A stretch of DNA of 64,000 nt, taken from assembly GCF_900105785.1 (NCBI RefSeq), contig NZ_LT629799.1, positions 1,488,001-1,552,000 of the forward strand, given 5' to 3'. This DNA comes from Microlunatus sagamiharensis. GTDB lineage: Bacteria; Actinomycetota; Actinomycetes; Propionibacteriales; Propionibacteriaceae. The notes beneath the pieces were generated by a model that was given only the letters and a program-made list of their open reading frames with translations, ran no database searches and was not told the origin of the DNA. This document shows, piece by piece, positions 1 through 64,000 of this stretch; the stretch's first letter is position 1; each line of letters begins with the position of its first letter. The translations under genes were made by a program, and so were the position numbers.

Positions 1-35
1 GCCGAGCCTGACAGCCGCGGTGAACGGGAGCCAGG

Positions 36-584
36 TCAGGCCGGCTCACCGGACCGGTGAGGGGTCCCGTCGCGGAACGCTCCCGGCCGGGTCGCGAGGT
101 GCTGCTGCCCCAGCTGCCACGCGCGCGCCCACTCCGGCTCGGCGATGGCCGCCTTGCGACGCTCGACGCGGAGCCGGTCGGCCGCCACGAAGTCGGCGAT
201 CACCGGGTGGAAGTTCGCGTACGCGTGCGAGCTGTACGGGCCCTGCGCGATGTCACGGGCGACCGATGCGCCGCGCCGGTAGGTGTTGACCGTCAGCAGC
301 CGGTCACCCTGCTCGACGTGGGCGTCGACCAGCCGCTGGTCGAAACGCAGGACCACCACCGCGTCGAACTCGTCGCTGTAGGCGGCCACGAGCAGCGGCG
401 ACCGGCCGAGGACGACGTCGGCCCGGCTGTCGCCGTTCCACAGGTGCGCCTCGAGCACCTTCTTCGACAGCACCCGTCCCGGCAGCAGCCCGCCCAGACC
501 GAACAGGTCAGGGGCGATGCGGCGGAGCCGCACCGGGTCGAGCTGGATCCCGCCGGGGTCGCTCGCGAGCGCCTCGTTGCTCAT
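36..584 (-). CDS. hypothetical protein
   Basis: I do not recognise this 182-residue protein. It has no signal peptide, membrane segment or cysteine-rich motif and looks cytoplasmic. The central part (about residues 40-110) has alternating hydrophobic and acidic stretches such as FDAVVVLRFDQRLV, suggesting a small alpha/beta fold. Codon use matches its neighbours. I chose the ATG at 584; a GTG at 620 in the same frame would add 12 residues. Neither start has a clear Shine-Dalgarno, so the start is uncertain. It lies downstream of, and on the same strand as, the RND transporter, 98 bases away, and could be co-transcribed with it. Confidence 0.6.
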   Translation of the reverse strand: MSNEALASDPGGIQLDPVRLRRIAPDLFGLGGLLPGRVLSKKVLEAHLWNGDSRADVVLGRSPLLVAAYSDEFDAVVVLRFDQRLVDAHVEQGDRLLTVNTYRRGASVARDIAQGPYSSHAYANFHPVIADFVAADRLRVERRKAAIAEPEWARAWQLGQQHLATRPGAFRDGTPHRSGEPA

Positions 585-682
585 GTACGGCGTATCGCGC
601 GGCTGCACCGGCTCGTCCACGTGACCATGATCGCCCGGACGAGACCTCGCCGCGGCCGCTCGCGGCGATGCTCAGCGAACCA

Positions 683-3600
683 TCAGACGGCAGGTCCGTC
701 CGCCGCGCGGGCCGGTGCGCCTGCGAGCTCCTGCCGTGCCTTCTTGCCCGCGACCCGGGCGACGAGCCCGTACAGGACCGGTACCAGGAGCAGCGTGAGG
801 AGAGTCGAGGACACGAGGCCGCCGATCACGACGACCGCCAGCGGCTTGCCGATGAACCCGCCGCCCTGGCCCGTGATCCCGAGCCCCATCGGCAGCAGCG
901 CGAAGACGGTCGCGGCCGCGGTCATGATGATCGGGCGCAACCTCAGCCGCGCGCCGTCGATGATCGCCTGCAGCGGGGTGTCGCCTCGCTCGCGGTAGGT
1001 GTTGATCAGGTCGATCAGCACGATCGCGTTGGTGACCACGATGCCGATCAGCATCAGCAACCCGATCATGGCCGGCACGCCGAGCGGCGTCCCCGTGACG
1101 AGCAGGCCGGCGAGAGCGCCGGTCGCGGCGAACGGGATCGCGACCAGCAGGATCAGCGGCTGCACGAGGCTCCGGAACGTCGCCACCATGATGATGAAGA
1201 CCAGCACGATCGCCAGGCCCATCGCCAGCCCGAGCTGGGAGAAGGCCTTCGCCTGGTCCTCGGTCGCCCCGCCCTGGACTACCTCGACGCCGGGCGGCGG
1301 CGAGAACTCGGCGACCTTCGCCTGCAGCGCCGTGTTCACCGCGCCGAGGTCGGTGCCGCTGGGCGAACCGGTGATGGTCACCGCCTGCTTGCCGTCCTCG
1401 CGCCGGACGGTGGCCGGCGCGTCCTCGGTCCTGACCGTGGCGACGTCGCCGACGGTGATCGCCCGCGCCTTGAGGTCCTGGAGGTCCTTCTGGTCCTCGG
1501 CCAGGTCCTTCTGCTCGTCGGTGAGCTTCTTCTGCTCCTCCTGGAGAGCGTCGCCCTCGGTGCTCAGCTGGTCGCCCTCGTTGCTGAACTCGTCCGACTG
1601 CGCCTGCTGCTCGGCCGAGCTCTGGAGCTGCTCGTTCGTGCTCTTGACCTGCTCGTCGAGCTGGTCGACGCCGGACTCGGCCTGCTTGACACCGGCCGTC
1701 GCCTGCGCGATCGCGCTCTGCTTCGCCGCGACCTTGCCCTGGTAGGCCTGGAGAGCACCGAGGTACGCCGCGCTGACCGCCGGGTTGGTCGGGTCTGGCG
1801 GGACGTACGCCGGTGGCTGGCCCACGTCGATCTTCTTCGCGTCCGCCAGGGCCTTCTTCGCCTTGCTCACCGCCGAGCGCGCGTCGTCGCGGGAGTCGAG
1901 CAGGTCACGCTTGCCGTCCTGCGCCTTCTCGTTGGCCTCGGCCTGCTGCTCCTCCCCCGCCGCCTTCTGCCGGTCGGCGAGGTCCTTCTGCCGGTCCTGC
2001 AGCGCGTCGGAGCGGTCGGACAGCGCGTCGCCCTGCTCGGTGAGGTCGTCGGACCGGGCCTCGAGCGCGTCGCTCGCCTTGTCCACGGCCTTCTGCTGCT
2101 GCAGCTGGCTCACCGGCAGCTCGAGGGCCGCGATCTGCTTGGGCGTCGCATCCGGCGCGTGCGTGCGGACGTAGACGTCGGTCGTGTCGCTGTTGAGCGT
2201 GATGGTGCCGGCCTTGGCCCCCTGCAGCGCGGTCGAGACCGCCGAGCCGATCTCGGCCTGGGTGAAGCCGAGGTCCGCGGCCTTGCGCCGGTCGATGGCG
2301 ACGCGCAGGATCGGGCGCTCCTCGGCGAGGTTCGAGCTCACGTCGGTCAGCGACGGGACCTGCTTGACCAGCGTCAGCAGCTCGTCCGACGCGGTGCGCA
2401 GGGTCTCCTCGTCGTCGCCGCTGATGGTGACCGTCAGGTCGTTGTTGGAGTACGCCGCGCTGCCGGGCTGGACGACGATGTCGCCGCCGTCCGGGGTCTC
2501 GGTCAGCTGGCTGCGCAGGTTGTCGGTGGCGACGGCGGCGTCGACGGAGTCGTTCAGGGTGATGAAGTACTGCACGACGTTCGGCGAGCCCGGCTGGCCG
2601 ACGGTCGCCTGGTAGTTCTTCACGTCGGAGTTGGACGCCAGCGCCGTCTCGACCGCGGCGGCCCGCTCGGCGCTCGCGTCGAGCCGGAGGCCGGACGGCA
2701 GCGTCTGGGTGACGAGCAGCGCGCGGTCGTCACCGAACGAGCCGAGGAAGTCGGTCTTGAGGAAGGCGGTCGAGGCCACCGTGCCGAGCAGCACGACGAC
2801 GGCGATGCCGAGCACGACGACGGGGTGCTTCAGCGAGAAGAGCAGCGCGGGCAGGTAGCCGCGCTGCAGCCGGGTGACCTCCTCGGCCTCGTCCACGACC
2901 GGAGCGCCCTCCCCCGCCGCGGTCCTCCTGCCCCGCATGAACCAGTACGCGAGCAGCGGCACGATGGTCAGGGCGACGAACAGCGACGCGGCCAGCGCGA
3001 TGGCCACCGTGACCGCGAACGGGCGGAAGAGCTCGCCGGTGGCGCCCGAGACGGTGGCGACCGGGAGGAACACCGCGACCGTGGTCAGCGTCGAGGCGGT
3101 GACCGCGCCGGCGACCTCCTTGACCGCCGAGACGATGTCGTCCATCGTCGGTCGCCGCGTGTACGCGGTGCGGCGCTTGATGTTCTCGATCACCACGATC
3201 GAGTCGTCGACCACGCGCCCGACCGCCACGGTGAGGGCGGCGAGGGTGAAGAGGTTGAGGGAGTAGTCGCTCGCCCAGAGGCCGACCATCGCGATGAGCA
3301 GCGACAGCGGGATCGAGATCGCGGTGATGATCGTCGAGCGCACCGACAGCAGGAAGACGAGGATCACGACGACGGCGAACGCGAGGCCCAGCCCGCCCTC
3401 CACCGCCAGGTCGTGCAGCGACTCCTCGATCAGCGGGGACTGGTCGAAGACGGTGGTGAAGCTGGCGTTGCTGCCGAGGTCGCGGGCCAGGTCGGGGGTG
3501 AGGTCGTTGACCGCGTGCGAGACGGCGACGGAGTCCGCGTCGGCGCTCTTGAGCACCACGAGCCCGAGCGCCGGCCGGCCGTCGGCCCGCGAGATCGAGG

Positions 3601-4402
3601 TCCGCTCGATCGCGGAGACCTTGACCGTCGCGATCTGGTCGAGCCGCTTGGTCCCGTCGTCGGCGGTCGCGACCGGTAGCGCGGCGACGCTGTCCACCGA
3701 GCCGGGCGCGGACCCGACCTCGACCGACAGCGCGGAGTCCCCGTCGTAGCTGGTGCCGGCGGGGATCGCGGTCAGCTGGCCCTGGATCGTCTGGGTGACC
3801 CCGGCGGCGGTGAGGTCGTAGCGCTCCAGCTGTGACGCCTTGAGCGTGACCTCGATGCGGGTGGTGTCCTCCCCCGTCACCTGCACGGTCCGCACGCCGT
3901 CGACGGCCTCGAGCTTGTTGACGACGCGGTCCTCGACCAGCGGCCCGAGCTTGGTGAGCGGCAGGTCGGAGGCGACGGCGAGCTGGAGGACGGGGATGTC
4001 GTCGCTGCTGCCGGTCTGGACGTTGGTCGTGACGTCGTCGGGCAGCGTCGACTTCACCGCGTTGATGGCGTTGTTGATGTCGGCGACGACCTTGTTGTCG
4101 TCCTGCCCGTAGTCCCACTGGACGGAGATGTTCGACGAGCCGGTCGTCGAGGTCGAGCTGACCTTCGTGACGCCGGAGACGCTGCGGACGGCCTGCTCGA
4201 TCGGGTCGGCGACCTCGTCGGCCACGATCTGCGGCGACGAGCCCGGGTAGGTCGCGGTCACGAACGCCTGCGGCGCCTGGGTGGAGGGGATCAGCTCCTG
4301 CTTGAGCGTGGTGATGACGACCACGCCGAAGATCACGACGGCGATCGAGAGCAGGGCCACGACGAGCCGGTTGACGAGGCTCAGTCGGGTCAGGCGTGAC
4401 AC
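683..4402 (-). CDS. RND-family efflux permease with coiled-coil insert
   Basis: A 1239-residue proton-driven inner-membrane permease of the HAE1/AcrB type. An N-terminal TM segment (residues 9-31) precedes the first porter domain. TM segments around residues 330-480 carry the paired acidic residues of the proton relay (VGRVVDDSIVVIENIKRR). A second porter domain and a second TM bundle (about 1040-1215) follow. Between about residues 764 and 979 sits a roughly 215-residue insert rich in Gln, Asp, Lys and Ala heptads (for example DRQKDLADRQ, LTDEQKDLAEDQ) with a Pro-rich break in the middle, predicted as an antiparallel coiled coil. AcrB is about 1050 residues, so the insert explains the extra length. 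The start is GTG with GAAGGAG upstream. No periplasmic adaptor or outer-membrane channel gene lies nearby, as expected in a monoderm. The substrate is unknown. Confidence 0.88.
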   Translation of the reverse strand: MSRLTRLSLVNRLVVALLSIAVVIFGVVVITTLKQELIPSTQAPQAFVTATYPGSSPQIVADEVADPIEQAVRSVSGVTKVSSTSTTGSSNISVQWDYGQDDNKVVADINNAINAVKSTLPDDVTTNVQTGSSDDIPVLQLAVASDLPLTKLGPLVEDRVVNKLEAVDGVRTVQVTGEDTTRIEVTLKASQLERYDLTAAGVTQTIQGQLTAIPAGTSYDGDSALSVEVGSAPGSVDSVAALPVATADDGTKRLDQIATVKVSAIERTSISRADGRPALGLVVLKSADADSVAVSHAVNDLTPDLARDLGSNASFTTVFDQSPLIEESLHDLAVEGGLGLAFAVVVILVFLLSVRSTIITAISIPLSLLIAMVGLWASDYSLNLFTLAALTVAVGRVVDDSIVVIENIKRRTAYTRRPTMDDIVSAVKEVAGAVTASTLTTVAVFLPVATVSGATGELFRPFAVTVAIALAASLFVALTIVPLLAYWFMRGRRTAAGEGAPVVDEAEEVTRLQRGYLPALLFSLKHPVVVLGIAVVVLLGTVASTAFLKTDFLGSFGDDRALLVTQTLPSGLRLDASAERAAAVETALASNSDVKNYQATVGQPGSPNVVQYFITLNDSVDAAVATDNLRSQLTETPDGGDIVVQPGSAAYSNNDLTVTISGDDEETLRTASDELLTLVKQVPSLTDVSSNLAEERPILRVAIDRRKAADLGFTQAEIGSAVSTALQGAKAGTITLNSDTTDVYVRTHAPDATPKQIAALELPVSQLQQQKAVDKASDALEARSDDLTEQGDALSDRSDALQDRQKDLADRQKAAGEEQQAEANEKAQDGKRDLLDSRDDARSAVSKAKKALADAKKIDVGQPPAYVPPDPTNPAVSAAYLGALQAYQGKVAAKQSAIAQATAGVKQAESGVDQLDEQVKSTNEQLQSSAEQQAQSDEFSNEGDQLSTEGDALQEEQKKLTDEQKDLAEDQKDLQDLKARAITVGDVATVRTEDAPATVRREDGKQAVTITGSPSGTDLGAVNTALQAKVAEFSPPPGVEVVQGGATEDQAKAFSQLGLAMGLAIVLVFIIMVATFRSLVQPLILLVAIPFAATGALAGLLVTGTPLGVPAMIGLLMLIGIVVTNAIVLIDLINTYRERGDTPLQAIIDGARLRLRPIIMTAAATVFALLPMGLGITGQGGGFIGKPLAVVVIGGLVSSTLLTLLLVPVLYGLVARVAGKKARQELAGAPARAADGPAV

Positions 4403-4584
4403 GGGGTGGTGCTCCTTCGAGGAAGGTCAGGTGCGGCAGCAGGCGGGCGTTGACAGCCCTCGGCCGTCAGTCATCGTAGATAGAGTTCGCGGCCCTGCCC
4501 TCCGGCACAACCCGGTCTCAGGCCCCTGACAGGACCCCGACGTACCGGGGCCCGGGGCGACCCGGCGACCCCTAGAGTGACCGG

Positions 4585-5343
4585 ATGCACCAGGCGGTCG
4601 GCGGTTCCGCGCTCGGGCTCGGCGCCGCCGTGGCCCTGGCCTGGTGGGCGGGCTTCGGGTCCCGCACGCAGCTGTGGGGACCGTTCCCGTACGAGGCGCC
4701 ACACCGACGCGGTCCCGGCCCCGGTGCGGACGCCGACCGGGAGAAGGTCGTCGCCCTCACCTTCGACGACGGGCCCAACGAGCCCCACACCGGCCGGCTG
4801 CTCGACGTCCTCGCGGCGAAGGACGTCCGCGCCACCTTCTTCCAGGTGGGCCGCTGCGCCGAGCGCTTCCCCTCGACGACGCGGCGCGTGGTGGACGAGG
4901 GCCACGTGCTGGGCAACCACAGCCTCAACCACGCCTTCTCCCGCTACCTCCACGAGCCCGACCAGCGCGAGGAGGTCGAGCGGGCGCAGGAGGTGCTGCA
5001 CCGCGTCTCGGGCGTGCTCCCCTCGCTCTACCGGCCGCCGTGGCTGTGCCACTGGCCGTGGGTGCTGCGGACCGTCGAGAGCGCGGGTCTGCAGGTCGTC
5101 TCCGGGACCTTCTGCCACCAGCTCGAGGTCTTCCAGCCGCCCGCCGCCTCCATCGCCGCGGGAGCCGCTCGACGGGTCCGGCCCGGCACGATCCTGATCA
5201 TGCACGACGGGCAGGACGCGAAGGGCGGCGACCGCAGCCAGACCGTCGGGGCGGTCGGCCCGCTGATCGACCGCCTCCGCGACGAGGGCTACACCTTCAC
5301 CACCGCCGACCGGATGCTCGGCGTCCCGGACCGGCTGGCCTGA
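4585..5343 (+). CDS. polysaccharide deacetylase (NodB domain), membrane-anchored
   Basis: A 252-residue carbohydrate esterase family 4 protein. A hydrophobic N-terminal stretch (residues about 5-24) probably anchors or exports it. The NodB domain starts with the TFDDGP motif (metal-binding Asp and catalytic-base Asp), followed by the HSLNH metal-binding His pair near residue 113 and RPPW (motif 3). A late IMHDG segment resembles motif 5. Such enzymes remove N-acetyl groups from peptidoglycan or related glycans at the cell surface; the exact substrate cannot be read from sequence. It is transcribed divergently from the RND permease, and a TTGACA hexamer at 4450 lies in the shared 182-base gap. 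Confidence 0.88.
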   Translation: MHQAVGGSALGLGAAVALAWWAGFGSRTQLWGPFPYEAPHRRGPGPGADADREKVVALTFDDGPNEPHTGRLLDVLAAKDVRATFFQVGRCAERFPSTTRRVVDEGHVLGNHSLNHAFSRYLHEPDQREEVERAQEVLHRVSGVLPSLYRPPWLCHWPWVLRTVESAGLQVVSGTFCHQLEVFQPPAASIAAGAARRVRPGTILIMHDGQDAKGGDRSQTVGAVGPLIDRLRDEGYTFTTADRMLGVPDRLA

Positions 5344-5427
5344 GCCCGGACGCCCTGCAGGACCCCTGATCGCCCACGGCGGAACAGGCCGGTGCGCCGT
5401 GGGGCGCACGTCCCTACGATGACCCCC

Positions 5428-5823
5428 ATGAACATCCTCGTGGGCTACATCCCGACGCCGGAGGGCCTCGCCGCGATCGACTGGGCCATCGCCGAGGCGC
5501 AGCAGCACCAGGCCTCGCTCCTCGTGCTGAACACGGGCAAGGACGGCAACTACGCCGACGCCCAGTTCGCCAGCGCCGCGGACATCGACGCCCTGGACGC
5601 CCAGCTCGCGGGCGCCGGCCTGGAGCACACGATGCTGCGCCCGACCGACGGCGTGAACGCCGCCGACAGCCTGCTGACCGCGGCGCAGCAGCACGATGTC
5701 GACCTCATCGTCATCGGGGTGCGCCGCCGCAGCCCGGTCGGCAAGCTGATCACCGGCAGCACGGCCCAGGCCGTCCTGCTCGGCGCCGAGTGCCCGGTGG
5801 TCGGGGTCAAGCCGGCCCGCTGA
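5428..5823 (+). CDS. universal stress protein (UspA family)
   Basis: A single-domain Usp protein of 131 residues. The C-terminus carries the ATP-binding signature [18 protein letters not shown] (G-x2-G-x9-G-S/T type) followed by ECPVVGVK, the usual last beta strand. The N-terminus MNILVGYIP is the typical first strand, so I prefer the ATG at 5428 over in-frame starts at 5419 and 5392. Family members bind ATP or AMP and are induced under stress or growth arrest. It stands alone, 85 bases after the deacetylase and convergent with the MFS gene that follows. Confidence 0.88.
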
Positions 5824-7066
5824 GCCGCGCGGGCGCCCCCACCTGCTGGTCAGGTCCAGGCGCTCCGGACAGCCGCCGGTCCACGACCGTCGCCACGGCC
5901 GCGGCGAGCACCGCCGAGCCGCCGAGGAGCAGCAGGGCGTGCGGTCCGAGGCCGACCAGCAGGCCGGCCAGCGCCGTCCCGCCGGACGCGGTGCTGATCT
6001 TGAGCGCCGCGAGGGTGACGAAGACCTGCCCGCGGGCGCCCTCGGGCGCGTACGCGGTACGGGCGGCGAACGTGGCGGTGACGAAGGGGGCGGTCGTCAC
6101 GCCCATCAGGGCGAAGGCCGCGATCGCCCACCCGAACGAGGGGGCGAGGGCGCAGAGGCCGAAGCAGCCGGCGAGCACGGCCACGTGCCGCGTGGTCAGC
6201 CGGTCGGGCTCTCCGGTCAGCGGGACGACGCTGAGGACGAGCGAGGAGACGAGGTTGCCGGCGCCGGAGGCGGCGAGCAGCACGGCTGCCGTGGCGGGCC
6301 GTACGTCGTAGGGCCCGGCCAGCTGCACGACCACGACGGCGAGCCCCGCCTGCGCCCCGGCCGTGACCATCGTCGCGTAGTTGACCCGCCGCAGCGGCGG
6401 CGAGCGGATCACGAGCGCCAGCACCTCGCGCACCCGCGGCACCGCAGCGACCGGCCGTGCGGGCACCGGGGGCAGCGTCTGGGCCAGCGCGGCCGACACC
6501 AGGCCGAGCCCGGCGAGGCAGGCCAGCGCGCTCGCTGGCGAGAGCCACCCGGCCAGGGCGGCGACGAGCGTCGGGCCCGCGGTGGCCGCCACGCCGTACG
6601 AGGTCGCGTCGAGGCCCTGCGCCCGGCGTTGCGCCCGCTCCCCCGCCCCGGCCAGGTCCGCCAGCCGGCTGCTCAGGCCGCCGGTCAGCATCGGGCCGCC
6701 GAACCCCGCGAGCACGACCAGCGCGGCGACCAGCGGCGTCGGCGCCCGGCCCAGGGTCCACGCGGCGGCGGCGAGCAGGACGGCGACCACTGCGTACGCG
6801 GCCCCGAGCAGCCGGCGCGGGTCGCGCGCGAGATCCAGCCGGCGGGCCAGCAGCGGACCGGCCAGGTGCGGCAGCGTGAAGAGCGCGACCAGCAGCCCAC
6901 CCGTCCGGGCTGCGGTGACGGGGTCGTCCAGGCGCTGGGCCGCCACGAGGAGGAGACCGACGCCGGCTCCCGCGTCGACCATGCGCACGCCGACCGCGGT
7001 CGCGCAGTAGCGCCCCAGCGCGCCGCCGCGGCCCCGAGCCGTCACCACTTCAGCCGGTGATGCCAT
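5807..7066 (-). CDS. MFS transporter
   Basis: A 419-residue major facilitator superfamily protein with about 12 hydrophobic segments and an Arg/Ala/Gly-rich composition. A signature-like loop is seen around the second and third helices ([16 protein letters not shown]). Its 3' end overlaps the end of the convergent usp gene by 17 bases. The ATG at 7066 is preferred; a GTG at 7096 would run further into the divergent promoter. The divergent CGNR regulator next door suggests it is a regulated exporter of a drug or metabolite. The substrate is unknown. Confidence 0.85.
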
Positions 7067-7112
7067 GCCGCTCACCCTTGCACCGCTCACGGTCACCGGT
7101 CAAGATGGTGAC

Positions 7113-7676
7113 GTGGCCTTCTCCTTCGCGGGCTCGAACCTCGCCCTCGACTTCGTCGGCACGCTCAACGAGCGCCGTACGGACCGGGTCGAGAACCTGC
7201 TCGTCCCCGCCGACGTCGGCCGCTGGCTCCACGAGGCCGGCGTGCTCGACGCCGAGCCCGGCGTCGACGACGAGACCTTGGCCTCGGCGGTCGCGCTGCG
7301 CGAGGCGCTGTTCGCGCTGGTGGAGCGCCTGCTCGACGCGCCCGAGGAGGCGCTGCCCGCCGACGCGCTCGCCGTCGTCAACGAGGCCGCGGCCCGGCCC
7401 GGACCGACCCTCACCCTGCGGCCCGACCGCAGCGTCGCGCGCAGCGGCTCCTGGCGGGCGGGCCTGACGGCCGTGGCCCGCGACGGGCTGGCGCTGGCCG
7501 AGCCGGGCGAGGGCGTCCTGAAGTGGTGCGCGGAGCCGACCTGCACCCACCCCTTCCTCGACCGCTCCCGGGGCCACCGGCGCCGCTGGTGCGAGATGGC
7601 GGGCTGCGGCGACCGGGCCAAGGCCGCCGCCTACCGCGCCCGTCGTCGGGCGTCGGGCGCGAGCACCGGGGGTTAG
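7113..7676 (+). CDS. CGNR zinc-finger regulator with ABATE domain
   Basis: A 187-residue protein. The N-terminal ABATE-type domain begins FSFAGSNLALDFVGTL, and the C-terminus holds a CGNR-type zinc finger. Zinc ligands are visible in KWCAEPTCTHPFLD and RRWCEMAGCGDRAKAAAYR; here the family CGNR motif reads CGDR. These proteins are stress-linked DNA-binding regulators. I use the GTG at 7113, because the ATG at 7065 overlaps the start codon of the divergent MFS gene base for base. This leaves a 46-base intergenic region, which must hold both promoters. The stop overlaps the stop of the convergent LuxR gene by 4 bases. Confidence 0.82.
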   Translation: MAFSFAGSNLALDFVGTLNERRTDRVENLLVPADVGRWLHEAGVLDAEPGVDDETLASAVALREALFALVERLLDAPEEALPADALAVVNEAAARPGPTLTLRPDRSVARSGSWRAGLTAVARDGLALAEPGEGVLKWCAEPTCTHPFLDRSRGHRRRWCEMAGCGDRAKAAAYRARRRASGASTGG

Positions 7677-10609
7677 CCCAGCAGCCCGCGGCGCCGCGCG
7701 ACCGCGACGGCCTCCGTACGGCTCCGGGCGCCGAGCTTGGCCAGGATGTTCGAGACGTGCACGCTCGCCGTCTTGGTGCTGATGAACAGCCGCAGGCCGA
7801 TGTCGCCGTTGCTCGCCCCGTCGGCCACCAGCGCGAGCACCTCGGCCTCGCGCGGGGTGAGCACGTCGCCGCCGGGTCCGGTGGAGCCCGACGCGCCGGC
7901 CAGTGGCCGCACCTCGTCGACGAGCGGACGGGCACCGAGCTCCCGTGCGACGGCCAGCGCCTGGCCCGCCGTCCGGGCCGCGCCGGCGTGGTCGCCCGCG
8001 GCGCGCTGCACGACCGCGAGCCGGGCCCCCGAGCGGGCGGCCTCGAAGACCTGCCCGTACGCGGTGAAGGCGTCGACGCTGCGGCGCCAGGCCTCGACGA
8101 GCGTGTCCGGCTCCGTCGGCCGGCCCGCGAGCCAGCCGAGCCGCAGGCCCTCCGCCCGCACCCGCGCGAGCCAGGCCTGGCCCTCGGGCCCGGGCACCCG
8201 GTGCCGCCCGACCTCGGTCGCCGCCTCGGCCTCGTCGACGAGGGACCGCGCCCGGTCGAGCAGGCGCTCGCGCCGCTCGGGGACGAAGGCGCCGAGCCGG
8301 GGTGCGAGCTGGCCGAGCAGCAGCGCGGCGAGCCGGATGCGGCCCTGGAAGGCGACCGTGCCCCACAGGGCGCTGAGCGTGGCCACGACCTCGTCGTGCA
8401 CCGCGAGCGCCTCGTCCAGCTCGCCCGCGTCGCCGTGCAGGTCGATCGCGGCACCGGCGCTCTGGACCGCGACCATGCCCTCGGCGCTCCACTCCGGGCG
8501 CGCCCGTCCGGCGACGACGGCCCAGCCCTCCCGCTCGCCCCGCCCGGCCCTGACGAGCAGCTCGACCGCCGCCAGGCCCGCCGACGGCAGCGACGGCGCC
8601 TGCTCGACGTCGGCGCGGGCGAGGGCGAGCGCCTCGTCCCAGCGCCCGAGCTGGTAGGCGACGAGCCCCGCGAAGACCCGCGCCTCCGCGCCGTACGGGG
8701 CGAAGGGACGCCCGCGCCTCGTCGACTCCGAGGCCGCCGCCCGGTACGCGTCGAGCGCCTCGACCAGCCGGCCCTGCTCGAGCAGCACGGCGCCGAGCTG
8801 GTGGCGCAGCCGCACCTCGGCGGGGTCGTCGGCCGCCCGCGCAGCGTCGGCGAGCTCACCGAGGACGCGGACGGACTCCGCGCTGTCGCCGCGGCGCTCG
8901 GTGATCTTGGCCAGCACGGTCTGCAGCAGCGCCGTCGTCTCCCCCGAGCGCAGCTCGGGAGGCATCGACAGCCCCTCCTCCGCCCAGCGCACCGCGGCGT
9001 CGTCCTGGCGCTCGCCCGCGAGCACGCCGGCCAGGGTGGCGACGGTCCGGGCGCGCAGCGTCGTCGGCGGCTCGGCCGGCACCAGCCGCTCGGCCTCCGC
9101 GGCGGCGGCCAGCTCGTCGGTCGTCGTCTCGTAGCCCTCGGCCGCCTCGACGAGCGCGAGGAGCAGGCGGGCCCGGTCGGTCGGGGCCGCGCCGGGCGGG
9201 AGCCGTTCCAGCTCCTCGCGCGCCACGGTCTCGGCGCGCCGGGCCATCCCGGCGGCGGTCGTGGCCGCGACCGTGCGCTCGACCAGGTCCACCAGCTCGA
9301 CGGGCGGTTCCGCCGCGCGGAGGTCGGCCCGGCCGGCGCGGACCAGGTCGAGCGCGCGGGCGTAGTGCCGCGCGGCCTCGTCGGGCCCGCCGACGGCTGC
9401 GGCGTCGTCCCCGGCCCGCACGCTCGCGGCCAGGGCCTCGGTGGACCGCCCGGCCGCGAGCGCGTGCCGGGCGAGGTCGGCCGCCGCCCCACGTTCGCGC
9501 TGGCCGAGCAGAGCGTCGGTGAAGGCGTCGTGCAGCCGGGCCCGCTCGCCCGGCAGCAGGTCGGCCTCCACGGCCTCGCCGAGCATCGAGTGCCGGAAGC
9601 CGTACCCGTCGCGGCCGGCGACCAGCACGTTGCGGTCGACGGCCGAGCGGACGGCCGCCTCGAGCCGGTCGGCATCGAGTCCGCTGACCCGGCCCAGCAG
9701 GTCGTCGCCGAGACGGTGGCCGGCGACCGCGAGGACCCGGCACACCAGGCGGGCGTCCGCGTCGAGCTGGTCGACCCGCAGGAGCAGCAGGTCGGCGAGG
9801 TCGCGCGGGGTGTCGGAGGTGCCGAGCGTGGCCGCCAGCTCCTCGGCGAAGAAGGCGTTGCCCTCTGCACGCTCGACCAGGGCCTGCAGCTCGGCGGCGG
9901 AGGCCGGCGCGCCCGTCAGGCCGCCGACGAGGGCACGGACGTCGTCGTCCGGCAGCGGACCGAGCTCGACCCGGCGCACCCCGGGCAGCCGTCCCCACGC
10001 CGCGAGCAGGGGACGCAGCGGGTGACGCCGGTGCAGGTCGTCGCTGCGGTAGGACCCGACCAGCCCGACGGGCGCCCTGAAGCCGCGCGTGAGGAGGAAG
10101 GTCATCAGGTCGTAGGTCGACTGGTCGGCCCAGTGCAGGTCCTCGACGACCACCAGCAGTGGGACCGCGGCGCCGAGCCCCGACAACGTGGCGTGGACGC
10201 CCTCGAAGAAGAGCCCGCGCTCGGCCGGCTCGCCCGCGACGGGCCGGGCCCCCACCGGGTCGGTGTCCTGGCCGACCAGCCGGCGCACGGAGGGGTAGCG
10301 CCCGACCAGCTCGGCGACCGCCTCGGGCCGGGAGGCGGCCAGTCGGCCGGCCAGCTCGGTGAAAGGCAGGTAGGGCACCGGGCTGCCGGCGAGGTCGAGG
10401 CAGTGGCCGACGACGACCTCCCAGCCCTGGCCGGTCGCGCGCTCGCCCAGCGCTGCGAGCAGCCGCGACTTGCCGATCCCGGCGTCACCGCCGAGCAGGA
10501 CGCAGCCGGGCGCCGGCTCGGGACGTACGCCCGCCAGCGCGGCGAGCTCGTCGAGCTCGCGCGTGCGCCCGACGAGGGGCGTGGCGGCGATCGGCACGGG
10601 CGTCATCAT
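7673..10609 (-). CDS. LuxR-family regulator with AAA ATPase and TPR-like domain (LAL type)
   Basis: A 978-residue large ATP-binding LuxR protein (MalT-like architecture). Residues 13-200 form an AAA/STAND ATPase: Walker A GDAGIGKSRLL at 41-51 and Walker B LLVVVEDLHWAD near 150. The middle 500 residues are Ala/Leu/Glu-rich helical repeats (TPR-like sensor). The C-terminal HTH runs from about 915 (LTPREAEVLALVADG) to 963 (VSNILAKLGARSR). Such proteins typically activate transcription when ligand and ATP are bound. Two palindromes lie just upstream (10646-10688). The target is unknown; the nearest candidate is the divergent 56-residue ORF. Confidence 0.92.
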   Translation of the reverse strand: MMTPVPIAATPLVGRTRELDELAALAGVRPEPAPGCVLLGGDAGIGKSRLLAALGERATGQGWEVVVGHCLDLAGSPVPYLPFTELAGRLAASRPEAVAELVGRYPSVRRLVGQDTDPVGARPVAGEPAERGLFFEGVHATLSGLGAAVPLLVVVEDLHWADQSTYDLMTFLLTRGFRAPVGLVGSYRSDDLHRRHPLRPLLAAWGRLPGVRRVELGPLPDDDVRALVGGLTGAPASAAELQALVERAEGNAFFAEELAATLGTSDTPRDLADLLLLRVDQLDADARLVCRVLAVAGHRLGDDLLGRVSGLDADRLEAAVRSAVDRNVLVAGRDGYGFRHSMLGEAVEADLLPGERARLHDAFTDALLGQRERGAAADLARHALAAGRSTEALAASVRAGDDAAAVGGPDEAARHYARALDLVRAGRADLRAAEPPVELVDLVERTVAATTAAGMARRAETVAREELERLPPGAAPTDRARLLLALVEAAEGYETTTDELAAAAEAERLVPAEPPTTLRARTVATLAGVLAGERQDDAAVRWAEEGLSMPPELRSGETTALLQTVLAKITERRGDSAESVRVLGELADAARAADDPAEVRLRHQLGAVLLEQGRLVEALDAYRAAASESTRRGRPFAPYGAEARVFAGLVAYQLGRWDEALALARADVEQAPSLPSAGLAAVELLVRAGRGEREGWAVVAGRARPEWSAEGMVAVQSAGAAIDLHGDAGELDEALAVHDEVVATLSALWGTVAFQGRIRLAALLLGQLAPRLGAFVPERRERLLDRARSLVDEAEAATEVGRHRVPGPEGQAWLARVRAEGLRLGWLAGRPTEPDTLVEAWRRSVDAFTAYGQVFEAARSGARLAVVQRAAGDHAGAARTAGQALAVARELGARPLVDEVRPLAGASGSTGPGGDVLTPREAEVLALVADGASNGDIGLRLFISTKTASVHVSNILAKLGARSRTEAVAVARRRGLLG

Positions 10610-10645
10610 GGCAGCCCCTCCCGGCAGGAGCTCGCGCTGCGGTCC

Positions 10646-10688
10646 CTGAGGTACCTCAGACGCCCACGGGCCCCACCTCAGAGGTCCG
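10646..10688. promoter_or_regulatory. palindrome pair between LuxR gene and small ORF
   Basis: A perfect 14-base palindrome, CTGAGGTACCTCAG, occupies 10646-10659. A second, shorter one (ACCTCAGAGGT) lies at 10675-10685. Both share the ACCTCAGA half-site, repeated 22 bases apart (about two helical turns). This layout suits a dimeric regulator, most simply the adjacent LAL-type LuxR protein. That assignment is inference. Confidence 0.45.
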
Positions 10689-10803
10689 TCCCGACGCGAA
10701 GGGGCCCGTGATCAGGGCGGATGCCCGATGTGGGGAGCGCGGCTCACGACGAGGTTCGTCGTCATGAGGGGCCGGACGGGTCCCACCGAGCCAGGAGGAC
10801 ACC

Positions 10804-10974
10804 ATGCTCACCGACTACGACGTCAACGCCCGCATCGCCGAGCTGCAGGACATCGCGGCGCTCGACCGGCTGGCCGCCGACGGCCAGCCCGCGGCGGTGC
10901 TCACCCGCTGGGCGACCCGGGACCGGGGGTCCCGCTCCGGCGGGCTGCGCCGGCTGCTCCACCTCGGGCGCTGA
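10804..10974 (+). CDS. small protein, 56 residues
   Basis: A short ORF (MLTDYDVNARIAELQDIAAL to the C-terminal LLHLGR) with a textbook Shine-Dalgarno (AGGAGG, 10796-10801 region) just before the ATG. It is predicted to be one or two amphipathic helices followed by an Arg/Gly-rich tail. No membrane segment or known domain is seen. It is divergent from the LuxR regulator and followed directly by a strong hairpin terminator, so it looks like a self-contained transcription unit. The function is unknown; it could be a target or partner of the LuxR protein. Confidence 0.6.
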   Translation: MLTDYDVNARIAELQDIAALDRLAADGQPAAVLTRWATRDRGSRSGGLRRLLHLGR

Positions 10975-10984
10975 GCGCACGACG

Positions 10985-11020
10985 GCGGGCGGGCGCCGAC
11001 CCCCGAGGGGCGCCGCCCGC
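10985..11020. terminator. bidirectional hairpin terminator
   Basis: A GC-rich stem (GCGGGCGGGCGCC pairing with GGCGCCGCCCGC) around a CCCCGAGG loop. It sits exactly between the stop of the 56-residue ORF and the stop of the convergent hydrolase gene. Confidence 0.65.
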
Positions 11021-11722
11021 TCAACCGCGCGGCGACCCCGCGGCGGCGACCAGCAGGGCGGCGAGCTCGGCGGGACGGGTGACCATCGGCCAGTGCCCGG
11101 AGTCCACGTCGACGACGGTCAGGTTGGTCACCCGGGCGAGCTCGGGCAGGTCGCCGTCGCGCACCCAGCCGCGGGCCTCCTCGGCGCTGAACTCGGGGCA
11201 CACGAGCGTGACGGGCACGCCGTAGCGCCGCTCGTCGCCCAGGTGCACGACAGCCTGGGACACCCCGGCCGGCACGGCCACCGTGGTCTCGGCGAGCGCC
11301 GAGCGCGCGGCGTCGTCCAGGTCCGGCGCGTCGGGCCCCTCGAAGGGCTCCCAGCCCGGGAAGGGCATGACCCCGTCGACGACGGGGAAGAAGTCGGCGT
11401 ACGTGTCGCCGTCGGCGGACGGGAAGCCGCCGACGAGGACGACCCGGCGTACGCGGTCGGGTCGCCGGTCGGCGACGAGCCAAGCCAGGCCCGAGGCGGC
11501 CGAGTGGCCGACCACGACCGGCGAGCTCGCGGCGTCGACGACACGCAGGACCGCGTCGAGCTGGTCGTCGAGCGTGGCCGGACCGACGGTGTCCACCCCG
11601 GGCAGCGCAGGCGCGACCGCCGTCAGCCCTGCTTCGGCGAGCCGGTCGACCACCGGGTCCCAGACGGAACCGGGCAGCCAGAGGCCGGGCAGCAGGACGA
11701 GGTCGACCGACGACGAGGTCAT
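11021..11722 (-). CDS. alpha/beta hydrolase
   Basis: A 233-residue alpha/beta-hydrolase-fold protein. The oxyanion region LLPGLWLPGSVWDPV precedes the nucleophile elbow VVGHSAASG (Ser near residue 75), and the catalytic His is in DSGHWPM near the C-terminus. It has no signal peptide, so it is cytoplasmic. The closest recognisable relatives are small esterases of the salicylate-esterase/EstC kind, but the substrate cannot be named. The start is ATG at 11722. It is followed upstream by the lpd terminator hairpin and so is probably its own unit. Confidence 0.82.
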   Translation of the reverse strand: MTSSSVDLVLLPGLWLPGSVWDPVVDRLAEAGLTAVAPALPGVDTVGPATLDDQLDAVLRVVDAASSPVVVGHSAASGLAWLVADRRPDRVRRVVLVGGFPSADGDTYADFFPVVDGVMPFPGWEPFEGPDAPDLDDAARSALAETTVAVPAGVSQAVVHLGDERRYGVPVTLVCPEFSAEEARGWVRDGDLPELARVTNLTVVDVDSGHWPMVTRPAELAALLVAAAGSPRG

Positions 11723-11734
11723 GGTCGGAGGCTA

Positions 11735-11763
11735 GCGGCGCGGACCGACAGGACTCGCGCCGC
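11735..11763. terminator. hairpin after lpd
   Basis: An 8-base perfect stem GCGGCGCG/CGCGCCGC with a 13-base loop, starting 7 bases beyond the stop codon of the lipoamide dehydrogenase gene. There is no U tract, as is common in high-GC actinomycetes. Confidence 0.5.
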
Positions 11764-11770
11764 CGGCCGG

Positions 11771-13171
11771 TCACATGTTGATCATGTGGCCCGAGATGCC
11801 GTGCGCGGCCTCCTTGAGGGCCTCGGACAGCGTCGGGTGCGCGTGCACGTTGCGCGCGACCTCCTCGGCCGTCAGGTCCCACATCTGCGCGAGCGTGAGC
11901 TCCGGCAGCAGCTCGGTCACGTCGGGCCCGATCATGTGCAGGCCGAGGATCTCGCCGTACTTGGCGTCGGCCACCAGCTTGACGAAGCCGGTCGCCTCCC
12001 CCAGGCCGTGGGCCTTGCCGTTGGCCGTGAAGGGGAACCTCGCGACCTTGACGTCGTAGCCCTTGTCCTTCGCCTGCGCCTCGGTGTAGCCGAACGAGCC
12101 GATCTGCGGCTGGCAGTAGGTCGCCCGCGGGATCATGTCGTAGTTGATCGGCATGGTCTCCGCGCCGGCGATGGTCTCCGCCGCCACGATGCCCTGCGCC
12201 TCGGCCGTGTGGGCGAGCAGCAGCTTGCCGGTCACGTCGCCGATCGCGTAGATGTGCGGCTTGTTGGTGCGCATGTGGTCGTCGATGGCGATCGCCCCGC
12301 GCGGGCCGAGCTCCACGCCGGCCTTCTCGAGGCCGTAGCCGTCGGTGCGCGGCGCGAAGCCGATGGCCTGCATGACCTTGTCGGCCTCGAGGACGGTGCT
12401 GTCGCCGCCCTGGGCGGGCGACACGGTCACCTTCACCGTGTCGCCGGAGTCGTCGATGCTCTCGACCTTCGTGCTCGTCATGATCTTCACGCCGAGCTTC
12501 TTGTACTGCTTGGCCAGCTCGGCGGAGATCTCCGGGTCCTCCAGCGGGACCATCCGGTCGAGGAACTCGACGATGGTGACGTCGACGCCGTAGTTGGCGA
12601 GCACGTACGCGAACTCGGTCCCGATCGCGCCCGAGCCGGCGATGATCATCGAGCCGGGCAGCTCCTCGGTGAGGATCTGCTCCTCGTAGGTCACGACGCG
12701 GTCGGTGATCTTCGTGCCGGGCAGCAGGCGCGTGGTGGCCCCCGCGGCGATGATCAGGTTGTCGAAGGTGACCGACTGGTTGCCGCCCTTGTTCAGCGCG
12801 ACGTCGAAGGTGTGGTCGTCGACGAAGGTCGCCCAGCCGTCGATCTCGGTGATCTTGTTCTTCTTCATCAGGAAGTGGACGCCCTTGGCCATCCGGTCGG
12901 CCACCGACCGGCTGCGCGTGAAGGCCGCGCCGAAGTCGAAGGTGACGTCACCGCTGATGCCGAAGGTCTTGGCCTCGTGGGTGAAGAGGTGGGCGACCTC
13001 TGCGTTGCGCAGCAGCGACTTCGTGGGGATGCACCCGACGTTGTTGCAGACCCCGCCCCAGTACTTCAGCTCGATGACGGCGGTCTTCAGGCCTAGCTGT
13101 GCGGCGCGGACGGCGGCGACGTATCCGCCCGGTCCGGCGCCCAGCACGACGACGTCGTAGTGATCGCTCAT
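11771..13171 (-). CDS. lpdA: dihydrolipoyl dehydrogenase (E3)
   Basis: A 466-residue FAD-dependent disulfide oxidoreductase. It reoxidises dihydrolipoamide in the pyruvate and 2-oxoglutarate dehydrogenase complexes, transferring electrons to NAD. Visible are the N-terminal FAD motif [17 protein letters not shown], the redox-active disulfide [16 protein letters not shown] (residues about 39-54), the NAD-binding motif [16 protein letters not shown], a second FAD segment [20 protein letters not shown] and the C-terminal catalytic HAHPTLSE. Length is as usual for the family. It is divergent from the HTH-MurA gene. No E1 or E2 genes are in the window. Confidence 0.97.
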
Positions 13172-13282
13172 GTGGCTAGCCTAGAGGGACCCGCACGGGT
13201 GCGGCCGCGGTGGTCAACGGGCCGGCCAGGCGCGGATCGCGCCGACGCGACGTCCGCGACACGCCGCAGGTTCGCGGAAAAT

Positions 13283-13294
13283 CTCATATGTGAG
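13283..13294. promoter_or_regulatory. inverted-repeat operator candidate before HTH-MurA gene
   Basis: CTCATATGTGAG has CTCA/TGAG arms around TATG. It lies 14 bases before the GTG start of the HTH-MurA gene, in an AT-rich patch (GGAAAATCTCATATG) that stands out from the GC-rich surroundings. It probably overlaps the promoter and may be where the Xre domain binds. Confidence 0.4.
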
Positions 13295-13308
13295 TTAGCG
13301 TCGTCGAC

Positions 13309-14835
13309 GTGACGACCACGGACCTGGACCAGATCGGCGGACTCATCCGCAGCGCGCGCAAGCACCGCGGGCTGACGCAGACCCAGCTCGCCGAGGTGCT
13401 CGGCACCAGCCAGAGCGCGGTCCACCGGATCGAGGCCGGCAACCAGAACCTCAGCCTCGAGATGGTCAACCGCATCGCGGCCGCCCTCGACGCCCCGCTC
13501 ATCTCGGTCGGCCAGGCCGCGCCGCAGCACCTGCGCGTCCAGGGCGGCGTCAAGCTCAACGGCTCGATCGACGTCCGCTCCTCCAAGAACGCGGCCGTCG
13601 CCCTGCTCTGCGCCAGCCTTCTCAACCGCGGCCGCACCGTCATCCGCGGCATCGCCCGCATCGAGGAGGTCAACCGGATCCTCGAGGTGCTCACCAGCAT
13701 CGGCGTGCGCGCCACCTGGCTCAACGGCGGCGCCGACCTCGAGCTCAGCCGCCCCGACGACCTCGACCTGGACGGGATGGACGTCGAGGCCGCGCGCCGC
13801 ACGCGCTCGGTGATCATGTTCCTCGGGCCGCTGCTGCACTCCTACCCCGACTTCGCGCTCCCGTACGCCGGCGGCTGCGACCTGGGTGCCCGCACGATCG
13901 AGCCCCACCTGCAGGTGCTGCGCCGCTTCGGCCTCGACGTCGTGCCGACCGAGGGCTTCTACCGCTGCTCGGTGGACGACTCCGTGGAGCCGACCCGGCC
14001 CATCACGCTCACCGAGCGCGGGGACACCGTCACCGAGAACGCGCTGCTGGCCGCGGCCCTCTCCCCCGGCGTCACGGTCATCCGCAACGCGAGCCCCAAC
14101 TACATGGTCCAGGACCTCTGCGTCTTCCTGACCCGGCTCGGGGTGGAGATCGACGGCATCGGCACCACGACGCTGCAGGTGCACGGCGTCGCGGAGATCG
14201 ACGTCGACGTCGAGTTCGCCCCGTCGGAGGACCCGATCGAGGCGATGAGCCTCCTCACCGCGGCGATCGTCACCGGCTCGGAGCTGACGATCCGCCGGGT
14301 GCCGATCGAGTTCCTCGAGATCGAGCTCGCCGTGCTGGAGGAGATGGGCCTCGAGTTCACCCTCGGCACCGAGTACGTCGCCGCCAACGCCCACACACGC
14401 CTGGTCGACCTGACGGTGAAGCCGTCGGTCCTCCACGCGCCGATCGACAAGATCCACCCGATGCCGTTCCCCGGCCTCAACATCGACAACCTGCCGTTCT
14501 TCGCCGTGATCGCGGCGACCGCGGAGGGCAAGACCGTCATCCACGACTGGGTCTACGAGAACCGCGCCATCTACCTCACCGAGCTCAACCGGCTCGGCGC
14601 CCGCGTCCAGCTGCTCGACCCACACCGGATCATCGTCGAGGGCCCGACCCGCTGGCGCGGGACGCAGGTCGTCTGCCCGCCGGCGCTGCGCCCGGCGGTC
14701 TGCATCCTGCTCGGCATGCTCGGCGCCCGCGGCGAGTCCGTGCTGCGCGACGTCTACGTCATCAACCGCGGCTACGAGGACCTCGCGCACCGCCTCAACA
14801 TGCTGGGTGCCGACATCGAGGTGTTCAGAGATTAA
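13309..14835 (+). CDS. Xre-type HTH fused to MurA-like enolpyruvyl transferase
   Basis: A 508-residue fusion. Residues 5-65 are an Xre/Cro HTH (IRSARKHRGLTQTQLAEVLG, SQSAVHRIEAGN). From about residue 76 on it is an EPSP/MurA-type fold (UDP-N-acetylglucosamine 1-carboxyvinyltransferase). The substrate-binding KN pair is present (RSSKNAAVALL), and GGCDLGART matches the GGC-x-GAR active-site loop with the Cys that adds to PEP and is hit by fosfomycin. The later PFPGLNIDNLPFFA region keeps an Asp where MurA has its catalytic FPTD Asp. It could be a cell-wall enzyme that also represses its own gene, or an enzyme-derived regulator sensing UDP-sugars. It is probably not the only MurA in the cell. 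The stop codon TAA is the first part of a repeat element. Confidence 0.85.
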   Translation: MTTTDLDQIGGLIRSARKHRGLTQTQLAEVLGTSQSAVHRIEAGNQNLSLEMVNRIAAALDAPLISVGQAAPQHLRVQGGVKLNGSIDVRSSKNAAVALLCASLLNRGRTVIRGIARIEEVNRILEVLTSIGVRATWLNGGADLELSRPDDLDLDGMDVEAARRTRSVIMFLGPLLHSYPDFALPYAGGCDLGARTIEPHLQVLRRFGLDVVPTEGFYRCSVDDSVEPTRPITLTERGDTVTENALLAAALSPGVTVIRNASPNYMVQDLCVFLTRLGVEIDGIGTTTLQVHGVAEIDVDVEFAPSEDPIEAMSLLTAAIVTGSELTIRRVPIEFLEIELAVLEEMGLEFTLGTEYVAANAHTRLVDLTVKPSVLHAPIDKIHPMPFPGLNIDNLPFFAVIAATAEGKTVIHDWVYENRAIYLTELNRLGARVQLLDPHRIIVEGPTRWRGTQVVCPPALRPAVCILLGMLGARGESVLRDVYVINRGYEDLAHRLNMLGADIEVFRD

Positions 14836-14990
14836 TTGCCTCCGCTTCGCTCCGGCGCAGAGCGCGCTCTGATCCTCCGCCTTCCTCCCTACCTCGGAAG
14901 CCCGCGGCTGAGCGGTCGAGAAGTGGGTGCCGCGGGGCTTCCTCCTCCGGTCGTCCAGGCGGAGGCGCGCGCTCTGGCGATGGTCGGGCT
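14833..14990 (+). repeat. structured repeat, copy A
   Basis: A non-coding element starting at the stop codon of the HTH-MurA gene (TAATT). It shares with copy B (24466-24622, opposite strand) the blocks at 14878-14890 (CGCCTTCCTCCCT) and 14946-14961 (TCCGGTCGTCCAGGCG), plus shorter matches (CGCTCCG, GCGCTCTG, GGTCGGG). Between the two blocks is a hairpin, with arms at 14896-14908 and 14929-14942 (GGAAGCC/GGCTTCC type, one bulge). The stem sequence differs from that of copy B. It may be a terminator-like or mobile non-autonomous element. It fills the 212-base gap before pdxY. Confidence 0.75.
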
Positions 14991-15047
14991 ACAAAAAGCT
15001 CCTGCCGCAGCCAGTGGCCCAACCGCCCGCTCGGCTCGGTTGACGCA

Positions 15048-16013
15048 CTAGCGCAGGCTGACTGCCTCGAAGCGGCGGGACGGGTTCACCAGTTCGTCCT
15101 GGGCGGCGACGAGCTGGAGCTCGCGCCGACCGGACCGACGGGTGGCGTCGAGGACGCCGAAGACGACCGAGGCCGTCCAGGCCACGGCGTCGGCGGGGTC
15201 GTCGGTCTGCAGGAGCCGGGCGAGGAAGACGGCGGCGGTAAGGTCCCCGGCGCCCTGGAAGATCCCGTCGAGCCGCGGCGTCGTGACGCGCCACGCGCCC
15301 GCGCCGGTGACGACCACCAGGTCGAGGGTGCCGGGCTGGGTGTCCTCGACGTCGGCGCTGGTCACCAGCACCGTCTCCGGCCCGAGCGCCCGGGCCGCCT
15401 GGGCGGCCTCGACCACCTCGGCGAGCGTCCGGACGGTGCGCCCGGTCAGGAACTCCAGCTCGAACTGGTTCGGCGTGACGACCTGCGCCTGCGGCACGAC
15501 CGCGTCGCGCATCAGCTCGGGGATGCCGGGGGCCACGAAGAAGCCGCGGCCGACGTCGCCGAGGACGGGGTCGCAGCAGTAGAGGGCACCGGGGTTGCGC
15601 TCCTTGACCAGCGCCACGGCCTCGAGCACAGCCCGACCCGTGTCCGCCGCACCCTGGTAGCCCGACAGGACCGCGTCGCACTCGCCCAGCACCCCGAGGT
15701 CGTCGATGCCCTGCACCACCGCGCGCACGTCGTCGGCCCCGAGCACCGGGCCGCGCCAGGAGGCGTACCCGGTGTTGTTCGAGAAGTGCACGGTGAGGAC
15801 CGGCCACACCTCGACGCCCATCCGCATCAGCGGGAAGGTCGCCGCGCTGTTGCCGACGTGGCCGTACGCGACCGAGGACTGGATGGACAGGACTGTGCTG
15901 TTCCGGGGGGGCTCGGGGGGGTCGTCCCCCCCGGAACCGACTGTGCGGTTCCGGGGGGGCTCGGGGGGCTCGGGGGGGTCGTCCCCCCCGGAACCAGGCG
16001 TGCTGTTCCGCAC
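15048..16013 (-). CDS. pdxY: pyridoxal kinase with repeat-encoded N-terminal extension
   Basis: Phosphorylates pyridoxal (and pyridoxine) to the 5'-phosphate in the vitamin B6 salvage pathway; a PfkB/ribokinase-like fold. Clear PdxY features are LSIQSSVAYGHVGNSAA at the start of the fold, YCCDPVLGDVGRGFFV, TPNQFELEFLTG, and the anion hole plus catalytic Asp in FQGAGDLTAAVFLARLL. The normal protein should begin just before LSIQSS. Here the reading frame continues upstream through two hairpin repeats encoding GSGGDDPPEPPRN-type peptides to a GTG at 16013, giving an N-terminal extension of about 35 residues. No start codon is seen between the repeats and LSIQSS. Only 8 bases separate the GTG from the upstream monooxygenase stop. 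Confidence 0.85.
   Translation of the reverse strand: MRNSTPGSGGDDPPEPPEPPRNRTVGSGGDDPPEPPRNSTVLSIQSSVAYGHVGNSAATFPLMRMGVEVWPVLTVHFSNNTGYASWRGPVLGADDVRAVVQGIDDLGVLGECDAVLSGYQGAADTGRAVLEAVALVKERNPGALYCCDPVLGDVGRGFFVAPGIPELMRDAVVPQAQVVTPNQFELEFLTGRTVRTLAEVVEAAQAARALGPETVLVTSADVEDTQPGTLDLVVVTGAGAWRVTTPRLDGIFQGAGDLTAAVFLARLLQTDDPADAVAWTASVVFGVLDATRRSGRRELQLVAAQDELVNPSRRFEAVSLR
15901..15993. repeat. tandem G-rich hairpin repeats inside pdxY 5' end
   Basis: Two direct repeats of a self-complementary unit. Each has TTCCGGGGGGG, then one (15901-15936) or two (15949-15993) CTCGGGGGG modules, then GTCGT and CCCCCCCGGAA. The arms pair perfectly into hairpins, and the runs of six or seven Gs could form G-quadruplexes. 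Short copies of GGAACAGCAC (minus strand) flank the array exactly 105 bases apart. This fits an in-frame insertion or expansion between duplicated ends. Confidence 0.85.
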
Positions 16014-16021
16014 GGCCGGCC

Positions 16022-16330
16022 TCAGAGCGTGCCGGCGGACCCGCCGACGGGGATCGGCTCCATGGTCACCACGCGGACCGGCTCGGCCAGGAGGTCGCCG
16101 GTGGCCGCCTGCAGCGGCTTGACGGCGGTGCCGGAGGCGTGCGCCTCGAGGTCGGCGGCGGACTCCCACTTCTCGATCATGGTGACGGTGCCGTCGTCGG
16201 CGTCGTGGATCGCGTAGAGCAGGCAGCCCTGCTCCTCGTGGACGGCGGGGATGGTCGAGCGCAGCGCCTCGACGAGCTCGTCGTGGCGACCCGGGGCGGG
16301 GCGGAAGACGGCGGTGACGACGACGGGCAC
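16022..16330 (-). CDS. antibiotic biosynthesis monooxygenase (ABM) domain protein
   Basis: A 102-residue single-domain ABM/YgiN-like ferredoxin-fold protein: VVTAVFRPAPGRHDELVEAL, GCLLYAIHDADDG, MIEKWESAADLEAH. Family members are quinol monooxygenases or heme-degrading or small-molecule-sensing proteins that act as dimers. The start is GTG at 16330 with GGAGG upstream. It lies immediately upstream of pdxY on the same strand (8 bases), so the two are probably one operon, with the repeat array at the junction. Confidence 0.85.
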   Translation of the reverse strand: MPVVVTAVFRPAPGRHDELVEALRSTIPAVHEEQGCLLYAIHDADDGTVTMIEKWESAADLEAHASGTAVKPLQAATGDLLAEPVRVVTMEPIPVGGSAGTL

Positions 16331-16486
16331 GGAGAACCTCCAGCGGTTCGGTCGGGGCGGGTGCGGCAGGCGCCGCGCGGACGCGGGACAGTCTCTCCTG
16401 CCCCGTCCCGCCCGTGCCGCGGGTCCGCCCGCACGACCTGCGCGACTCCACCGCGTGTCTTGCGCGGCGCCCGTATGGTGGCTGCT

Positions 16487-16972
16487 ATGTCCGGCGGGGT
16501 CGACGAACAGGCGCCCCCGCGCACCCGTGCCCCGCACGACCTGGCCGGGGCCCACCTCTCCCACGAGCCGCACCCCGACCGCTGGGCCTGGCGCCGGCGG
16601 ATCCGGGCCAACCCGCACCAGCACCGCGTCTACCGCTGGGTCGTCGGGGTCGTCGGCCTCCTGCTGATCCTGCTCGGGCTGGCGACCGGATGGCTGCCCG
16701 GACCGGGCGGCATCCCGCTCGTGCTCGCCGGGCTGGCCGTCTGGGCCAGCGAGTTCCTGTGGGCGCACCGCCTGATGCTGCGCCTCAAGCACGCGCTGCA
16801 CGTCTACCGAGCCTGGACGCGACGGCGCAAGGTCGTGTTCTGGCTCGGCTTCGTCCTCGTGTGCGCGCTGCTGGGGTGGGCGTTCCTCGTCGTCGTCGGC
16901 CCGCCGGCCTGGATCCCCGTCCAGGTCGACCGCGTCCTCGCCGTCCTTCCCGGGGTGGACGTCCCCGCCTGA
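16487..16972 (+). CDS. TIGR02611-type PGPGW transmembrane protein
   Basis: A 161-residue membrane protein. After a charged N-terminus rich in His, Arg and Pro, a first TM segment (VYRWVVGVVGLLLILLGLATG) runs into the motif WLPGPGGIPLVLAGLAVWASEF, typical of this actinobacterial PGPGW family. A second hairpin (VVFWLGFVLVCALLGWAFLVV) follows. The function is unknown. I prefer the ATG at 16487; an ATG at 16475 is also in frame. It is followed by the GDPD gene 21 bases on and probably co-transcribed with it. Confidence 0.8.
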   Translation: MSGGVDEQAPPRTRAPHDLAGAHLSHEPHPDRWAWRRRIRANPHQHRVYRWVVGVVGLLLILLGLATGWLPGPGGIPLVLAGLAVWASEFLWAHRLMLRLKHALHVYRAWTRRRKVVFWLGFVLVCALLGWAFLVVVGPPAWIPVQVDRVLAVLPGVDVPA

Positions 16973-16993
16973 CCAGGCTGCCAGGATGACGGC

Positions 16994-17776
16994 GTGCGAG
17001 CCACCGAGTACGCCTTCTTCGACGCACCGTTCCTCGCGTTCGCGCACCGCGGCGGGGCCGCGTACGCACCGAACCTCGGGCGCGAGAACACCCTCCACGC
17101 CTTCTCCGAGGCCGTCGCACTGGGCTACCGCTACCTCGAGACCGACGTCCACGCCACCGCCGACGGCGGGCTGATGGCCTTCCACGACCCCCTGCTCGAC
17201 CGCGTGACGACCGGGGTCGGTGCGTTGGCGGACCGGACCACCGCCGAGCTCGCCGAGGTCCGCATCGGCGGGCACGACCCGATCCCGACCTTCGCCGAGC
17301 TGCTCGAGGCCTTCCCGACGGCACGGTTCAACGTCGACGCCAAGTCCGACGCGGCGGTCGACCTGCTGGTCGAAGCCATCGCTGCGCACGACGCCTCCGA
17401 ACGGGTGTGCGTGAGCTCCTTCTCCCCCGCCCGGCTGCACCGGCTCCGCCGACGCCTGGGACCCGACGTGCCGACGGCGGTGAGCTCGCGCGGGGTGCTG
17501 GTGCACCGTTTCGCGCCCTGGCTGACGCGGGTGCTCGACTCGCCCGCCCCCGCCCTGCAGGTCCCGACCGCCACCCGGGTCGGTCGGCGCACCGTCCGCA
17601 TCACCACCGCGGGCCTGGTCCGCGCGGCGCACCGCCGCGGCAAGCAGGTGCACGTGTGGACGGTGGACGACCGCCCCACGATCGAGAGGCTGGTCGACCT
17701 CGGGGTCGACGGCATCTTCACCGACCGCCCCGACACCCTGCGGACCGTCCTGATCGAGCGGGGGCTGTGGTCGTGA
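16994..17776 (+). CDS. glycerophosphodiester phosphodiesterase
   Basis: A 260-residue GDPD TIM-barrel enzyme that hydrolyses deacylated phospholipids to sn-glycerol-3-phosphate and an alcohol. Catalytic motifs are FAHRGG with ENTLHAF (His, Arg, Glu), ETDVHATADG (metal-binding Glu/Asp), the second catalytic His in FHDPLLDR, and VWTVDDR near the C-terminus. No signal peptide is seen, so it is cytoplasmic or peripherally membrane-bound. The start is GTG at 16994. Its TGA overlaps the GTG start of the following MFS gene (GTGA), implying translational coupling. Confidence 0.92.
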   Translation: MRATEYAFFDAPFLAFAHRGGAAYAPNLGRENTLHAFSEAVALGYRYLETDVHATADGGLMAFHDPLLDRVTTGVGALADRTTAELAEVRIGGHDPIPTFAELLEAFPTARFNVDAKSDAAVDLLVEAIAAHDASERVCVSSFSPARLHRLRRRLGPDVPTAVSSRGVLVHRFAPWLTRVLDSPAPALQVPTATRVGRRTVRITTAGLVRAAHRRGKQVHVWTVDDRPTIERLVDLGVDGIFTDRPDTLRTVLIERGLWS

Positions 17777-19098
17777 GCGCCGCGACGACCGCCCCCAGCA
17801 CCATCCCGGTCGCCCGGTGGCGGGTCGCCGCCTGGGCGTTCTGGGACTGGGGCAGCTCCGCCTGGAACGCGGTGATCGTCTCCTTCGTCTTCGGCCCGTA
17901 CGTCGTGCGCGGCGTCGTCGGCGACGCCCGGCCGGGCGGGCTGAGCGCGAACACCTGGGTGGGCATCAGCGGGACGGTCGCCGGCCTGCTGATCCTGCTG
18001 GTCGCGCCCGTCACGGGGCAGCGCTCGGACTCCGGCGGGCACCGGCGCCGCAACCTCCTGGTCTGGAGCGCCCTCGTCCTCGCAGTCATGGTCGCGATGT
18101 TCGGGGTGCGGGACGAACCGTCGTACCTCTGGCTGGCGCTCGTCCTGCTCGGCGCGGGCGGCATCTTCAACGAGCTCGCCGGGGTGTCCTACAACGCGAT
18201 GCTCCCGCAGGTCTCGACCCCGGCCACGATCGGGCGCGTCTCCGGCTTCGGCTGGTCGATGGGCTACTTCGGCGGGATCTTCCTGCTGCTGATCTGCTAC
18301 TACGGCTTCATCGAGCCCGACGTCGGGTGGTTCGGCGTGGGCAACGCCGGCGGGCTGGACATCCGGACGGTCGCCGTCTTCTCCGCGGTGTGGTTCGCGG
18401 TGTTCGGCGCCGCGGTCTTCGTCGCGGTGCCCGAGGTGCCGCCCGGCCCCGCCCAGCGTCGTGTGGGCATCGTCGACTCCTACCGGCTGCTGGTGCGCGA
18501 CATCGTGGCGCTGTGGCACCGCGACCGCAACGCCGTACGGTTCCTGATCGCCTCGGCGCTCTACCGCGACGGGCTGGCCGCCGTCTTCAGCTTCGGCGCG
18601 ATCCTCGCGGTCAGCGTCTACGGGATGGCCCAGTCGACCGTGCTGATCTTCGGCGTGGCCGCGAACGTGGTGGCCGCGCTGGGCGCCCTGGCCCTGGGCC
18701 GCGTCGAGGACCGCGTCGGGCCCCGGCGCATCATCATGATCTCGCTCGTCGGGCTGATCGCCTCGTGCCTCGTGCTGCTCTTCGTCCGCGGCACGCCGCT
18801 GTTCTGGGTCTTCGGCCTCGCGCTGTGCCTGTGGGTGGGACCGGCCCAGGCGAGCTCGCGCTCCTTCCTCGCGCGGCTGGCGCCGAAGGGGCGCGAGGGC
18901 GAGATGTTCGGCCTCTACACGACCACCGGACGGGCGGCCTCGTTCCTCGCCCCGGGGCTCTTCGCCCTCTTCTCCGCGTTGTTCTCCGACCGGGTGGGTA
19001 TCGTGGGGATCGCGTTGGTGCTGGCGGCGGGGGCCCTGGCCATGACGCGCGTCACGCCGCCACGGGCGGCGGAACATAACGCCGCCGTCGTCAGTTAG
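17773..19098 (+). CDS. MFS transporter, UMF1/Atg22-like
   Basis: A 441-residue 12-TM protein of the UMF1 group. It is recognised by the early segment AFWDWGSSAWNAVIVSFVFGPYV, by the conserved internal GRVSGFGWSMGYFGGIFLLL, and by the second-half GLYTTTGRAASFLAPGLFALF. Members resemble the yeast vacuolar effluxer Atg22 and are thought to export amino acids or other small molecules; the substrate here is unknown. The start GTG overlaps the stop of the GDPD gene by 4 bases. It ends 51 bases before rbpA. Confidence 0.87.
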   Translation: MSAATTAPSTIPVARWRVAAWAFWDWGSSAWNAVIVSFVFGPYVVRGVVGDARPGGLSANTWVGISGTVAGLLILLVAPVTGQRSDSGGHRRRNLLVWSALVLAVMVAMFGVRDEPSYLWLALVLLGAGGIFNELAGVSYNAMLPQVSTPATIGRVSGFGWSMGYFGGIFLLLICYYGFIEPDVGWFGVGNAGGLDIRTVAVFSAVWFAVFGAAVFVAVPEVPPGPAQRRVGIVDSYRLLVRDIVALWHRDRNAVRFLIASALYRDGLAAVFSFGAILAVSVYGMAQSTVLIFGVAANVVAALGALALGRVEDRVGPRRIIMISLVGLIASCLVLLFVRGTPLFWVFGLALCLWVGPAQASSRSFLARLAPKGREGEMFGLYTTTGRAASFLAPGLFALFSALFSDRVGIVGIALVLAAGALAMTRVTPPRAAEHNAAVVS

Positions 19099-19149
19099 AT
19101 CCCGTGAGGCCCGCCAGCGCGGGCTCACGTTCTCCAGGGGAGGTTCACC

Positions 19150-19533
19150 ATGGCCGATCGTTCGTTGCGCGGCACCGGTCTCGGGGCGAAGAGCTTCGAG
19201 GACGAGGCCGGGGTCGAGTTCGCCGCCCGCCAGGAGGTCGGTTACGACTGCCCTCGCCAGCACCACTTCACGATGGTCTTCTCGGCCGAGGCCGACATCC
19301 CGGCGCTCTGGGAGTGCCCCCGCTGCGGCGGGGAGTCGCTCCGCTCCGACGGCGAGCGCCCGGAGGCCAAGGAGGAGAAGCCGGTCCGCACCCACTGGGA
19401 CATGCTGCGCGAGCGTCGCTCCATCGCCGAGCTCGAGGAGCTGCTGGCCGAGCGCCTGACGCTCCTCCGCGCGGGCGAGCTGGGTTCGACCGCCTTCACC
19501 CGGTCGGCGCGGCCGTCCAAGAAGACCGCCTGA
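19150..19533 (+). CDS. rbpA: RNA polymerase-binding protein RbpA
   Basis: A 127-residue actinobacterial transcription factor. It binds the primary sigma factor and the core enzyme and stabilises the open promoter complex. Visible are the N-terminal MADRSLRGTGLGAKSFEDE, the core domain with the zinc ligands DCPRQHH and WECPRCGGE, the basic linker EEKPVRTHWDMLRERRS (contacts promoter DNA) and the sigma-interaction helix IAELEELLAERLTLLR. It has an AGGGGAGG ribosome-binding site and its own terminator hairpin. RbpA is confined to Actinomycetota, which is the strongest taxonomic marker in the window. Confidence 0.96.
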   Translation: MADRSLRGTGLGAKSFEDEAGVEFAARQEVGYDCPRQHHFTMVFSAEADIPALWECPRCGGESLRSDGERPEAKEEKPVRTHWDMLRERRSIAELEELLAERLTLLRAGELGSTAFTRSARPSKKTA

Positions 19534-19564
19534 CCCACGCCCGACGGGCTCGCCGAGCCCACCC

Positions 19565-19596
19565 AGAGCCGCTCCGGAACCATCCGGGGCGGCTCT
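19565..19596 (+). terminator. rbpA terminator hairpin
   Basis: AGAGCCGCTCCGG pairs with CCGGGGCGGCTCT (one G-U pair) around the loop AACCAT, 32 bases after the rbpA stop codon. The rest of the gap to fxsA shows repeated GTACG words but nothing I can name. Confidence 0.75.
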
Positions 19597-19734
19597 CGTC
19601 GTTCCCGGCCCGGTCGCCCGAACGACTCCTCCTGGTCCGTACGCCACCGTCCAGACGGCGCTCCGGACGAGCGGTGACCAGGACGTACGGGGACGAGCAC
19701 GTACGGGGTGCGCGTGCGGTGCGCGCGCCGACCG

Positions 19735-20271
19735 TCAGGCCTGGGGCCGACCGCCGTCGACCTCGCGGGGGCTGACGACCGTCTCGGACGTGTCGTCCGG
19801 GACGACCTCGCCCTCCACCACGGAGGGGTCCCCCTGGGCACCGGGACGCCTCGGCCCGCCGAACAGCCCCGGCGCGATGCCCGACCGGCTCAGCCGGCGG
19901 GCGACGAAGAAGCCGACGACCTTGCGGGCGAAGGGCCGGGTGAACGGCACGAGGAAGAAGAGCCCGATCACGTCGCTCAGGAAGCCGGGGAGCATCAGCA
20001 GCACGCCACCGACCAGGACCAGTCCGGCCTCGGTCAGCTCGCCGGTGGGCATCCGGCCCCCGCGGAAGGCGGCGTCCAGCGCCCGCCAGGCCCGTGAACC
20101 CTCACGGCGGAGCAGCCAGCCGCCGAGGACCGCCTCGAGGACGAGGAGCGCGATCGTCGGGAGCAGGCCGATGCGCTGGCCGACCTGGATGAGGAGGTAG
20201 ACCTCGACGATCGGCACGGCCACCAGCAGGACCACCAGGACCGCGAGCGGCAGACCGCCCCGCAGCCTCAC
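19735..20271 (-). CDS. fxsA: FxsA family membrane protein
   Basis: A 178-residue integral membrane protein with two or three hydrophobic segments near the N-terminus (LAVLVVLLVAVPIVEVYLLI). The FxsA family core GWLLRREGSRAWRAL is followed by GVLLMLPGFLSDVIGLFFLV. In E. coli, FxsA overproduction relieves exclusion of phage T7 by the F plasmid; its normal function is unknown. The C-terminus is hydrophilic and poorly conserved. It lies 22 bases after the ppm gene on the same strand and may be the last gene of an lnt-ppm-fxsA unit. Confidence 0.88.
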   Translation of the reverse strand: MRLRGGLPLAVLVVLLVAVPIVEVYLLIQVGQRIGLLPTIALLVLEAVLGGWLLRREGSRAWRALDAAFRGGRMPTGELTEAGLVLVGGVLLMLPGFLSDVIGLFFLVPFTRPFARKVVGFFVARRLSRSGIAPGLFGGPRRPGAQGDPSVVEGEVVPDDTSETVVSPREVDGGRPQA

Positions 20272-20293
20272 CGCGGGCTCCAGCGGGCGCGGG

Positions 20294-21109
20294 TCACGTC
20301 AGCTCGGTCTGTCGACGGCGTACGAGGCCGCGCACCTGCTCGGCGCGGTGCTTGGCGCCCCAGGCCGTCGTGCGCAGGAGCGCCTCGACGACGATCCGCT
20401 GGCTCATCTTGGAGTCGCCGTACTGACGCTCGACGAAGGTGATCGGCACCTCGACGACCCGGAAGCCCGCCTTGACAGCGCGCCAGACCAGGTCGACCTG
20501 GAAGCAGTAGCCGGCCGAGGCCACGGCGTCGAGGCCGATGCCGAGCAGGGTCGCGCGGTCGAAGACCCGGTAGCCGCCGGTCGCGTCACGCTGCGGCACG
20601 CCCAGCGCGATGCGCGTCCAGAGGTTGCCGCCGCGCGAGAGCACCTCGCGCGAGCGCGGCCAGTTGACGACGCGGCCGCCGCGCACCCAGCGCGACCCGA
20701 GCACGAGGTCGGCCGTCCGCGCGTTCTTGGGGCCGAGCGCGGCCAGGAGCTTCGGCAGCTGCTCGGGCTGGTGGGAGCCGTCGGCGTCCATCTCGACCAG
20801 CACGTCGTAGCCGCGCTCGAGGCCCCACTGGAAGCCGGCGAGGTACGCGGCGCCGAGGCCCTCCTTGCCGAGGCGGTGCAGGACGTGCACGTTCGCGTCG
20901 CGCGAGGCGAGGGCGTCGGCCATGAGGCCGGTGCCGTCCGGGGAGTTGTCGTCGGCGACCAGCACCTCGGCGGCGGGCACCGCCTGGCGCAGCCGGCCGA
21001 CGATGGAGTCGATGTTCTCCGACTCGTTGTAGGTCGGGATGATCACCAGCACGCGCCCGTAGTCGGGCCCGGTGCTCGCGGCGCTGGTGGTGTCGGTCGG
21101 CTCGCTCAA
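20294..21109 (-). CDS. ppm1: polyprenol monophosphomannose synthase
   Basis: A 271-residue GT2 glycosyltransferase. It transfers mannose from GDP-mannose to polyprenyl phosphate, giving the donor for lipoglycan and protein mannosylation at the membrane. Evidence: VLVIIPTYNESENIDSIV at the N-terminus, VADDNSPDGTG, the metal-binding VEMDADGSHQPEQLP (DAD), and the C-terminal PITFVERQYGDSKMS typical of DPM1-like enzymes. The start ATG overlaps the stop of lnt (ATGA). In Mycobacterium tuberculosis the two activities are one fused protein; here they are separate, overlapping genes. Confidence 0.92.
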   Translation of the reverse strand: MSEPTDTTSAASTGPDYGRVLVIIPTYNESENIDSIVGRLRQAVPAAEVLVADDNSPDGTGLMADALASRDANVHVLHRLGKEGLGAAYLAGFQWGLERGYDVLVEMDADGSHQPEQLPKLLAALGPKNARTADLVLGSRWVRGGRVVNWPRSREVLSRGGNLWTRIALGVPQRDATGGYRVFDRATLLGIGLDAVASAGYCFQVDLVWRAVKAGFRVVEVPITFVERQYGDSKMSQRIVVEALLRTTAWGAKHRAEQVRGLVRRRQTELT

Positions 21110-22710
21110 CGGATCGGCTCTTTCGTCGGGGACGTGGCGGGGGTGGAGAGGGCGGCGTCAGGCCCGGGACGGTGCCCATTCTGGTGCAGATCGCGCCGTC
21201 GGCGTACGACCGCCACGGCCACGGCCACCAGCGCGAGCAGGGCGAGCCCCCGTGCGGGCCACGGGCCGGCGAGCACGGCCGGGGTCAGGGCGGTGCGCAG
21301 CGGCATCGCCTCGACGAAGCCGGCCGAGGTGAACTCGTTCGTGCGCTGGACGACGCGACCGTCCCGGTCGATGAAGCCGGAGACGCTGTTGGTCGTCGCC
21401 ACGGCCACCTCGCGGCGCGCCTCCATGGCCCGGACGCGGGTGATGGCGAACTGCTGCTCGATCTGCCCGGTGCCGCCGTACGTCGCGTTGTTGCTCTGCA
21501 CGAGGAGCACCTGGGCGCCGTTGGTCAGGGCCTCGTGGACGGTGTCGTCGTAGGCGAGCTCGAAGCAGATGACGTCGCCGACGGTGATCGTGCGGCCGTC
21601 GAGGGGCACCCGCAGCACGCCCGGCTCCGTGCCGGGGACCGACTGGGCGCCGACCTCGCGCAGGATCGGCACGAGGGGCAGCAGCTGGGCACGGAAGGGG
21701 ATCCACTCGCCGAAGGGCACGAGGTTGCGCTTGTGGTAGGTCGCGAGCACGCCCCGCAGCGGGTCCCACCACAGCGCGGTCGTCTGCCGCTCGTCCTCGC
21801 CCGGGCCCTGGGTGACGGCGCCGACGAGGATCGGCACGCCGGCCACGGCGGTCGCACCGGCGACGGTCTGGCGGGTTACGGGGTCGAGCAGCGGGTCGAT
21901 GTCGGTGGAGTTCTCGGGCCAGAGCAGGAAGTCCGGCTCGGGCACCTGGCCGAGGCGCGCCCGGGCCATCAGCTCGACGCTCTCGGAGAGGTGGTTGTTG
22001 GTGACGGTGCGGGCGCGGCCGAGCGCCTCAATGCCGCGCCCGGGCACGTTGCCCTGCACCACGCCGACCTCGACCGAGCCCTCCCGCCCGGCCAGCGGCT
22101 CGACCTGGAAGGAGCGCAGCCCCACCCCCGCCACCCCGAGGGCGGCGATCACCAGCGCAGCGGGCACGACGCGGGGGAAGACCGGGGGACGCCGCTCCTG
22201 CACGAGGAGCACGAGCCAGGCGACGGTCTGGCCGACCAGCGCCACGAGGAAGCTGACGCCGGCGACGCCGACCAGGGGGAACCAGCCGTTCAGCGAGGTG
22301 TCGACGGCCGCGTACGCGAGCCGGGTCCAGCCGAAGCCGCCGAAGGGGAAGGAGGAGTACGCGAGCTCGGCGGCCACCCAGCAGGCCGCGGCCGCCACCG
22401 GCCACCAGCGCAGCCGCGTGACCAGCGAGAGGGCGACGCCGAGGAGCCCGTAGTAGAGCGCCATGAACAGCACGAGGACGGCCGCGACCCACCAGCCGAG
22501 GACGTGCACCCAGGAGATCGTGACGCCGAGCATGCCGAGCCCGAAGAGGTAGCCGCGCCCGAAGGCCCGCCGCAACGGGATCCCGCGGGCCAGCAGGGTG
22601 AGCGCCGGGACGCCGACCAGCAGCAGCGGCCACAGCGCGTACGGCTGCCAGGCGAGCCCGAGCAGGACCCCGGCCAGCACCGCCACCAGAGACCCGAGCA
22701 CCCGCCGCAC
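21106..22710 (-). CDS. lnt: apolipoprotein N-acyltransferase
   Basis: A 534-residue membrane enzyme that adds the third acyl chain to the N-terminal Cys of lipoproteins. About seven hydrophobic helices occupy residues 1-215, including the typical FPFGGFGWTRLAYA motif. The nitrilase-like domain carries the triad: Glu in FLLWPENSTDIDP, Lys in TYHKRNLVPFGEWIP, and Cys in VGDVICFELAYDD. The C-terminus ends in a final TM helix and a basic tail. It is translationally coupled to ppm1. Several lipoproteins in this window (the GH43 at 33693 and two binding proteins) are likely substrates. Confidence 0.93.
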   Translation of the reverse strand: MRRVLGSLVAVLAGVLLGLAWQPYALWPLLLVGVPALTLLARGIPLRRAFGRGYLFGLGMLGVTISWVHVLGWWVAAVLVLFMALYYGLLGVALSLVTRLRWWPVAAAACWVAAELAYSSFPFGGFGWTRLAYAAVDTSLNGWFPLVGVAGVSFLVALVGQTVAWLVLLVQERRPPVFPRVVPAALVIAALGVAGVGLRSFQVEPLAGREGSVEVGVVQGNVPGRGIEALGRARTVTNNHLSESVELMARARLGQVPEPDFLLWPENSTDIDPLLDPVTRQTVAGATAVAGVPILVGAVTQGPGEDERQTTALWWDPLRGVLATYHKRNLVPFGEWIPFRAQLLPLVPILREVGAQSVPGTEPGVLRVPLDGRTITVGDVICFELAYDDTVHEALTNGAQVLLVQSNNATYGGTGQIEQQFAITRVRAMEARREVAVATTNSVSGFIDRDGRVVQRTNEFTSAGFVEAMPLRTALTPAVLAGPWPARGLALLALVAVAVAVVRRRRDLHQNGHRPGPDAALSTPATSPTKEPIR

Positions 22711-22745
22711 ACCGCGAGGGTACCGGCGGGGACCGAGCCCGCCGC

Positions 22746-24320
22746 TCAGACGGACGCCAGCACCGCGCCGCCGTCGAAGACCACGCGCCCCTCTACCAGC
22801 GTCGCGGCGCAGACCGGGAGCCCCGGGTCGGCGTCACCGCCGGCGTCCCCGGCGAGCAGCGGCAGGCCGGTCGCGGGGTCGAGCCGTGACGGTTCGGTGT
22901 CCCAGACCGCGAGGTGCGCGGGCGCGCCGACGGCGAGGGTGCCCGACGCGTCGTCGCCGGCCGCGGCGTGGCCGCCGACGGTGGCGCAGCGGAAGGCCTC
23001 GGCGACGCGCATCCGCTCGGCGGGCCGGCGGTGGCGGACGGCGTCGCGGACCATGGCCCAGCCCGCCACGGCGGTGACCGGGGCGTCGGTGCCGAAGGCG
23101 ACCGGCACGCGGGCGTGCAGCATCGAGGCGAAGGGGTTCATGGTCGAGGACCGGGCGCCGACCCGCTCCTCGTAGAGCTCGCCCGGCCCGCCCCAGGCCG
23201 CGTCGAACGCCGGCTGGACGCTCGCGGTGACGCCGAGCCGGGCCAGCAGGGGCAGGTCGGCGGCCGCGACCATCTCGACGTGCTCGAGGCGGTGGCGGGC
23301 CGCGCGCACGCGCTCCTCCCCCAGCTCCTGGGCGACCCGACGCAGCCCCTCGACCGCCGCGGACACGCCGGCGTCGCCGATGCAGTGGAAGCCGCCGCTC
23401 ACCCCGCGCAGCGTGCAGGCCCGCAGGTGCGCGGTCAGCTCGTCCGCGTCGAGGTACTGCGCGCCCCGGCCGGGCCCGTCGGCGTAGTCCTCGACCAGCG
23501 CGGCCGTCCGCGAGCCGATCGCGCCGTCGACGCAGAGGTCACCGGCCAGGCCGCGGGCCCCGACCGACTCCATCCGGGCGAAGGCCGCGTCGCTCGCCAG
23601 CTCGCCCCAGTAGGTGACGACGCGCAGCCCGAGGTCGTGCCCCTCGTCCCGGACGCGCTCGAGGTCGGCGACCGGTCCGAGGTGCGGCCCGCCGAGCTCG
23701 TGCACCTCGCCGACGCCGAGCGCGGCGGCCTCGGCCAGCACGGTCCGCGCGGCGCTGCGACGCTCCGCGTCGGTGGTCAGGATGTCGAGACGCCCGCGGC
23801 AGACGTGGTGGGCGTCCTGCGTGAGCGGCCCGTCCTCGCTCCAGCCGGTCAGGCCCTCGATGCCGGGCAGCGCGGCGAGCAGGGCGCTGGAGACGACGGC
23901 GGAGTGCACGTCGACGCGCGCCAGGTAGAGCGGACGGCCCCGCCCGGCCTCGTCGAGCTCGGCACGGCTCGGCGGGCGCGGGTCCGGCCACGACCGCTCG
24001 TCCCAGCCCTGGCCCAGCACGACGCCGCGGCCCGGCGTCCGCTCCACGTACGCCCGGACCCGGTGCAGGAGCTCCTCGACCGAGGAGACCCCGTGCAGGT
24101 CGACCCCGGCGCTCGCCAGGCCGCCCTGCACGGCGTGCAGGTGGGCGTCGACGAAGGCCGGCGTCACGAGGCGCCCGTCCAGGTCGACCACCGGTCCCCC
24201 GGGCTCCGCGGCCCGCACCTCCTCGGAGCTCCCGACGGCCAGCACCCGCCCGTCACGGACGGCGATCGCCTCCACCGGTGCCCGCCCCGGCACGACCACG
24301 GTCCCCCCGTGCAGAATCAC
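22746..24320 (-). CDS. amidohydrolase (YtcJ-like)
   Basis: A 524-residue metal-dependent amidohydrolase of the amidohydrolase_3 type. The N-terminal beta sandwich (ILHGGTVVVPGRAPVEAIAV) leads to the first metal motif VDAHLHAVQGG. The barrel carries FHCIGDAG (metal/catalytic His), HRLEHVEM and the late AFGTDAPV Asp. Relatives hydrolyse N-substituted formamides or similar amides; the substrate is unknown. I chose the GTG at 24320 because it begins the first beta strand of the family. It ends 36 bases from lnt on the same strand. Confidence 0.85.
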   Translation of the reverse strand: MILHGGTVVVPGRAPVEAIAVRDGRVLAVGSSEEVRAAEPGGPVVDLDGRLVTPAFVDAHLHAVQGGLASAGVDLHGVSSVEELLHRVRAYVERTPGRGVVLGQGWDERSWPDPRPPSRAELDEAGRGRPLYLARVDVHSAVVSSALLAALPGIEGLTGWSEDGPLTQDAHHVCRGRLDILTTDAERRSAARTVLAEAAALGVGEVHELGGPHLGPVADLERVRDEGHDLGLRVVTYWGELASDAAFARMESVGARGLAGDLCVDGAIGSRTAALVEDYADGPGRGAQYLDADELTAHLRACTLRGVSGGFHCIGDAGVSAAVEGLRRVAQELGEERVRAARHRLEHVEMVAAADLPLLARLGVTASVQPAFDAAWGGPGELYEERVGARSSTMNPFASMLHARVPVAFGTDAPVTAVAGWAMVRDAVRHRRPAERMRVAEAFRCATVGGHAAAGDDASGTLAVGAPAHLAVWDTEPSRLDPATGLPLLAGDAGGDADPGLPVCAATLVEGRVVFDGGAVLASV

Positions 24321-24369
24321 GCGGCCAAGAGTGCCAGGCGTACGCGCGGTGAACGGCACGGAACGCTTC

Positions 24370-24455
24370 TTGAGCCTGTCGAAGGATCAGGAACGGGTCG
24401 GTGCTCGTCCTCCTGGGAGACGCCAACCACGTCGTGGCCCTTCGACAAGCTCAGG
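24370..24455. repeat. inverted repeat of the CTGAGC-TGTCGAAGG type
   Basis: CTTGAGCCTGTCGAAGG (from 24369) is facing CCTTCGACAAGCTCAGG (to 24455), giving a 17-base stem with two mismatches around a 52-base loop. The same word family is seen widely as palindromic units in proteobacterial and actinobacterial genomes (from memory, not searched). It lies between the amidohydrolase start and repeat copy B, so the 299-base gap here is filled with repeats rather than a gene. Confidence 0.6.
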
Positions 24456-24465
24456 GAGCGTTGGC

Positions 24466-24622
24466 CCGACCCCCGCCGAGCGGCGCGCCGGCGCCTGGAC
24501 GACCGGACGCTGACGCCGACGCGAAGCTGCGGCAGCGGAGCAGACGACCCGGCGTCAGCGGGAGGGAGGAAGGCGCCGGACCAGAGCGCCGGTCGCGTCC
24601 GAGCGGAGCGAGGACAGAATTA
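24466..24622 (-). repeat. structured repeat, copy B
   Basis: The second copy of the element at 14833-14990, in the opposite orientation. Read on the minus strand it begins at the TAA stop of the Lrp gene (TAATT). It shares CGCCTTCCTCCCT (24563-24575) and the 16-base TCCGGTCGTCCAGGCG (24492-24507, minus strand). The central hairpin has a perfect 11-base stem, CGCTGACGCCG (24508-24518) with CGGCGTCAGCG (24550-24560), unrelated in sequence to the stem of copy A. Pairing is therefore kept while the bases change. Confidence 0.75.
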
Positions 24623-25057
24623 CAGCGGCGCGCGGTCCTCGTACGGCGTCGACAGCACGGTGGTGGTGTGCGTGGAGACCCCGGCGTCGGCGCGGATGCG
24701 GGCGAGGAGGGTCTCGAGGTCGCCCATCGTGGCGACCTGCACCTTGAGCAGGTAGCTCGGCTCCCCGGCGACGGAGTAGCAGGACACGACCTCGCTGAGG
24801 TGCGCGAGGCGCTGGGGCGCGTCGTCGGCTGCGCTCGGGTCGAAGGGCTTGATGGCGACGAAGGCGGTCACCTGCAGGCCGAGCTCGGCGGGCTCGAGGA
24901 CCGCGCGGTAGCCCTTGATGACGCCGCGCTGCTCGAGGCGCCGGACCCGCTGCTGGGCGGCCGAGGTCGAGAGGCCCGTCTCCTTGCCGATGTCGGTGTA
25001 GGACATGCGGCCGTCCCTGGCCAGCAACGCGAGGATGCGTTGGTCCAGATGCTCCAT
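24620..25057 (-). CDS. Lrp/AsnC family transcriptional regulator
   Basis: A 145-residue feast/famine regulator. The N-terminal HTH covers residues 3-60 (LDQRILALLARDGRMSYTDI, STSAAQQRVRRLEQRGVI). A C-terminal RAM ligand-binding domain (VTAFVAIKPF, VVSCYSVAGEPSYLLKVQV) normally binds an amino acid at a dimer interface. It acts as an octameric DNA-binding protein in the cytoplasm. It is divergent from the exonuclease gene, with 26 bases between the starts. The stop codon TAA is the first part of repeat copy B. Confidence 0.92.
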   Translation of the reverse strand: MEHLDQRILALLARDGRMSYTDIGKETGLSTSAAQQRVRRLEQRGVIKGYRAVLEPAELGLQVTAFVAIKPFDPSAADDAPQRLAHLSEVVSCYSVAGEPSYLLKVQVATMGDLETLLARIRADAGVSTHTTTVLSTPYEDRAPL

Positions 25058-25083
25058 GGCCGCATCGTGCCAGGATCACACCC

Positions 25084-26061
25084 GTGCGGACACGAAAAGT
25101 ATTGCTCCTGGACACGGCGTCGCTCTACTTCCGCGCGTTCTACGGGGTGCCCGACTCGCTGCGCTCCCCCGACGGCCTCCCGGTCAACGCCGTCCGCGGT
25201 CTGCTGGACTTCGTCGCCCGCCTGGTCGACACCTACGAACCCACTCACGTCGTGTGCTGCTGGGACAACGACTGGCGTCCGGCGTGGCGCGTCGCGCTGC
25301 TCCCCTCCTACAAGGCGCACCGCGTCGCGGGGTCGCCGGAGGCACCCGCCGGGGCGACCAGCGTGATCAGCGAGATGGCCTCCTCGAGCGACACCAAGGG
25401 CGAGTCCGCGCCCGACGACCTCGCCGTCCAGGTCCCGTGGATCCGCGAGACGCTGCGGGCCCTGGGCATCGCCGTCGTCGGCCACGACGGCTACGAGGCC
25501 GACGACGTCATCGGGACCCTCGCCACCACGCTGCCCATGCCGGTCGACGTGGTCACCGGCGACCGGGACCTCTTCCAGGTCGTCGACGACGCCCGGGAGG
25601 TCCGGGTCCTCTACATCGCGCGCGGGGTCGGGCGCCACGAGCAGGTCGACGACGCCTGGGTGCGCGAGCGCTACGCGGTGCCCGCGAGCGCGTACGTGGA
25701 CTTCGCGACGATGCGCGGCGACGCCTCCGACGGGCTGCCGGGCGTGCCGGGCATCGGCGACAAGACCGCGGCCAGCCTCATCGCCTCGTACGGCGACCTC
25801 GCGGGCATCCTCGCCGCCGCGAGCGCCCCGGACACCAGGATCAGCGCGGCGGTGCGGGCCAGGCTGCACGCCGCGATCGACTACCTCGCCGTCGCGCCGG
25901 AGGTCGTCGCGGTCGCCCGCGATCTCGACCTCGGCGTGTCGGAGGACGACCTGCTGCTCCCGCAGGAGCCGGCGGACCCCGAGCTGTTCGCCGCGCTCAC
26001 CGAACGTCTCGGGCTCGGCACGAGCGCCACGCGCGTGCTGGCGGCGATGGCACGACCCTGA
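25084..26061 (+). CDS. stand-alone 5'-3' exonuclease
   Basis: A 325-residue homologue of the 5' nuclease domain of DNA polymerase I, without the polymerase. Metal-ligand segments are LLLDTASLYFRAFYG, VVCCWDNDWRPAWR, GYEADDVIGTLA and VVTGDRDLFQVV, followed by the helix-hairpin-helix GVPGIGDKTAASLIASYG that binds duplex DNA. It removes RNA primers or flaps. Actinobacteria often encode such a stand-alone copy in addition to polA. The start is GTG at 25084, 26 bases from the divergent Lrp gene. Confidence 0.92.
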   Translation: MRTRKVLLLDTASLYFRAFYGVPDSLRSPDGLPVNAVRGLLDFVARLVDTYEPTHVVCCWDNDWRPAWRVALLPSYKAHRVAGSPEAPAGATSVISEMASSSDTKGESAPDDLAVQVPWIRETLRALGIAVVGHDGYEADDVIGTLATTLPMPVDVVTGDRDLFQVVDDAREVRVLYIARGVGRHEQVDDAWVRERYAVPASAYVDFATMRGDASDGLPGVPGIGDKTAASLIASYGDLAGILAAASAPDTRISAAVRARLHAAIDYLAVAPEVVAVARDLDLGVSEDDLLLPQEPADPELFAALTERLGLGTSATRVLAAMARP

Positions 26062-26111
26062 CGGCACCCGTGCTGCGCCGTCCGGGCCGTCCGCGCCGAT
26101 AGGGTCGCGCG

Positions 26112-27521
26112 GTGGACAGGTTGCGCAACGTCGCTGTCGTGCTCGCCGGGGGGACCGGGACCCGGGTGGGCCTGAACATCCCCAAGCAGCTCATCAAGAT
26201 CGCCGGCAAGCCGATCATCGAGCACACCATCGCGGCGATGCAGGCCTCGCCGCTGGTCGACGAGATCCTCGTGCTGATGACGCCGGGCTACCTCGACGAC
26301 GTGCGGGCGATCGTCCGCGGCGGCGGCTACGACAAGGTCACCCAGATCCTCGAGGGCGCGGGCACGCGCAACGACACGACGGCCACCGCGCTGGCCGCGC
26401 TCGGCGACGAGGAGTGCAACGTGCTCCTCCACGACGCGGTCCGGCCGCTGGTGTCGCAGACGATCATCGCCGCCAACGTCGAGGCCCTGCAGACCCACGA
26501 GGCCGTCGACACCGCGATCCCCTCGGCCGACACGGTCATCTCGGTCGACGCCGAGCACGGCAACATCGCCGACGTCCTGCCGCGCCACCTGCTGCGCCGC
26601 GGGCAGACGCCCCAGAGCTTCCGGCTCTCGACCATCCGCAGGGCGTACGCCAACGCGGCCCTGGACCCCAACTTCAGCGCGACCGACGACTGCACGGTGG
26701 TGCTGCGCTACCTCCCCGAGGTCCCGGTGGCCGTCGTCGCCGGTCACGAGCGCAACATGAAGGTCACCGAGCCGATCGACGTCTACATCGCCGACAAGCT
26801 CTTCCAGCTCACCTCGGCCGACACGCCCGCCCCGCTGACCGAGGAGGAGTACCGCGCCAAGCTCGAGGGCCGCACCATGGTCGTCTTCGGCGGCTCGTAC
26901 GGCATCGGCGGCGACATCGCGGCGCTCGCGGCGTCGTACGGGGCGACCGTGCGCAGCTTCTCCCGCTCGACGACCGGTACGCACGTCGAGCGCCGCTCCG
27001 AGGTGGCCGACGCGGCGAAGGCGGTGCTGGCCGAGACCGGCCGGATCGACTTCGTCGTCAACACCGCCGGGGTCCTGCCGCGCGGCGAGCTGACCGAGCT
27101 CACCGAGGAGACGATCTACGCCTCGACCGACGTCAACTACCTCGCGCCCGTCTTCGTCGCCCAGGAGTTCTTCCCGCACCTGGCCGCGTCAGGTGGTTCG
27201 CTGCTGCTCTTCACCTCCTCGTCCTACACGCGCGGGCGCTCGGGCTACTCCCTCTACTCCTCCGCCAAGGCGGCCGTGGTCAACCTGACCCAGGCGCTCG
27301 CCGACGAGTGGGCGGGCGACCGGGTGCGGGTCAACTGCATCAACCCCGAGCGCACCGGCACGCCGATGCGGACCAAGGCGTTCGGCGAGGAGCCGGCCGG
27401 CACGCTGCTGTCGAGCGAGGAGGTCGCGCGCCAGTCGCTGGACGTCCTCCTGTCCGAGCAGACCGGGCACGTCATCGACATCCGCCGCGAGGACGGTCCG
27501 GCGGCGATCGCCAACGGCTAG
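26112..27521 (+). CDS. bifunctional cytidylyltransferase / SDR reductase (CDP-ribitol synthase-like)
   Basis: A 469-residue fusion. Residues 1-230 are an IspD/TarI-type nucleotidyltransferase: VVLAGGTGTRVGLNIPKQLI, LLHDAVRPLVS, and ATDDCTVVL near 195. Residues about 255-469 are a short-chain dehydrogenase: VVFGGSYGIGGDIAALAA (NADPH site), NTAGVLPRG, the Ser of TSSSYTRG and the YSLYSSAKAAV Tyr/Lys pair. The same order is found in Haemophilus influenzae Acs1/Bcs1, which reduces ribulose-5-phosphate and activates it to CDP-ribitol for polyol-phosphate polymers. Whether this copy makes CDP-ribitol or another CDP-alditol is inference. No polymerase or teichoic-acid-type genes lie nearby. Confidence 0.87.
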   Translation: MDRLRNVAVVLAGGTGTRVGLNIPKQLIKIAGKPIIEHTIAAMQASPLVDEILVLMTPGYLDDVRAIVRGGGYDKVTQILEGAGTRNDTTATALAALGDEECNVLLHDAVRPLVSQTIIAANVEALQTHEAVDTAIPSADTVISVDAEHGNIADVLPRHLLRRGQTPQSFRLSTIRRAYANAALDPNFSATDDCTVVLRYLPEVPVAVVAGHERNMKVTEPIDVYIADKLFQLTSADTPAPLTEEEYRAKLEGRTMVVFGGSYGIGGDIAALAASYGATVRSFSRSTTGTHVERRSEVADAAKAVLAETGRIDFVVNTAGVLPRGELTELTEETIYASTDVNYLAPVFVAQEFFPHLAASGGSLLLFTSSSYTRGRSGYSLYSSAKAAVVNLTQALADEWAGDRVRVNCINPERTGTPMRTKAFGEEPAGTLLSSEEVARQSLDVLLSEQTGHVIDIRREDGPAAIANG

Positions 27522-27534
27522 ACGGGGCCTGGGC

Positions 27535-27807
27535 GTGGGACGAGGACTCGGCCCCGGCGCGGAGCCGCTGCGGGCGCAGGTGTGGACCTACCGGCACCGC
27601 CGGGCCGTCCGCGTCGTCGGCCTGCTGGCGCTGGCCGCGGTCGTCGTCGACCTGGTGCTGGCCGTGCGCGCGAGCGACCCGGTGCTGCCGCCGGTGCTGA
27701 GCGTCGTGGTCTGGACGACCCAGGTCGTCCTCTGGGGCTGGGTCTTCCCGGCGGGCCTGCGCCGCGACCCCGTACCCGGACCCGACGCAGGAACGCCGAG
27801 GCCCTGA
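27535..27807 (+). CDS. small membrane protein, hypothetical
   Basis: 90 residues with two hydrophobic segments (VVGLLALAAVVVDLVLAV and the VLSVVVWTTQVVLWGWVF region) between basic ends and a Pro-rich tail. It starts with GTG only 13 bases after the CDP-alditol synthase, so it is probably in that operon. No family is recognised. Confidence 0.55.
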   Translation: MGRGLGPGAEPLRAQVWTYRHRRAVRVVGLLALAAVVVDLVLAVRASDPVLPPVLSVVVWTTQVVLWGWVFPAGLRRDPVPGPDAGTPRP

Positions 27808-27827
27808 GGAGGGTTCCGCACCTACCG

Positions 27828-27941
27828 GTGCAGGAGGGAATACCCGCGGGCGCGCACAGGTTCGAGCCGTACGTGCTGATCACGGGGTACCGACGGCGGG
27901 TCATCGACCTGTGCCGTCTCGAGGTCGCCGCGCCCGCCTGA
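27828..27941 (+). other. possible leader ORF or 5' structure before symporter
   Basis: A GTG-started reading frame of 37 residues (ending RRRVIDLCRLEVAAPA) lies in the 259-base gap before the symporter. It overlaps an inverted repeat: CACAGGTTCGA at 27855-27865 pairs with TCGACCTGTG at 27904-27913. There is no good Shine-Dalgarno for the GTG, though GCACC/GGTGC pairs just upstream. It may be a structured 5' UTR, a leader peptide or chance. Confidence 0.25.
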
Positions 27942-28066
27942 GCAGGCGCGCACCCCGACCCACCGGGCCCTCCGGAGCCCGCACCGAACGCTGCGCCGGG
28001 TCTCCGCACGTCCACGCCGCACGCCCCCTCCGCACGACCCCCACCCACTCCTCACCGAGGTCCTCC

Positions 28067-29401
28067 ATGTCTTCCTCCGCCCCCACGACCGAGGCCGCGC
28101 CCGCGCGGCGCGGTCTCCGCCTGCCCTTCTGGGCCCAGGTCCTGCTCGGCCTCGCCCTCGGCCTGGTCCTCGGCTTCGTCGCCCGGCAGGGCGACGTCGG
28201 CTGGCTGGCCACCACGCTCAAGACGGTCGGCAGCACCTTCGTGCAGCTGCTCCAGGTCGTCGTCGTGCCGCTCGTGCTGACCGCGATCATCGTCAGCATC
28301 GCCAACCTGCGCCAGGTGACCAACGCCGCCCGGCTCGCCGTGCAGACGCTCGTGTGGTTCGCCATCACCGCGCTGATCGCCGTCGTCATCGGCATCACGA
28401 TCGGTCTCGTCACGAACCCGGGCTCGAGCGCGACCATCACCACCGCCGGCGCCGAGGCTCCGTCGCGCACCGGCTCGTGGCTCGACTTCCTGACCTCGAT
28501 CGTCCCGGCCAACGTGCTCGGCCTCGAGTCCAGCAGCAGCGGCCTGTCGTTCAACGTGCTGCAGCTTGTGGTGCTCGGCATCGTCATCGGCGCGGCCGCC
28601 CTCGCCGTCGGCGAGCCGGCCGAGCCCTTCCTCGGCGTCGTCCGCGGTGCGCTGGCCGTCTTCCAGAAGATCACCTGGTGGGTCATCCGCCTGGCCCCGA
28701 TCGGCACCGCCGGGCTCATCGGCCGCGCGGTCGCCCAGTACGGCTGGGACCTCGTCGCCCCGCTCGCGGTCTTCACCGTCGACGTCTACGTCGGCTGCGC
28801 GATCGTGCTGTTCGTCGTCTACCCGCTGCTGGCCCGGGCCCACGGCCTCAGCCCCCGGCGCTTCTTCGCCGGCGCCTGGCCCGCGATCCAGTTCGCCTTC
28901 GTCTCGCGCAGCTCGGTCGGCACCCTGCCGCTCACGCAGCGCGTGGTGACCAAGAACCTCGGCGTCTCCGAGGACTACGCGTCCTTCGCCGTCCCGATCG
29001 GGGCGACGACCAAGATGGACGGCTGCGCGGCCATCTACCCCGCGCTCGCCGCAATCACCGTCGCCCAGCTCTTCGGCGTGCAGCTCGGGATCACCGACTA
29101 CCTGCTGATCGCCTTCGTCTCGGTCGTCGGCTCGGCGGCCACGGCGGGCATCACCGGCGCGGTTGTCATGCTGACGCTCACCCTGTCGACGCTGGGCCTC
29201 CCGCTCGAGGGCGTGGGCCTGCTGCTGGCCATCGACCCGATCCTCGACATGATGCGCACCGCGACGAACGTCGCCGGCCAGGCGCTGGTGCCGACGATCG
29301 TCGCCAAGCGCAACGGCCTGATCGACCTCGACGTCTACAACGGCGCCAAGGTCTCCTCGATCGACGAGGAGCGTACGCAGCCCGTGCCCGCTCGCGTCTG
29401 A
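28067..29401 (+). CDS. dicarboxylate/amino acid:cation symporter (DAACS)
   Basis: A 444-residue GltP/DctA-type secondary transporter importing C4-dicarboxylates or acidic amino acids with protons or sodium. Eight hydrophobic segments are seen, starting LPFWAQVLLGLALGLVLGFV. The HP1 serine-rich loop appears as VSRSSVGTLPL, and the substrate and cation site as PIGATTKMDGCA followed by the HP2/TM8 region IDPILDMMRTATNVAGQALV. The start ATG at 28067 fits the first helix; earlier in-frame Met codons would add a Pro/Arg-rich, unlikely N-terminus. A strong terminator follows. Confidence 0.92.
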   Translation: MSSSAPTTEAAPARRGLRLPFWAQVLLGLALGLVLGFVARQGDVGWLATTLKTVGSTFVQLLQVVVVPLVLTAIIVSIANLRQVTNAARLAVQTLVWFAITALIAVVIGITIGLVTNPGSSATITTAGAEAPSRTGSWLDFLTSIVPANVLGLESSSSGLSFNVLQLVVLGIVIGAAALAVGEPAEPFLGVVRGALAVFQKITWWVIRLAPIGTAGLIGRAVAQYGWDLVAPLAVFTVDVYVGCAIVLFVVYPLLARAHGLSPRRFFAGAWPAIQFAFVSRSSVGTLPLTQRVVTKNLGVSEDYASFAVPIGATTKMDGCAAIYPALAAITVAQLFGVQLGITDYLLIAFVSVVGSAATAGITGAVVMLTLTLSTLGLPLEGVGLLLAIDPILDMMRTATNVAGQALVPTIVAKRNGLIDLDVYNGAKVSSIDEERTQPVPARV

Positions 29402-29428
29402 CCCGATCGGCGGCGCACCGGTCCACCA

Positions 29429-29461
29429 CGAGGCACCCCTCCAGTCGGGAGGGGTGCCTCG
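29429..29461. terminator. bidirectional terminator
   Basis: A near-perfect 15-base stem, CGAGGCACCCCTCC pairing with GGGAGGGGTGCCTCG, with a short AGTC loop between the convergent symporter and GH15 genes. Confidence 0.85.
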
Positions 29462-29466
29462 TCGCG

Positions 29467-31500
29467 TCAGGGGACGTCCTCCCCGTCGGAGATGCCGTCG
29501 TCGTCCACGACCGCGGCGGACAGACCGGCCGACACCTTCGGGAAGGACTCCGTGGGCTCGACCGAGCCGGCCCACGAGCCCGACCCCGTCGCGGCGTGCA
29601 GCGACTCGAGCTTGATCACGTGCAGCACCGCGTTGATCAGCGCCAGGTGGGTGAACGCCTGCGGGAAGTTGCCCAGGTGCTGGCCCGAGTGCGCGTCGAT
29701 CTCCTCGGCGTAGAGCGCGAGGGGCCCGGCGAAGGACAGCAGCCGGGCGCAGAGCTTGCGGGCGCGGTCGTACTCGCCGATCTCGCACAGCGCCGAGACC
29801 AGCCAGAACGAGCAGATGGTGAAGCTGCCCTCCTCGCCGGAGAAGCCGTCGTCGGTCTCGTCGACCTTGTAGCGCATCACCAGGCCGTTGACCGTCAGCT
29901 CGTCGGCGATCGCCAGCACGGTCGCGCGGATGATCGGGTCCTCCGGCGGCAGGAAGCGCACCAGCGGCGCCAGCAGCAGCGAGGCGTCGAGGGCCTTGGT
30001 CCCGTAGTGCTGGGTGAGCACGCCGCGCTCGTCGACGCCGTTCGCGAGGATGTCCTCACGGATCTCCTGCGCGGCGAGCTCCCACTCGTCGGCCTTGCCG
30101 TCCTCGCCGGTCATCCGGGCGATCTTGGCGCCGCGGTCGACGGCCACCCAGCACATGATCTTGGACGAGGTGAAGTGCTGGAGCTCGCCGCGCACCTCCC
30201 AGATGCCCGCGTCGGGCTCGCGCCAGTGCTTGAGCGCCTCGGCGACCTGGGCGTCGAGGATGCCCCAGATCCGGTTGTCGAGGTGGTCGGCCGCCTTGAA
30301 GTGCAGGTAGACCGAGTCGAGCAGCGCGCCCCACACGTCGTGCTGGCGCTGCGCGTACGCGGCGTTGCCGACCCGCACCGGCCGCGAGCCCGCGTAGCCG
30401 CCCAGCCAGTCGAGCTCGCGCTCGGTCAGCTGCTTCTCCCCGCCGATGCCGTACATGATCTGGATGTCCTGCTCGTCGGCGACGAGGTCGGCGATGAAGG
30501 AGAAGAAGTCCACGGCCTCCCAGTCGAAGCCGAGGGAGTAGAGCCCCCACAGCGCGAAGGTGGCGTCGCGGATCCAGGTGTAGCGGTAGTCGTAGTTGCG
30601 GTTGCCGCCGGGCGTCTCGGGCAGCGAGGTCGACCCGGCCGCGGCGATCGCCCCCGTCGGGGCGTAGGTGAGGCCCTTGAGGGTGAGCGCGGAGCGCTGC
30701 AGGTAGCCGCGCCACGGGTGGTCGGGGAAGCGGCCTCGGGCGAGCCAGTGCTGCCAGTGGTGGGCGGTCCAGACCTGCTTGGCGTACGCCTCCTCGTACG
30801 TCGTCGGCGGCACCGCCCCGCCCCACGAGAGGCAGACGAAGCGGGTGTCGCCCTGCTTGAGGAGCGTGCGGGCGCTGGCCTGGCCGCCCTCGAGGCCGAT
30901 CTTGAGGTCGCTGGTCAGCGTGACCGGGGGCGCGCCGTCGGCCGACGCGGTGGCCGCGTAGTAGCCCTCCCCGTCGTACTCCCAGTGCGCGTGCTGGCGG
31001 CCGTAGTCGAAGACCGGCTCGCAGTCCATGACCGTCTGCACCTCGCCGGACACGCAGCGGATGGTGCGCACGAGCATGTGCTCGGCCTCGTAGTCGTTCG
31101 GCGTGCGCCGGTACGTCCTGGACCGGTCGTCCTCGTGGTGCCAGGGGCCGATCACCAGTGCGTCGCGCACGATGATCCAGCCCGTCGGGGTACCCCAGCT
31201 GGTCTCGATGATCATCGTGCCCGGGAGGTAGCGCATCTCGGCCGGGACGAGCACGTCCTCCGGCGCCACCCGGAAGGCGCCGGCCCCGCGGCCGAGGATC
31301 CGGCCGAACACGCTCGCGGAGTCGAAGCGCGGCACGCACATCCACTCGACCGCGCCGTTGGGCGACAGCAGGGCCGACACCTCGCCGTCGCTCAGGAAGC
31401 CGTAGTCGCCGATCGGGGTGGAACGCACGACACCACCGGGGCTGCTGAGCTGCTGGTGCTCGGCCCGGGCGTGCGGGGCGCTCCCGCTGCTGTTCGCCAT
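29467..31500 (-). CDS. glycoside hydrolase family 15 (glucoamylase/trehalase type)
   Basis: A 677-residue cytoplasmic GH15 enzyme. The N-terminal beta-sandwich domain begins IGDYGFLSDGEVSALLSPNG and contains the common VEWMCVPRFDSASVFGRIL. The (alpha/alpha)6 barrel includes NYDYRYTWIRDATFALW, GNAAYAQRQHDVWGALLDS and, near the C-terminus, GSFTICSFWLVSALCEIGEYD, where the catalytic Glu residues are expected. Mycobacterial relatives of this length are trehalases, so trehalose is the likeliest substrate; a maltooligosaccharide activity is possible. It has no signal peptide and is a single gene. Confidence 0.9.
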   Translation of the reverse strand: MANSSGSAPHARAEHQQLSSPGGVVRSTPIGDYGFLSDGEVSALLSPNGAVEWMCVPRFDSASVFGRILGRGAGAFRVAPEDVLVPAEMRYLPGTMIIETSWGTPTGWIIVRDALVIGPWHHEDDRSRTYRRTPNDYEAEHMLVRTIRCVSGEVQTVMDCEPVFDYGRQHAHWEYDGEGYYAATASADGAPPVTLTSDLKIGLEGGQASARTLLKQGDTRFVCLSWGGAVPPTTYEEAYAKQVWTAHHWQHWLARGRFPDHPWRGYLQRSALTLKGLTYAPTGAIAAAGSTSLPETPGGNRNYDYRYTWIRDATFALWGLYSLGFDWEAVDFFSFIADLVADEQDIQIMYGIGGEKQLTERELDWLGGYAGSRPVRVGNAAYAQRQHDVWGALLDSVYLHFKAADHLDNRIWGILDAQVAEALKHWREPDAGIWEVRGELQHFTSSKIMCWVAVDRGAKIARMTGEDGKADEWELAAQEIREDILANGVDERGVLTQHYGTKALDASLLLAPLVRFLPPEDPIIRATVLAIADELTVNGLVMRYKVDETDDGFSGEEGSFTICSFWLVSALCEIGEYDRARKLCARLLSFAGPLALYAEEIDAHSGQHLGNFPQAFTHLALINAVLHVIKLESLHAATGSGSWAGSVEPTESFPKVSAGLSAAVVDDDGISDGEDVP

Positions 31501-31556
31501 GGGGGAAGCATCCCGGGTCCAGGACCGGGCGCGCGAGGCACCCCTGGCGCAGGCGC

Positions 31557-31979
31557 TCAGCGCGGCGCCGGCACCTCGATCACGACCGGGCCGCGGCGGA
31601 CCTCGTCGGTGGAGGTCCAGCTCACGATCACGCGCTGGCCTCGGTCGTAGCGGCTGAACCAGACGCTCATCGACGCCCCGGGCGCGAGCGTCGGCAGGAC
31701 GTCGGAGGCAACGGTCTCCACCTGCCCGGGCACCGGGCGCGGAGGCCAGCTCTCGATCCCCTCGGTGAAGGGCAGCAGGTGCACCAGGGACGCGGTCCCC
31801 CGCCCGACGTTCACCAGGGACCAGGTGTGGTCCTCCTGGTGGTCGAGCCGGAAGGCCGCCCCTCCGTCGGCGTCACCGGTTCCGCGCCGGTGGCGGTCCT
31901 GGGCGACCGCCAGCCGTCCCCCTGCGAAGCCCAGACCGCTCGCCAGCACTGCGACGAGCAGGAGAAGCCCCCACTCCAC
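31557..31979 (-). CDS. hypothetical protein, single N-terminal membrane segment
   Basis: 140 residues. A hydrophobic N-terminus (MEWGLLLLVAVLASGLGFAGG) acts as signal or anchor, followed by a beta-rich region (DHTWSLVNVGRGTASLVHLL, MSVWFSRYDRGQRVIVSW) that resembles a small immunoglobulin-like or cupredoxin-like sandwich. No family is recognised. It is oriented with the GH15 gene, 56 bases away. Upstream, 31980-32132 holds nothing I can name. Confidence 0.65.
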   Translation of the reverse strand: MEWGLLLLVAVLASGLGFAGGRLAVAQDRHRRGTGDADGGAAFRLDHQEDHTWSLVNVGRGTASLVHLLPFTEGIESWPPRPVPGQVETVASDVLPTLAPGASMSVWFSRYDRGQRVIVSWTSTDEVRRGPVVIEVPAPR

Positions 31980-32132
31980 ACGCCCCCCTGTTCGCTCTCG
32001 ACCGGGCGGATCTGCTGCCCTGCAAGAGAAGTAGTGCGAGGAAGACTAGGAGCGTCGCCGGGCGAGGTACAGAGCGTCCACGAGGTCTCGGTGAACCTTC
32101 AACCGTTTATCAGCCCTCTGTCCTCCAAGACG

Positions 32133-32169
32133 CCGAACGCCCGCCCGGCAGTGCGAGGCGGGCGTTCGG
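32133..32169. terminator. wrbA terminator
   Basis: A perfect 13-base stem, CCGAACGCCCGCC with GGCGGGCGTTCGG, 15 bases beyond the wrbA stop. It is symmetrical and likely works in both directions. Confidence 0.85.
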
Positions 32170-32184
32170 TGCGCAGCGGGGAGC

Positions 32185-32751
32185 TCAGCCGTTGAGGCGC
32201 TGGCTGATGCTGATCACGCGGCCGACCAGGTGGTCGAGCGCGGTGTTGGTGACGTCGCCGACGGGGATGTCGTTGCCGCCGCCGGTGACGTGGCTGACGC
32301 CGTAGGGGTTGCCGTCGACGAACTTGCTGCCGTCGGTGTAGCCCGGGGTCACGAGGATGCCGCCGAAGTGGATGATCGTGTTGTAGAGCGCGAGGAGGGT
32401 CGTCTCCTGGCCGCCGTGCAGGGTCTGGCTCGAGGTGAAGCCGGCGTAGACCTTGTCCGCGAGCTGGCCCTGGGCCCACTGCGCGCCGAGGCTGTCGATG
32501 AAGACCTTCAGGCGGCCGGCGATGTTGCCGTAGCGGGTCGGCGAGCCGAAGAGCACGACGTCGGCCCAGACGATGTCCTCGGGGGTCGGGCGCTGCGGGT
32601 CGCCCTCGGCGGCCTCGTCGCCGTCGCGACCGACGGAGCGCAGGCGGACCTCGGCGCCCTGCGCCTCGGCGGTCTGGGCGAGACGGGCGGCCATCGTGGC
32701 GACCGTGCCGGTCTGGGAGTAGTAGATGATCGTGAGCTTGGTGGGCGCCAT
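32185..32751 (-). CDS. wrbA: NAD(P)H:quinone oxidoreductase, WrbA type
   Basis: A 188-residue flavodoxin-like protein that reduces quinones by two electrons, limiting redox cycling. The FMN phosphate loop is in YYSQTGTVATMAARLA, and GSPTRYGNIAGRLK is the second FMN loop. The central insertion with GFTSSQTLHGGQETTLLAL and HFGGILVTPGY is diagnostic for WrbA. The length is normal. It is preceded by GAGGAGAGG. A palindrome (32773-32786) lies just upstream, suggesting control by a MarR- or HxlR-like repressor that is not encoded next to it. Confidence 0.93.
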   Translation of the reverse strand: MAPTKLTIIYYSQTGTVATMAARLAQTAEAQGAEVRLRSVGRDGDEAAEGDPQRPTPEDIVWADVVLFGSPTRYGNIAGRLKVFIDSLGAQWAQGQLADKVYAGFTSSQTLHGGQETTLLALYNTIIHFGGILVTPGYTDGSKFVDGNPYGVSHVTGGGNDIPVGDVTNTALDHLVGRVISISQRLNG

Positions 32752-32772
32752 GGTGGCCTCTCCTCGGGAGTA

Positions 32773-32786
32773 GTTGACTGCTCAAC
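32773..32786. promoter_or_regulatory. candidate operator upstream of wrbA
   Basis: GTTGACTGCTCAAC has GTTGA/TCAAC arms around CTGC. It is 21 bases before the wrbA ATG, in an AT-richer patch (CAACCATATCGGATCC) that probably contains the promoter. The form resembles redox or MarR-type operators. Confidence 0.45.
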
Positions 32787-32892
32787 CATATCGGATCCGG
32801 CGCTATTCCTCAGCGACTCCGACAGGTCGGCGGAGGGCGGGCCCGCCTAGGCTGCCGCCACACCGCCGACCCGTGCACAGAGGAGGGACGTC

Positions 32893-33312
32893 ATGTCGTC
32901 ACGCAAGGACCAGCAGCCCGTACGCGCCCTCGCGCGGGTGCTGCTCGGGGGCGTGCTCGCCTTCGCCGGCACGACCCACCTCACGGTGGCGCGCGAGGAG
33001 TTCCGGGCGCAGGTCCCCGAGACGGTGACGCGAGTGCTGCCGCTCACCACCGACCAGGTCGTGCTCGCCTCCGGCGTCGCGGAGATCAGCCTGGGCGCCG
33101 CCCTCGCGCTCGCCCCGGCGCGGCACCGCGAGCTGGTGGGGAACGCGGCCGCGGCGTTCTTCACCGCGATCTTCCCCGGCAACATCGCCCAGCTCGTCCA
33201 CCACCGAGACGGCTTTGGCCTCGACACCGACAGCAAGCGCGCCCTCCGCCTCCTGGGCCAGCCCGTCCTCGTCGCGTGGGCGCTCTGGTCCACCCGCACC
33301 GGCCGCGCCTGA
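32893..33312 (+). CDS. DoxX-like membrane protein
   Basis: A 139-residue protein with four hydrophobic segments, resembling the DoxX/DUF4267-like quinone-associated membrane fold: ARVLLGGVLAFAGTTHL, VVLASGVAEISLGAALAL, NAAAAFFTAIFPGNIAQLV, LLGQPVLVAWALW. Family members are loosely linked to redox or detoxification. It has a GAGGAGGG ribosome-binding site and is divergent from wrbA, sharing the region with the candidate operator. Confidence 0.65.
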   Translation: MSSRKDQQPVRALARVLLGGVLAFAGTTHLTVAREEFRAQVPETVTRVLPLTTDQVVLASGVAEISLGAALALAPARHRELVGNAAAAFFTAIFPGNIAQLVHHRDGFGLDTDSKRALRLLGQPVLVAWALWSTRTGRA

Positions 33313-33392
33313 CGTACCCGAGAACGCTGCGCGGGGTAGGGGTGGACGCATGAGCCCACCCCGGCGGCGTCCCGAGCTGCCCCGACCGGGTC

Positions 33393-33671
33393 ATGCACGA
33401 GGCGTACGACGCCGAGCTCTCGAGCGCCGGCTACTGGCCGGGCGGGCGCGAGGAGGGCGCCTTCTACTCCTACGCCTACCCCGAGCCGCCCGGCTACCGA
33501 ACTTCCACCCTGACGACGCCGGGGGCCGAGTTCGACACCGGGCTGGGCGAGCTCGTCCTCCCGTACGCGACCGTGCGGACGGCGGCGGACCCGGAAGCCA
33601 CGCTGCTCGGCTTCCTCCGCGAGACCGCGGCCCTGGCCGCCGACCTCGCCGGCTGGCCGCCCACGGCCTGA
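33393..33671 (+). pseudogene. C-terminal remnant of a DUF5996 protein
   Basis: 92 residues that match, from memory, only the last third of DUF5996 proteins (usually around 300 residues): HEAYDAELSSAGYWPGG, FYSYAYPEPPGY, LVLPYATVRTAADPEATLL, DLAGWPP. Homology seems to begin just before the Met (the preceding codons read CPDRV, as in the family), and the N-terminal two thirds are absent. The 80 bases upstream carry no more of it. It is most likely a truncated, non-functional gene, although the reading frame is still open. Confidence 0.6.
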
Positions 33672-33692
33672 GCCCGCCCGGCCGGACCCCGC

Positions 33693-34796
33693 CTACTGCC
33701 CCGGGTCGCCCGCGGGCAGCGGGACCGGGTCGGCCGAGGGCGTGCCGAGCTGCGGCGTGCCGTCGGCGGCGAACGTGACGGGCTGGGCGTAGACCTCGCG
33801 GTCGGACCCGCAGCTGCCCTCAGGGTTGGTGACCGCGTGGTAGAGGTTCCAGGTCTGCGAGCCGTCGGCCGAGGTGAAGAAGCTGTTGTGGCCCGTCCCG
33901 TAGAGCCCGCTCCCCTCCTGCGGCGCGAAGACCGGCGTCGGCGACTTCGTCCAGGAGGCCGCGTCGAGCAGGTCGGCGCCGGTGTCGGCGCTCAGCATGC
34001 CGAGGGCGTACTGGGGGGTCCAGCAGCCGGAGCCCGAGTAGGTCACGAACACCCTGCCGTCGCGCACGAGCGCCGCGGGACCCTCGTTGACGAGCACGCC
34101 GACGTCGCCGGCGTGGGTCTCCCAGTCGAGCTCGGGCCGCGACAGCCGCAGCACCGGACCCGTCACCGAGGTCGGCGAGTCGAGCCGTGCGAGGTAGAGG
34201 TCCTGCTCGCCGTTAGTTGCGCCGGGCCAGCCCGACCAGATGACGTACGAGGTGTCGCCGACCGCGAAGACGGTCGCGTCGATCGCCCAGCGGTCCCCGG
34301 GCAGCCGGAGCCGGCCCTCGAACGTGTACGGCCCGGTGACCGAGTCGGCGGAGAGCACGTACGTGCGGTGGTTCTCGTTGTCGCCGTCGTCGGCGGCCAC
34401 GTAGACGTACCAGCGGCCGTCGATCTCGTGCAGCTCCGGCGCCCACCACTCGCAGCACGGCGACCCGCCGTCGCCGCCGCTGATGACCGTCTGCTCCGGC
34501 GCCGTCGAGAGCGTGGCCAGCGAGGTCGCGCTCCGCATCACGACGCCGTTGCCGTCGCTCGCGGACATGATCTGGTGGTACTGCCCTTCGGTGTGGACGA
34601 GGAACGGGTCGGCCCCCTGGCCGAGCACCGGGTTGTCGAGCATCGCGCCTCCCGCGGTCGTGGTGGTGGACGGAGCCGGGCCGGACCGGTCGGCGGCGTC
34701 GCCGGTGCCCCCGGTGCCGCTCGTGCAGGCCGCCAGGAGCACCAGGACGGCCAGCAGGCCCGGCACCCGTGCGCCGGCCCGGCTGCGTCGCGTCAC
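33693..34796 (-). CDS. lipoprotein glycoside hydrolase family 43
   Basis: A 367-residue surface lipoprotein. After VTRRSRAGARVPGLLAVL comes the lipobox LLAAC, a Ser/Thr/Gly linker and a five-bladed beta-propeller GH43 domain. Catalytic residues are visible as GADPFLV (base Asp), WAIDATVF (pKa-modulating Asp) and VNEGPAAL (acid Glu). The substrate is expected to be an arabinan, xylan or similar plant polysaccharide. The GTG start at 34796 overlaps the permease stop (GTGA), so it is the last gene of the transporter operon and acts outside the cell ahead of import. Confidence 0.9.
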   Translation of the reverse strand: MTRRSRAGARVPGLLAVLVLLAACTSGTGGTGDAADRSGPAPSTTTTAGGAMLDNPVLGQGADPFLVHTEGQYHQIMSASDGNGVVMRSATSLATLSTAPEQTVISGGDGGSPCCEWWAPELHEIDGRWYVYVAADDGDNENHRTYVLSADSVTGPYTFEGRLRLPGDRWAIDATVFAVGDTSYVIWSGWPGATNGEQDLYLARLDSPTSVTGPVLRLSRPELDWETHAGDVGVLVNEGPAALVRDGRVFVTYSGSGCWTPQYALGMLSADTGADLLDAASWTKSPTPVFAPQEGSGLYGTGHNSFFTSADGSQTWNLYHAVTNPEGSCGSDREVYAQPVTFAADGTPQLGTPSADPVPLPAGDPGQ

Positions 34797-35719
34797 CCCT
34801 TGAGCCCGCTGCGCGCGACGCCCTCGACGATGTTGCGCTGGGCGAGGATGAACAGCACGATCGCCGGCACGCTGGCGATCGCCGCACCGGCCATGACCAC
34901 CGGGTAGTTGATCGTGAAGGCGCCCTGGAGGATCGACAGGCCCGCCGGCAGGGTCAGGGTGCCCGGGCTGAAGAGCACGAACACCGGCCAGAGGAAGTCG
35001 TTGTAGTTGGTGAGGAACGACAGCACCAGCAGCGTCGAGATCCCCGGCTTGGACAGCGGCAGCACGACCCGGAAGAAGGTCTGCCACCGGTTCGCGCCGT
35101 CGATCTCGGCGGCCTCCTCCAGCTCCATCGGCAGGCTCGAGAAGAACTGCCGCAGGAAGAACACCCCGAACGCGCCGCCGGCACTGGGCAGGATGACCGC
35201 CCAGAGCGTGTCGAGCCAGCCGAGGGAGTTGACGATCAGGTAGTTCGGGATGAGGAAGACGAACCCCGGGACGAAGAGCGTCGCGATGATCAGGCCGAAG
35301 ACGACCCTCTTGCCCGGGAAGTCGAGCCGGGCCAGCGCGTACGCGGCCAGCGCCGCGGTGGCCGTGACGATCACCGAGTTCGCCACCCCGGCCAGCAGGC
35401 TGTTGAGGAACCAGCGGATCACCGGGGTCTGGCTGCTGGTGTCGAGCAGCGGGCGGTAGCCGTCGGCCGTCGCCGGCCGCGGGAACAGCTGGGGCGGGAT
35501 CGAGGTCGCCCCGTCGGGCGTCTTGAACGAGGTCAGGAACATCCACAGCAGCGGGCCGACGAAGACGGCGGTCAGCAGCACCAGCACCACCACGAAGGCG
35601 ACCCGGCTGAGCGGGGAGCTGCGCTGTCCGCGGCCCGGACGGTTGGGCTCGAGGCCGTCTGCGGAGGTCGAGGTGGAGGCGGTGGACAGCGGTGCGGCGG
35701 CGCGGGCTGCGGTGCTCAC
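34793..35719 (-). CDS. sugar ABC transporter permease (MalG-like)
   Basis: A 308-residue inner-membrane permease of the CUT1 type. A long, Ser/Thr/Ala-rich cytoplasmic N-terminus is followed by six TM segments (VAFVVVLVLLTAVFVGPLLW first). The EAA loop that contacts the ATPase reads ELEEAAEIDGANRWQTFFRV, and the C-terminus RNIVEGVARSGLKG is typical of MalG-like subunits. The start GTG overlaps the stop of the MalF-like gene by 4 bases. Confidence 0.92.
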   Translation of the reverse strand: MSTAARAAAPLSTASTSTSADGLEPNRPGRGQRSSPLSRVAFVVVLVLLTAVFVGPLLWMFLTSFKTPDGATSIPPQLFPRPATADGYRPLLDTSSQTPVIRWFLNSLLAGVANSVIVTATAALAAYALARLDFPGKRVVFGLIIATLFVPGFVFLIPNYLIVNSLGWLDTLWAVILPSAGGAFGVFFLRQFFSSLPMELEEAAEIDGANRWQTFFRVVLPLSKPGISTLLVLSFLTNYNDFLWPVFVLFSPGTLTLPAGLSILQGAFTINYPVVMAGAAIASVPAIVLFILAQRNIVEGVARSGLKG

Positions 35720-36681
35720 GATTCGTCCTGTCGTTCCCGGAACACGCGGAAGACGACCAGGCTGATGATCAGCAGGAAGATCGCCAGGATGTAGCTCATG
35801 GCGGCAGCGGCACCCATCCGGAAGCTGCTGAGCCCCTCGGTCGCGATGTAGCCGATGATCGTCCGGGTCGAGGTGCCCGGCGCGCCCTTGGTCAGCAGCA
35901 GCTGCTGGCCGAACATGTTCGCCGAGGCGAGGATCGTCGTGGTGACCACGAAGACCAGGACGGGCCGCAGCCCGGGCAGGGTCACGTTCCAGAACTGCTG
36001 GCCCCGGCTCGCGCCGTCCATCTCGGCCGCCTCGTACAGCTCGCGGGGGATGTCGGTGAGCCCGGCGAGGTAGATCGTCGCGTTGAACCCGAGGGTCCAC
36101 CACACCGTCATCCCGACCAGACTCACCCACACCCACGGCAGGTCCGTGGTCCAGGGGACGTTGCGCCCGAGGAAGTAGTTCACGACCCCGACGTTCGGGT
36201 CGAGGATGTAGCGGAACAGCAGCCCGATCACCGCGACGCCGAGCACGTACGGCAGGAAGAACACGGCGCGGAAGAAGGTCCGCCCCGGGAACTTGCGGTT
36301 GAGCAGGACGGCGATGCCGAGCGGCAGGACGACCAGGCAGGGCACGCTCAGCCCGGTGAAGATGCCGGTCGCGCCCATGCTCTGCCAGAAGTCGCCGAAG
36401 TCGCGCGAGCCCGGCGTGAAGAGCGAGACGTAGTTGTCGAGCCCGACCCACGGCTTGAACGGCAGCACGAAGTCGTAGTCGTGCAGGCTGATCCAGATCC
36501 CGTAGACCGCCGGCGCGATGATGAACGCGCCGAACAGCACGAGGTAGGGCGCCAGGAAGAGGTACGCGGTCAGCGGCCGGGACCGCCTCCCCGTCCTCGG
36601 CGCGGACGCACGACGCGGCCGGCGGGCGGCGGCGACCGGCGCCGCCACCCCTCCGACCTGCGTCTCAGCGGTGACCGCCAC
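35716..36681 (-). CDS. sugar ABC transporter permease (MalF-like)
   Basis: A 321-residue CUT1 permease. It has a basic, Ala/Arg-rich N-terminus, then TM segments beginning LTAYLFLAPYLVLFGAFIIA. The EAA loop is seen in ELYEAAEMDGASRGQQFWNV. It pairs with the downstream MalG-like subunit to form the channel for the sugar delivered by the binding protein. It starts 3 bases after the binding-protein stop. No ABC ATPase is encoded in the operon, so a shared MsiK-type ATPase elsewhere is expected. Confidence 0.92.
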   Translation of the reverse strand: MAVTAETQVGGVAAPVAAARRPRRASAPRTGRRSRPLTAYLFLAPYLVLFGAFIIAPAVYGIWISLHDYDFVLPFKPWVGLDNYVSLFTPGSRDFGDFWQSMGATGIFTGLSVPCLVVLPLGIAVLLNRKFPGRTFFRAVFFLPYVLGVAVIGLLFRYILDPNVGVVNYFLGRNVPWTTDLPWVWVSLVGMTVWWTLGFNATIYLAGLTDIPRELYEAAEMDGASRGQQFWNVTLPGLRPVLVFVVTTTILASANMFGQQLLLTKGAPGTSTRTIIGYIATEGLSSFRMGAAAAMSYILAIFLLIISLVVFRVFRERQDES

Positions 36682-36684
36682 GGC

Positions 36685-38046
36685 TCAGGCGCCGTACTTC
36701 TTGAGGTTGTCCTGCAGGATCGAGGTCGCCTTCTTGGCGCCGTCGCTCAGCGCCTGCTGCGGCGAGGCCTTGCCCAGGACGGCGTTGTTGACCGCGGTGT
36801 AGAGCTCGGTCAGCGCGTCGCCGATGCCCGCGGTCGCCGGCGGGAAGTGCACGTACTGCGCCTCGGGGGCGAGCGAGTACTCCTCCTTGAGCGCCTTGAA
36901 CTCGGGGCTCTCCGCCACGCTGAGCTTGGCGGGGATCTTGCCGCTGGTCGCCCACTCGGCCGACTTCTGGCTGACCCAGTTGATGAAGTAGCGCGTCGCG
37001 TCGACCTTGTTCTGGTCGGGCCTGGTCTGGCGCAGCTGCACGAACTGGTGGCTGTTGCCCCACACGCCCTGCTGGGAGCCGATCTGCGGGACCGGCCCGA
37101 CGCCCCAGCTGATCTTGTCCTGGGCCTTGAGGTCGTTGATCTGCCAGATGCCGTTCCAGTTGAAGGCGTTCTTGCTGTTCTTGAACGCGATGTAGTCGGC
37201 GTCCTGCCCGACGTTCTTGGGGCTGTAGCCCTGGTCGACCATGCTCGTCAGCCAGGTCAGCGCCTCGACGGCCTCGGGCGAGTCGAACGTCGCCTTGGTG
37301 ACGCCGGCGTCGAAGGCGTCGCCGCCGAACTGCCACAGCAGCGACATGTACGTGAACGCGCCGGTGAACTGGAAGGGCGAGACCCAGAAGCCCTGCGTGC
37401 CCTTGCCCTTGAGCTCGGCCAGGACCGACTCGTAGTCGGACCGCGTCATCGGGGGCTTCTCGGCGTCGAGGCCGGCCTTGTCGAGGACGTCCTTGTTCCA
37501 GTAGAGCGCCAGCGGGTGGATGTCGAGGGGGATGCCGAAGCGCTGCCCCTTGTACGTCCCGCCCTGCCAGACGGCGCTGGAGAAGTCGGACTCCTGCAGG
37601 TTCAGCGCGGCGGCGACCTGGTCGATCGGGGTGATGATGTTGCGCGCGGCGTTGGTCGGGATGTCGTCGATGTGCATGCACGCGACGTCGGGGCCCTTGC
37701 CGGTGCTCACCGCGGCCGGGAGCTTCGTGAAGAAGTCCGCCCACTGGTAGATGTTCATCTCGACCTTGACGTTGGTCGCCTGCGCGTTGAACTCGCTGAC
37801 GATCTTCTTGATCACGTCGCCGTCGCCGCCGGTGAAGCCGTTCCAGAACGCGATCGTCACCGCAGGGCCGCCGTAGCTGGCGCCGCCGGAGCCCGTGTCG
37901 GGCGCGCCCGGCGTGCCCGGCGCGCTGTTGCCCCCGCCGCAGGCGGCCAGGGCGAGCCCGGCACCCCCGAGCACGAGGAAGCGGCGGCGGCTGAAGCCGG
38001 CGGCGACCGCGGCGAGGCCGGGGCTGGTGGTGGTGGTCGTCGTCAT
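36685..38046 (-). CDS. extracellular sugar-binding lipoprotein
   Basis: A 453-residue solute-binding protein of the CUT1 family. The N-terminus has a twin-arginine-like SRRRFLVLGGAGLALAACGG with lipobox LAAC. The mature part has family segments TIAFWNGFTGGDGDVIKKIV and LPAAVSTGKGPDVACMHIDD. It captures an oligosaccharide at the outer face of the membrane for the two downstream permeases. It is divergent from the LacI gene, and the shared operator (38098-38114) lies in the 143-base gap. Confidence 0.93.
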   Translation of the reverse strand: MTTTTTTSPGLAAVAAGFSRRRFLVLGGAGLALAACGGGNSAPGTPGAPDTGSGGASYGGPAVTIAFWNGFTGGDGDVIKKIVSEFNAQATNVKVEMNIYQWADFFTKLPAAVSTGKGPDVACMHIDDIPTNAARNIITPIDQVAAALNLQESDFSSAVWQGGTYKGQRFGIPLDIHPLALYWNKDVLDKAGLDAEKPPMTRSDYESVLAELKGKGTQGFWVSPFQFTGAFTYMSLLWQFGGDAFDAGVTKATFDSPEAVEALTWLTSMVDQGYSPKNVGQDADYIAFKNSKNAFNWNGIWQINDLKAQDKISWGVGPVPQIGSQQGVWGNSHQFVQLRQTRPDQNKVDATRYFINWVSQKSAEWATSGKIPAKLSVAESPEFKALKEEYSLAPEAQYVHFPPATAGIGDALTELYTAVNNAVLGKASPQQALSDGAKKATSILQDNLKKYGA

Positions 38047-38097
38047 CGAGAACCTGCTTTCTGGGGCGGCTGGCCGACTCGTCGGCGCCGAACGCGG

Positions 38098-38114
38098 ATT
38101 TACAGCGCTGGAAA
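38098..38114. promoter_or_regulatory. LacI operator 1
   Basis: ATTTACAGCGCTGGAAA is centred on the CAGCGCTG palindrome, as in classic LacI/GalR sites. It lies 52 bases before the binding-protein start and 76 before the lacI start, and its core TTTACAGCGCTG-AA recurs at 39265-39279. Confidence 0.8.
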
Positions 38115-38189
38115 CGGTAGCGCAGACCGTACGCCGTGAGAAGACCGCGACCCGGGGAGGACGCGCGCGCCCGCTGCTAGCGTTGCCGC

Positions 38190-39224
38190 GTGACGACCTC
38201 GCGCCCGGCGGCCCGGCTCGAGGACGTGGCCCGGCTCGCCGGGGTCTCGCCCAAGACGGTCTCGAACGTGGTCAACGACTACGTGCACGTGCGCCCGGCG
38301 ACCCGCGACCGCGTCAAGCAGGCGATCGACATGCTTGGCTACCGGCCGAACCTCGTGGCCCGCCACCTCAAGAGCGGCCGGTCCGGCGTGATCGCCCTCG
38401 CGCTGCCCGAGCTCGACTCCCCCTACTTCGCCGAGCTGGCCCACCACGTCGTGCAGGCCGCGGCCGAGCGCGGCTGGACCGTGCTCGTCGACGAGACGGG
38501 CCAGACGCAGGACCAGGCGCTCCGGGCCCGCGAGCGCAGCGCGGTGGGCGGTATCCGCGAGCACCTCATCGACGGCGTCATCCTCAACCCGCTGGCCCTC
38601 GACGAGGCCGACGTCGCCCGCTACGGCTCGGTGCCCCTGGTGCTGCTCGGCGAGCGCCTCGGCTCCCACTCCGCCGACCACGTCGCCATCGACAACTCCG
38701 CCGCCGCCGCGGAGGCGACGCGGCACCTGCTGCAGACCGGCCGGCGCCGGATCGCGGTGGTCGGCTCGCAGCCTCCGCCGTTCGGCCACACGGCGCGCCT
38801 TCGGCTGCGCGGCTACCGCGACGCCCTGGCCGAGGCGGGCCTGCGCTTCGACCCGGACCTGGTCGTGCCCGCGAGCGACTGGCGCCTGCCTGCCGGTCGG
38901 GCCGCCGTCGCTCCCCTGATGGCGCTCCCCGAACCCCCTGACGCGGTCTTCGCCCTCAACGACCTGCTCGCCCTCGGCGTGCTCCGCGGCCTGGCCGACG
39001 CCGGCGTGCGCGTGCCGCAGGACGTGGCCGTCGTGGGCTTCGACGACGTGGAGCAGTCGCGCTACTCGGTGCCCGCGCTCACCACCGTCGCCCCCGACAA
39101 GGAGGCGATCGCCCGCGGCGCCGTCGACCGCCTCGCCGCCCGCCTCGACGCCGGCGACGCCTGGACCGCCGAGGAGATCACCATCGGCACCCGCCTGGTC
39201 GTCCGCGAGTCCAGCGGCGCCTGA
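38190..39224 (+). CDS. LacI-family repressor of the GH43 locus
   Basis: A 344-residue repressor. The N-terminal HTH with hinge helix is clear: LEDVARLAGVSPKTVSNVVN, then RVKQAIDMLGYRPNLVARHL. The periplasmic-binding-like ligand domain follows (LALPELDSPYFAELAHHVV, HVAIDNSAAAAEATRHLL, VVGFDDVEQSRYSVPALTTV). Flanked on both sides by sugar uptake and GH43 genes and by two identical-core operators, it almost certainly represses both arms until an oligosaccharide inducer is present. Confidence 0.93.
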   Translation: MTTSRPAARLEDVARLAGVSPKTVSNVVNDYVHVRPATRDRVKQAIDMLGYRPNLVARHLKSGRSGVIALALPELDSPYFAELAHHVVQAAAERGWTVLVDETGQTQDQALRARERSAVGGIREHLIDGVILNPLALDEADVARYGSVPLVLLGERLGSHSADHVAIDNSAAAAEATRHLLQTGRRRIAVVGSQPPPFGHTARLRLRGYRDALAEAGLRFDPDLVVPASDWRLPAGRAAVAPLMALPEPPDAVFALNDLLALGVLRGLADAGVRVPQDVAVVGFDDVEQSRYSVPALTTVAPDKEAIARGAVDRLAARLDAGDAWTAEEITIGTRLVVRESSGA

Positions 39225-39264
39225 GCGCCCACCACCTCACCGGTGGCCCCTGCGGCGGGGCTCG

Positions 39265-39279
39265 TTTACAGCGCTGCAA
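39265..39279. promoter_or_regulatory. LacI operator 2
   Basis: TTTACAGCGCTGCAA shares 14 of 15 bases with operator 1 and lies 69 bases before the GH43 start at 39348. This places the two downstream GH43 genes in the same regulon. Confidence 0.8.
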
Positions 39280-39347
39280 TCAGCGGTGTACGTTGCGCAG
39301 ACCGAGGCCGCGCGACCCCGCCGGCGTCGTCCGAACGGAGACCCGCG

Positions 39348-41630
39348 ATGAAGCGCCTGCCCCGTGCCGCTGCCGTCCTGGCCGCAGCGACCGCCTTGCT
39401 CAGCACGACCTCGGTCCCGGCGCTCGCGGCGCCGCCGGTCGTCGAGCGCGCCACCTACACCAACGCGGTGTCCAAGAGCTTCGCCGACACCTTCGCCGAC
39501 CCCTCCCTGATCCGGGGCCTCGACGGCTGGTGGTACGCGTACGGCACCTCCGACCCGCTGCGCGAGGGCGAGACGACGCCCGCCGAGATCCCGGTCGCGC
39601 GCTCGCACGACCTGGCGACGTGGGACTACGTGGGGACCGTCTTCAACGACGCCAACCGTCCGTCGTGGGCCGCCGGCGGTGCCGGGCTCTGGGCGCCCGA
39701 CATCCGCTACGTCGACGGTGAGTACCGGCTGTACTACGTCGTCACCAACACGACCCAGCCGGGCGTGAACGACAGCGCCATCGGCGTGGCCACGGCCCCG
39801 ACGCCGGCCGGTCCGTGGACCGACTCCGGCGCCCCCGTCGTCGCGCCCCGCCCGGGTGGGAACGGCGCGGCGGGCGACGACTTCCTGTGGACCTTCGACC
39901 CGAGCGCCGTCACCGACGGCGGCCGGCAGTACCTCTTCTACGGCTCGTACTACGGCGGGATCTACGTCAGCGAGCTGGCGGCCGACGGGCGCACCACGAC
40001 CGGCACCCCGACCCAGGTCGCCATCGACAACAAGTTCGAGGGGGCGTACGTCGTCAAGCACGGCGGCTACTGGTACCTCTTCGCCTCGACCGCGGACTGC
40101 TGCGCGGGCCCGACCACCGGCTACTCGGTGCAGGTGGGCCGCTCGAAGAAGATCACCGGCCCGTACGTCGACGCCCAGGGCACCTCGCTCACCGCGTCGC
40201 GGACCGGCGGCACGCCCGTGCTCAACCAGAACGGCAACCGCTGGGTCGGTGCCGGGCACAACGCCGTGGCCACCGACCTGGCCGGTCGCGACTGGATCGT
40301 CTACCACGCGATCGACCGCACGGACCCGTACCTGAACGGCATCTCGGGCATCAACGAGCGCCCGATGCTGATCGACCGGCTCGACTGGGTCGACGGCTGG
40401 CCGGCCGTGCGCGCCGGCCGCGGTCCGAGCGCCGGCGAGCAGCAGGGTCCGGCCACCGGCGGGCGCTGGTCGACCGACCTGGCGACCGGCGTCCCGGCGC
40501 GCTGGCGGACCACCGGTCCGTGGCTGCGGCGCTCCGAGGAGCAGGCGGGCGGCTTCGTCCGGTCCAACGGTCGCGCCACCGTGCTGAGCGGGCGCGTCGG
40601 GTCCTCCGCCCGGGTGGAGGCCGACCTCCGCTCCGACGGCCCGTCGTACGGCCTGACGCTGCGCAGCGGGTCGACCACCGTGCGCGCGGTCGTCGACCCC
40701 GGCGTCGGGCGGCTCCGGCTGCAGGAGCAGCGGGGCGGCCGCACGGTCGACTCCTCCACCACTCGTCTGCCGGCCGGCTTCACGGCCGCCGACTGGCACG
40801 CGGTGGCCCTGCAGGTGCGTGACGGCCGGGCCGAGGCGACGATCACCCACGCCCGCCTCGGCGACCCCGTGGCCAGCACGACGCTGAAGGTCCGCCGGGC
40901 CGCCACCGTCGACCGCGCCGGGGCCTTCGCCGACGGCGCCGCGGTCGACGTCGACAACCTGAGCGCGCTGCCCGTGGCGAAGCCGGTCACGAAGCTCGCC
41001 CCGACCCCGGTGCCGAAGCGGCTCGACCGCTCGGCCAGCGACAGCTTCTCCGGCGACCGGCTCCGTGCCGGTTGGAGCTGGGTGCGCCAGGACGACCAGG
41101 CGAGCGTGACCGGCGGCGCGCTGCGCTGGCCCACCGAGGCGGCCGACCTGAACGGGCCCGGCGGCAACGCGGGCGTCCTGCTGCGCGACCCCGGCAAGGG
41201 TGACTGGGCGATCGAGACCAAGGTGTCGATCGACCTCGGCACCGATGACGTCCGCAACTACCAGCAGGCCGGGATCGTCGCGTACGCCGACGACGACTCC
41301 TTCGTCCGGCTCAGCCACGTCGCGATCTGGAACACCCGTCAGACCGAGTTCGGCCACGAGCAGCGCTACGCCGGGTCGCCCGAGGGCGTCCTGCACGCCG
41401 GCACGATCGCCGGCCCGCCCGCCGCCACCACCTGGCTGCGTATCACGCACCGCGTCGACCCGGCCAACGGCGAGCACGAGCTGCGCGGGTGGACGAGCCG
41501 TGACGGCAGGACCTGGGTGAAGGGTGGCGTCTGGACGCTGCCCGCGGGGTCGGACCTCAAGGTCGGCCTCGTCTCGCACGGCGGTGCCGGGGCGACGGCG
41601 CGCTTCGACTGGTTCCGGCTCTACCGGTGA
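39348..41630 (+). CDS. secreted GH43 enzyme with C-terminal beta-sandwich domains
   Basis: A 760-residue exported protein. The signal peptide (residues 1-28) ends ALAA. The GH43 propeller covers about 35-365: TFADPSLIRG holds the catalytic-base Asp, WTFDPSAV the second Asp, and KFEGAYVVKHGG the acid Glu. CCAGPTTGYSVQVG is a typical arabinan/arabinosidase-subfamily loop. Two extra beta-sandwich domains follow (about 370-545, and 560-760 beginning SASDSFSGDRLRAGWSWVRQ), the last like the concanavalin-type domain of beta-xylosidases. Its stop overlaps the next GH43 start (GTGA). Confidence 0.9.
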   Translation: MKRLPRAAAVLAAATALLSTTSVPALAAPPVVERATYTNAVSKSFADTFADPSLIRGLDGWWYAYGTSDPLREGETTPAEIPVARSHDLATWDYVGTVFNDANRPSWAAGGAGLWAPDIRYVDGEYRLYYVVTNTTQPGVNDSAIGVATAPTPAGPWTDSGAPVVAPRPGGNGAAGDDFLWTFDPSAVTDGGRQYLFYGSYYGGIYVSELAADGRTTTGTPTQVAIDNKFEGAYVVKHGGYWYLFASTADCCAGPTTGYSVQVGRSKKITGPYVDAQGTSLTASRTGGTPVLNQNGNRWVGAGHNAVATDLAGRDWIVYHAIDRTDPYLNGISGINERPMLIDRLDWVDGWPAVRAGRGPSAGEQQGPATGGRWSTDLATGVPARWRTTGPWLRRSEEQAGGFVRSNGRATVLSGRVGSSARVEADLRSDGPSYGLTLRSGSTTVRAVVDPGVGRLRLQEQRGGRTVDSSTTRLPAGFTAADWHAVALQVRDGRAEATITHARLGDPVASTTLKVRRAATVDRAGAFADGAAVDVDNLSALPVAKPVTKLAPTPVPKRLDRSASDSFSGDRLRAGWSWVRQDDQASVTGGALRWPTEAADLNGPGGNAGVLLRDPGKGDWAIETKVSIDLGTDDVRNYQQAGIVAYADDDSFVRLSHVAIWNTRQTEFGHEQRYAGSPEGVLHAGTIAGPPAATTWLRITHRVDPANGEHELRGWTSRDGRTWVKGGVWTLPAGSDLKVGLVSHGGAGATARFDWFRLYR

Positions 41631-42592
41631 CCGCGCTGCAGACCCGGCTCCCGACGTCCGGCCGGACGTACCGCAACCCGGTCCACGAGGGCTACTTCGC
41701 CGACCCGTTCGTGCTGCGCGACGGCGACCGCTACGTCGCGTACGGCACCGGCGCCACGATCGGCGGGCTCGTCTTCGAGGTGCTCGTGTCGTCCGACCTC
41801 GCGACCTGGACCAGCGTCGGCGGGGCGCTGCACCCGGTCGCGGAGGAGCTGGGCGGCGACTACTGGGCGCCCGAGGTCGCGCACGCCAATGGCCGCTGGT
41901 GGATGTACTACTCGGTCGGGCACGGCGACGCCGGGCACCACCTGCGCGTCGCCGTTGCCGACGAGGCCGCCGGCCCCTTCACCGACCTCGGGATCGACCT
42001 GACCCCGGACGAGCGCTTCGCCATCGACCCGCACCCCTTCCGCGACGACGACGGCCGCTGGTACCTCTACTTCGCCCGGGACGTGCTCGACGCCGAGCGG
42101 GTCGGCACGCAGCTCGCCGTCGCCCGGCTCGAGGGGATGACGGCCCTCGTCGGCGGCACCCGCACGGTGCTCGCCCCGAGCGCCGACTGGCAGATCTTCG
42201 AGCGCGACCGCCCGATGTACGGCGCGCGTTACGACTGGCACACGCTCGAGGGTCCGACGGTGCGCCGGCACGGCGGGCGCTACCACTGCCTCTACTCGGG
42301 TGGCTCGTGGCAGGGCCCGGGCTACGGGGTCTCGTGGGCGAGCGCCCCGGGCCCGCTCGGGCCCTGGACCCAGACCGGGGCCGAGCGCCTGCTGCGCACG
42401 ATCCCCGGCCATGTGCGGGGACCGGGCCACAACAGCGTCGTCACCACACTCGGGGGCACCGAGGTGCTCGCCTACCACGCGTGGGACGAGGCGGGGACGC
42501 GTAGACAGCTCTGCATCGACCCGCTGACCTGGACCGAGGAGGGTCCGGCGACTCCCGGCCCGACCTGGGACGAGCAGCCGCTACCCCGCTGA
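41627..42592 (+). CDS. cytoplasmic GH43 enzyme
   Basis: A 321-residue single-domain five-bladed propeller. Catalytic residues are visible in YFADPFVLRDGD (Asp), FAIDPHPFRDDDG (Asp) and LEGPTVRRHGGRYH (Glu). No signal peptide is seen, so it probably cleaves imported oligosaccharides, complementing the secreted and surface GH43 enzymes. It is translationally coupled to the preceding gene. Confidence 0.9.
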   Translation: MTALQTRLPTSGRTYRNPVHEGYFADPFVLRDGDRYVAYGTGATIGGLVFEVLVSSDLATWTSVGGALHPVAEELGGDYWAPEVAHANGRWWMYYSVGHGDAGHHLRVAVADEAAGPFTDLGIDLTPDERFAIDPHPFRDDDGRWYLYFARDVLDAERVGTQLAVARLEGMTALVGGTRTVLAPSADWQIFERDRPMYGARYDWHTLEGPTVRRHGGRYHCLYSGGSWQGPGYGVSWASAPGPLGPWTQTGAERLLRTIPGHVRGPGHNSVVTTLGGTEVLAYHAWDEAGTRRQLCIDPLTWTEEGPATPGPTWDEQPLPR

Positions 42593-42611
42593 GCCCGCCT
42601 CGTCGCGCGGC

Positions 42612-43295
42612 TCACCAGCCCAGCACGCCGCCCGCCTCCTGGAAGGTGCCGGTCGGGATGCCCGGGCCGGCCTGGGCCCACCGCGCGATGACCGCGGCGC
42701 CGTCCTCGACCGGCTGCCCGCCGCTGTGGTCGACGTCGCCGAGGCCGGTCTGGCTGTAGCCGGGCTCGACGGCGACGAAGGTGACCTCGGGGACCGCGCG
42801 GGCGTACTGGACGGTCAGCATCGACACGGCGGCCTTGCTCACGCCGTAGAGGCCGGAGACGAAGTGCGACGCGGGCCGCACGGTGTCGTGGTTGGCGGTG
42901 AAGGAGCCGAGGGCGCTGGAGACGTTCACGACGACGGGGTGAGCCGAGCGCCGTAGCAGCGGGAGCGCCGCCTCGGTGACGCGGACGATGCCCACGACGT
43001 TGGTGTCGAGGACGGCGAGGGCGTCCGCGGACCGCATGCCGTAGCGGGCGATGCCGGCGTTGTTGACGAGGACGTCCAGCCCGCCGGCGACGCCGACCTG
43101 GTCGAGGGCGGCGGCGACGGAGTCGTCGTCGGTGACGTCGAGGTGGACGAAGCGGGCGCCGAGATCGGCGGCGGCGGCGCGGCCGGAGGCCTCGTCGCGG
43201 GCTCCGAGCCAGACGGTGTGGCCGGCCTCGAGGAGCTGGCGGGCGGTGTCGCGGCCGAGGCCGCGGTTGGCCCCGGTGATCAGTGTGGTGGTCAT
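42612..43295 (-). CDS. SDR family oxidoreductase
   Basis: A 227-residue classical short-chain dehydrogenase: MTTTLITGANRGLGRDTARQ (NAD(P) site), NNAGIARYG, Ser in VNVSSALGSF, catalytic LYGVSKAAVSML (Tyr/Lys). I chose the ATG at 43295, where the Rossmann fold begins. The C-terminus is close to carbonyl-reductase-like members. The substrate is unknown. It is divergent from the Xre regulator at 43417, which is the likely controller. It converges with the GH43 gene. Confidence 0.88.
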   Translation of the reverse strand: MTTTLITGANRGLGRDTARQLLEAGHTVWLGARDEASGRAAAADLGARFVHLDVTDDDSVAAALDQVGVAGGLDVLVNNAGIARYGMRSADALAVLDTNVVGIVRVTEAALPLLRRSAHPVVVNVSSALGSFTANHDTVRPASHFVSGLYGVSKAAVSMLTVQYARAVPEVTFVAVEPGYSQTGLGDVDHSGGQPVEDGAAVIARWAQAGPGIPTGTFQEAGGVLGW

Positions 43296-43416
43296 GGCTC
43301 GAGGCTGCGCCGAGCGGCGGACCCCGACCAGGCGTCCGGTTGTCGTAGGACCAGCAGGGCCAGGACCGGGGCCGGGCACGGGCCCGCGTCCGCCGGCGCG
43401 GGAGGACGCTGGAGTC

Positions 43417-44262
43417 GTGCAACCCTCCGAGTTCGGCCGCGTCCTGCGGCGCTGGCGCGACCGCGTGACGCCCGAGGCCGTCGGGGTGCCGGCGGGTCGA
43501 CGCCGACGGGCGGCCGGGCTGCGGCGCGAGGAGCTCGCGGGTCTCGCGGCGATCTCCGCGGACTACCTCACCCGCCTCGAGCAGGGCCGGGCCACGTCGC
43601 CGTCGGCACAGGTCGTCGAGTCGTTGGCGCGGGCGCTGCGTCTGGACGACGACGAGCGGGACCTGCTCTTCCGCCTCGCCGGGCACGTCGCCCCGGGGCC
43701 GGGCACGGTGTGCTCCCGCGTCACCCCCAGCGTCCAGCGGCTGCTCGACCGGCTCGCCGACACCCCCGTCGCGGTGTACGACGCGGCCTGGACGCTCGTC
43801 GAGGCCAACGCGCCGTACGACGCGCTGATGGGCGACACCACGCGCTGGCAGGGCCTGGAGCGCAACGCCGTCTGGCGCCACCTCGTCGGTCCGGGCACCC
43901 GGGCACGGCAGACGGAGGCGGAGAAGGCCGAGCTGGAGTCCGGGCTCGTCGCCGACCTGCGACTGACGGCCTCGCGCTACCCCGACGACCCCGGCCTCGC
44001 CCGTCTGGTGGCCGAGCTGGCGCGGACCAGCCCGCGCTTCGCGTCGCTGTGGGAGAGCGCCGAGCCGTCGCCGCGCCGCGACGCCACCCGCCGCAAGACG
44101 GTCGCGCACCCCGGCGTCGGCGACGTCGAGCTCGACTGCGACACCCTCGTGGTCACCGCCGACGACCTTCGGCTGATGGTCTACACCGCCGAGCCCGGCA
44201 CCGACGACGCCGAACGGCTCGCCCTCGCGGTCGTCCTCGGGACACAGACCTTCGTCGGCTGA
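43417..44262 (+). CDS. Xre/MmyB-like transcriptional regulator
   Basis: A 281-residue regulator. An N-terminal HTH (residues 5-80: RAAGLRREELAGLAAISADY, LTRLEQGRATSPS) is followed by the MmyB-like PAS-type ligand domain (LLDRLADTPVAVYDAAWTLV, YDALMGD, ERNAVWRHLV, HPGVGDVELDCDTLVV). Such actinobacterial pairs usually sit next to, and control, an SDR or NAD(P)-dependent gene, as here. The start is GTG at 43417 with GGAG nearby. Confidence 0.87.
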   Translation: MQPSEFGRVLRRWRDRVTPEAVGVPAGRRRRAAGLRREELAGLAAISADYLTRLEQGRATSPSAQVVESLARALRLDDDERDLLFRLAGHVAPGPGTVCSRVTPSVQRLLDRLADTPVAVYDAAWTLVEANAPYDALMGDTTRWQGLERNAVWRHLVGPGTRARQTEAEKAELESGLVADLRLTASRYPDDPGLARLVAELARTSPRFASLWESAEPSPRRDATRRKTVAHPGVGDVELDCDTLVVTADDLRLMVYTAEPGTDDAERLALAVVLGTQTFVG

Positions 44263-44272
44263 CCCGTCAGGT

Positions 44273-44288
44273 CCCGCTAACGAGCGGG
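44273..44288 (+). terminator. short hairpin after Xre gene
   Basis: CCCGCT-AACG-AGCGGG, 10 bases after the stop codon, nested inside a longer GTCCC/GGGAC pairing. Confidence 0.5.
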
Positions 44289-44311
44289 CGCAGTCCGTCG
44301 GGACCCACCTC

Positions 44312-44366
44312 GAGCGGTGGTTTGCGGCGCCTTGGTGGGTGAGGACGACGCCGCAACCTACCGCTC
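44312..44366. repeat. long inverted repeat in intergenic gap
   Basis: GAGCGGTGGTTTGCGGCG (44312-44329) faces CGCCGCAACCTACCGCTC (44349-44366). 16 of 18 positions pair, around a 19-base loop containing CCTTGGTGGGTGAGG. ACCCACC just before the left arm can alternatively pair with GGTGGGT in the loop. It is too far from the neighbouring stops to be a simple terminator and may be a repeated palindromic element. Confidence 0.6.
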
Positions 44367-44409
44367 GGCGTCCTTGGAAGCCGGGCACCCGGCTACGTCA
44401 ACCCGGGCG

Positions 44410-44988
44410 TCAGCGGAAGCCGCGGGCCACCTCCTCGAGCCGGTCGCGGTACGAGCGCCACCAGTCGGCGTCGCGGTCGGGGAGGTTCATGGCGTCGGGA
44501 CGCAGCCCGGCGGCGCCGTCGACCAGCTCGCGCACGAGGTCGGCGTGACCGGCGTGGCGCTGGGTCTCCGCGACCACGTGCGTCAGCACTCGGTGCAGCG
44601 TGACCTCGCGGTGCGTCGTCCACCACGGGACCGTCCCCAGCCCGTCGAGCGGCAGGGCCGCCACGGTGGCGTCGGAGTGGGCCCAGACCCGGCGGTAGAG
44701 GGCGACGACCTCGGTCCGTGGCTCGTCGGCCCGCGCCCAGAGGTCGGCGTTGTCGTCGGCGTCCTCGTCCATCCACGGCAGCGGTTCGGGGAAGGGCCGG
44801 CCGAAGACCTCGCCGAGGTAGCCGGCCTCCGTCCCGGCCGCGTGCTTGACCAGCCCCAGGAGGTTCGTGCCCGTGGCCACGAGCGGTCGCCGGGCGTCGT
44901 GCTCGGAGACGCTGTCGAGCTTCCACAGCAGCGCCTCGCGGGCCTGCTGGAGGTAGGACAGCAGGTCGTCCTTCGGTGTCGTCGGCAC
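44410..44988 (-). CDS. DinB family protein
   Basis: A 192-residue four-helix-bundle protein of the DinB/DUF664 superfamily. The likely metal-binding His residues are in LVKHAAGTEAGY (first His) and VVAETQRHAGHADLV (second and third). Trp-rich segments (WWTTHREVTLHRVL, WWRSYRDRL) fit the DUF664 subgroup. Some relatives are thiol-dependent S-transferases (mycothiol or bacillithiol) in actinobacteria; the role here is unknown. It lies 25 bases from the isochorismatase-like gene on the same strand. Confidence 0.87.
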   Translation of the reverse strand: MPTTPKDDLLSYLQQAREALLWKLDSVSEHDARRPLVATGTNLLGLVKHAAGTEAGYLGEVFGRPFPEPLPWMDEDADDNADLWARADEPRTEVVALYRRVWAHSDATVAALPLDGLGTVPWWTTHREVTLHRVLTHVVAETQRHAGHADLVRELVDGAAGLRPDAMNLPDRDADWWRSYRDRLEEVARGFR

Positions 44989-45013
44989 GCACCGACCCTC
45001 GCAGACGACCCGC

Positions 45014-45565
45014 TCAGAGGTCGAGGTCCTCCGGTGCGACCGCCCGCCCGCGCCGTCCGGGCCACTGCATCCCGTGCTCGGCGAGCAGGTCCATGAACCC
45101 CACCACGACGCTCGGCTCGGGCATCCCGTACGCGCTGAGGTCGCTCGTCGTGTGAGCGCCCTTCACCAGGTCGACGTCGTAGCCGGCGATCACGGCGCTG
45201 TGCAGCGTGGACCGGATGCACTGCTCGCTGGCCGCACCGACCAGCACCAGCCGGCCGACGCCGCGGGCGGCGAGCACGTCCTCCAGGTCGGTCTCCGCGA
45301 ACGCGTCACCGTACCGCTTGCTCACCAGGGCCTCGCCGGCGACCGGCTCGAGACCCTCGACCAGCTGCCCCCCGGGGGTCCCGGCGCGGTGGTCACCGTC
45401 GTCGTCCTGCACCCACACGACCGGGACGTCGGCCGCGCGGGCCCTGGCCACGACGTCCTTGATCGTCTCGGTGACCTCGTCGATCTTGTACGCGCCGCCC
45501 ACCACGCCGACCTGCATGTCGACGACGACGAGCGCACGGTTCGGACGGTCGGAGAAGGTGGACAT
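45014..45565 (-). CDS. isochorismatase-family cysteine hydrolase
   Basis: A 183-residue hydrolase. The catalytic triad of the family is visible: Asp in VVDMQVGVV, Lys in VSKRYGDAF and Cys in GAASEQCIRSTLH, with DDDGDHRAGTPGG before it. Members act on isochorismate, nicotinamide, N-carbamoyl compounds or ureidoacrylate; the motif set does not single one out. The C-terminus is Arg-rich and short. It probably forms an operon with the DinB gene downstream. Confidence 0.88.
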   Translation of the reverse strand: MSTFSDRPNRALVVVDMQVGVVGGAYKIDEVTETIKDVVARARAADVPVVWVQDDDGDHRAGTPGGQLVEGLEPVAGEALVSKRYGDAFAETDLEDVLAARGVGRLVLVGAASEQCIRSTLHSAVIAGYDVDLVKGAHTTSDLSAYGMPEPSVVVGFMDLLAEHGMQWPGRRGRAVAPEDLDL

Positions 45566-45669
45566 GACGGCATTGAACCGTCTTCCCGCGTCGCGGTCGA
45601 GACCCCTCGACCGCGACGGCCTGGTCCAGCGGGCGGCGGGGCCGATCGCTCCCCGCCGCCCGGGCGAGA

Positions 45670-46563
45670 TCAGCTGGCCTGCGCCCCGCCGGCCATGGTG
45701 AGGACCTCACCGGTGACGTAGCTCGACTCCTGGGAGGCGAAGAAGACGTACGCCGGGGCGACCTCGGCCGGCTGGCCGGCGCGCCCGAGCGGGGTCGACT
45801 CGCCGTGGCCCTCGGAGCGCTCCTCGGGCATGGTCGCCGGGATGAGCGGGGTCCAGATCGGCCCCGGGGCGACGGTGTTGACCCGGATGCCCTTGTCGGC
45901 GAGCTCCAGGGCCAGGCCCTTGGTGAAGTTGATGATGCCGGCCTTGGTGGTGGCGTAGTCGAGCAGCTCGGGCGAGGGCGAGGTCCCCTGCACCGACGAC
46001 GAGTTGATGATCACCGAGCCGGGCCGCAGGTGCGGCAGCGCGAGCTTGCAGAGCCAGAACATCGCGTAGAGGTTCGTCTTGAGCACGCGGTCGAACTGCT
46101 CGGTGGTGATGTCGGCGATGCCGCCGAGCTGCGCCATCTGGTACGCGGCGTTGTTGACGAGGACGTCGATCCCGCCGAGCTCGGACACAGCGGTGTCGAT
46201 CAGTGAACGGCAGACCTCCTCGTCGCGGATGTCGCCCGGGAAGCGCACCGCCTTGCGGCCGGCCTCCTCGACGAGGCGCGCGGTCTCGGCCCCGTCCTCC
46301 TCCTCCTCGGGAAGGTAGCTGATGAGGACGTCGGCACCCTCGCGGGCGAAGGCCAGCGCCACCGCGCGGCCGATGCCCGAGTCGCCCCCGGTGATCACCG
46401 CGCGCTTGCCGGTCAGGCGGTCGCTGCCCCGGTAGGAGTCCTCGCCGTGGTCCGGCTCGTCGGTCATGTCGCGGGTGAGGCCGGGGTGGACGATCTGGTC
46501 GTCGGTGCCCTCCGGCTGGTCGTGCTGCTCGGTCGGGTCGGTCTGCGTCGTCTGGTCGGCCAT
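45670..46563 (-). CDS. SDR family oxidoreductase (YhdF/YghA-like)
   Basis: A 297-residue classical SDR with an acidic N-terminal extension (MADQTTQTDPTEQHDQPEGT). The core is KRAVITGGDSGIGRAVALAF, NNAAYQMAQLGG, Ser in INSSSVQGTSPS, LLDYATTKAGIINF (Tyr/Lys), then VNTVAPGPIWTPLIPATMP. This extended group is associated with general stress in Bacillus and other taxa. It stands alone. Confidence 0.9.
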   Translation of the reverse strand: MADQTTQTDPTEQHDQPEGTDDQIVHPGLTRDMTDEPDHGEDSYRGSDRLTGKRAVITGGDSGIGRAVALAFAREGADVLISYLPEEEEDGAETARLVEEAGRKAVRFPGDIRDEEVCRSLIDTAVSELGGIDVLVNNAAYQMAQLGGIADITTEQFDRVLKTNLYAMFWLCKLALPHLRPGSVIINSSSVQGTSPSPELLDYATTKAGIINFTKGLALELADKGIRVNTVAPGPIWTPLIPATMPEERSEGHGESTPLGRAGQPAEVAPAYVFFASQESSYVTGEVLTMAGGAQAS

Positions 46564-46706
46564 GCCACCGACTTACCCAACGGCGCCGCCGCCCCAACAC
46601 CCACGTCCGTGCCGGACGGGTCGGCGCAGGTCCGCGGTGCCCCTGAGCCCGACGGGCCGCGCGGGTCACGGGACCCTCCGAAGTCGTGTCGATGCAGAGC
46701 CTTGCT

Positions 46707-46721
46707 TTTTAACGTTCAAAT
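46707..46721. promoter_or_regulatory. LacI operator of the second sugar locus
   Basis: TTTTAACGTTCAAAT is an AT-rich palindrome centred on AACGTT in a GC-rich region, 56 bases before the lacI start at 46777. It fits LacI-family sites and implies autoregulation. It differs from the 38.1/39.3 kb operators, as expected for a different repressor. Confidence 0.65.
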
Positions 46722-46776
46722 CCCTACCGTCCCGATCCGGACCTCGACGACGAGGCCCTGGGACCTGGGCGGTGCG

Positions 46777-47820
46777 ATGCGGGCTGGACGGACGACGGCG
46801 GGACGCGCCACGCTGCACTCGGTCGCCGCCGCTGCGGGCGTGTCGCACCAGACCGTGTCCAACGTCCTCAACGCCCCCGACCGCGTACGCCCCGAGACGC
46901 GCGAGCGGGTGCTGCGGGCCGTCGACGCCCTGTCCTACCGCCCCGACGAGTCGGCCCGCTCCCTCGTGCGCCGCTCGACCCGGCTGGTGTCGTTCAACGT
47001 CGGCGAGGACCGCCCCGACCGGGTGTCGATGCTCGACGACTTCGCGCGGGCGCTGGCCCGGGTCGGCGAGACGCACGGCTACCGCCTCGTGCTGGACGTC
47101 GCGGGCGGGACCGACGACGAGCAGATCACCTCCTTCGCCGACCTCACCGCCCGGCGGGCGGTCGACGGCGTCGTCATCCCGTCCACCCACGTCGGCGACC
47201 GGCGGCCCGCCTGGCTCACCGAGCACGGCGTGCCGATGGTCGCCTTCGGCCGGCCCTGGCACGCCCCGGACGCCCAGCACTCGTGGGTCGACGTCGACGG
47301 CGGCCACGGCCTCCGCCTGGTCGCCGAGCACCTCCTCGCGACCGGCCGGCGCCGGCTCGCGTACGTGGGGCCGCCACGCGACGGCGGCATGGAGGACGAC
47401 CGGCTCGACGGCCTGCTGGGCGGGGTCGCCGCGGCCGGGGTGCCCGGCGCCACCGTGTCGACGCTCGAGGTCGCCGACCCGTCCCGGCTGGAGTCCCTCC
47501 TCCCCGCGCTGCTCGAGGAGCAGCGGCCGGACGCGCTGGTCTGCCGCGACGACACCTACGCGTTCGAGGCCCGGCAGGTGCTCTCCGCCCTCCGCGACCC
47601 GGCCGCCGCCGGTGTCGCCGTCACCGGTGTCGACGACTCCCGCCTGGCCCGTCTCGCCCGGCCCGGCATCACGTCGGTGGCCCAGCCGCTCGACCAGGTC
47701 GCCGCCCTCATCTGGACCTCGCTCGTGGCCCAGATCGAGGGCCGCACCACCGAGCCGCTCCGACGACTCATCCGGCCCGCGCTCGTCGAGCGCGCCTCGT
47801 CCGCGCCCGCGGGCACCTGA
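46777..47820 (+). CDS. LacI-family transcriptional regulator
   Basis: 347 residues. The HTH and hinge are at 12-70 (LHSVAAAAGVSHQTVSNVLN, RVLRAVDALSYRPDESARSL), followed by a ligand domain ending VAVTGVDDSRLARLARPGIT and SVAQPLDQVAALIW. I prefer the ATG at 46777, with the operator upstream. A 61-base gap with no hairpin leads to the large secreted glycosidase-like gene, so both are probably on one autoregulated transcript. Confidence 0.92.
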   Translation: MRAGRTTAGRATLHSVAAAAGVSHQTVSNVLNAPDRVRPETRERVLRAVDALSYRPDESARSLVRRSTRLVSFNVGEDRPDRVSMLDDFARALARVGETHGYRLVLDVAGGTDDEQITSFADLTARRAVDGVVIPSTHVGDRRPAWLTEHGVPMVAFGRPWHAPDAQHSWVDVDGGHGLRLVAEHLLATGRRRLAYVGPPRDGGMEDDRLDGLLGGVAAAGVPGATVSTLEVADPSRLESLLPALLEEQRPDALVCRDDTYAFEARQVLSALRDPAAAGVAVTGVDDSRLARLARPGITSVAQPLDQVAALIWTSLVAQIEGRTTEPLRRLIRPALVERASSAPAGT

Positions 47821-47881
47821 CCTCCCGACCCACCCCCGGACGACCCCGACCCGGCTCACCGCCGAGCAAGGAGCACGACCC

Positions 47882-50800
47882 ATGCCGCGACCCCGAAGGC
47901 GCACCCTCCTGGCCACGATCGTGGTCGGGGGCCTTATGGTGCCCGCCGCCCTGACCTCTCCCGCGCTCGCCGCCCCGGAGGCCGGGCCCGCGCCGACGGC
48001 GTACGTCGTCGACGCCGAGACCCTGCCCTCGGGGGCCGGCGCGGCGGGCACGCTCGACCTCACGTCCACCGGGGGCCTCGACTGGGTGCACGTCACCGGC
48101 GACGGCACCGACCGCAAGGACGTCGCCGAGCAGATCGCCGTCGAGAGCCTGCACCCGGCGACCCCGACAGGGACGTTCGGCGACAGCCCGCTCGCCTACC
48201 GCTGGTCCGACGGGCGCCCGATCACGTCGTCGGGCCCGGTCACCACGGGCGCCGTCTACTCCTACGACCACTCCACCGTCGGCCCGACGACCGGCTTCGA
48301 CGCCGGCTACCGGGTCAGCGTGCCCGCAGCGGACGAGGCCCGCACGCTGACGCTGGTGGGCGGCGCCTGGCAGGCCGCGGCCACCGTCACGGTCGCCGAG
48401 GACGGCGGGACGACGGTGTGGCAGCGCGGCCTGAGCGCCAACGGCTCCGCGCAGGTGCAGCGCTGGACGGTGCAGGTGCCGGCCGGCGAGGGCGCGGTCG
48501 TCACGACGAAGCTCACCGAGACCCGCAACCCCGACGGCAACGTCTCCCTGGCCGCCGTCACGCTGGCCGAGGCCGACGCCGCGGGCTCCGCGGCCGCGCT
48601 GGCCAGCGCGAGCACGCCGGCCACCATGGACCTCACCGCCCTCGGCGCCGACGACTGGCTCCACCTCGACGGGGCCACGCTCGACCGCCGCACCAGCGGT
48701 GACCACCCGCTCGCGCTGACCAACCTCGGCACCCGGGCGATCAGCCCGCAGGGCGACAACCCCGTCCGCTACAGCTGGAGCGACGGCACCCCCGACACCG
48801 AGCAGGCCGGCACGACCACCGGCGGGGTCTTCCTCGCCGCCTCCGACGATCTCGCGGCCACCCCGGGCGGGTGGTCGCTGGACGTCGCGGCCGCCGACCG
48901 GCCCCGCTCGCTGCGGCTCGTGGCCGGCGTCTGGAACGCCGCGGCCACGGTCTCGGTGACCTACGGCGGTGCGACCGCCCCGGTGGCGACGAGCACCGAG
49001 CTCTCCGCCGGCGGCAACGCCGTCTCGCGCCTCTTCACCGTCGCCGTCCCGTCCGGCAGCGCTGCGACCGTCGAGGCCCGCCTGACGTCGCGCAGCAACG
49101 GCGACGGCAACGTCACGCTCGGCGGCGTCGCGCTGGCCCCGACCCCGTCGGCGCGCCAGGCGCTGCAGTCGCTCTTCGACCAGGTCGACGCCGCGGACCG
49201 CCCGGCGATCAGCGCCGACACCCTCGCCCAGCTCGACCGCGAGGTCGCCGCCGCGCGTTCGGTGCTCGCGGACACCACGGCGACCGAGGCCGCCCTGCGG
49301 CGGGCCCGCGCCCGCCTCCAGACCGCCTGGGACGCGGCCGTGCACGAGGCCGCCGGCCAGCGCTACACGTTCCAGTCCGACCCCGGCCTGGTGTCCTCCT
49401 TCGGCTGGGAGGGCGACGTCGACGCCCCGATCGCGTACATCGACGGCAGCTACAAGCTCCGTGACCACGACGGCATCACGGTGACCTTCGGCGTCCCCGA
49501 CATCCCCGGCACGATCGACTGGCACAACGCCGGCGGCTACCTCCCGGCCTTCGTCAGCACGTACACCAAGGACGGTCTGCGGCACACGGTGCAGAGCTTC
49601 ACCGACGCCGTCACGGTCGGCGGCCGGCGCTTCGAGATCGCGTACTCCCGGATGACCACGACGAACACCACGAAGACCACCGCCACGCTGCCGGTGGTGT
49701 CCAAGCGGCTGGTCGGGCTGAACGCGGCTACGAGCCGGACCACGGTGAAGCCGGGCCGCACGGTCGTGCGCGACTACGCGATCGGCGCGGACCGCTTCGG
49801 CGGCACGAACGCCTGGCCCACCGACGCGAAGATCAAGGGGCTCGGGAGCTACGACAAGCACTACTCCCACATGCGCCGCTACTGGGACGACCGGCTCGAC
49901 GAGATCGCCGACATCGAGCGGCTGCCCGACGAGCGACTCACGGACGCGTACAAGGCGGGCTACATCTACACCTTGATCATCCGTGACGACGTCAACGGCA
50001 AGAAGGAGCTGCACGTCGGCGAGAACGGCTACGACGAGCTCTTCGACCACGACACCATCGGCATCGTCTCCACGCTGCTGACCGTGGGCGACTTCACCTA
50101 CGCCAAGGACTACCTGTCCACGCTGCCCGCGCAGCTGCAGTACGACGACGCCAAGTGGAAGTTCAGCTGGCCGTTCGCCCTCTACCTGCAGCGCACCGGC
50201 GACAGGAAGTTCGTGCAGTCGCAGTGGGCCAACATCAGCAAGCAGACGCACATGATCGAGACCGACCGCATCGACGGCGGGACGGGCATCATCAAGAAGA
50301 CCGTCGCCATCGACAGCGAGGGCTACTGGACCGTCGACGACTGGTCCGCACTCGCCGGGCTGTCGACCTACCGCTACCTCGCCGAGCAGCTCGGCGACGA
50401 GGGCGAGGCCGCCTGGGCCAAGGCCGAGTACGACGACCTCTTCACGGTGGTCACCGCGCAGCTGCAGGCGACGATCGACAAGTACGACCTCGACTACATC
50501 CCGATCTCCATGGTCGAGCCGAACGAGACCGGCCCGCGGAAGGATCCGCGGGACGCGAACTGGGCGTCGATGTTCCTCTTCGGCCAGTGGGCCTGGGACG
50601 GCTACCTCTTCGGGGCCGAGCAGTCAGGCCTGATGCTCGACTGGATCGACCAGACGTACGCGCACGGCTTCGAGCGCCGCAAGGACGTCTCGGACTCCGA
50701 GGACAACTTCGGCGGCTACCCGCACGGCTACTACTCCAGCGCCTACAACGCCGGCTACGGCAGCACCGCCCTGCGCGGCGAGAAGTACCGCGACAAGGGG

Positions 50801-51316
50801 ATCAAGGCGTACGAGTTCATGCTCGACCACTCCCAGAGCGGGCCGTTCGGCTGGTGGGAGGGCGTCGACTACCCGAACGCCGCCTCGCCGTGGGACATCG
50901 ACCACGCCGCAGGCGGTGGCGGCTCGAACCAGCACATGTGGGGCCAGGCGACCGCCACCAAGGTCCTCTTCGACTCCCTGGTCGCGCAGAAGTCGGACGG
51001 CACGGTGATCATCGGTCGCGGTGCGCCCGAGGGCTGGGTGGCCAAGGGTCAGAAGATCAAGATCTCGAACTACCCGGTGCTCGGCAAGGGGCGGATCGGC
51101 TACTCGACCCGGTCGACGGGCACGAAGGTGACCATCGACTTCACGGGCCGCCGCGGTGGTGCGAAGGCCTTCAGCGTCGAGCTGGTCGGGCTGAAGGACA
51201 ACGTCAAGAAGGTGTCGGTCCGCGGGGCCGTCGTCGACCAGGCGGCGGGCACCGTGCGGGTGCCGGCGACGACGAAGCACCTGACGATCACCCTGGAGGA
51301 GGCGATCACGCGCTGA
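47882..51316 (+). CDS. secreted multidomain glycosidase-like protein
   Basis: 1144 residues. The signal peptide runs to about residue 30 (ALTSPALAA). Two tandem beta-sandwich modules sit at about 57-230 and 247-415, each starting with an LDLT.. or MDLT.. strand, then DW(V/L)H, RYSWSDGTP-like and AAATVSV segments. A helical linker (about 420-490) precedes a beta domain with GWEGDVDAPI (about 492-650). A large (alpha/alpha)6-type region follows (about 655-1035), rich in Trp, Asp and Glu: GENGYDELFDHDTIGI, WKFSWPFALYLQR, WTVDDWSALAGL, WWEGVDYPNAASPWDIDH. A C-terminal sandwich (about 1044-1144) closes it. The likely role is polysaccharide cleavage; I cannot assign a GH family. The start ATG has AAGGAG upstream. 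Confidence 0.8.
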   Translation: MPRPRRRTLLATIVVGGLMVPAALTSPALAAPEAGPAPTAYVVDAETLPSGAGAAGTLDLTSTGGLDWVHVTGDGTDRKDVAEQIAVESLHPATPTGTFGDSPLAYRWSDGRPITSSGPVTTGAVYSYDHSTVGPTTGFDAGYRVSVPAADEARTLTLVGGAWQAAATVTVAEDGGTTVWQRGLSANGSAQVQRWTVQVPAGEGAVVTTKLTETRNPDGNVSLAAVTLAEADAAGSAAALASASTPATMDLTALGADDWLHLDGATLDRRTSGDHPLALTNLGTRAISPQGDNPVRYSWSDGTPDTEQAGTTTGGVFLAASDDLAATPGGWSLDVAAADRPRSLRLVAGVWNAAATVSVTYGGATAPVATSTELSAGGNAVSRLFTVAVPSGSAATVEARLTSRSNGDGNVTLGGVALAPTPSARQALQSLFDQVDAADRPAISADTLAQLDREVAAARSVLADTTATEAALRRARARLQTAWDAAVHEAAGQRYTFQSDPGLVSSFGWEGDVDAPIAYIDGSYKLRDHDGITVTFGVPDIPGTIDWHNAGGYLPAFVSTYTKDGLRHTVQSFTDAVTVGGRRFEIAYSRMTTTNTTKTTATLPVVSKRLVGLNAATSRTTVKPGRTVVRDYAIGADRFGGTNAWPTDAKIKGLGSYDKHYSHMRRYWDDRLDEIADIERLPDERLTDAYKAGYIYTLIIRDDVNGKKELHVGENGYDELFDHDTIGIVSTLLTVGDFTYAKDYLSTLPAQLQYDDAKWKFSWPFALYLQRTGDRKFVQSQWANISKQTHMIETDRIDGGTGIIKKTVAIDSEGYWTVDDWSALAGLSTYRYLAEQLGDEGEAAWAKAEYDDLFTVVTAQLQATIDKYDLDYIPISMVEPNETGPRKDPRDANWASMFLFGQWAWDGYLFGAEQSGLMLDWIDQTYAHGFERRKDVSDSEDNFGGYPHGYYSSAYNAGYGSTALRGEKYRDKGIKAYEFMLDHSQSGPFGWWEGVDYPNAASPWDIDHAAGGGGSNQHMWGQATATKVLFDSLVAQKSDGTVIIGRGAPEGWVAKGQKIKISNYPVLGKGRIGYSTRSTGTKVTIDFTGRRGGAKAFSVELVGLKDNVKKVSVRGAVVDQAAGTVRVPATTKHLTITLEEAITR

Positions 51317-51344
51317 CCCGGAGCCCTGGGCAGCAGGACGCAGG

Positions 51345-51378
51345 AGGGGCGGGTCGCGGTTCTCCGCGGCCCGCCCCT
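51345..51378. terminator. terminator between convergent genes
   Basis: AGGGGCGGGTCGCGG pairs with CCGCGGCCCGCCCCT (one G-U pair) around a TTCT loop. It lies between the glycosidase-like gene and the cutinase gene. Confidence 0.85.
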
Positions 51379-51423
51379 CGACGCCTGTGGTGATCGGTGT
51401 CGATCGTGATCCGCGACGAGCGA

Positions 51424-52320
51424 TCAGCAGGAGGCGACGAGGTCCCAGCTCGCCGTCCCCGACTGGCGCAGGGAGACGGTGTTGTACGAGCTCGTCAGAC
51501 CGAGCGCGTCGCGCGAGCCGCGGGCGTACGCGCGGCCGTAGAGGCTGACCGCGCGGTCGGCGGCGACGTGCGACAGCGTCGAGGCGGTGACGCAGGTGGT
51601 TGGCGTCGGCGTGGGGGTCGTCCCCCCGCCGGTGCCGCCCGCCCGGACGAGCCCCGCGGCGAAGGTGGCGGCCTGGGTCACGGAACCGTTGCTGGAGTAG
51701 CTGAGGTGCCCGCCGCTCCCCTCTCCCGCCGGGTTGGAGCCCTGGCGCCCGCAGATCGAGTCGCTCACGTTGCAGTAGTCACGCGACTTCGGCCCGTAGA
51801 CGGTGCTCGAGGTGGCGATCGTCCGGCCGCTGGCGCCGAGCGGGTTGCCGAAGACGACGACGGCCGCCACCCGGCCCGACAGCGCCGACGGGATCGGGGT
51901 GCCCATCGTGACACCCGTCCGGATGCTGATGGCGATGTCGGTCACGGTGGCGCCCTGGGAGTAGCCGCCGATGACGAAGCGGGTGCCCGGGCAGGACGCG
52001 GCGACGGAGCTGACGTGGGCCGACATGTCCGTCGCCCCGGGGCCGGCGCTGGTCTGGGAGGAGTTCGCGGCGTAGTCGACGGCGTACGAGCTCACCGTGT
52101 AGCCGCCCAGCTGGCTCTGCAGCCCGCTCACGAGCGGGCGGCCCAGGATGCCGAGGCCGGGCGTCTCCCCCGTGCCGCGGGCGAAGACGACGTCGACGTC
52201 GCTGCACGCCGCCTGGGCCGGCGTGGTGCCGACGGCGAGCAGGCTGGTGAGGGCGACGGCGGGGACGGCCAGGGCGGTGGCGATCCGCCGGGCGAGGCGG
52301 GGGCGGGACGAGCAGTTCAC
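51424..52320 (-). CDS. secreted cutinase with appended C-terminal module
   Basis: A 298-residue exported serine esterase. The signal peptide ends at TTPAQA. The cutinase fold contains CSDVDVVFARGTGETPGLG, the nucleophile elbow VIGGYSQGATV, and the late Asp/His pair in CNVSDSICGRQG and GSGGHLSYSSNG. After a TTPTPTPTT linker come about 65 residues (CVTASTLSHVAADRAVSLYG, DALGLTSSYNTVSLRQ) resembling the C-terminal module of secreted PHB depolymerases and lipases (recalled, not searched). The start is GTG at 52320 with GAGGAG. It probably attacks cutin, waxes or polyesters. Confidence 0.88.
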   Translation of the reverse strand: MNCSSRPRLARRIATALAVPAVALTSLLAVGTTPAQAACSDVDVVFARGTGETPGLGILGRPLVSGLQSQLGGYTVSSYAVDYAANSSQTSAGPGATDMSAHVSSVAASCPGTRFVIGGYSQGATVTDIAISIRTGVTMGTPIPSALSGRVAAVVVFGNPLGASGRTIATSSTVYGPKSRDYCNVSDSICGRQGSNPAGEGSGGHLSYSSNGSVTQAATFAAGLVRAGGTGGGTTPTPTPTTCVTASTLSHVAADRAVSLYGRAYARGSRDALGLTSSYNTVSLRQSGTASWDLVASC

Positions 52321-52544
52321 GGGGACTCCTCGGTGTGCGGGTGCGGGCGCAGGACCTGGACGACGCGAGCTCGGGAACGGTCCCACGTCGGAACCGAGTC
52401 TGGCGGCCCGCGCCCCGGCCTGGCTAGCCCTCGTCGGGGTGAGCACGACCGAGCGGTGCCTGCCCACGCCGGCGCGGACGGTTCGGGCTCCCGGCTCCCC
52501 AGGTAGTACAGTCATCCACCGCGGCTCCGAGGGTTGGAGCCCAG

Positions 52545-52618
<74 letters not shown>

Positions 52619-52736
52619 CAAGGTTTCTCACCGCGTCGGAACCGTCTCCGCGGACGATCGAGCCCCACAGGTCCGCTCGAGCACTGTTCATCTTCGCTGC
52701 TGCAACGAAGCCGTCGCCCGCGACGATCTCCTCGTC

Positions 52737-54269
52737 GTGCCGGCCACCTCTCCTCCCACCGACCGTCCGGTGATCTCGCGCCGCGCGCTGCTGCGGACCG
52801 GCCCGGTCGTGGCCGCGACGGCGGTCGGGACCACCGTCCTCGGCGCCGGGCGGGCCGAGGCGGCGGTCCGCGTCGACGCGGCCCACCACCTGCTGCGCCG
52901 GGCCGCGTTCGGACCCACGCCGGCGTTGCTGGCGCACGTGCGCAAGGTCGGCACGACCGCCTGGCTGGACGCCCAGCTCGACCCGGGCTCCGTCGACGAC
53001 CGGGTCACGGAGGCATACGTGAAGCGCTTCACGAACCTGGACCTGACCCCGGGCGAGGTGCGCGCCAAGTTCCGCAGCGGCGCCTGGGACGTGATGTACG
53101 AGGTGCTCGGCGCGCACGTCTCGCGGGCCGTGTTCTCCAACCGCCAGGTCTTCGAGGCGGCCGTCGACTTCTGGACGAACCACTTCGTCGTGCCGGTGCC
53201 CAGCACCGAGGTCTGGGACTGCGCGCAGGTCTTCACCCGCGACGTCGTGCGCAAGCACGCCCTCGGCCGCTTCGCCGACATGCTCGTCGCCTCGGCGAAG
53301 TCGTCGGCCATGCTGATCGTGCTCAACGGCAAGGACTCGACGCGGCGGGCCCCGAACGAGAACTACGGTCGCGAGCTGCTCGAGCTGCACACCCTCGGGG
53401 TCGGGAGCTACACCGAGGACGACGTCAGGCAGTCCGCGCTGATCCTCACCGGCCTCGGCACCACCCGCGGCAAGGAGTACGAGTACCACCCGGCCGACCA
53501 CCACGTGGGCCCCGTGCGCGTCCTCGACTTCGCGCACCCGAACGGCTCCGCGAACGGCGAGTCCGTGGCCGAGGCCTACCTCGAGCACCTCGCCCACCAC
53601 CCGGCCACGGCGACGAGGATCGCCACCAAGCTGTGCGTGCGCTTCGTCTCCGACACCCCGCCCGCCTCGCTGGTCGCCCGGCTCGCGCAGGTGTTCCTCG
53701 ACTCCGGCACCGCCGTCGCCCCCGTGCTGCGGGCGCTGTTCACCTCGTCGGAGTTCGCCGCCTCGGTCGGGCAGAAGGTCCGGACGCCGTACGAGGACGC
53801 CGTCGCGACGATGCGGGTGCTGCGGGCCACGCCGGACCGCAAGGGCATCGCCAGCGGCAAGGAGCTGCGCTACAAGACGCTCGGGATGGGGCAGGCGCCG
53901 ATGAACTGGCCCGCGCCCAACGGCTACCCCGACGTCGCCGCCGCCTGGTCGGGCTCCTCGACGATGCTCGCCCGCTGGAACTTCCACGGCTCCGCCGCCG
54001 GCGGCGGGGCGCTCAACACGATGACCCGGCCCCAGCTCGTCGACCTGCTCGGGCTGCGGAAGCCGCCGGCCACCTTCGGCGCCGTGGTCGACCGGGCCGC
54101 GGCGGCGCTCCTGGTCCCCGACCTGACCCCGGCACAGCGCAAGGCCGTCTGCACCTTCCTCGGGCACTCCCCCTCCGACCGCCTGCGCAAGGACGACGCG
54201 CTGATCCGTCACAACCTGCCGCACCTGGCCGCCGCCCTGCTCGACTCCCCGAACTTCCTCGTCCGGTGA
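52737..54269 (+). CDS. DUF1800 family protein, Tat-exported
   Basis: A 510-residue exported protein. A twin-arginine signal (ISRRALLRTGPVVAATAVG) ends near GAGRAEA, followed by the family start AAHHLLRRAAFGPTPALLAH. Conserved blocks include VFEAAVDFWTNHFVVPV, PNENYGRELLELHTLGVG, KLCVRFVSDTPP and LGMGQAPMNWPAPNGYPD. The function of DUF1800 is unknown. I use the GTG at 52737; another GTG at 52770 sits right at the Tat motif. The stop overlaps the start of the DUF1501 gene (GTGA), the usual partner in bacteria. Confidence 0.88.
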   Translation: MPATSPPTDRPVISRRALLRTGPVVAATAVGTTVLGAGRAEAAVRVDAAHHLLRRAAFGPTPALLAHVRKVGTTAWLDAQLDPGSVDDRVTEAYVKRFTNLDLTPGEVRAKFRSGAWDVMYEVLGAHVSRAVFSNRQVFEAAVDFWTNHFVVPVPSTEVWDCAQVFTRDVVRKHALGRFADMLVASAKSSAMLIVLNGKDSTRRAPNENYGRELLELHTLGVGSYTEDDVRQSALILTGLGTTRGKEYEYHPADHHVGPVRVLDFAHPNGSANGESVAEAYLEHLAHHPATATRIATKLCVRFVSDTPPASLVARLAQVFLDSGTAVAPVLRALFTSSEFAASVGQKVRTPYEDAVATMRVLRATPDRKGIASGKELRYKTLGMGQAPMNWPAPNGYPDVAAAWSGSSTMLARWNFHGSAAGGGALNTMTRPQLVDLLGLRKPPATFGAVVDRAAAALLVPDLTPAQRKAVCTFLGHSPSDRLRKDDALIRHNLPHLAAALLDSPNFLVR

Positions 54270-55561
54270 GCGCCGACCAGACCCGTAAGCAAGCCTGCGG
54301 CTGCCCCGAGGGGGTCCGCGCGGCCGGGGTGTCGCGCCGCTCGCTGCTCGCCGCCGCCGGCGCGCTCGGGGCGCTCGCCACCGTCCCCGGACTGTCGGGC
54401 CCCGACTTCGCGACGTCGCTCGCCTTCGCCGGGACCCGCTACACCGGCGACACGCTCGTGGTCCTGAGCCTGCGGGGCGGTTGCGACGGCCTCTCGATGG
54501 TCGTGCCCGTCGGGGACCCGGCCTACTACGCCGCCCGCCCGACCATCGCCGTCCCGGCCTCCCGCACGCTCGCGCTGGACGCGATGTTCGGGCTGCACCC
54601 CGCGATGGCTCCGCTGAAGCCGCTCTGGGACGCGGGCCACCTCGCCGCCGTGCACGCGATGGGCCAGCCCAACCCGACGCGCTCGCACTTCTCCGCGATG
54701 GAGCAGATGGAGAACGCGGCGCCGGGCTCGCACCTGCGTACGGGCTGGCTCGACCGGATGGTCGGCGCCGGCGGGAGCCCGGAGACCTTCTCCTCCGTCT
54801 CCGTCGGCAGCAGCAACGCCCCGGCCTCGATGATCGGACCCAATCCCGAGCTGTCGATGCGCAGCGTGGCCGAGTTCAAGCTCAACGCGGTCCGCAAGGC
54901 CGGGGACGACAAGCGGTGGTCCACGCTGCTCACCTCGCTCTACCAGGACGCGCCCCCCGTCCTCGCCGCCCCGACGACCTCGACCCTCCGGGCGCTGTCC
55001 GCGACGAGCCGCGTCGCCTCGTCGGCGTCCACCCCGGCGCACGGGGCGGCGTACCCGAGCAGCGGCGTGGGCGACGCACTGCGCGACGTCGCGCGCCTCG
55101 TCAAGGCGGGGCTCGGGCTGCGCGCCGCGACCGTGGACGTCGGCGACTGGGACATGCACGCCGGGCTCGGCCGCTCGGACAAGGGGTGGATGTTCGACCG
55201 GCTGACCGACCTGAGCCAGGCCCTCGCCGCCTTCTGGACCGACCTCGGCTCCTCCCAGGACCGGGTCAGCCTCGTGACCCTGTCGGAGTTCGGCCGGCGC
55301 GTCGCCGAGAACGCGTCGGGCGGGCTGGACCACGGGCTCGGCAACGTCAGCCTCGTCCTGGGCGGCGGCATCCGCGGCGGCCAGGTGTACGGCCGCTGGC
55401 CCGGCCTCGACGCGTCGGACCTGGTCGGCGGCGACCTGGCCGGGGTGACCGACTACCGCACCGTCCTCGCCGAGCTGCTCGAGAAGCGCACCGGGGTGTC
55501 GACGAAGGACGTCTTCCCCGGCCTCGACCCCGCCCGCCTCGGGCTCGCCCGGGCCCGCTGA
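54266..55561 (+). CDS. DUF1501 family protein, Tat-exported
   Basis: A 431-residue partner of the DUF1800 protein. The twin-arginine signal is SRRSLLAAAGALGALATVPG. The sulfatase-like alkaline-phosphatase-fold core begins LVVLSLRGGCDGLSMVVPVG, with NPTRSHFSAMEQME, TVDVGDWDMHAGLG and VTLSEFGRRVAENASGGLDH carrying the conserved His and Asp. No catalytic role is established for the family. Folding before export through Tat fits a metal or cofactor requirement. It is translationally coupled to DUF1800. Confidence 0.9.
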   Translation: MSADQTRKQACGCPEGVRAAGVSRRSLLAAAGALGALATVPGLSGPDFATSLAFAGTRYTGDTLVVLSLRGGCDGLSMVVPVGDPAYYAARPTIAVPASRTLALDAMFGLHPAMAPLKPLWDAGHLAAVHAMGQPNPTRSHFSAMEQMENAAPGSHLRTGWLDRMVGAGGSPETFSSVSVGSSNAPASMIGPNPELSMRSVAEFKLNAVRKAGDDKRWSTLLTSLYQDAPPVLAAPTTSTLRALSATSRVASSASTPAHGAAYPSSGVGDALRDVARLVKAGLGLRAATVDVGDWDMHAGLGRSDKGWMFDRLTDLSQALAAFWTDLGSSQDRVSLVTLSEFGRRVAENASGGLDHGLGNVSLVLGGGIRGGQVYGRWPGLDASDLVGGDLAGVTDYRTVLAELLEKRTGVSTKDVFPGLDPARLGLARAR

Positions 55562-55731
55562 GCCGCCGGCGCCGGGCGAGCGGCCTGCTCACGCTGCCGG
55601 GCTCCGCGTGGACCCCGCGCACGTCAGGTGACACGGACGGCTGTGTCGCGCAGGAGACACAAGATTGGCTCGGTTCCGGGTCCTCCGTCCTACGCTCCGG
55701 GCTCCCGTCGTCCAGCAGAAGGCAGACCCCC

Positions 55732-56472
55732 GTGCTCCCCAAGACCCTCTCCGTGCTCGCCGCGACCGCGCTCGCCGGCGCCACCCTCGCTGTCCCCTCG
55801 TCCGCCTCGGCGACCACCGACCGGGACCTGCGCTGGTCCGTCCAGGGCTCGAGGGCGGTCCTCACCTCACCCGACTACGCCGAGATCGACTTCGCCTACA
55901 CCTGCGGGACGGCCGGCGCGCCGGAGGACGTCGAGGTCGGCCCCGCCCTGTTCCAGCCCGTGTACGACACACCGACGGGCGGCGCGTTCCGGGGGCAGGA
56001 GGGTTTCCCCTCCTTCACGTGCGACGGCACCCCGCACACCCAGGTGGTGGTGCTGCGGGCGCAGTACGGGACCTTCGAGAACGGCAGCGGCGAGGTCGGT
56101 CTGCTGTTCCGGGACCCGATCAACGGCACGCCGACGTTCCAGCACGTCAGGCTCGAGGGCCTCGCGGACCCGCGGGCCGCGGTCGCCGTCAGCATCAACG
56201 CCACCCCGGAGCCGGTGAAGAAGGGCCGCACCATCACGGTCAAGGGCACCGTCACCCGCGACGGCAAGGCGTACGCGAAGAAGAAGGCCACGCTCTGGTT
56301 CGCCCGCGACAACCGTGACGCCACGAAGGTCAAGAACGTGACGTCCAGCAGCAAGGGCACGCTGAGGACCACCGTCAAGGCCTCCCGCTCCGGCACCTTC
56401 TTCTGGGTCACCGGCTCCACGAGCAAGACCCAGCAGGGCACGTCCGGCGTGGACCGGGTGAAGGTGAAGTGA
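55732..56472 (+). CDS. secreted protein with C-terminal Ig-like domain
   Basis: 246 residues. The signal peptide runs from GTG 55732 (LPKTLSVLAATALAGATLAV to SSASA). The middle part is unrecognised, with two Cys (FAYTCGTAGAP and FPSFTCDGTP) that may form a disulfide. The C-terminal 95 residues (VSINATPEPVKKGRTITVKG, KKKATLWFARD) form a Lys-rich bacterial Ig-like sandwich common in actinomycete surface proteins. The function is unknown. It follows the DUF1501 gene by 170 bases, same strand. Confidence 0.72.
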   Translation: MLPKTLSVLAATALAGATLAVPSSASATTDRDLRWSVQGSRAVLTSPDYAEIDFAYTCGTAGAPEDVEVGPALFQPVYDTPTGGAFRGQEGFPSFTCDGTPHTQVVVLRAQYGTFENGSGEVGLLFRDPINGTPTFQHVRLEGLADPRAAVAVSINATPEPVKKGRTITVKGTVTRDGKAYAKKKATLWFARDNRDATKVKNVTSSSKGTLRTTVKASRSGTFFWVTGSTSKTQQGTSGVDRVKVK

Positions 56473-56545
56473 GACCGGGCCGCCCGAGCCCGGTCGAGGT
56501 CGACCCGCCCGTCCGTCGCGCCGACCGAGGACGTTGGATGGGCGG

Positions 56546-57325
56546 GTGACCGACTACACCGAACCATCCGTCCCGCTGGGCGAGCACGCGATGCCGCTGC
56601 TCGGCTTCGGCACCTGGCAGATCGAGAACGACGACGCGCCCCAGGCGACGTCGACGGCGCTCGAGCTGGGCTACCGCCACATCGACACCGCCACCGGCTA
56701 CGGCAACGAGGCCGGCATCGGCACCGCGCTCGCAGACTCCGGCCTCGACCGTGACTCCCTGTTCATCACGACCAAGCTGCCCCCCGACCACGCCGGTCGC
56801 GAGCGGCAGACGATCGAGGAGAGCCTGACCAAGCTCGGGCTCGACCGGGTCGACCTGTGGCTGGTGCACTGGCCGCCGAACGGCCAGGCGTCGCCCGAGG
56901 TCTGGGCCGAGGTGGTCAAGGCCCAGCAGGACGGCCTGGCCACGCACATCGGGGTGAGCAACTACTCGCTCGACCAGATCGACGAGCTCGTCAGCGCGAC
57001 GGGCGTGACCCCGGCGGTCAACCAGATCCGCTGGAGCCCGGGCGTCTACGACCCGGCGGTCGCCGCCGGCCTGTCCGAGCGCGGCGTGGTCCTCGAGGGC
57101 TACAGCCCGTTCAAGGCGAGCAACCTCGACGACCCGACGCTGGTCCGGATCGCGGAGGCGCACGACGCGACCGCGGCGCAGGTGATCGTGGCCTGGCACG
57201 TCGCGCACGGCTTCGTCGTGATCCCCAAGTCGGCCCGGCGCGAGCGCATCGAGGCCAACGCCGCCGGCGCGCGGCTCCGGCTCAGCGCCGACGAGGTCAC
57301 GGCGATCGACGGCCTCGCGGCCTGA
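56546..57325 (+). CDS. aldo/keto reductase
   Basis: A 259-residue NADPH-dependent TIM-barrel reductase of the 2,5-diketo-D-gluconate reductase group. The catalytic tetrad is visible: Asp and Tyr in HIDTATGYGNE, Lys in TTKLPPDHAG, His in LWLVHWPPNG. The cofactor loop is VIPKSARRERIEANAAG. GFGTWQIENDD is the typical N-terminus, so the GTG at 56546 is preferred over upstream starts. The substrate is unknown. Confidence 0.92.
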   Translation: MTDYTEPSVPLGEHAMPLLGFGTWQIENDDAPQATSTALELGYRHIDTATGYGNEAGIGTALADSGLDRDSLFITTKLPPDHAGRERQTIEESLTKLGLDRVDLWLVHWPPNGQASPEVWAEVVKAQQDGLATHIGVSNYSLDQIDELVSATGVTPAVNQIRWSPGVYDPAVAAGLSERGVVLEGYSPFKASNLDDPTLVRIAEAHDATAAQVIVAWHVAHGFVVIPKSARRERIEANAAGARLRLSADEVTAIDGLAA

Positions 57326-57339
57326 CCGAGGCAGCGGAA

Positions 57340-57370
57340 CGCCCCCTGCGCCCGACGGGCGCAGGGGGCG
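57340..57370. terminator. bidirectional terminator
   Basis: CGCCCCCTGCGCCC-GAC-GGGCGCAGGGGGCG, a perfect 14-base stem between the convergent aldo/keto reductase and Rpf genes. Confidence 0.9.
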
Positions 57371-57381
57371 TGCTCACGTGA

Positions 57382-58185
57382 TCAGGGCTTGCAGCTCCAC
57401 GGGCGGAAACCGCGCTTCTTGTAGAGCGTGTTGGCCACGTGGACCTGCTCGTTCTTGCTGGCCTTGTGCGGGTACTTCGCGAACTTGCGCCCTCCGGCCG
57501 ACTTCCACGTCGACAGGTTGAACTGCAGGCCGCCGTAGTAGCCGTTGTGCGTGTTGATGTGCCAGTTGCCGCCCGACTCGCAGCGCGCGATCTTGTTCCA
57601 CTGCTTCATCCGGGCCAGGTTCAGCCTGTTGGTGCCGACCTTGACGATCTTGCTGCGCACCTTGCGGTCGACCCTCGTCGTCACCACGGTGGTCGACTCG
57701 CCGTTGACGGTCGTGACCACCGTCGTCGTGGTGACCTTGCCGGTGCGGCCGCTGCGGACGGTCTTCGTCTTGCCCCGCATCATCGACGAGGTCTTCTTCT
57801 TGATCGTCTTGTACTTGACCGTCTTCTTCTTGCTGGTCTTCGTGACGGAGACGACGTCGACGACGAGGGACATGCCCTCGGTGACCTCGGTGTCACGCGA
57901 CGGCGAGACCCGGTCGTCACCGTCGACCGCGAGGCCGAGCTGGGTGATCGCGTCGGCGACCGTCGGCGCGTCGGTCACCGACACCGTCGAGGCCTGGCCG
58001 GCGTAGCGGAGGTCGATCGTCGTCGTCTGCGGGGCCGCCGAACCGGTGGCCGTGGCGGTCGGCGTCGCGCTCGGCGTCGCGCTGGGCGTCGGCGTGTCCG
58101 CGTACGCCGGCGCGCTGCTCAGACCTCCGGCCAGCAGTGCCACCGTGGCTGCCGCAGCAGCCGTCCAGGTCCCGATTCTGGGCAT
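57382..58185 (-). CDS. resuscitation-promoting factor-like transglycosylase
   Basis: A 267-residue secreted cell-wall hydrolase. The signal peptide ends at APAYA, followed by a Thr/Pro/Ser linker, one DUF348 ubiquitin-like domain (STVSVTDAPTVADAITQLGL), a Lys/Thr/Val-rich G5 domain (about 110-190, ending VDRKVRSKIVKVGT), and the Rpf catalytic domain. In the last, IARCESGGNWHINTHNGYYG carries the catalytic Glu, and GLQFNLSTWKSAGG follows. It cleaves peptidoglycan and in relatives wakes dormant cells. RpfB usually has three DUF348 domains; this copy has one. Confidence 0.92.
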   Translation of the reverse strand: MPRIGTWTAAAAATVALLAGGLSSAPAYADTPTPSATPSATPTATATGSAAPQTTTIDLRYAGQASTVSVTDAPTVADAITQLGLAVDGDDRVSPSRDTEVTEGMSLVVDVVSVTKTSKKKTVKYKTIKKKTSSMMRGKTKTVRSGRTGKVTTTTVVTTVNGESTTVVTTRVDRKVRSKIVKVGTNRLNLARMKQWNKIARCESGGNWHINTHNGYYGGLQFNLSTWKSAGGRKFAKYPHKASKNEQVHVANTLYKKRGFRPWSCKP

Positions 58186-58220
58186 CGTCTCGTCCCCCGT
58201 GGGTCGTGTCCGCCGATTGC

Positions 58221-58246
58221 CGGTGGCTGCTCTGACGCAGCCACCG
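58221..58246 (-). other. hairpin in the rpf leader
   Basis: CGGTGGCTGC-TCTGAC-GCAGCCACCG is a perfect 10-base stem 36 bases upstream of the rpf ATG, so it should lie in its 5' UTR. A likely promoter (TTGCCA, 17 bases, TATCTA on the minus strand) lies farther upstream near 58270-58295. The sequence does not match the ydaO/c-di-AMP riboswitch as I know it. Confidence 0.45.
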
Positions 58247-58394
58247 ACCTGAAGAAAGCCTGAGCCTGCCCTGTAGATAACGAATTGGCAACTTCAGTGA
58301 AAGTTCAAGGGCCGCAACATCGCGCTCAGGTCTCGGTCGCCGTCCGGCCCAGGACCGTCGGCGGCCTGCCCGCGTGCGCCCGTACGATCCCCGG

Positions 58395-59441
58395 GTGACA
58401 GACGCGGCGGTGAGGTTCGGGCTGGTCGGCTACGGGTTCGGGGGGCGTTACTTCCACGCGCCGCTGATCGAGGGCGCACCCGGCGCGACGCTCGCCGGGG
58501 TGGTCACCCGGTCGCCCGAGCGGCGGGCCGAGGTCGAGGCCGAGCACCCGGGCGTGGCCGTCTTCGACACCGTCGACGCGCTCGTCGCGGCCGGCGTGGA
58601 CGCGGTCGCGGTCAGCACACCGGCCGCCACGCACTCCGAGGTCACCGACGACCTCCTGCGCCGCGGGGTCCCGGTCGTCTGCGACAAGCCCTTCGCCCTG
58701 GACGCGGACGCGGCCCGGGCCAGCGTCGAGCTCGCCGAGCGCGAGGGCGTGCTCCTCAGCCCCTACCAGAACCGTCGCTGGGACTCCGACCTGCTGACCG
58801 TGCGCCGCGTGCTGGCCGAGGGCGGGCTCGGCGAGGTCCTCCGGTTCGAGTCCGCCTTCGAGCGGTGGTCCCCCGACCTCGCCCCGCCGGTCGCGGGCGC
58901 CGGCCTGCTCCGCGACTTCGGCAGCCACCTCGTCGACCAGGCGCTGTTCCTCTTCGGGCCCGTCGTGCGGGTGTACGCGGAGACCCGCGAGGTCGAGCCG
59001 GGCTTCGAGAACGACTTCCGCCTGCTGCTGCAGCACGAGGGCGGGATGCGCACGCACCTGTCCGGGGCCTGGCGCCAGAGCGCCACGGGACCGCGGTTCC
59101 GGGTCACCGGCACCGAGGGGACGTTCGTCGTCACCGCGGCGATGGACGGTCAGGAGGAGGCGCTCGTCGCCGGGCGCACCCCGACGAGCGAGGGCGACGA
59201 CTGGGGCCGGGAGCCGCAGGAGGCGTGGGGCACGCTCCACCGCGGCGACGAGCACGAGACCGTCGAGAGCGAGAGGGGCCGTTGGGACTCCTACTACGCG
59301 CAGTTCGCCGCGGCCGTCCGCGGCGAGGGAGGTGTGCCGGTGGACCCGTGGGACGCGGTCGCCACGGCCACGGTCATCGACACCGCGCGCCGCAGCGCCG
59401 TGGAGGGCACCACGGTCGACGTGCCGCCAGTCCGGCGCTAG
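58395..59441 (+). CDS. Gfo/Idh/MocA family oxidoreductase
   Basis: A 348-residue NAD(P)-dependent dehydrogenase of sugars or polyols. The Rossmann motif GLVGYGFGGRYFHAPLI is at the N-terminus, and the catalytic Lys is in VVCDKPFALDADAA. GLLRDFGSHLVDQALFLFG holds the substrate-domain His. The C-terminal sheet is typical. The GTG at 58395 is placed right before the first strand. It may serve the nearby ABC importer (60052 onward), but the two are separated by 610 bases and one small gene. Confidence 0.9.
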   Translation: MTDAAVRFGLVGYGFGGRYFHAPLIEGAPGATLAGVVTRSPERRAEVEAEHPGVAVFDTVDALVAAGVDAVAVSTPAATHSEVTDDLLRRGVPVVCDKPFALDADAARASVELAEREGVLLSPYQNRRWDSDLLTVRRVLAEGGLGEVLRFESAFERWSPDLAPPVAGAGLLRDFGSHLVDQALFLFGPVVRVYAETREVEPGFENDFRLLLQHEGGMRTHLSGAWRQSATGPRFRVTGTEGTFVVTAAMDGQEEALVAGRTPTSEGDDWGREPQEAWGTLHRGDEHETVESERGRWDSYYAQFAAAVRGEGGVPVDPWDAVATATVIDTARRSAVEGTTVDVPPVRR

Positions 59442-59450
59442 GCCGCGCCC

Positions 59451-59825
59451 GTGCGAGGCCGTCGGGCACGCCGCGCGGAGCGGATGGCGCTGTTGACAAG
59501 AGCGAAGGACCTGCCGCCCGAGCAGCTGGGCCGGTTCTGGGCGGTGATGCTCGGGGGCACGGTCGTCGGTGTGTCCCTCGAGGTCCCCGCGCTCGTCCTC
59601 GGGGTCCGGGCGGCCACGTACGCCCGACGGCGGCACGGGGCCGGGTTCCGGGAGGTCGTCGGCAGCGGACCCGTGACGCGAGCGCTCGTGCTCGTCGGCG
59701 CGGCCCTGGTGTGGCGGAGGGTGACGAGCGCCCTCATGGTCCGCGCGCTGCGGCAGCTCGTCGAGCGCGTCGAGCGCGACGAGCGCGACGGTTCGATCAA
59801 GGACCCCGCGGACCGTCCGTCGTGA
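59451..59825 (+). CDS. hypothetical membrane protein
   Basis: 124 residues with two hydrophobic stretches (FWAVMLGGTVVGVSLEVPAL and VTRALVLVGAALVWRRV), an Arg-rich N-terminus and a charged coiled tail (LVERVERDERDG). No family is recognised. It follows the oxidoreductase by 9 bases and is probably co-transcribed. The 226-base gap after it (59826-60051) shows no gene or clear structure; a short AT-richer word (CCGTTTTCGG) near 59968 could belong to the ABC operon promoter. Confidence 0.55.
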   Translation: MRGRRARRAERMALLTRAKDLPPEQLGRFWAVMLGGTVVGVSLEVPALVLGVRAATYARRRHGAGFREVVGSGPVTRALVLVGAALVWRRVTSALMVRALRQLVERVERDERDGSIKDPADRPS

Positions 59826-60051
59826 CGCGTCTCCTGCGGCCGGGCCGGCTGGTGCGGGTCTGGGGCCGTCGACGTCGTGCGGGCTGTCGCGGCCGTGCTC
59901 GACGCCAGCACCGGTGAGTAGGTCGGGCTGGCAGCGTCGCCTCGGAGGTCTCGACCTGCGCCGGAACCCGTTTTCGGCCGAGCCTCCGTCGGCCGCGGCG
60001 GGGCACGTGCTCCAATGGCGCTCCCGAACGACGAGGTGAGGGGCACCGGGT

Positions 60052-60987
60052 GTGAGCAGCGTGGCGGCACGACCGAGGCTGGGCTGGCGGGCCCGGCTGC
60101 GCCGTGACCGGGTGCTGGTGCTCATGGCCGTCCCCGGCATCGCGGCCCTGCTGCTCTTCCACTACCTGCCGCTGCTCGGCAACGTGATCGCCTTCGAGGA
60201 CTACCAGCCCTTCCTCGGGATCCTCGGCAGCGAGTGGGTCGGCCTCGAGAAGTTCTCGATCCTGGTCAACGGCGACCCCGCCTTCGTCAACGCCGTGAAG
60301 AACACGCTGGTCCTGACGCTGGTCCAGGTGATCTTCGTCTTCCCTGCGCCGATCATGCTCGCGCTCATGATCAACAGCCTGATGTCGGACCGGCTGCGGC
60401 GCATCGTGCAGAACGTCCTCTACCTCCCCCACTTCCTGTCCTGGGTCGTGGTGGTGGCCATCTTCCAGCAGCTGCTCGGCGGCAGCGGACTGCTCAACAG
60501 CTTCCTGCGCAGCCGTGGCGCCGAGACGCTGGAAATCATCGGCAACCCCGACCTGTTCATCGGCCTGCTGACGAGCCAGGTGGTCTGGAAGGACTCGGGC
60601 TGGGCGACGATCCTCTTCCTCGCCGCCCTGTCGCAGGTCGACCAGTCGCTGTACGAGGCCTCCGCGATCGACGGCGCCAGCCGCTCGCGCCAGCTCTGGC
60701 ACGTGACGCTGCCCGCGCTCAAGGGCGTGATCATCCTGCTGCTGATCCTGCGCCTCGGGGACTCGCTGAACGTGGGCTTCGAACAGATCATCCTGCAGCA
60801 GAAGGCGGTCGGGTCCGAGGCCAGCGAGGTGATCGACACCTACGTCTTCAACTACGGCATCCTCGGCAGCGACTGGGGCACCTCGGCCGCGGTCGGCCTG
60901 GTCAAGGGCGTCATCGCGACGATCCTCGTGGTCGGGGCGAACAAGGTGGCGCACGTCTTCGGCGAGGACGGGGTCTACCGCGCATGA
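60052..60987 (+). CDS. sugar ABC transporter permease (LplB-like)
   Basis: A 311-residue CUT1 permease of the LplB/YteP type. It has a basic N-terminus, then VLVLMAVPGIAALLLFHYLP, the YxPLxG-type region, and six TM segments. The EAA loop reads SLYEASAIDGASRSRQLWHV. LplB-type pairs import oligosaccharides from complex glycans such as rhamnogalacturonan or alginate. The start is GTG. It overlaps the next permease by 4 bases (ATGA). Confidence 0.92.
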   Translation: MSSVAARPRLGWRARLRRDRVLVLMAVPGIAALLLFHYLPLLGNVIAFEDYQPFLGILGSEWVGLEKFSILVNGDPAFVNAVKNTLVLTLVQVIFVFPAPIMLALMINSLMSDRLRRIVQNVLYLPHFLSWVVVVAIFQQLLGGSGLLNSFLRSRGAETLEIIGNPDLFIGLLTSQVVWKDSGWATILFLAALSQVDQSLYEASAIDGASRSRQLWHVTLPALKGVIILLLILRLGDSLNVGFEQIILQQKAVGSEASEVIDTYVFNYGILGSDWGTSAAVGLVKGVIATILVVGANKVAHVFGEDGVYRA

Positions 60988-61937
60988 CCACCACCGCCGC
61001 CCGCGTCGAGCCCGCGGCCGAGACCACCTCCACCGCCGGCCCGGGTCGACGCCGCGAGTCCTCGGGGCTGAACCGGCCCGGCGTGCCCGAGTCGCTGCTC
61101 AAGCTCGTCGTCCTCGGCTTCGCCGTGCTGGTCGTCGTGGTGCCCTTCCTCGGCATCGTCTCCACGAGCCTGTCGAGCAAGGAGCACCTGGACGCCGAGG
61201 GCGGTTTCGTCCTGTGGCCGGACGCGGTGAGCCTCGAGGCGTACCGCTCGGTCCTCAGCGGCGGGGTCGTGACCCGGGCGCTGGTGGTGAGCATCGGCGT
61301 GACCGTCGTGGGGACCCTGCTGAGCCTGCTCGTGACGTCGATGCTGGCGTACGCCCTGAGCCGGCCCGGGAGCTTCGGCTCGCGTCCCGCCCTGCTGGTG
61401 GTGCTGCTCAGCCTGCTGTTCTCCCCCGGCCTGCTGCCGGTCTACCTGACGGTCCGCGGACTCGGCCTGATCGACACCTTCGCAGCCCTGGTGCTGCCCG
61501 TCCTGGTCAGCGGATTCAACGTCATCGTGCTGCGGTCCTTCTTCATGGGCATCCCCGCCGAGGTGCTCGAGAGCGCCCGCGTCGACGGCGCCGGCGACTG
61601 GCAGACCTTCACCCGCATCGTCGCCCCGCTGTCCAAGGCCGTGCTCGCTGTGGTCGGGCTCTTCTACGGCGTCGGCTACTGGAACGCCTTCTTCGGCGCC
61701 CTGATCTACCTCAACGACCAGAGCCGCTGGCCGCTGACGCTGGTGCTGCGGACGTACGTCCTCAACAACACCCAGCTCTCGGCCGGGGACCTGTCCGCCG
61801 GGGCCGAGTCGCTGCCCGCCCAGCCGGCGCTGCAGATGGCGATGCTGCTGGTCTCGATCGTGCCGATCCTGATCGTCTACCCCTTCCTCCAGCGGCACTT
61901 CACCAAGGGCGTCATCACCGGCGCCGTGAAGGGCTGA
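60984..61937 (+). CDS. sugar ABC transporter permease (YtcP-like)
   Basis: A 317-residue partner permease with a Thr/Ala-rich N-terminus, TM segments beginning LVVLGFAVLVVVVPFLGIV, and an EAA loop IPAEVLESARVDGAGDWQTF. The C-terminus FTKGVITGAVKG is diagnostic of this YtcP/LipO-partner group. It is followed 4 bases later by the binding-protein gene. No ATPase gene is present. Confidence 0.92.
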   Translation: MTTTAARVEPAAETTSTAGPGRRRESSGLNRPGVPESLLKLVVLGFAVLVVVVPFLGIVSTSLSSKEHLDAEGGFVLWPDAVSLEAYRSVLSGGVVTRALVVSIGVTVVGTLLSLLVTSMLAYALSRPGSFGSRPALLVVLLSLLFSPGLLPVYLTVRGLGLIDTFAALVLPVLVSGFNVIVLRSFFMGIPAEVLESARVDGAGDWQTFTRIVAPLSKAVLAVVGLFYGVGYWNAFFGALIYLNDQSRWPLTLVLRTYVLNNTQLSAGDLSAGAESLPAQPALQMAMLLVSIVPILIVYPFLQRHFTKGVITGAVKG

Positions 61938-61941
61938 CCAA

Positions 61942-63582
61942 ATGACCGCGCACGCCGGCGCCATGGACCGCCGCCGCTTCCTGGGCCTGACCGGCGCCGC
62001 GGGCCTGGCGCTCGGCACGACCCAGCTCGCGGGCTGCGGCACGCCGCCCTCCCCGCAGGACCTCGGCCCGCCCGTGGCACCGCCCACCTACCGACCCCGG
62101 ACGGGGCTGCCGAAACCGGACATCGCGGGGACCAGCGACGGGGTGATCCCGAGCTCGTACTTCAGCTATCCCGCCGACCCGGTGCGGACCGTCTCCGCCA
62201 CCCCCGGCGACGGACGTCCGGTCACGATCCTGACCGAGACCTTCTCCTCGATCCCGCCCGCCGTCGACCGGAACTCGGTCTGGTCGAACCTCAACGCACG
62301 GCTGGGCAGCCCGCTGCAGATCCAGATCGTCCCGCAGAGCGACTTCGGGGTGAAGTACGCGACGACCGTGGCCGGCGACGCGCTGCCCGACATGTTCTTC
62401 GCCAGCCCCACGCCGGACTTCCCACGGACGCCCGAGCTGATGGCGGCGAAGGCGCTCGACCTGTCCGAGCACCTCGCCGGCGACGCGATCCTCGCCTACC
62501 CCAACCTCGCGAACATCCCGACGTCCTGCTGGGACGTCGGCCGCTTCGACGGCCGGATCTACGGGCTGCCGTCCCCGCGCGGGGCGGTGTCGTCGGGCAT
62601 CGTCTACCGCCGCGACGACCTGCTGAGGGCCAAGGGCATCACCGAGGAACCGCAGAGCTTCGCCGACTTCCGCGCCCTGTGCGTGGAGGTGAACGACCCG
62701 CGAAGCAGCACCTGGGCGCTGACCTCCCCCGCGCTGCAGTTCCTCCGCAACATGCTGGACATCCCCAACTTCTGGCGTTGGAAGGACGGCGCCATGCAGA
62801 GCTGGTGGACCGACCCCGGGCAGGAGCAGGCCCTCGACGCGGCCCGCGGCCTCTTCGCCGACGGCTTCGTGAACCCGGACGCCTTCACCGCCTCGGCCAG
62901 CCCCAAGACCTGGTTCGGCACCGGCAAGGCGTACTTCACCGCCGACGCCTTCACCGCCTGGCCGTCCTACTACGCCTCGTACGGCGACACCGAGGGCTTC
63001 GCGGTCGACGGCTACGAGATCCCGGCCTTCGACGGCGGCGGGAAGGGCACGCTCTGGCTGAGCTTCCCGTCGTTCGGGTTCTCGGCGATCTCCAAGGACG
63101 CGGCCGACCGCGTCGAGGCCCTGCTGCGGATCGCCGACTACCTGGCCGCGCCGTTCGGCAGCGTCGAGTACCTGGCCGCCAAGTACGGCGTCGAGGGCCC
63201 CGACTTCGCGCTCGAGGACGGGAACATCGTGCCGACCAAGAGCGGCACGGCCGCGGCCCAGCTCGGGCTGAAGTACCTCGTCGACGCGCCGCAGGTGAAC
63301 TTCGTCCCGGGCAACGCCGACGCCGCCCGGGCGTGCGACCGGCTGCTGCGTGAGCTCGTCCCCCGCGCCACCGCCAACGACGCCGTCTACCTCTACTCCC
63401 GCACCGCGGCCGACCGCTTCGCGCAGTCGCAGACCCGCTTCACCGCGCTGGAGACCGACATCATGCAGGGCCGCAAGCCGGTCAGCGCCTGGCGGGAGGA
63501 ATCCGACGCCTGGTGGAAGCGCTACGGCCGCCAGATGAGCGAGGAGCTCGGTCAGGCGTACGTCGACGCCGGTCGCGGCTGA
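61942..63582 (+). CDS. extracellular sugar-binding lipoprotein (LipO-like)
   Basis: A 546-residue solute-binding protein. The N-terminal twin-arginine signal is MDRRRFLGLTGAAGLALG with lipobox LAGC. The ATG at 61942 has AAGGG upstream; the ATG at 61963 starts right at the signal. The large size (over 500) and the motif GVKYATTVAGDALPDMFF fit the LipO/LplA group. Other segments are YGLPSPRGAVSSGIVYRRDD and AFDGGGKGTLWLSFPSFGF. It feeds the two permeases upstream. Confidence 0.9.
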   Translation: MTAHAGAMDRRRFLGLTGAAGLALGTTQLAGCGTPPSPQDLGPPVAPPTYRPRTGLPKPDIAGTSDGVIPSSYFSYPADPVRTVSATPGDGRPVTILTETFSSIPPAVDRNSVWSNLNARLGSPLQIQIVPQSDFGVKYATTVAGDALPDMFFASPTPDFPRTPELMAAKALDLSEHLAGDAILAYPNLANIPTSCWDVGRFDGRIYGLPSPRGAVSSGIVYRRDDLLRAKGITEEPQSFADFRALCVEVNDPRSSTWALTSPALQFLRNMLDIPNFWRWKDGAMQSWWTDPGQEQALDAARGLFADGFVNPDAFTASASPKTWFGTGKAYFTADAFTAWPSYYASYGDTEGFAVDGYEIPAFDGGGKGTLWLSFPSFGFSAISKDAADRVEALLRIADYLAAPFGSVEYLAAKYGVEGPDFALEDGNIVPTKSGTAAAQLGLKYLVDAPQVNFVPGNADAARACDRLLRELVPRATANDAVYLYSRTAADRFAQSQTRFTALETDIMQGRKPVSAWREESDAWWKRYGRQMSEELGQAYVDAGRG

Positions 63583-63613
63583 GGGTCGGCGACGAGGGTC
63601 GGCGGAAGGAGGG

Positions 63614-64000
63614 TCAGCCCCGGCCGAGCACCGTCGACCCGTCGATCTTCAGGACCCCGTCGTCACGGACGAGGCGGAACGAGGTCCGTTCCACCGCCGT
63701 CCCGCTGGAGCGGCGGTAGGTGACCGTGGCCTCGACACCCGAGGGCGGCGTGGCGTCGACCTTGCTGACGGAGACGCTGTCGACCTGGCCCCAGAAGCGG
63801 TCGTACGACGCGCGGCCGCCGGAGGTCGTGCGCTGGTAGCTCGCCGTCAGGAGCGGCCAGGCCTCGTCGGTGTCGTCGGGGACCAGCGCGTAGTAGCGGG
63901 TGACCGCGTCCTCGAGCTCCGCGGCGGTCGGCCGGCCAGAGCTCGGCGTCGCGGTGAGCGAGGCGGTGGACGAGGCGGACGTCGCCGACGCGGACGGCGA
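63614..64000 (-). CDS. partial CDS: C-terminus of an exported or membrane protein
   Basis: 129 codons, open to the window edge, with the start beyond it. A Ser/Ala/Thr linker (SPSASATSASSTASLTATPS) leads into a folded domain: AAELEDAVTRYYALVPDDTD, AWPLLTASYQ, YDRFWGQVDSVSV, FRLVRDDGVLKIDGS, ending VLGRG. This domain is an NTF2-like extracellular module I associate with the C-termini of actinobacterial Ser/Thr kinases and secreted proteins. The rest of the gene, and therefore the function, is outside the window. Confidence 0.7.
   Translation of the reverse strand, partial: SPSASATSASSTASLTATPSSGRPTAAELEDAVTRYYALVPDDTDEAWPLLTASYQRTTSGGRASYDRFWGQVDSVSVSKVDATPPSGVEATVTYRRSSGTAVERTSFRLVRDDGVLKIDGSTVLGRG

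Follow-up and report, generated by a model that had tools for sequence, protein, structure and literature searches.

An element that keeps its fold while its stems diverge

What is being conserved when two copies of a repeat share their flanking blocks letter for letter and differ completely in the hairpin between them? This question is raised by a window of 64,000 nucleotides from the chromosome of Microlunatus sagamiharensis (NZ_LT629799.1, positions 1,488,001 to 1,552,000), in which a first-pass annotation had marked two copies, A and B, and suggested either an RNA or DNA structure with a function or a mobile element recognised by its structure. Both copies lie where that annotation had placed them, copy B on the minus strand (Table 1). 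Read on the element's strand, they share the exact blocks GCGCTCTG, CGCCTTCCTCCCT and TCCGGTCGTCCAGGCG, and the hairpin between the blocks is indeed built from different sequences (GGAAGCCCGCGG/CCGCGGGGCTTCC in A, CGCTGACGCCG/CGGCGTCAGCG in B). Two further features emerged: a pair of stems, H1 and H2, that differ in letters between A and B with pairing kept, and a small hairpin, H0, at the 5′ end of the element.

Table 1. Positions of the elements and their parts in the window
Feature	Positions	Strand	Basis or remark
Copy A, whole element as modelled	14831..14990	+	cmsearch R1, 118 bits
Copy A, TAA stop of EPSP-synthase/MurA-like gene, inside the element's 5′ end	14833..14835	+	ORF 13309-14835
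Copy A, H0 small hairpin ("box" CCTCCGCTTCGCTCCGG)	14839..14855	+	
Copy A, H1 5′ arm AGAGCGCGC	14859..14867	+	
Copy A, one-sided bulge TCTGATC	14868..14874	+	alignment A1
Copy A, H2 5′ arm CTCCGCCT	14875..14882	+	
Copy A, conserved internal loop, 5′ side TCCTCCC	14883..14889	+	columns (nearly) invariant
Copy A, H3 variable hairpin (GGAAGCCCGCGG ... CCGCGGGGCTTCC)	14896..14942	+	sequence; complement-strand fold
Copy A, conserved internal loop, 3′ side TCCGGTCGTCC	14946..14956	+	GTCGTCCAG invariant in 24/24
Copy A, H2 3′ arm AGGCGGAG	14957..14964	+	
Copy A, H1 3′ arm GCGCGCTCT	14967..14975	+	
Copy A, 3′ tail, family consensus CGGCGGTGGTCGGG	14976..14990	+	position counts, 83 copies
Copy B, whole element as modelled	24463..24622	-	cmsearch R1, 108 bits
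Copy B, TAA stop of Lrp/AsnC-type regulator gene 24620-25057(-), at the element's 5′ end	24620..24622	-	
Copy B, H0 box TCCTCGCTCCGCTCGGA	24598..24614	-	
Copy B, H1 5′ arm GACCGGCGC	24586..24594	-	
Copy B, bulge TCTGGTC	24579..24585	-	
Copy B, H2 5′ arm CGGCGCCT	24571..24578	-	
Copy B, H3 variable hairpin (arms CGCTGACGCCG / CGGCGTCAGCG)	24508..24560	-	
Copy B, H2 3′ arm AGGCGCCG	24489..24496	-	
Copy B, H1 3′ arm GCGCCGCTC	24478..24486	-	one mismatch vs 5′ arm

The plan common to the family runs, 5′ to 3′, through H0, H1, a one-sided bulge, H2, a conserved internal loop and the variable hairpin H3. H1 comprises 9 pairs and H2 comprises 8, and the bulge, present on the 5′ side only, has 7 bases, mostly of the type TCYRRYC. 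The two sides of the internal loop are marked by conserved sequence, TTCCTCCCT and CGGTCGTCC; H3 varies in length, its short form having a conserved apex, ACGAARAGCGTGT. Conservation stops about 16 bases 3′ of the closure of H1, at CGGCGGTGGTCGGG, and the whole element is about 130-165 bp long. The 5′ consensus is CGTGTCTTCTG or TTGATTG (91 copies) and the 3′ consensus is CCGGCGGTGGTCGGG (83 copies). Folding energies, which are weak evidence alone, gave z scores of -2.3 (RNA) and -1.5 (DNA) for the complement strand of A, and of -2.3 (RNA) for the listed strand of B.

Several other features were observed in the neighbourhood. The gene before copy A (13309-14835, +) encodes an N-terminal HTH_3 domain fused to an EPSP-synthase/MurA-type domain. 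Another repeat, CCTTCGACAAGCTCAGG, adjoins copy B as an inverted pair (24369-24385, minus strand; 24439-24455, plus strand), these being its 2 matches in the window at up to 3 mismatches against 0.17 expected; a similar sequence adjoins elements at L126, L118, L102, L104 and L018. A G-run block resembling GGGGGGCTCGGGGGGGTCGTCCCCCC is present in two near-copies at 15888-15988, with a weaker third at 51584-51627.

Further copies and covariation

A blastn search of the genome with copy A returned 59 matches at E≤10, a number that includes copy A; the best paralogue had an E-value of 6e-25. A covariance model (R1), built from 24 full copies aligned as A1 with the nested structure written in, was run on the 4,405,185-base genome and found 49 matches at E≤0.1. 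Forty-two of these fell below E 1e-6 and represent 41 distinct copies, one being duplicated by an overlap of the contig ends; E-values of the covariance models, which come from a shortened calibration, are rough. Near the two ends of the contig, near-identical sequence occurs at two places in the same order (208-337 against 4390375-4390505; 11456 against 4401687), probably because about 15 kb of circular overlap was left untrimmed in the assembly. A hand count of the R1 matches, assuming an origin near base 1, gave no clear replication-strand bias.

In A1, 20 of 30 pairs showed at least one double change that kept pairing. Double-change cells numbered 137 versus 48 in shuffles, and 91.2% of cells were paired versus 72.8%; sliding the partners by 1-3 columns reduced pairing to only 32-49%. 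Double changes were found in 7 of the 9 pairs of H1 (the other 2 invariant) and in 4 of the 8 pairs of H2 (4 invariant), and the H0 pair at A1 columns 9-25 is C-G in 12 of the 24 copies and T-A in the remaining 12. The number of further pair types was not above shuffles (81 of 500 reached the observed number). RNAalifold, to which the structure was not supplied, recovered H0, H1, H2 and part of H3, with 28 pairs of which 16 had a kept double change.

Two other alignments gave the same picture. Copies from a genome of another family, G489 (alignment A6; see below), had double changes in 8 of 24 pairs and were 97.1% paired against 89.9% when shuffled, further pair types again not exceeding shuffles (411 of 500 reached the observed number). 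A set of 36 matches from across the class (A8; 35 distinct) had a kept double change in 22 of 24 pairs, although fitting to a model biased A8 in favour of the structure. The first-pass annotation had staked its reading on further copies and on covariation; many more copies exist in this genome, in the genus and in other genera, and covariation exceeded shuffles in all three alignments (A1, A6 and A8).

Since the copies are related, such counts are not independent events, and comparison of the same locus across species is the stronger test of covariation. Of 19 such comparisons 18 were used, at 9 loci (L016/L100 was dropped, the aligned copy not being orthologous). Here H1 and H2 together showed 39 kept double changes versus 17 one-sided changes, the remainder being 242 unchanged pairs, 5 other double changes and 3 unchanged non-pairs. 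At L015/L088 one H1 pair has changed from C-G to T-A with nearly everything else in the element unchanged.

Double changes would need no selection if template switching copied one arm of the palindrome onto the other. Such neutral correction fits the fact that nearly all changes lead from one Watson-Crick pair to another with few wobble intermediates. It does not explain, however, why the unpaired TTCCTCCCT and GTCGTCCAG and the apical ACGAARAGCGTGT are also kept in divergent Microlunatus, nor why the first two recur in other genera in the related forms TTCCCTC and AGTCCAG, and we regard it as highly improbable.

Taxonomic distribution

Within Microlunatus the distribution of R1 matches was patchy: 13 of 20 genomes, the source genome included, contained copies, and the other seven had no match even at E≤0.05. 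At E≤0.001 the matches numbered 63, the most per genome (G017), 45 (G001), 44 (G018), 26 (G015), 25 (G019), 23 (G010) and 20 (G014), and one of the 13, G002, had a single weak match. In the same 20 genomes blastn with copy A reached only 7, against the 13 reached by the covariance model (source genome included in both).

Among 147 genomes of the order, R1 matched 5, all Microlunatus and including the source genome. Among 394 genomes of the class it matched 3, namely the source genome, G018 and G489, the last from another family. G489 had 31 matches at E≤0.05; 34 at E≤0.01 were found in the 30 loci that were read. Its copies have their parts in the same order as in Microlunatus: box, H1, bulge, H2, TTCCCTCC..., CAGTCCAG, H2′ and H1′.

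A second model, R2, was built from the G489 copies alone. In a set of 40 genomes it matched 23 of the 24 from the genus of G489 and 0 of 16 others; across the class its matches, some of them weak, fell in 21 of 394 genomes and 12 of 137 genera. R2 recovered copy A (G000:C1:1502822-1502995, E 2.6e-6) and also matched M. flavus copies, with no match in G018, where R1 matches easily. Homology therefore holds in both directions, because R1 reaches G489 and R2 reaches copy A and M. flavus. Reading of 36 matches from the genus of G489 and others, a set that left out the g100 matches, identified TTCCCTC and AGTCCAG-type blocks in 9 genera outside Microlunatus. Three weak R2 loci (L281-L283, genera g56 and g9) lack both blocks and may not be members of the family.

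A third, more general model, R3, matched 3 of 396 genomes in a sample of the phylum, all within the class. In the window R3 found copy A (14822-15001, E 7.2e-7) and did not find copy B at E≤1. All searches over more than 40 genomes used strict filters and scored few candidates per genome, so their counts are probably low. A pattern scan of named genomes yielded 86 stretches, 80 of them taken as loci; R1 matched 3 of the 70 on which it was run (10 from M. flavus were left out), all in Microlunatus/Friedmanniella, and R2, run on 17, matched only the one M. flavus locus. Taken together, these searches indicate that plain sequence comparison misses part of the family, and it was only the models that led to other genera.

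Placement next to genes and strand asymmetry

Gene positions were obtained with a home-made codon-usage caller and are approximate. In the source genome 37 of 46 copies had a sense gene upstream, and in 29 of the 46 a sense stop codon and the 5′ end of the model were no more than 10 nt apart (18 TGA, 6 TAG and 5 TAA). As its 5′ sequence is CGTGTCTTCTG or TTGATTG, the element frequently shares bases with the stop codon. The 3′ ends were not anchored, with 4 of 22 convergent stops lying within 10 nt. The corresponding counts in relatives were 24 of 59 for the sense stop at the 5′ end and 3 of 38 for the convergent stop at the 3′ end. Copies between co-directional genes numbered 19 (+,+) and 4 (-,-) in the source genome, 9 and 10 in relatives, and 5 and 16 in G489. 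In G489 a sense stop adjoins only 4 of 34 copies, and the gene on the 5′ side is antisense in 25 of 33; the stop-codon placement rule is thus not universal.

Tight placement just after stop codons in Microlunatus could mean that the element is a gene-end RNA kept for the host. Transcribed into the 3′ UTR of the gene before it, or of a convergent gene from the other strand, the hairpin would end transcription or block 3′-5′ exonucleases, and a need of the genes for it would account for the persistence and compensation of copies, as the paired changes at orthologous sites might suggest. This account sits poorly with G489, where a sense stop precedes only a minority of copies. A scan of both strands of A and B, the two copies covered, found no terminator-like hairpin followed by a T run.

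The two strands were also compared for mispairs. On the listed strand, H1 and H2 of 105 Microlunatus copies contained 48 A-C versus 8 G-T cells, and 10 of the 11 columns that leaned either way favoured A-C, with wobble of either kind being rare (56 of 1750 cells with letters). As A-C on the listed strand corresponds to G-U on the complement, the complement looks like the folding strand in Microlunatus, a pattern in the letters that is suggestive only. The bias was absent from H3 (9 versus 8) and from the mixed set A8 (8 versus 6), and was weak in G489 (10 versus 5). For a gene-end RNA the opposite would be expected, since the strand that shows A-C is that of the upstream mRNA.

The same asymmetry is what an independent small RNA, or an RNA-protein element, would produce if it were made in many copies from the complement strand and its fold recognised as RNA. 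The conserved loops are purine-rich on the complement, and both neighbouring genes lie on that strand in 16 of 33 G489 copies. Dozens of copies per genome would nevertheless be odd for one small RNA, and the rarity of wobble pairs of either kind also speaks against it; the end of conservation about 16 bases past H1 leaves little room for a shared promoter, and no sigma-70-like promoter, the one type sought, was found at A or B. We consider this reading quite improbable. The least probable of those weighed is a chromosomal DNA site bound as a cruciform by a nucleoid or segregation protein: a cruciform is symmetric between strands, unlike H1 and H2 in Microlunatus, and the seven genomes of the genus that lack a copy would have to do without it, even though dispersed, intergenic, palindromic copies that are long-lived at some loci would suit such a site.

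Turnover at shared sites

To follow individual sites, elements were masked and their flanks compared, using 40 stretches from G014, G017 and G018, which have 127 matches; because only these 40 were taken, the tally is a sample biased towards shared sites. Some shared sites keep their orientation, as does the murA-like site across four species. At 3 loci (L027/L119, L030/L124 and L072/L090) the same intergenic site holds elements in opposite orientation. At 4 the relative has no element (L009/L098, L011/L126, the second copy of L015, and the second copy of L076 against L089), and at 3 others (L082/L123, L085/L122 and L086/L087) the source genome's copy is decayed or a remnant and the relative's is intact.

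Where the element is absent from L098 (5014-5144) and L089 (785-881), a different hairpin of the type AAGTGGTC...GACCACTT lies between the genes; AAGTGGTCACTCCGG does not occur in the window. Unrelated hairpins in the same place are what a need for some gene-end structure would predict, yet copies that are decayed or missing in relatives argue against such a need, and with the strand evidence above they lead us to judge a host gene-end RNA unlikely.

Tandem arrays were found at L062 (1501-1883, G019), with a period of 132, and at G010:C1:3298470-3299140, with a period of about 135. A box-like sequence lies a short distance 5′ of 7 of 105 Microlunatus copies and 8 of 34 G489 copies, and one of the 7 is a full tandem copy; such stubs may be slippage deletions or tandem copies. 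At L226, L237 and L242 (G489) and L253 (G518, same genus) full elements are flanked by repeated 5′ stubs, and at L226, L237 and L253 repeated 3′ stubs lie on the opposite side, as would be seen had the cores of older copies been lost. No clean empty site, target duplication or partner enzyme was found, the transposase search covering the Y1 type.

Comparison with known systems

Against Rfam 15, the sole match in the window was a tRNA; 8 Microlunatus loci gave no match up to E 0.5, and the sole match in 6 G489 loci was an L31 leader outside the element. Membership of a known RNA family was therefore rejected, the element having no Rfam match, and the remark of the first-pass annotation that it knew of no named family with these blocks holds as regards Rfam. 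Neither a collection of phage (50,697) and plasmid (72,556) records gave a blastn match to the L041 or L250 copies, a search that could miss divergent copies, nor did literature searches among open-licence papers return a title or abstract that describes the family.

The Y1/RAYT transposase domain (PF01797) was found in 0 of 20 Microlunatus genomes, the source genome included, the control being positive in 5 of 14 known genomes; membership of the RAYT/REP system was rejected on this ground. Neither a GTAG nor a CGTC tag is present at the foot of the palindrome in the 5′ and 3′ consensus. Inspection of A1 did not reveal the REPIN plan of two inverted copies of one palindrome round a spacer: the conserved flanks do not mirror one another as inverted repeats, and the arms that pair differ from copy to copy.

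ERIC, BOX, RUP and Correia elements resemble the element by description, being intergenic, fold-forming, non-autonomous repeats of about 100-170 bp, although we know of no description of covarying stems that differ between their copies. Integron attC sites, likened on the same footing, have conserved ends, a variable paired centre and one active folded strand.

Correia, CIR and RUP elements are treated in PMC2229807. According to Di Nocera 2013 (PMC3733652), the stop codon of a flanking ORF is frequently contributed by a REP terminus and REPs lie near gene ends; Bertels and Rainey 2011 (PMC3116915) predict hairpins of REP/REPIN sequences in ssDNA or mRNA. REP/REPIN sequences and the element are alike in being small intergenic palindromic repeats with many copies, mostly downstream of genes; this holds for the element in Microlunatus, the 5′ neighbour in G489 being mainly antisense as noted above. 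REPs are, however, 20-40 bp long, end in a GTAG or CGTC tag and, in the GTAG class, are tied to RAYT transposases, whereas the element has 130-165 nt, several covarying stems, conserved loops, no such tag and no Y1 transposase. These differences in plan, length and end sequence, and the lack of a RAYT, are why we have not filed it as a REP. The main text of PMC3733652, figures and supplements aside, contains no word beginning Actinobact. MIRUs (mycobacterial interspersed repetitive units), as described in PMC12548453, resemble the element as short actinobacterial repeats, apparently mobile, at gene boundaries and with little harm to genes; they insert at start codons and contain an ORF that is coupled to the following gene, whereas the element often abuts stop codons in Microlunatus and its kept feature is the fold.

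Discussion

Further copies, covariation and the lack of an Rfam match all support the original proposal of a functional structure or a structure-recognised mobile element. We lean towards the latter, and infer that the family probably consists of short, non-autonomous, hairpin-forming mobile repeats, REPIN- or MITE-like with a plan of their own and, as far as we have searched, undescribed. Of known kinds, the REP/REPIN class, small hairpin elements that are likewise non-autonomous, comes closest to them. Dispersed copies, a fold kept by paired changes, patchy presence and turnover at shared sites support mobility; the orientation to neighbouring genes, which follows no single rule, weighs against it. 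Compensation in fixed orthologous copies also counts against a purely selfish element, which need not compensate.

A mobile element of this kind might work as follows. An enzyme other than a host Y1 transposase would recognise one folded strand through its stems and conserved loops and give rise to new copies, the recognised strand in Microlunatus more likely being the complement of the listed strand. The enzyme would join the 5′ end of the element near gene ends, where harm is small. The structure would be kept because only copies able to fold go on being used, and possibly also because the hairpin is useful at the gene end, terminating transcription or protecting the mRNA 3′ end.

More tentatively, and at somewhat less than even likelihood in our estimation, the elements could form an ancient and undescribed superfamily of structure-encoded mobile elements spread over the Actinomycetes, one folded strand being moved by a non-RAYT enzyme. 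The identity of such a superfamily would lie in its fold and a few loops, with stems free to drift. To our knowledge, nothing well known in the Actinomycetes corresponds to the proteobacterial REP/REPIN world. Annotation of gene ends would be affected, because the element often overlaps the stop codon in Microlunatus, and a multi-genus family recognised by its fold would test how small hairpin elements multiply without a RAYT.
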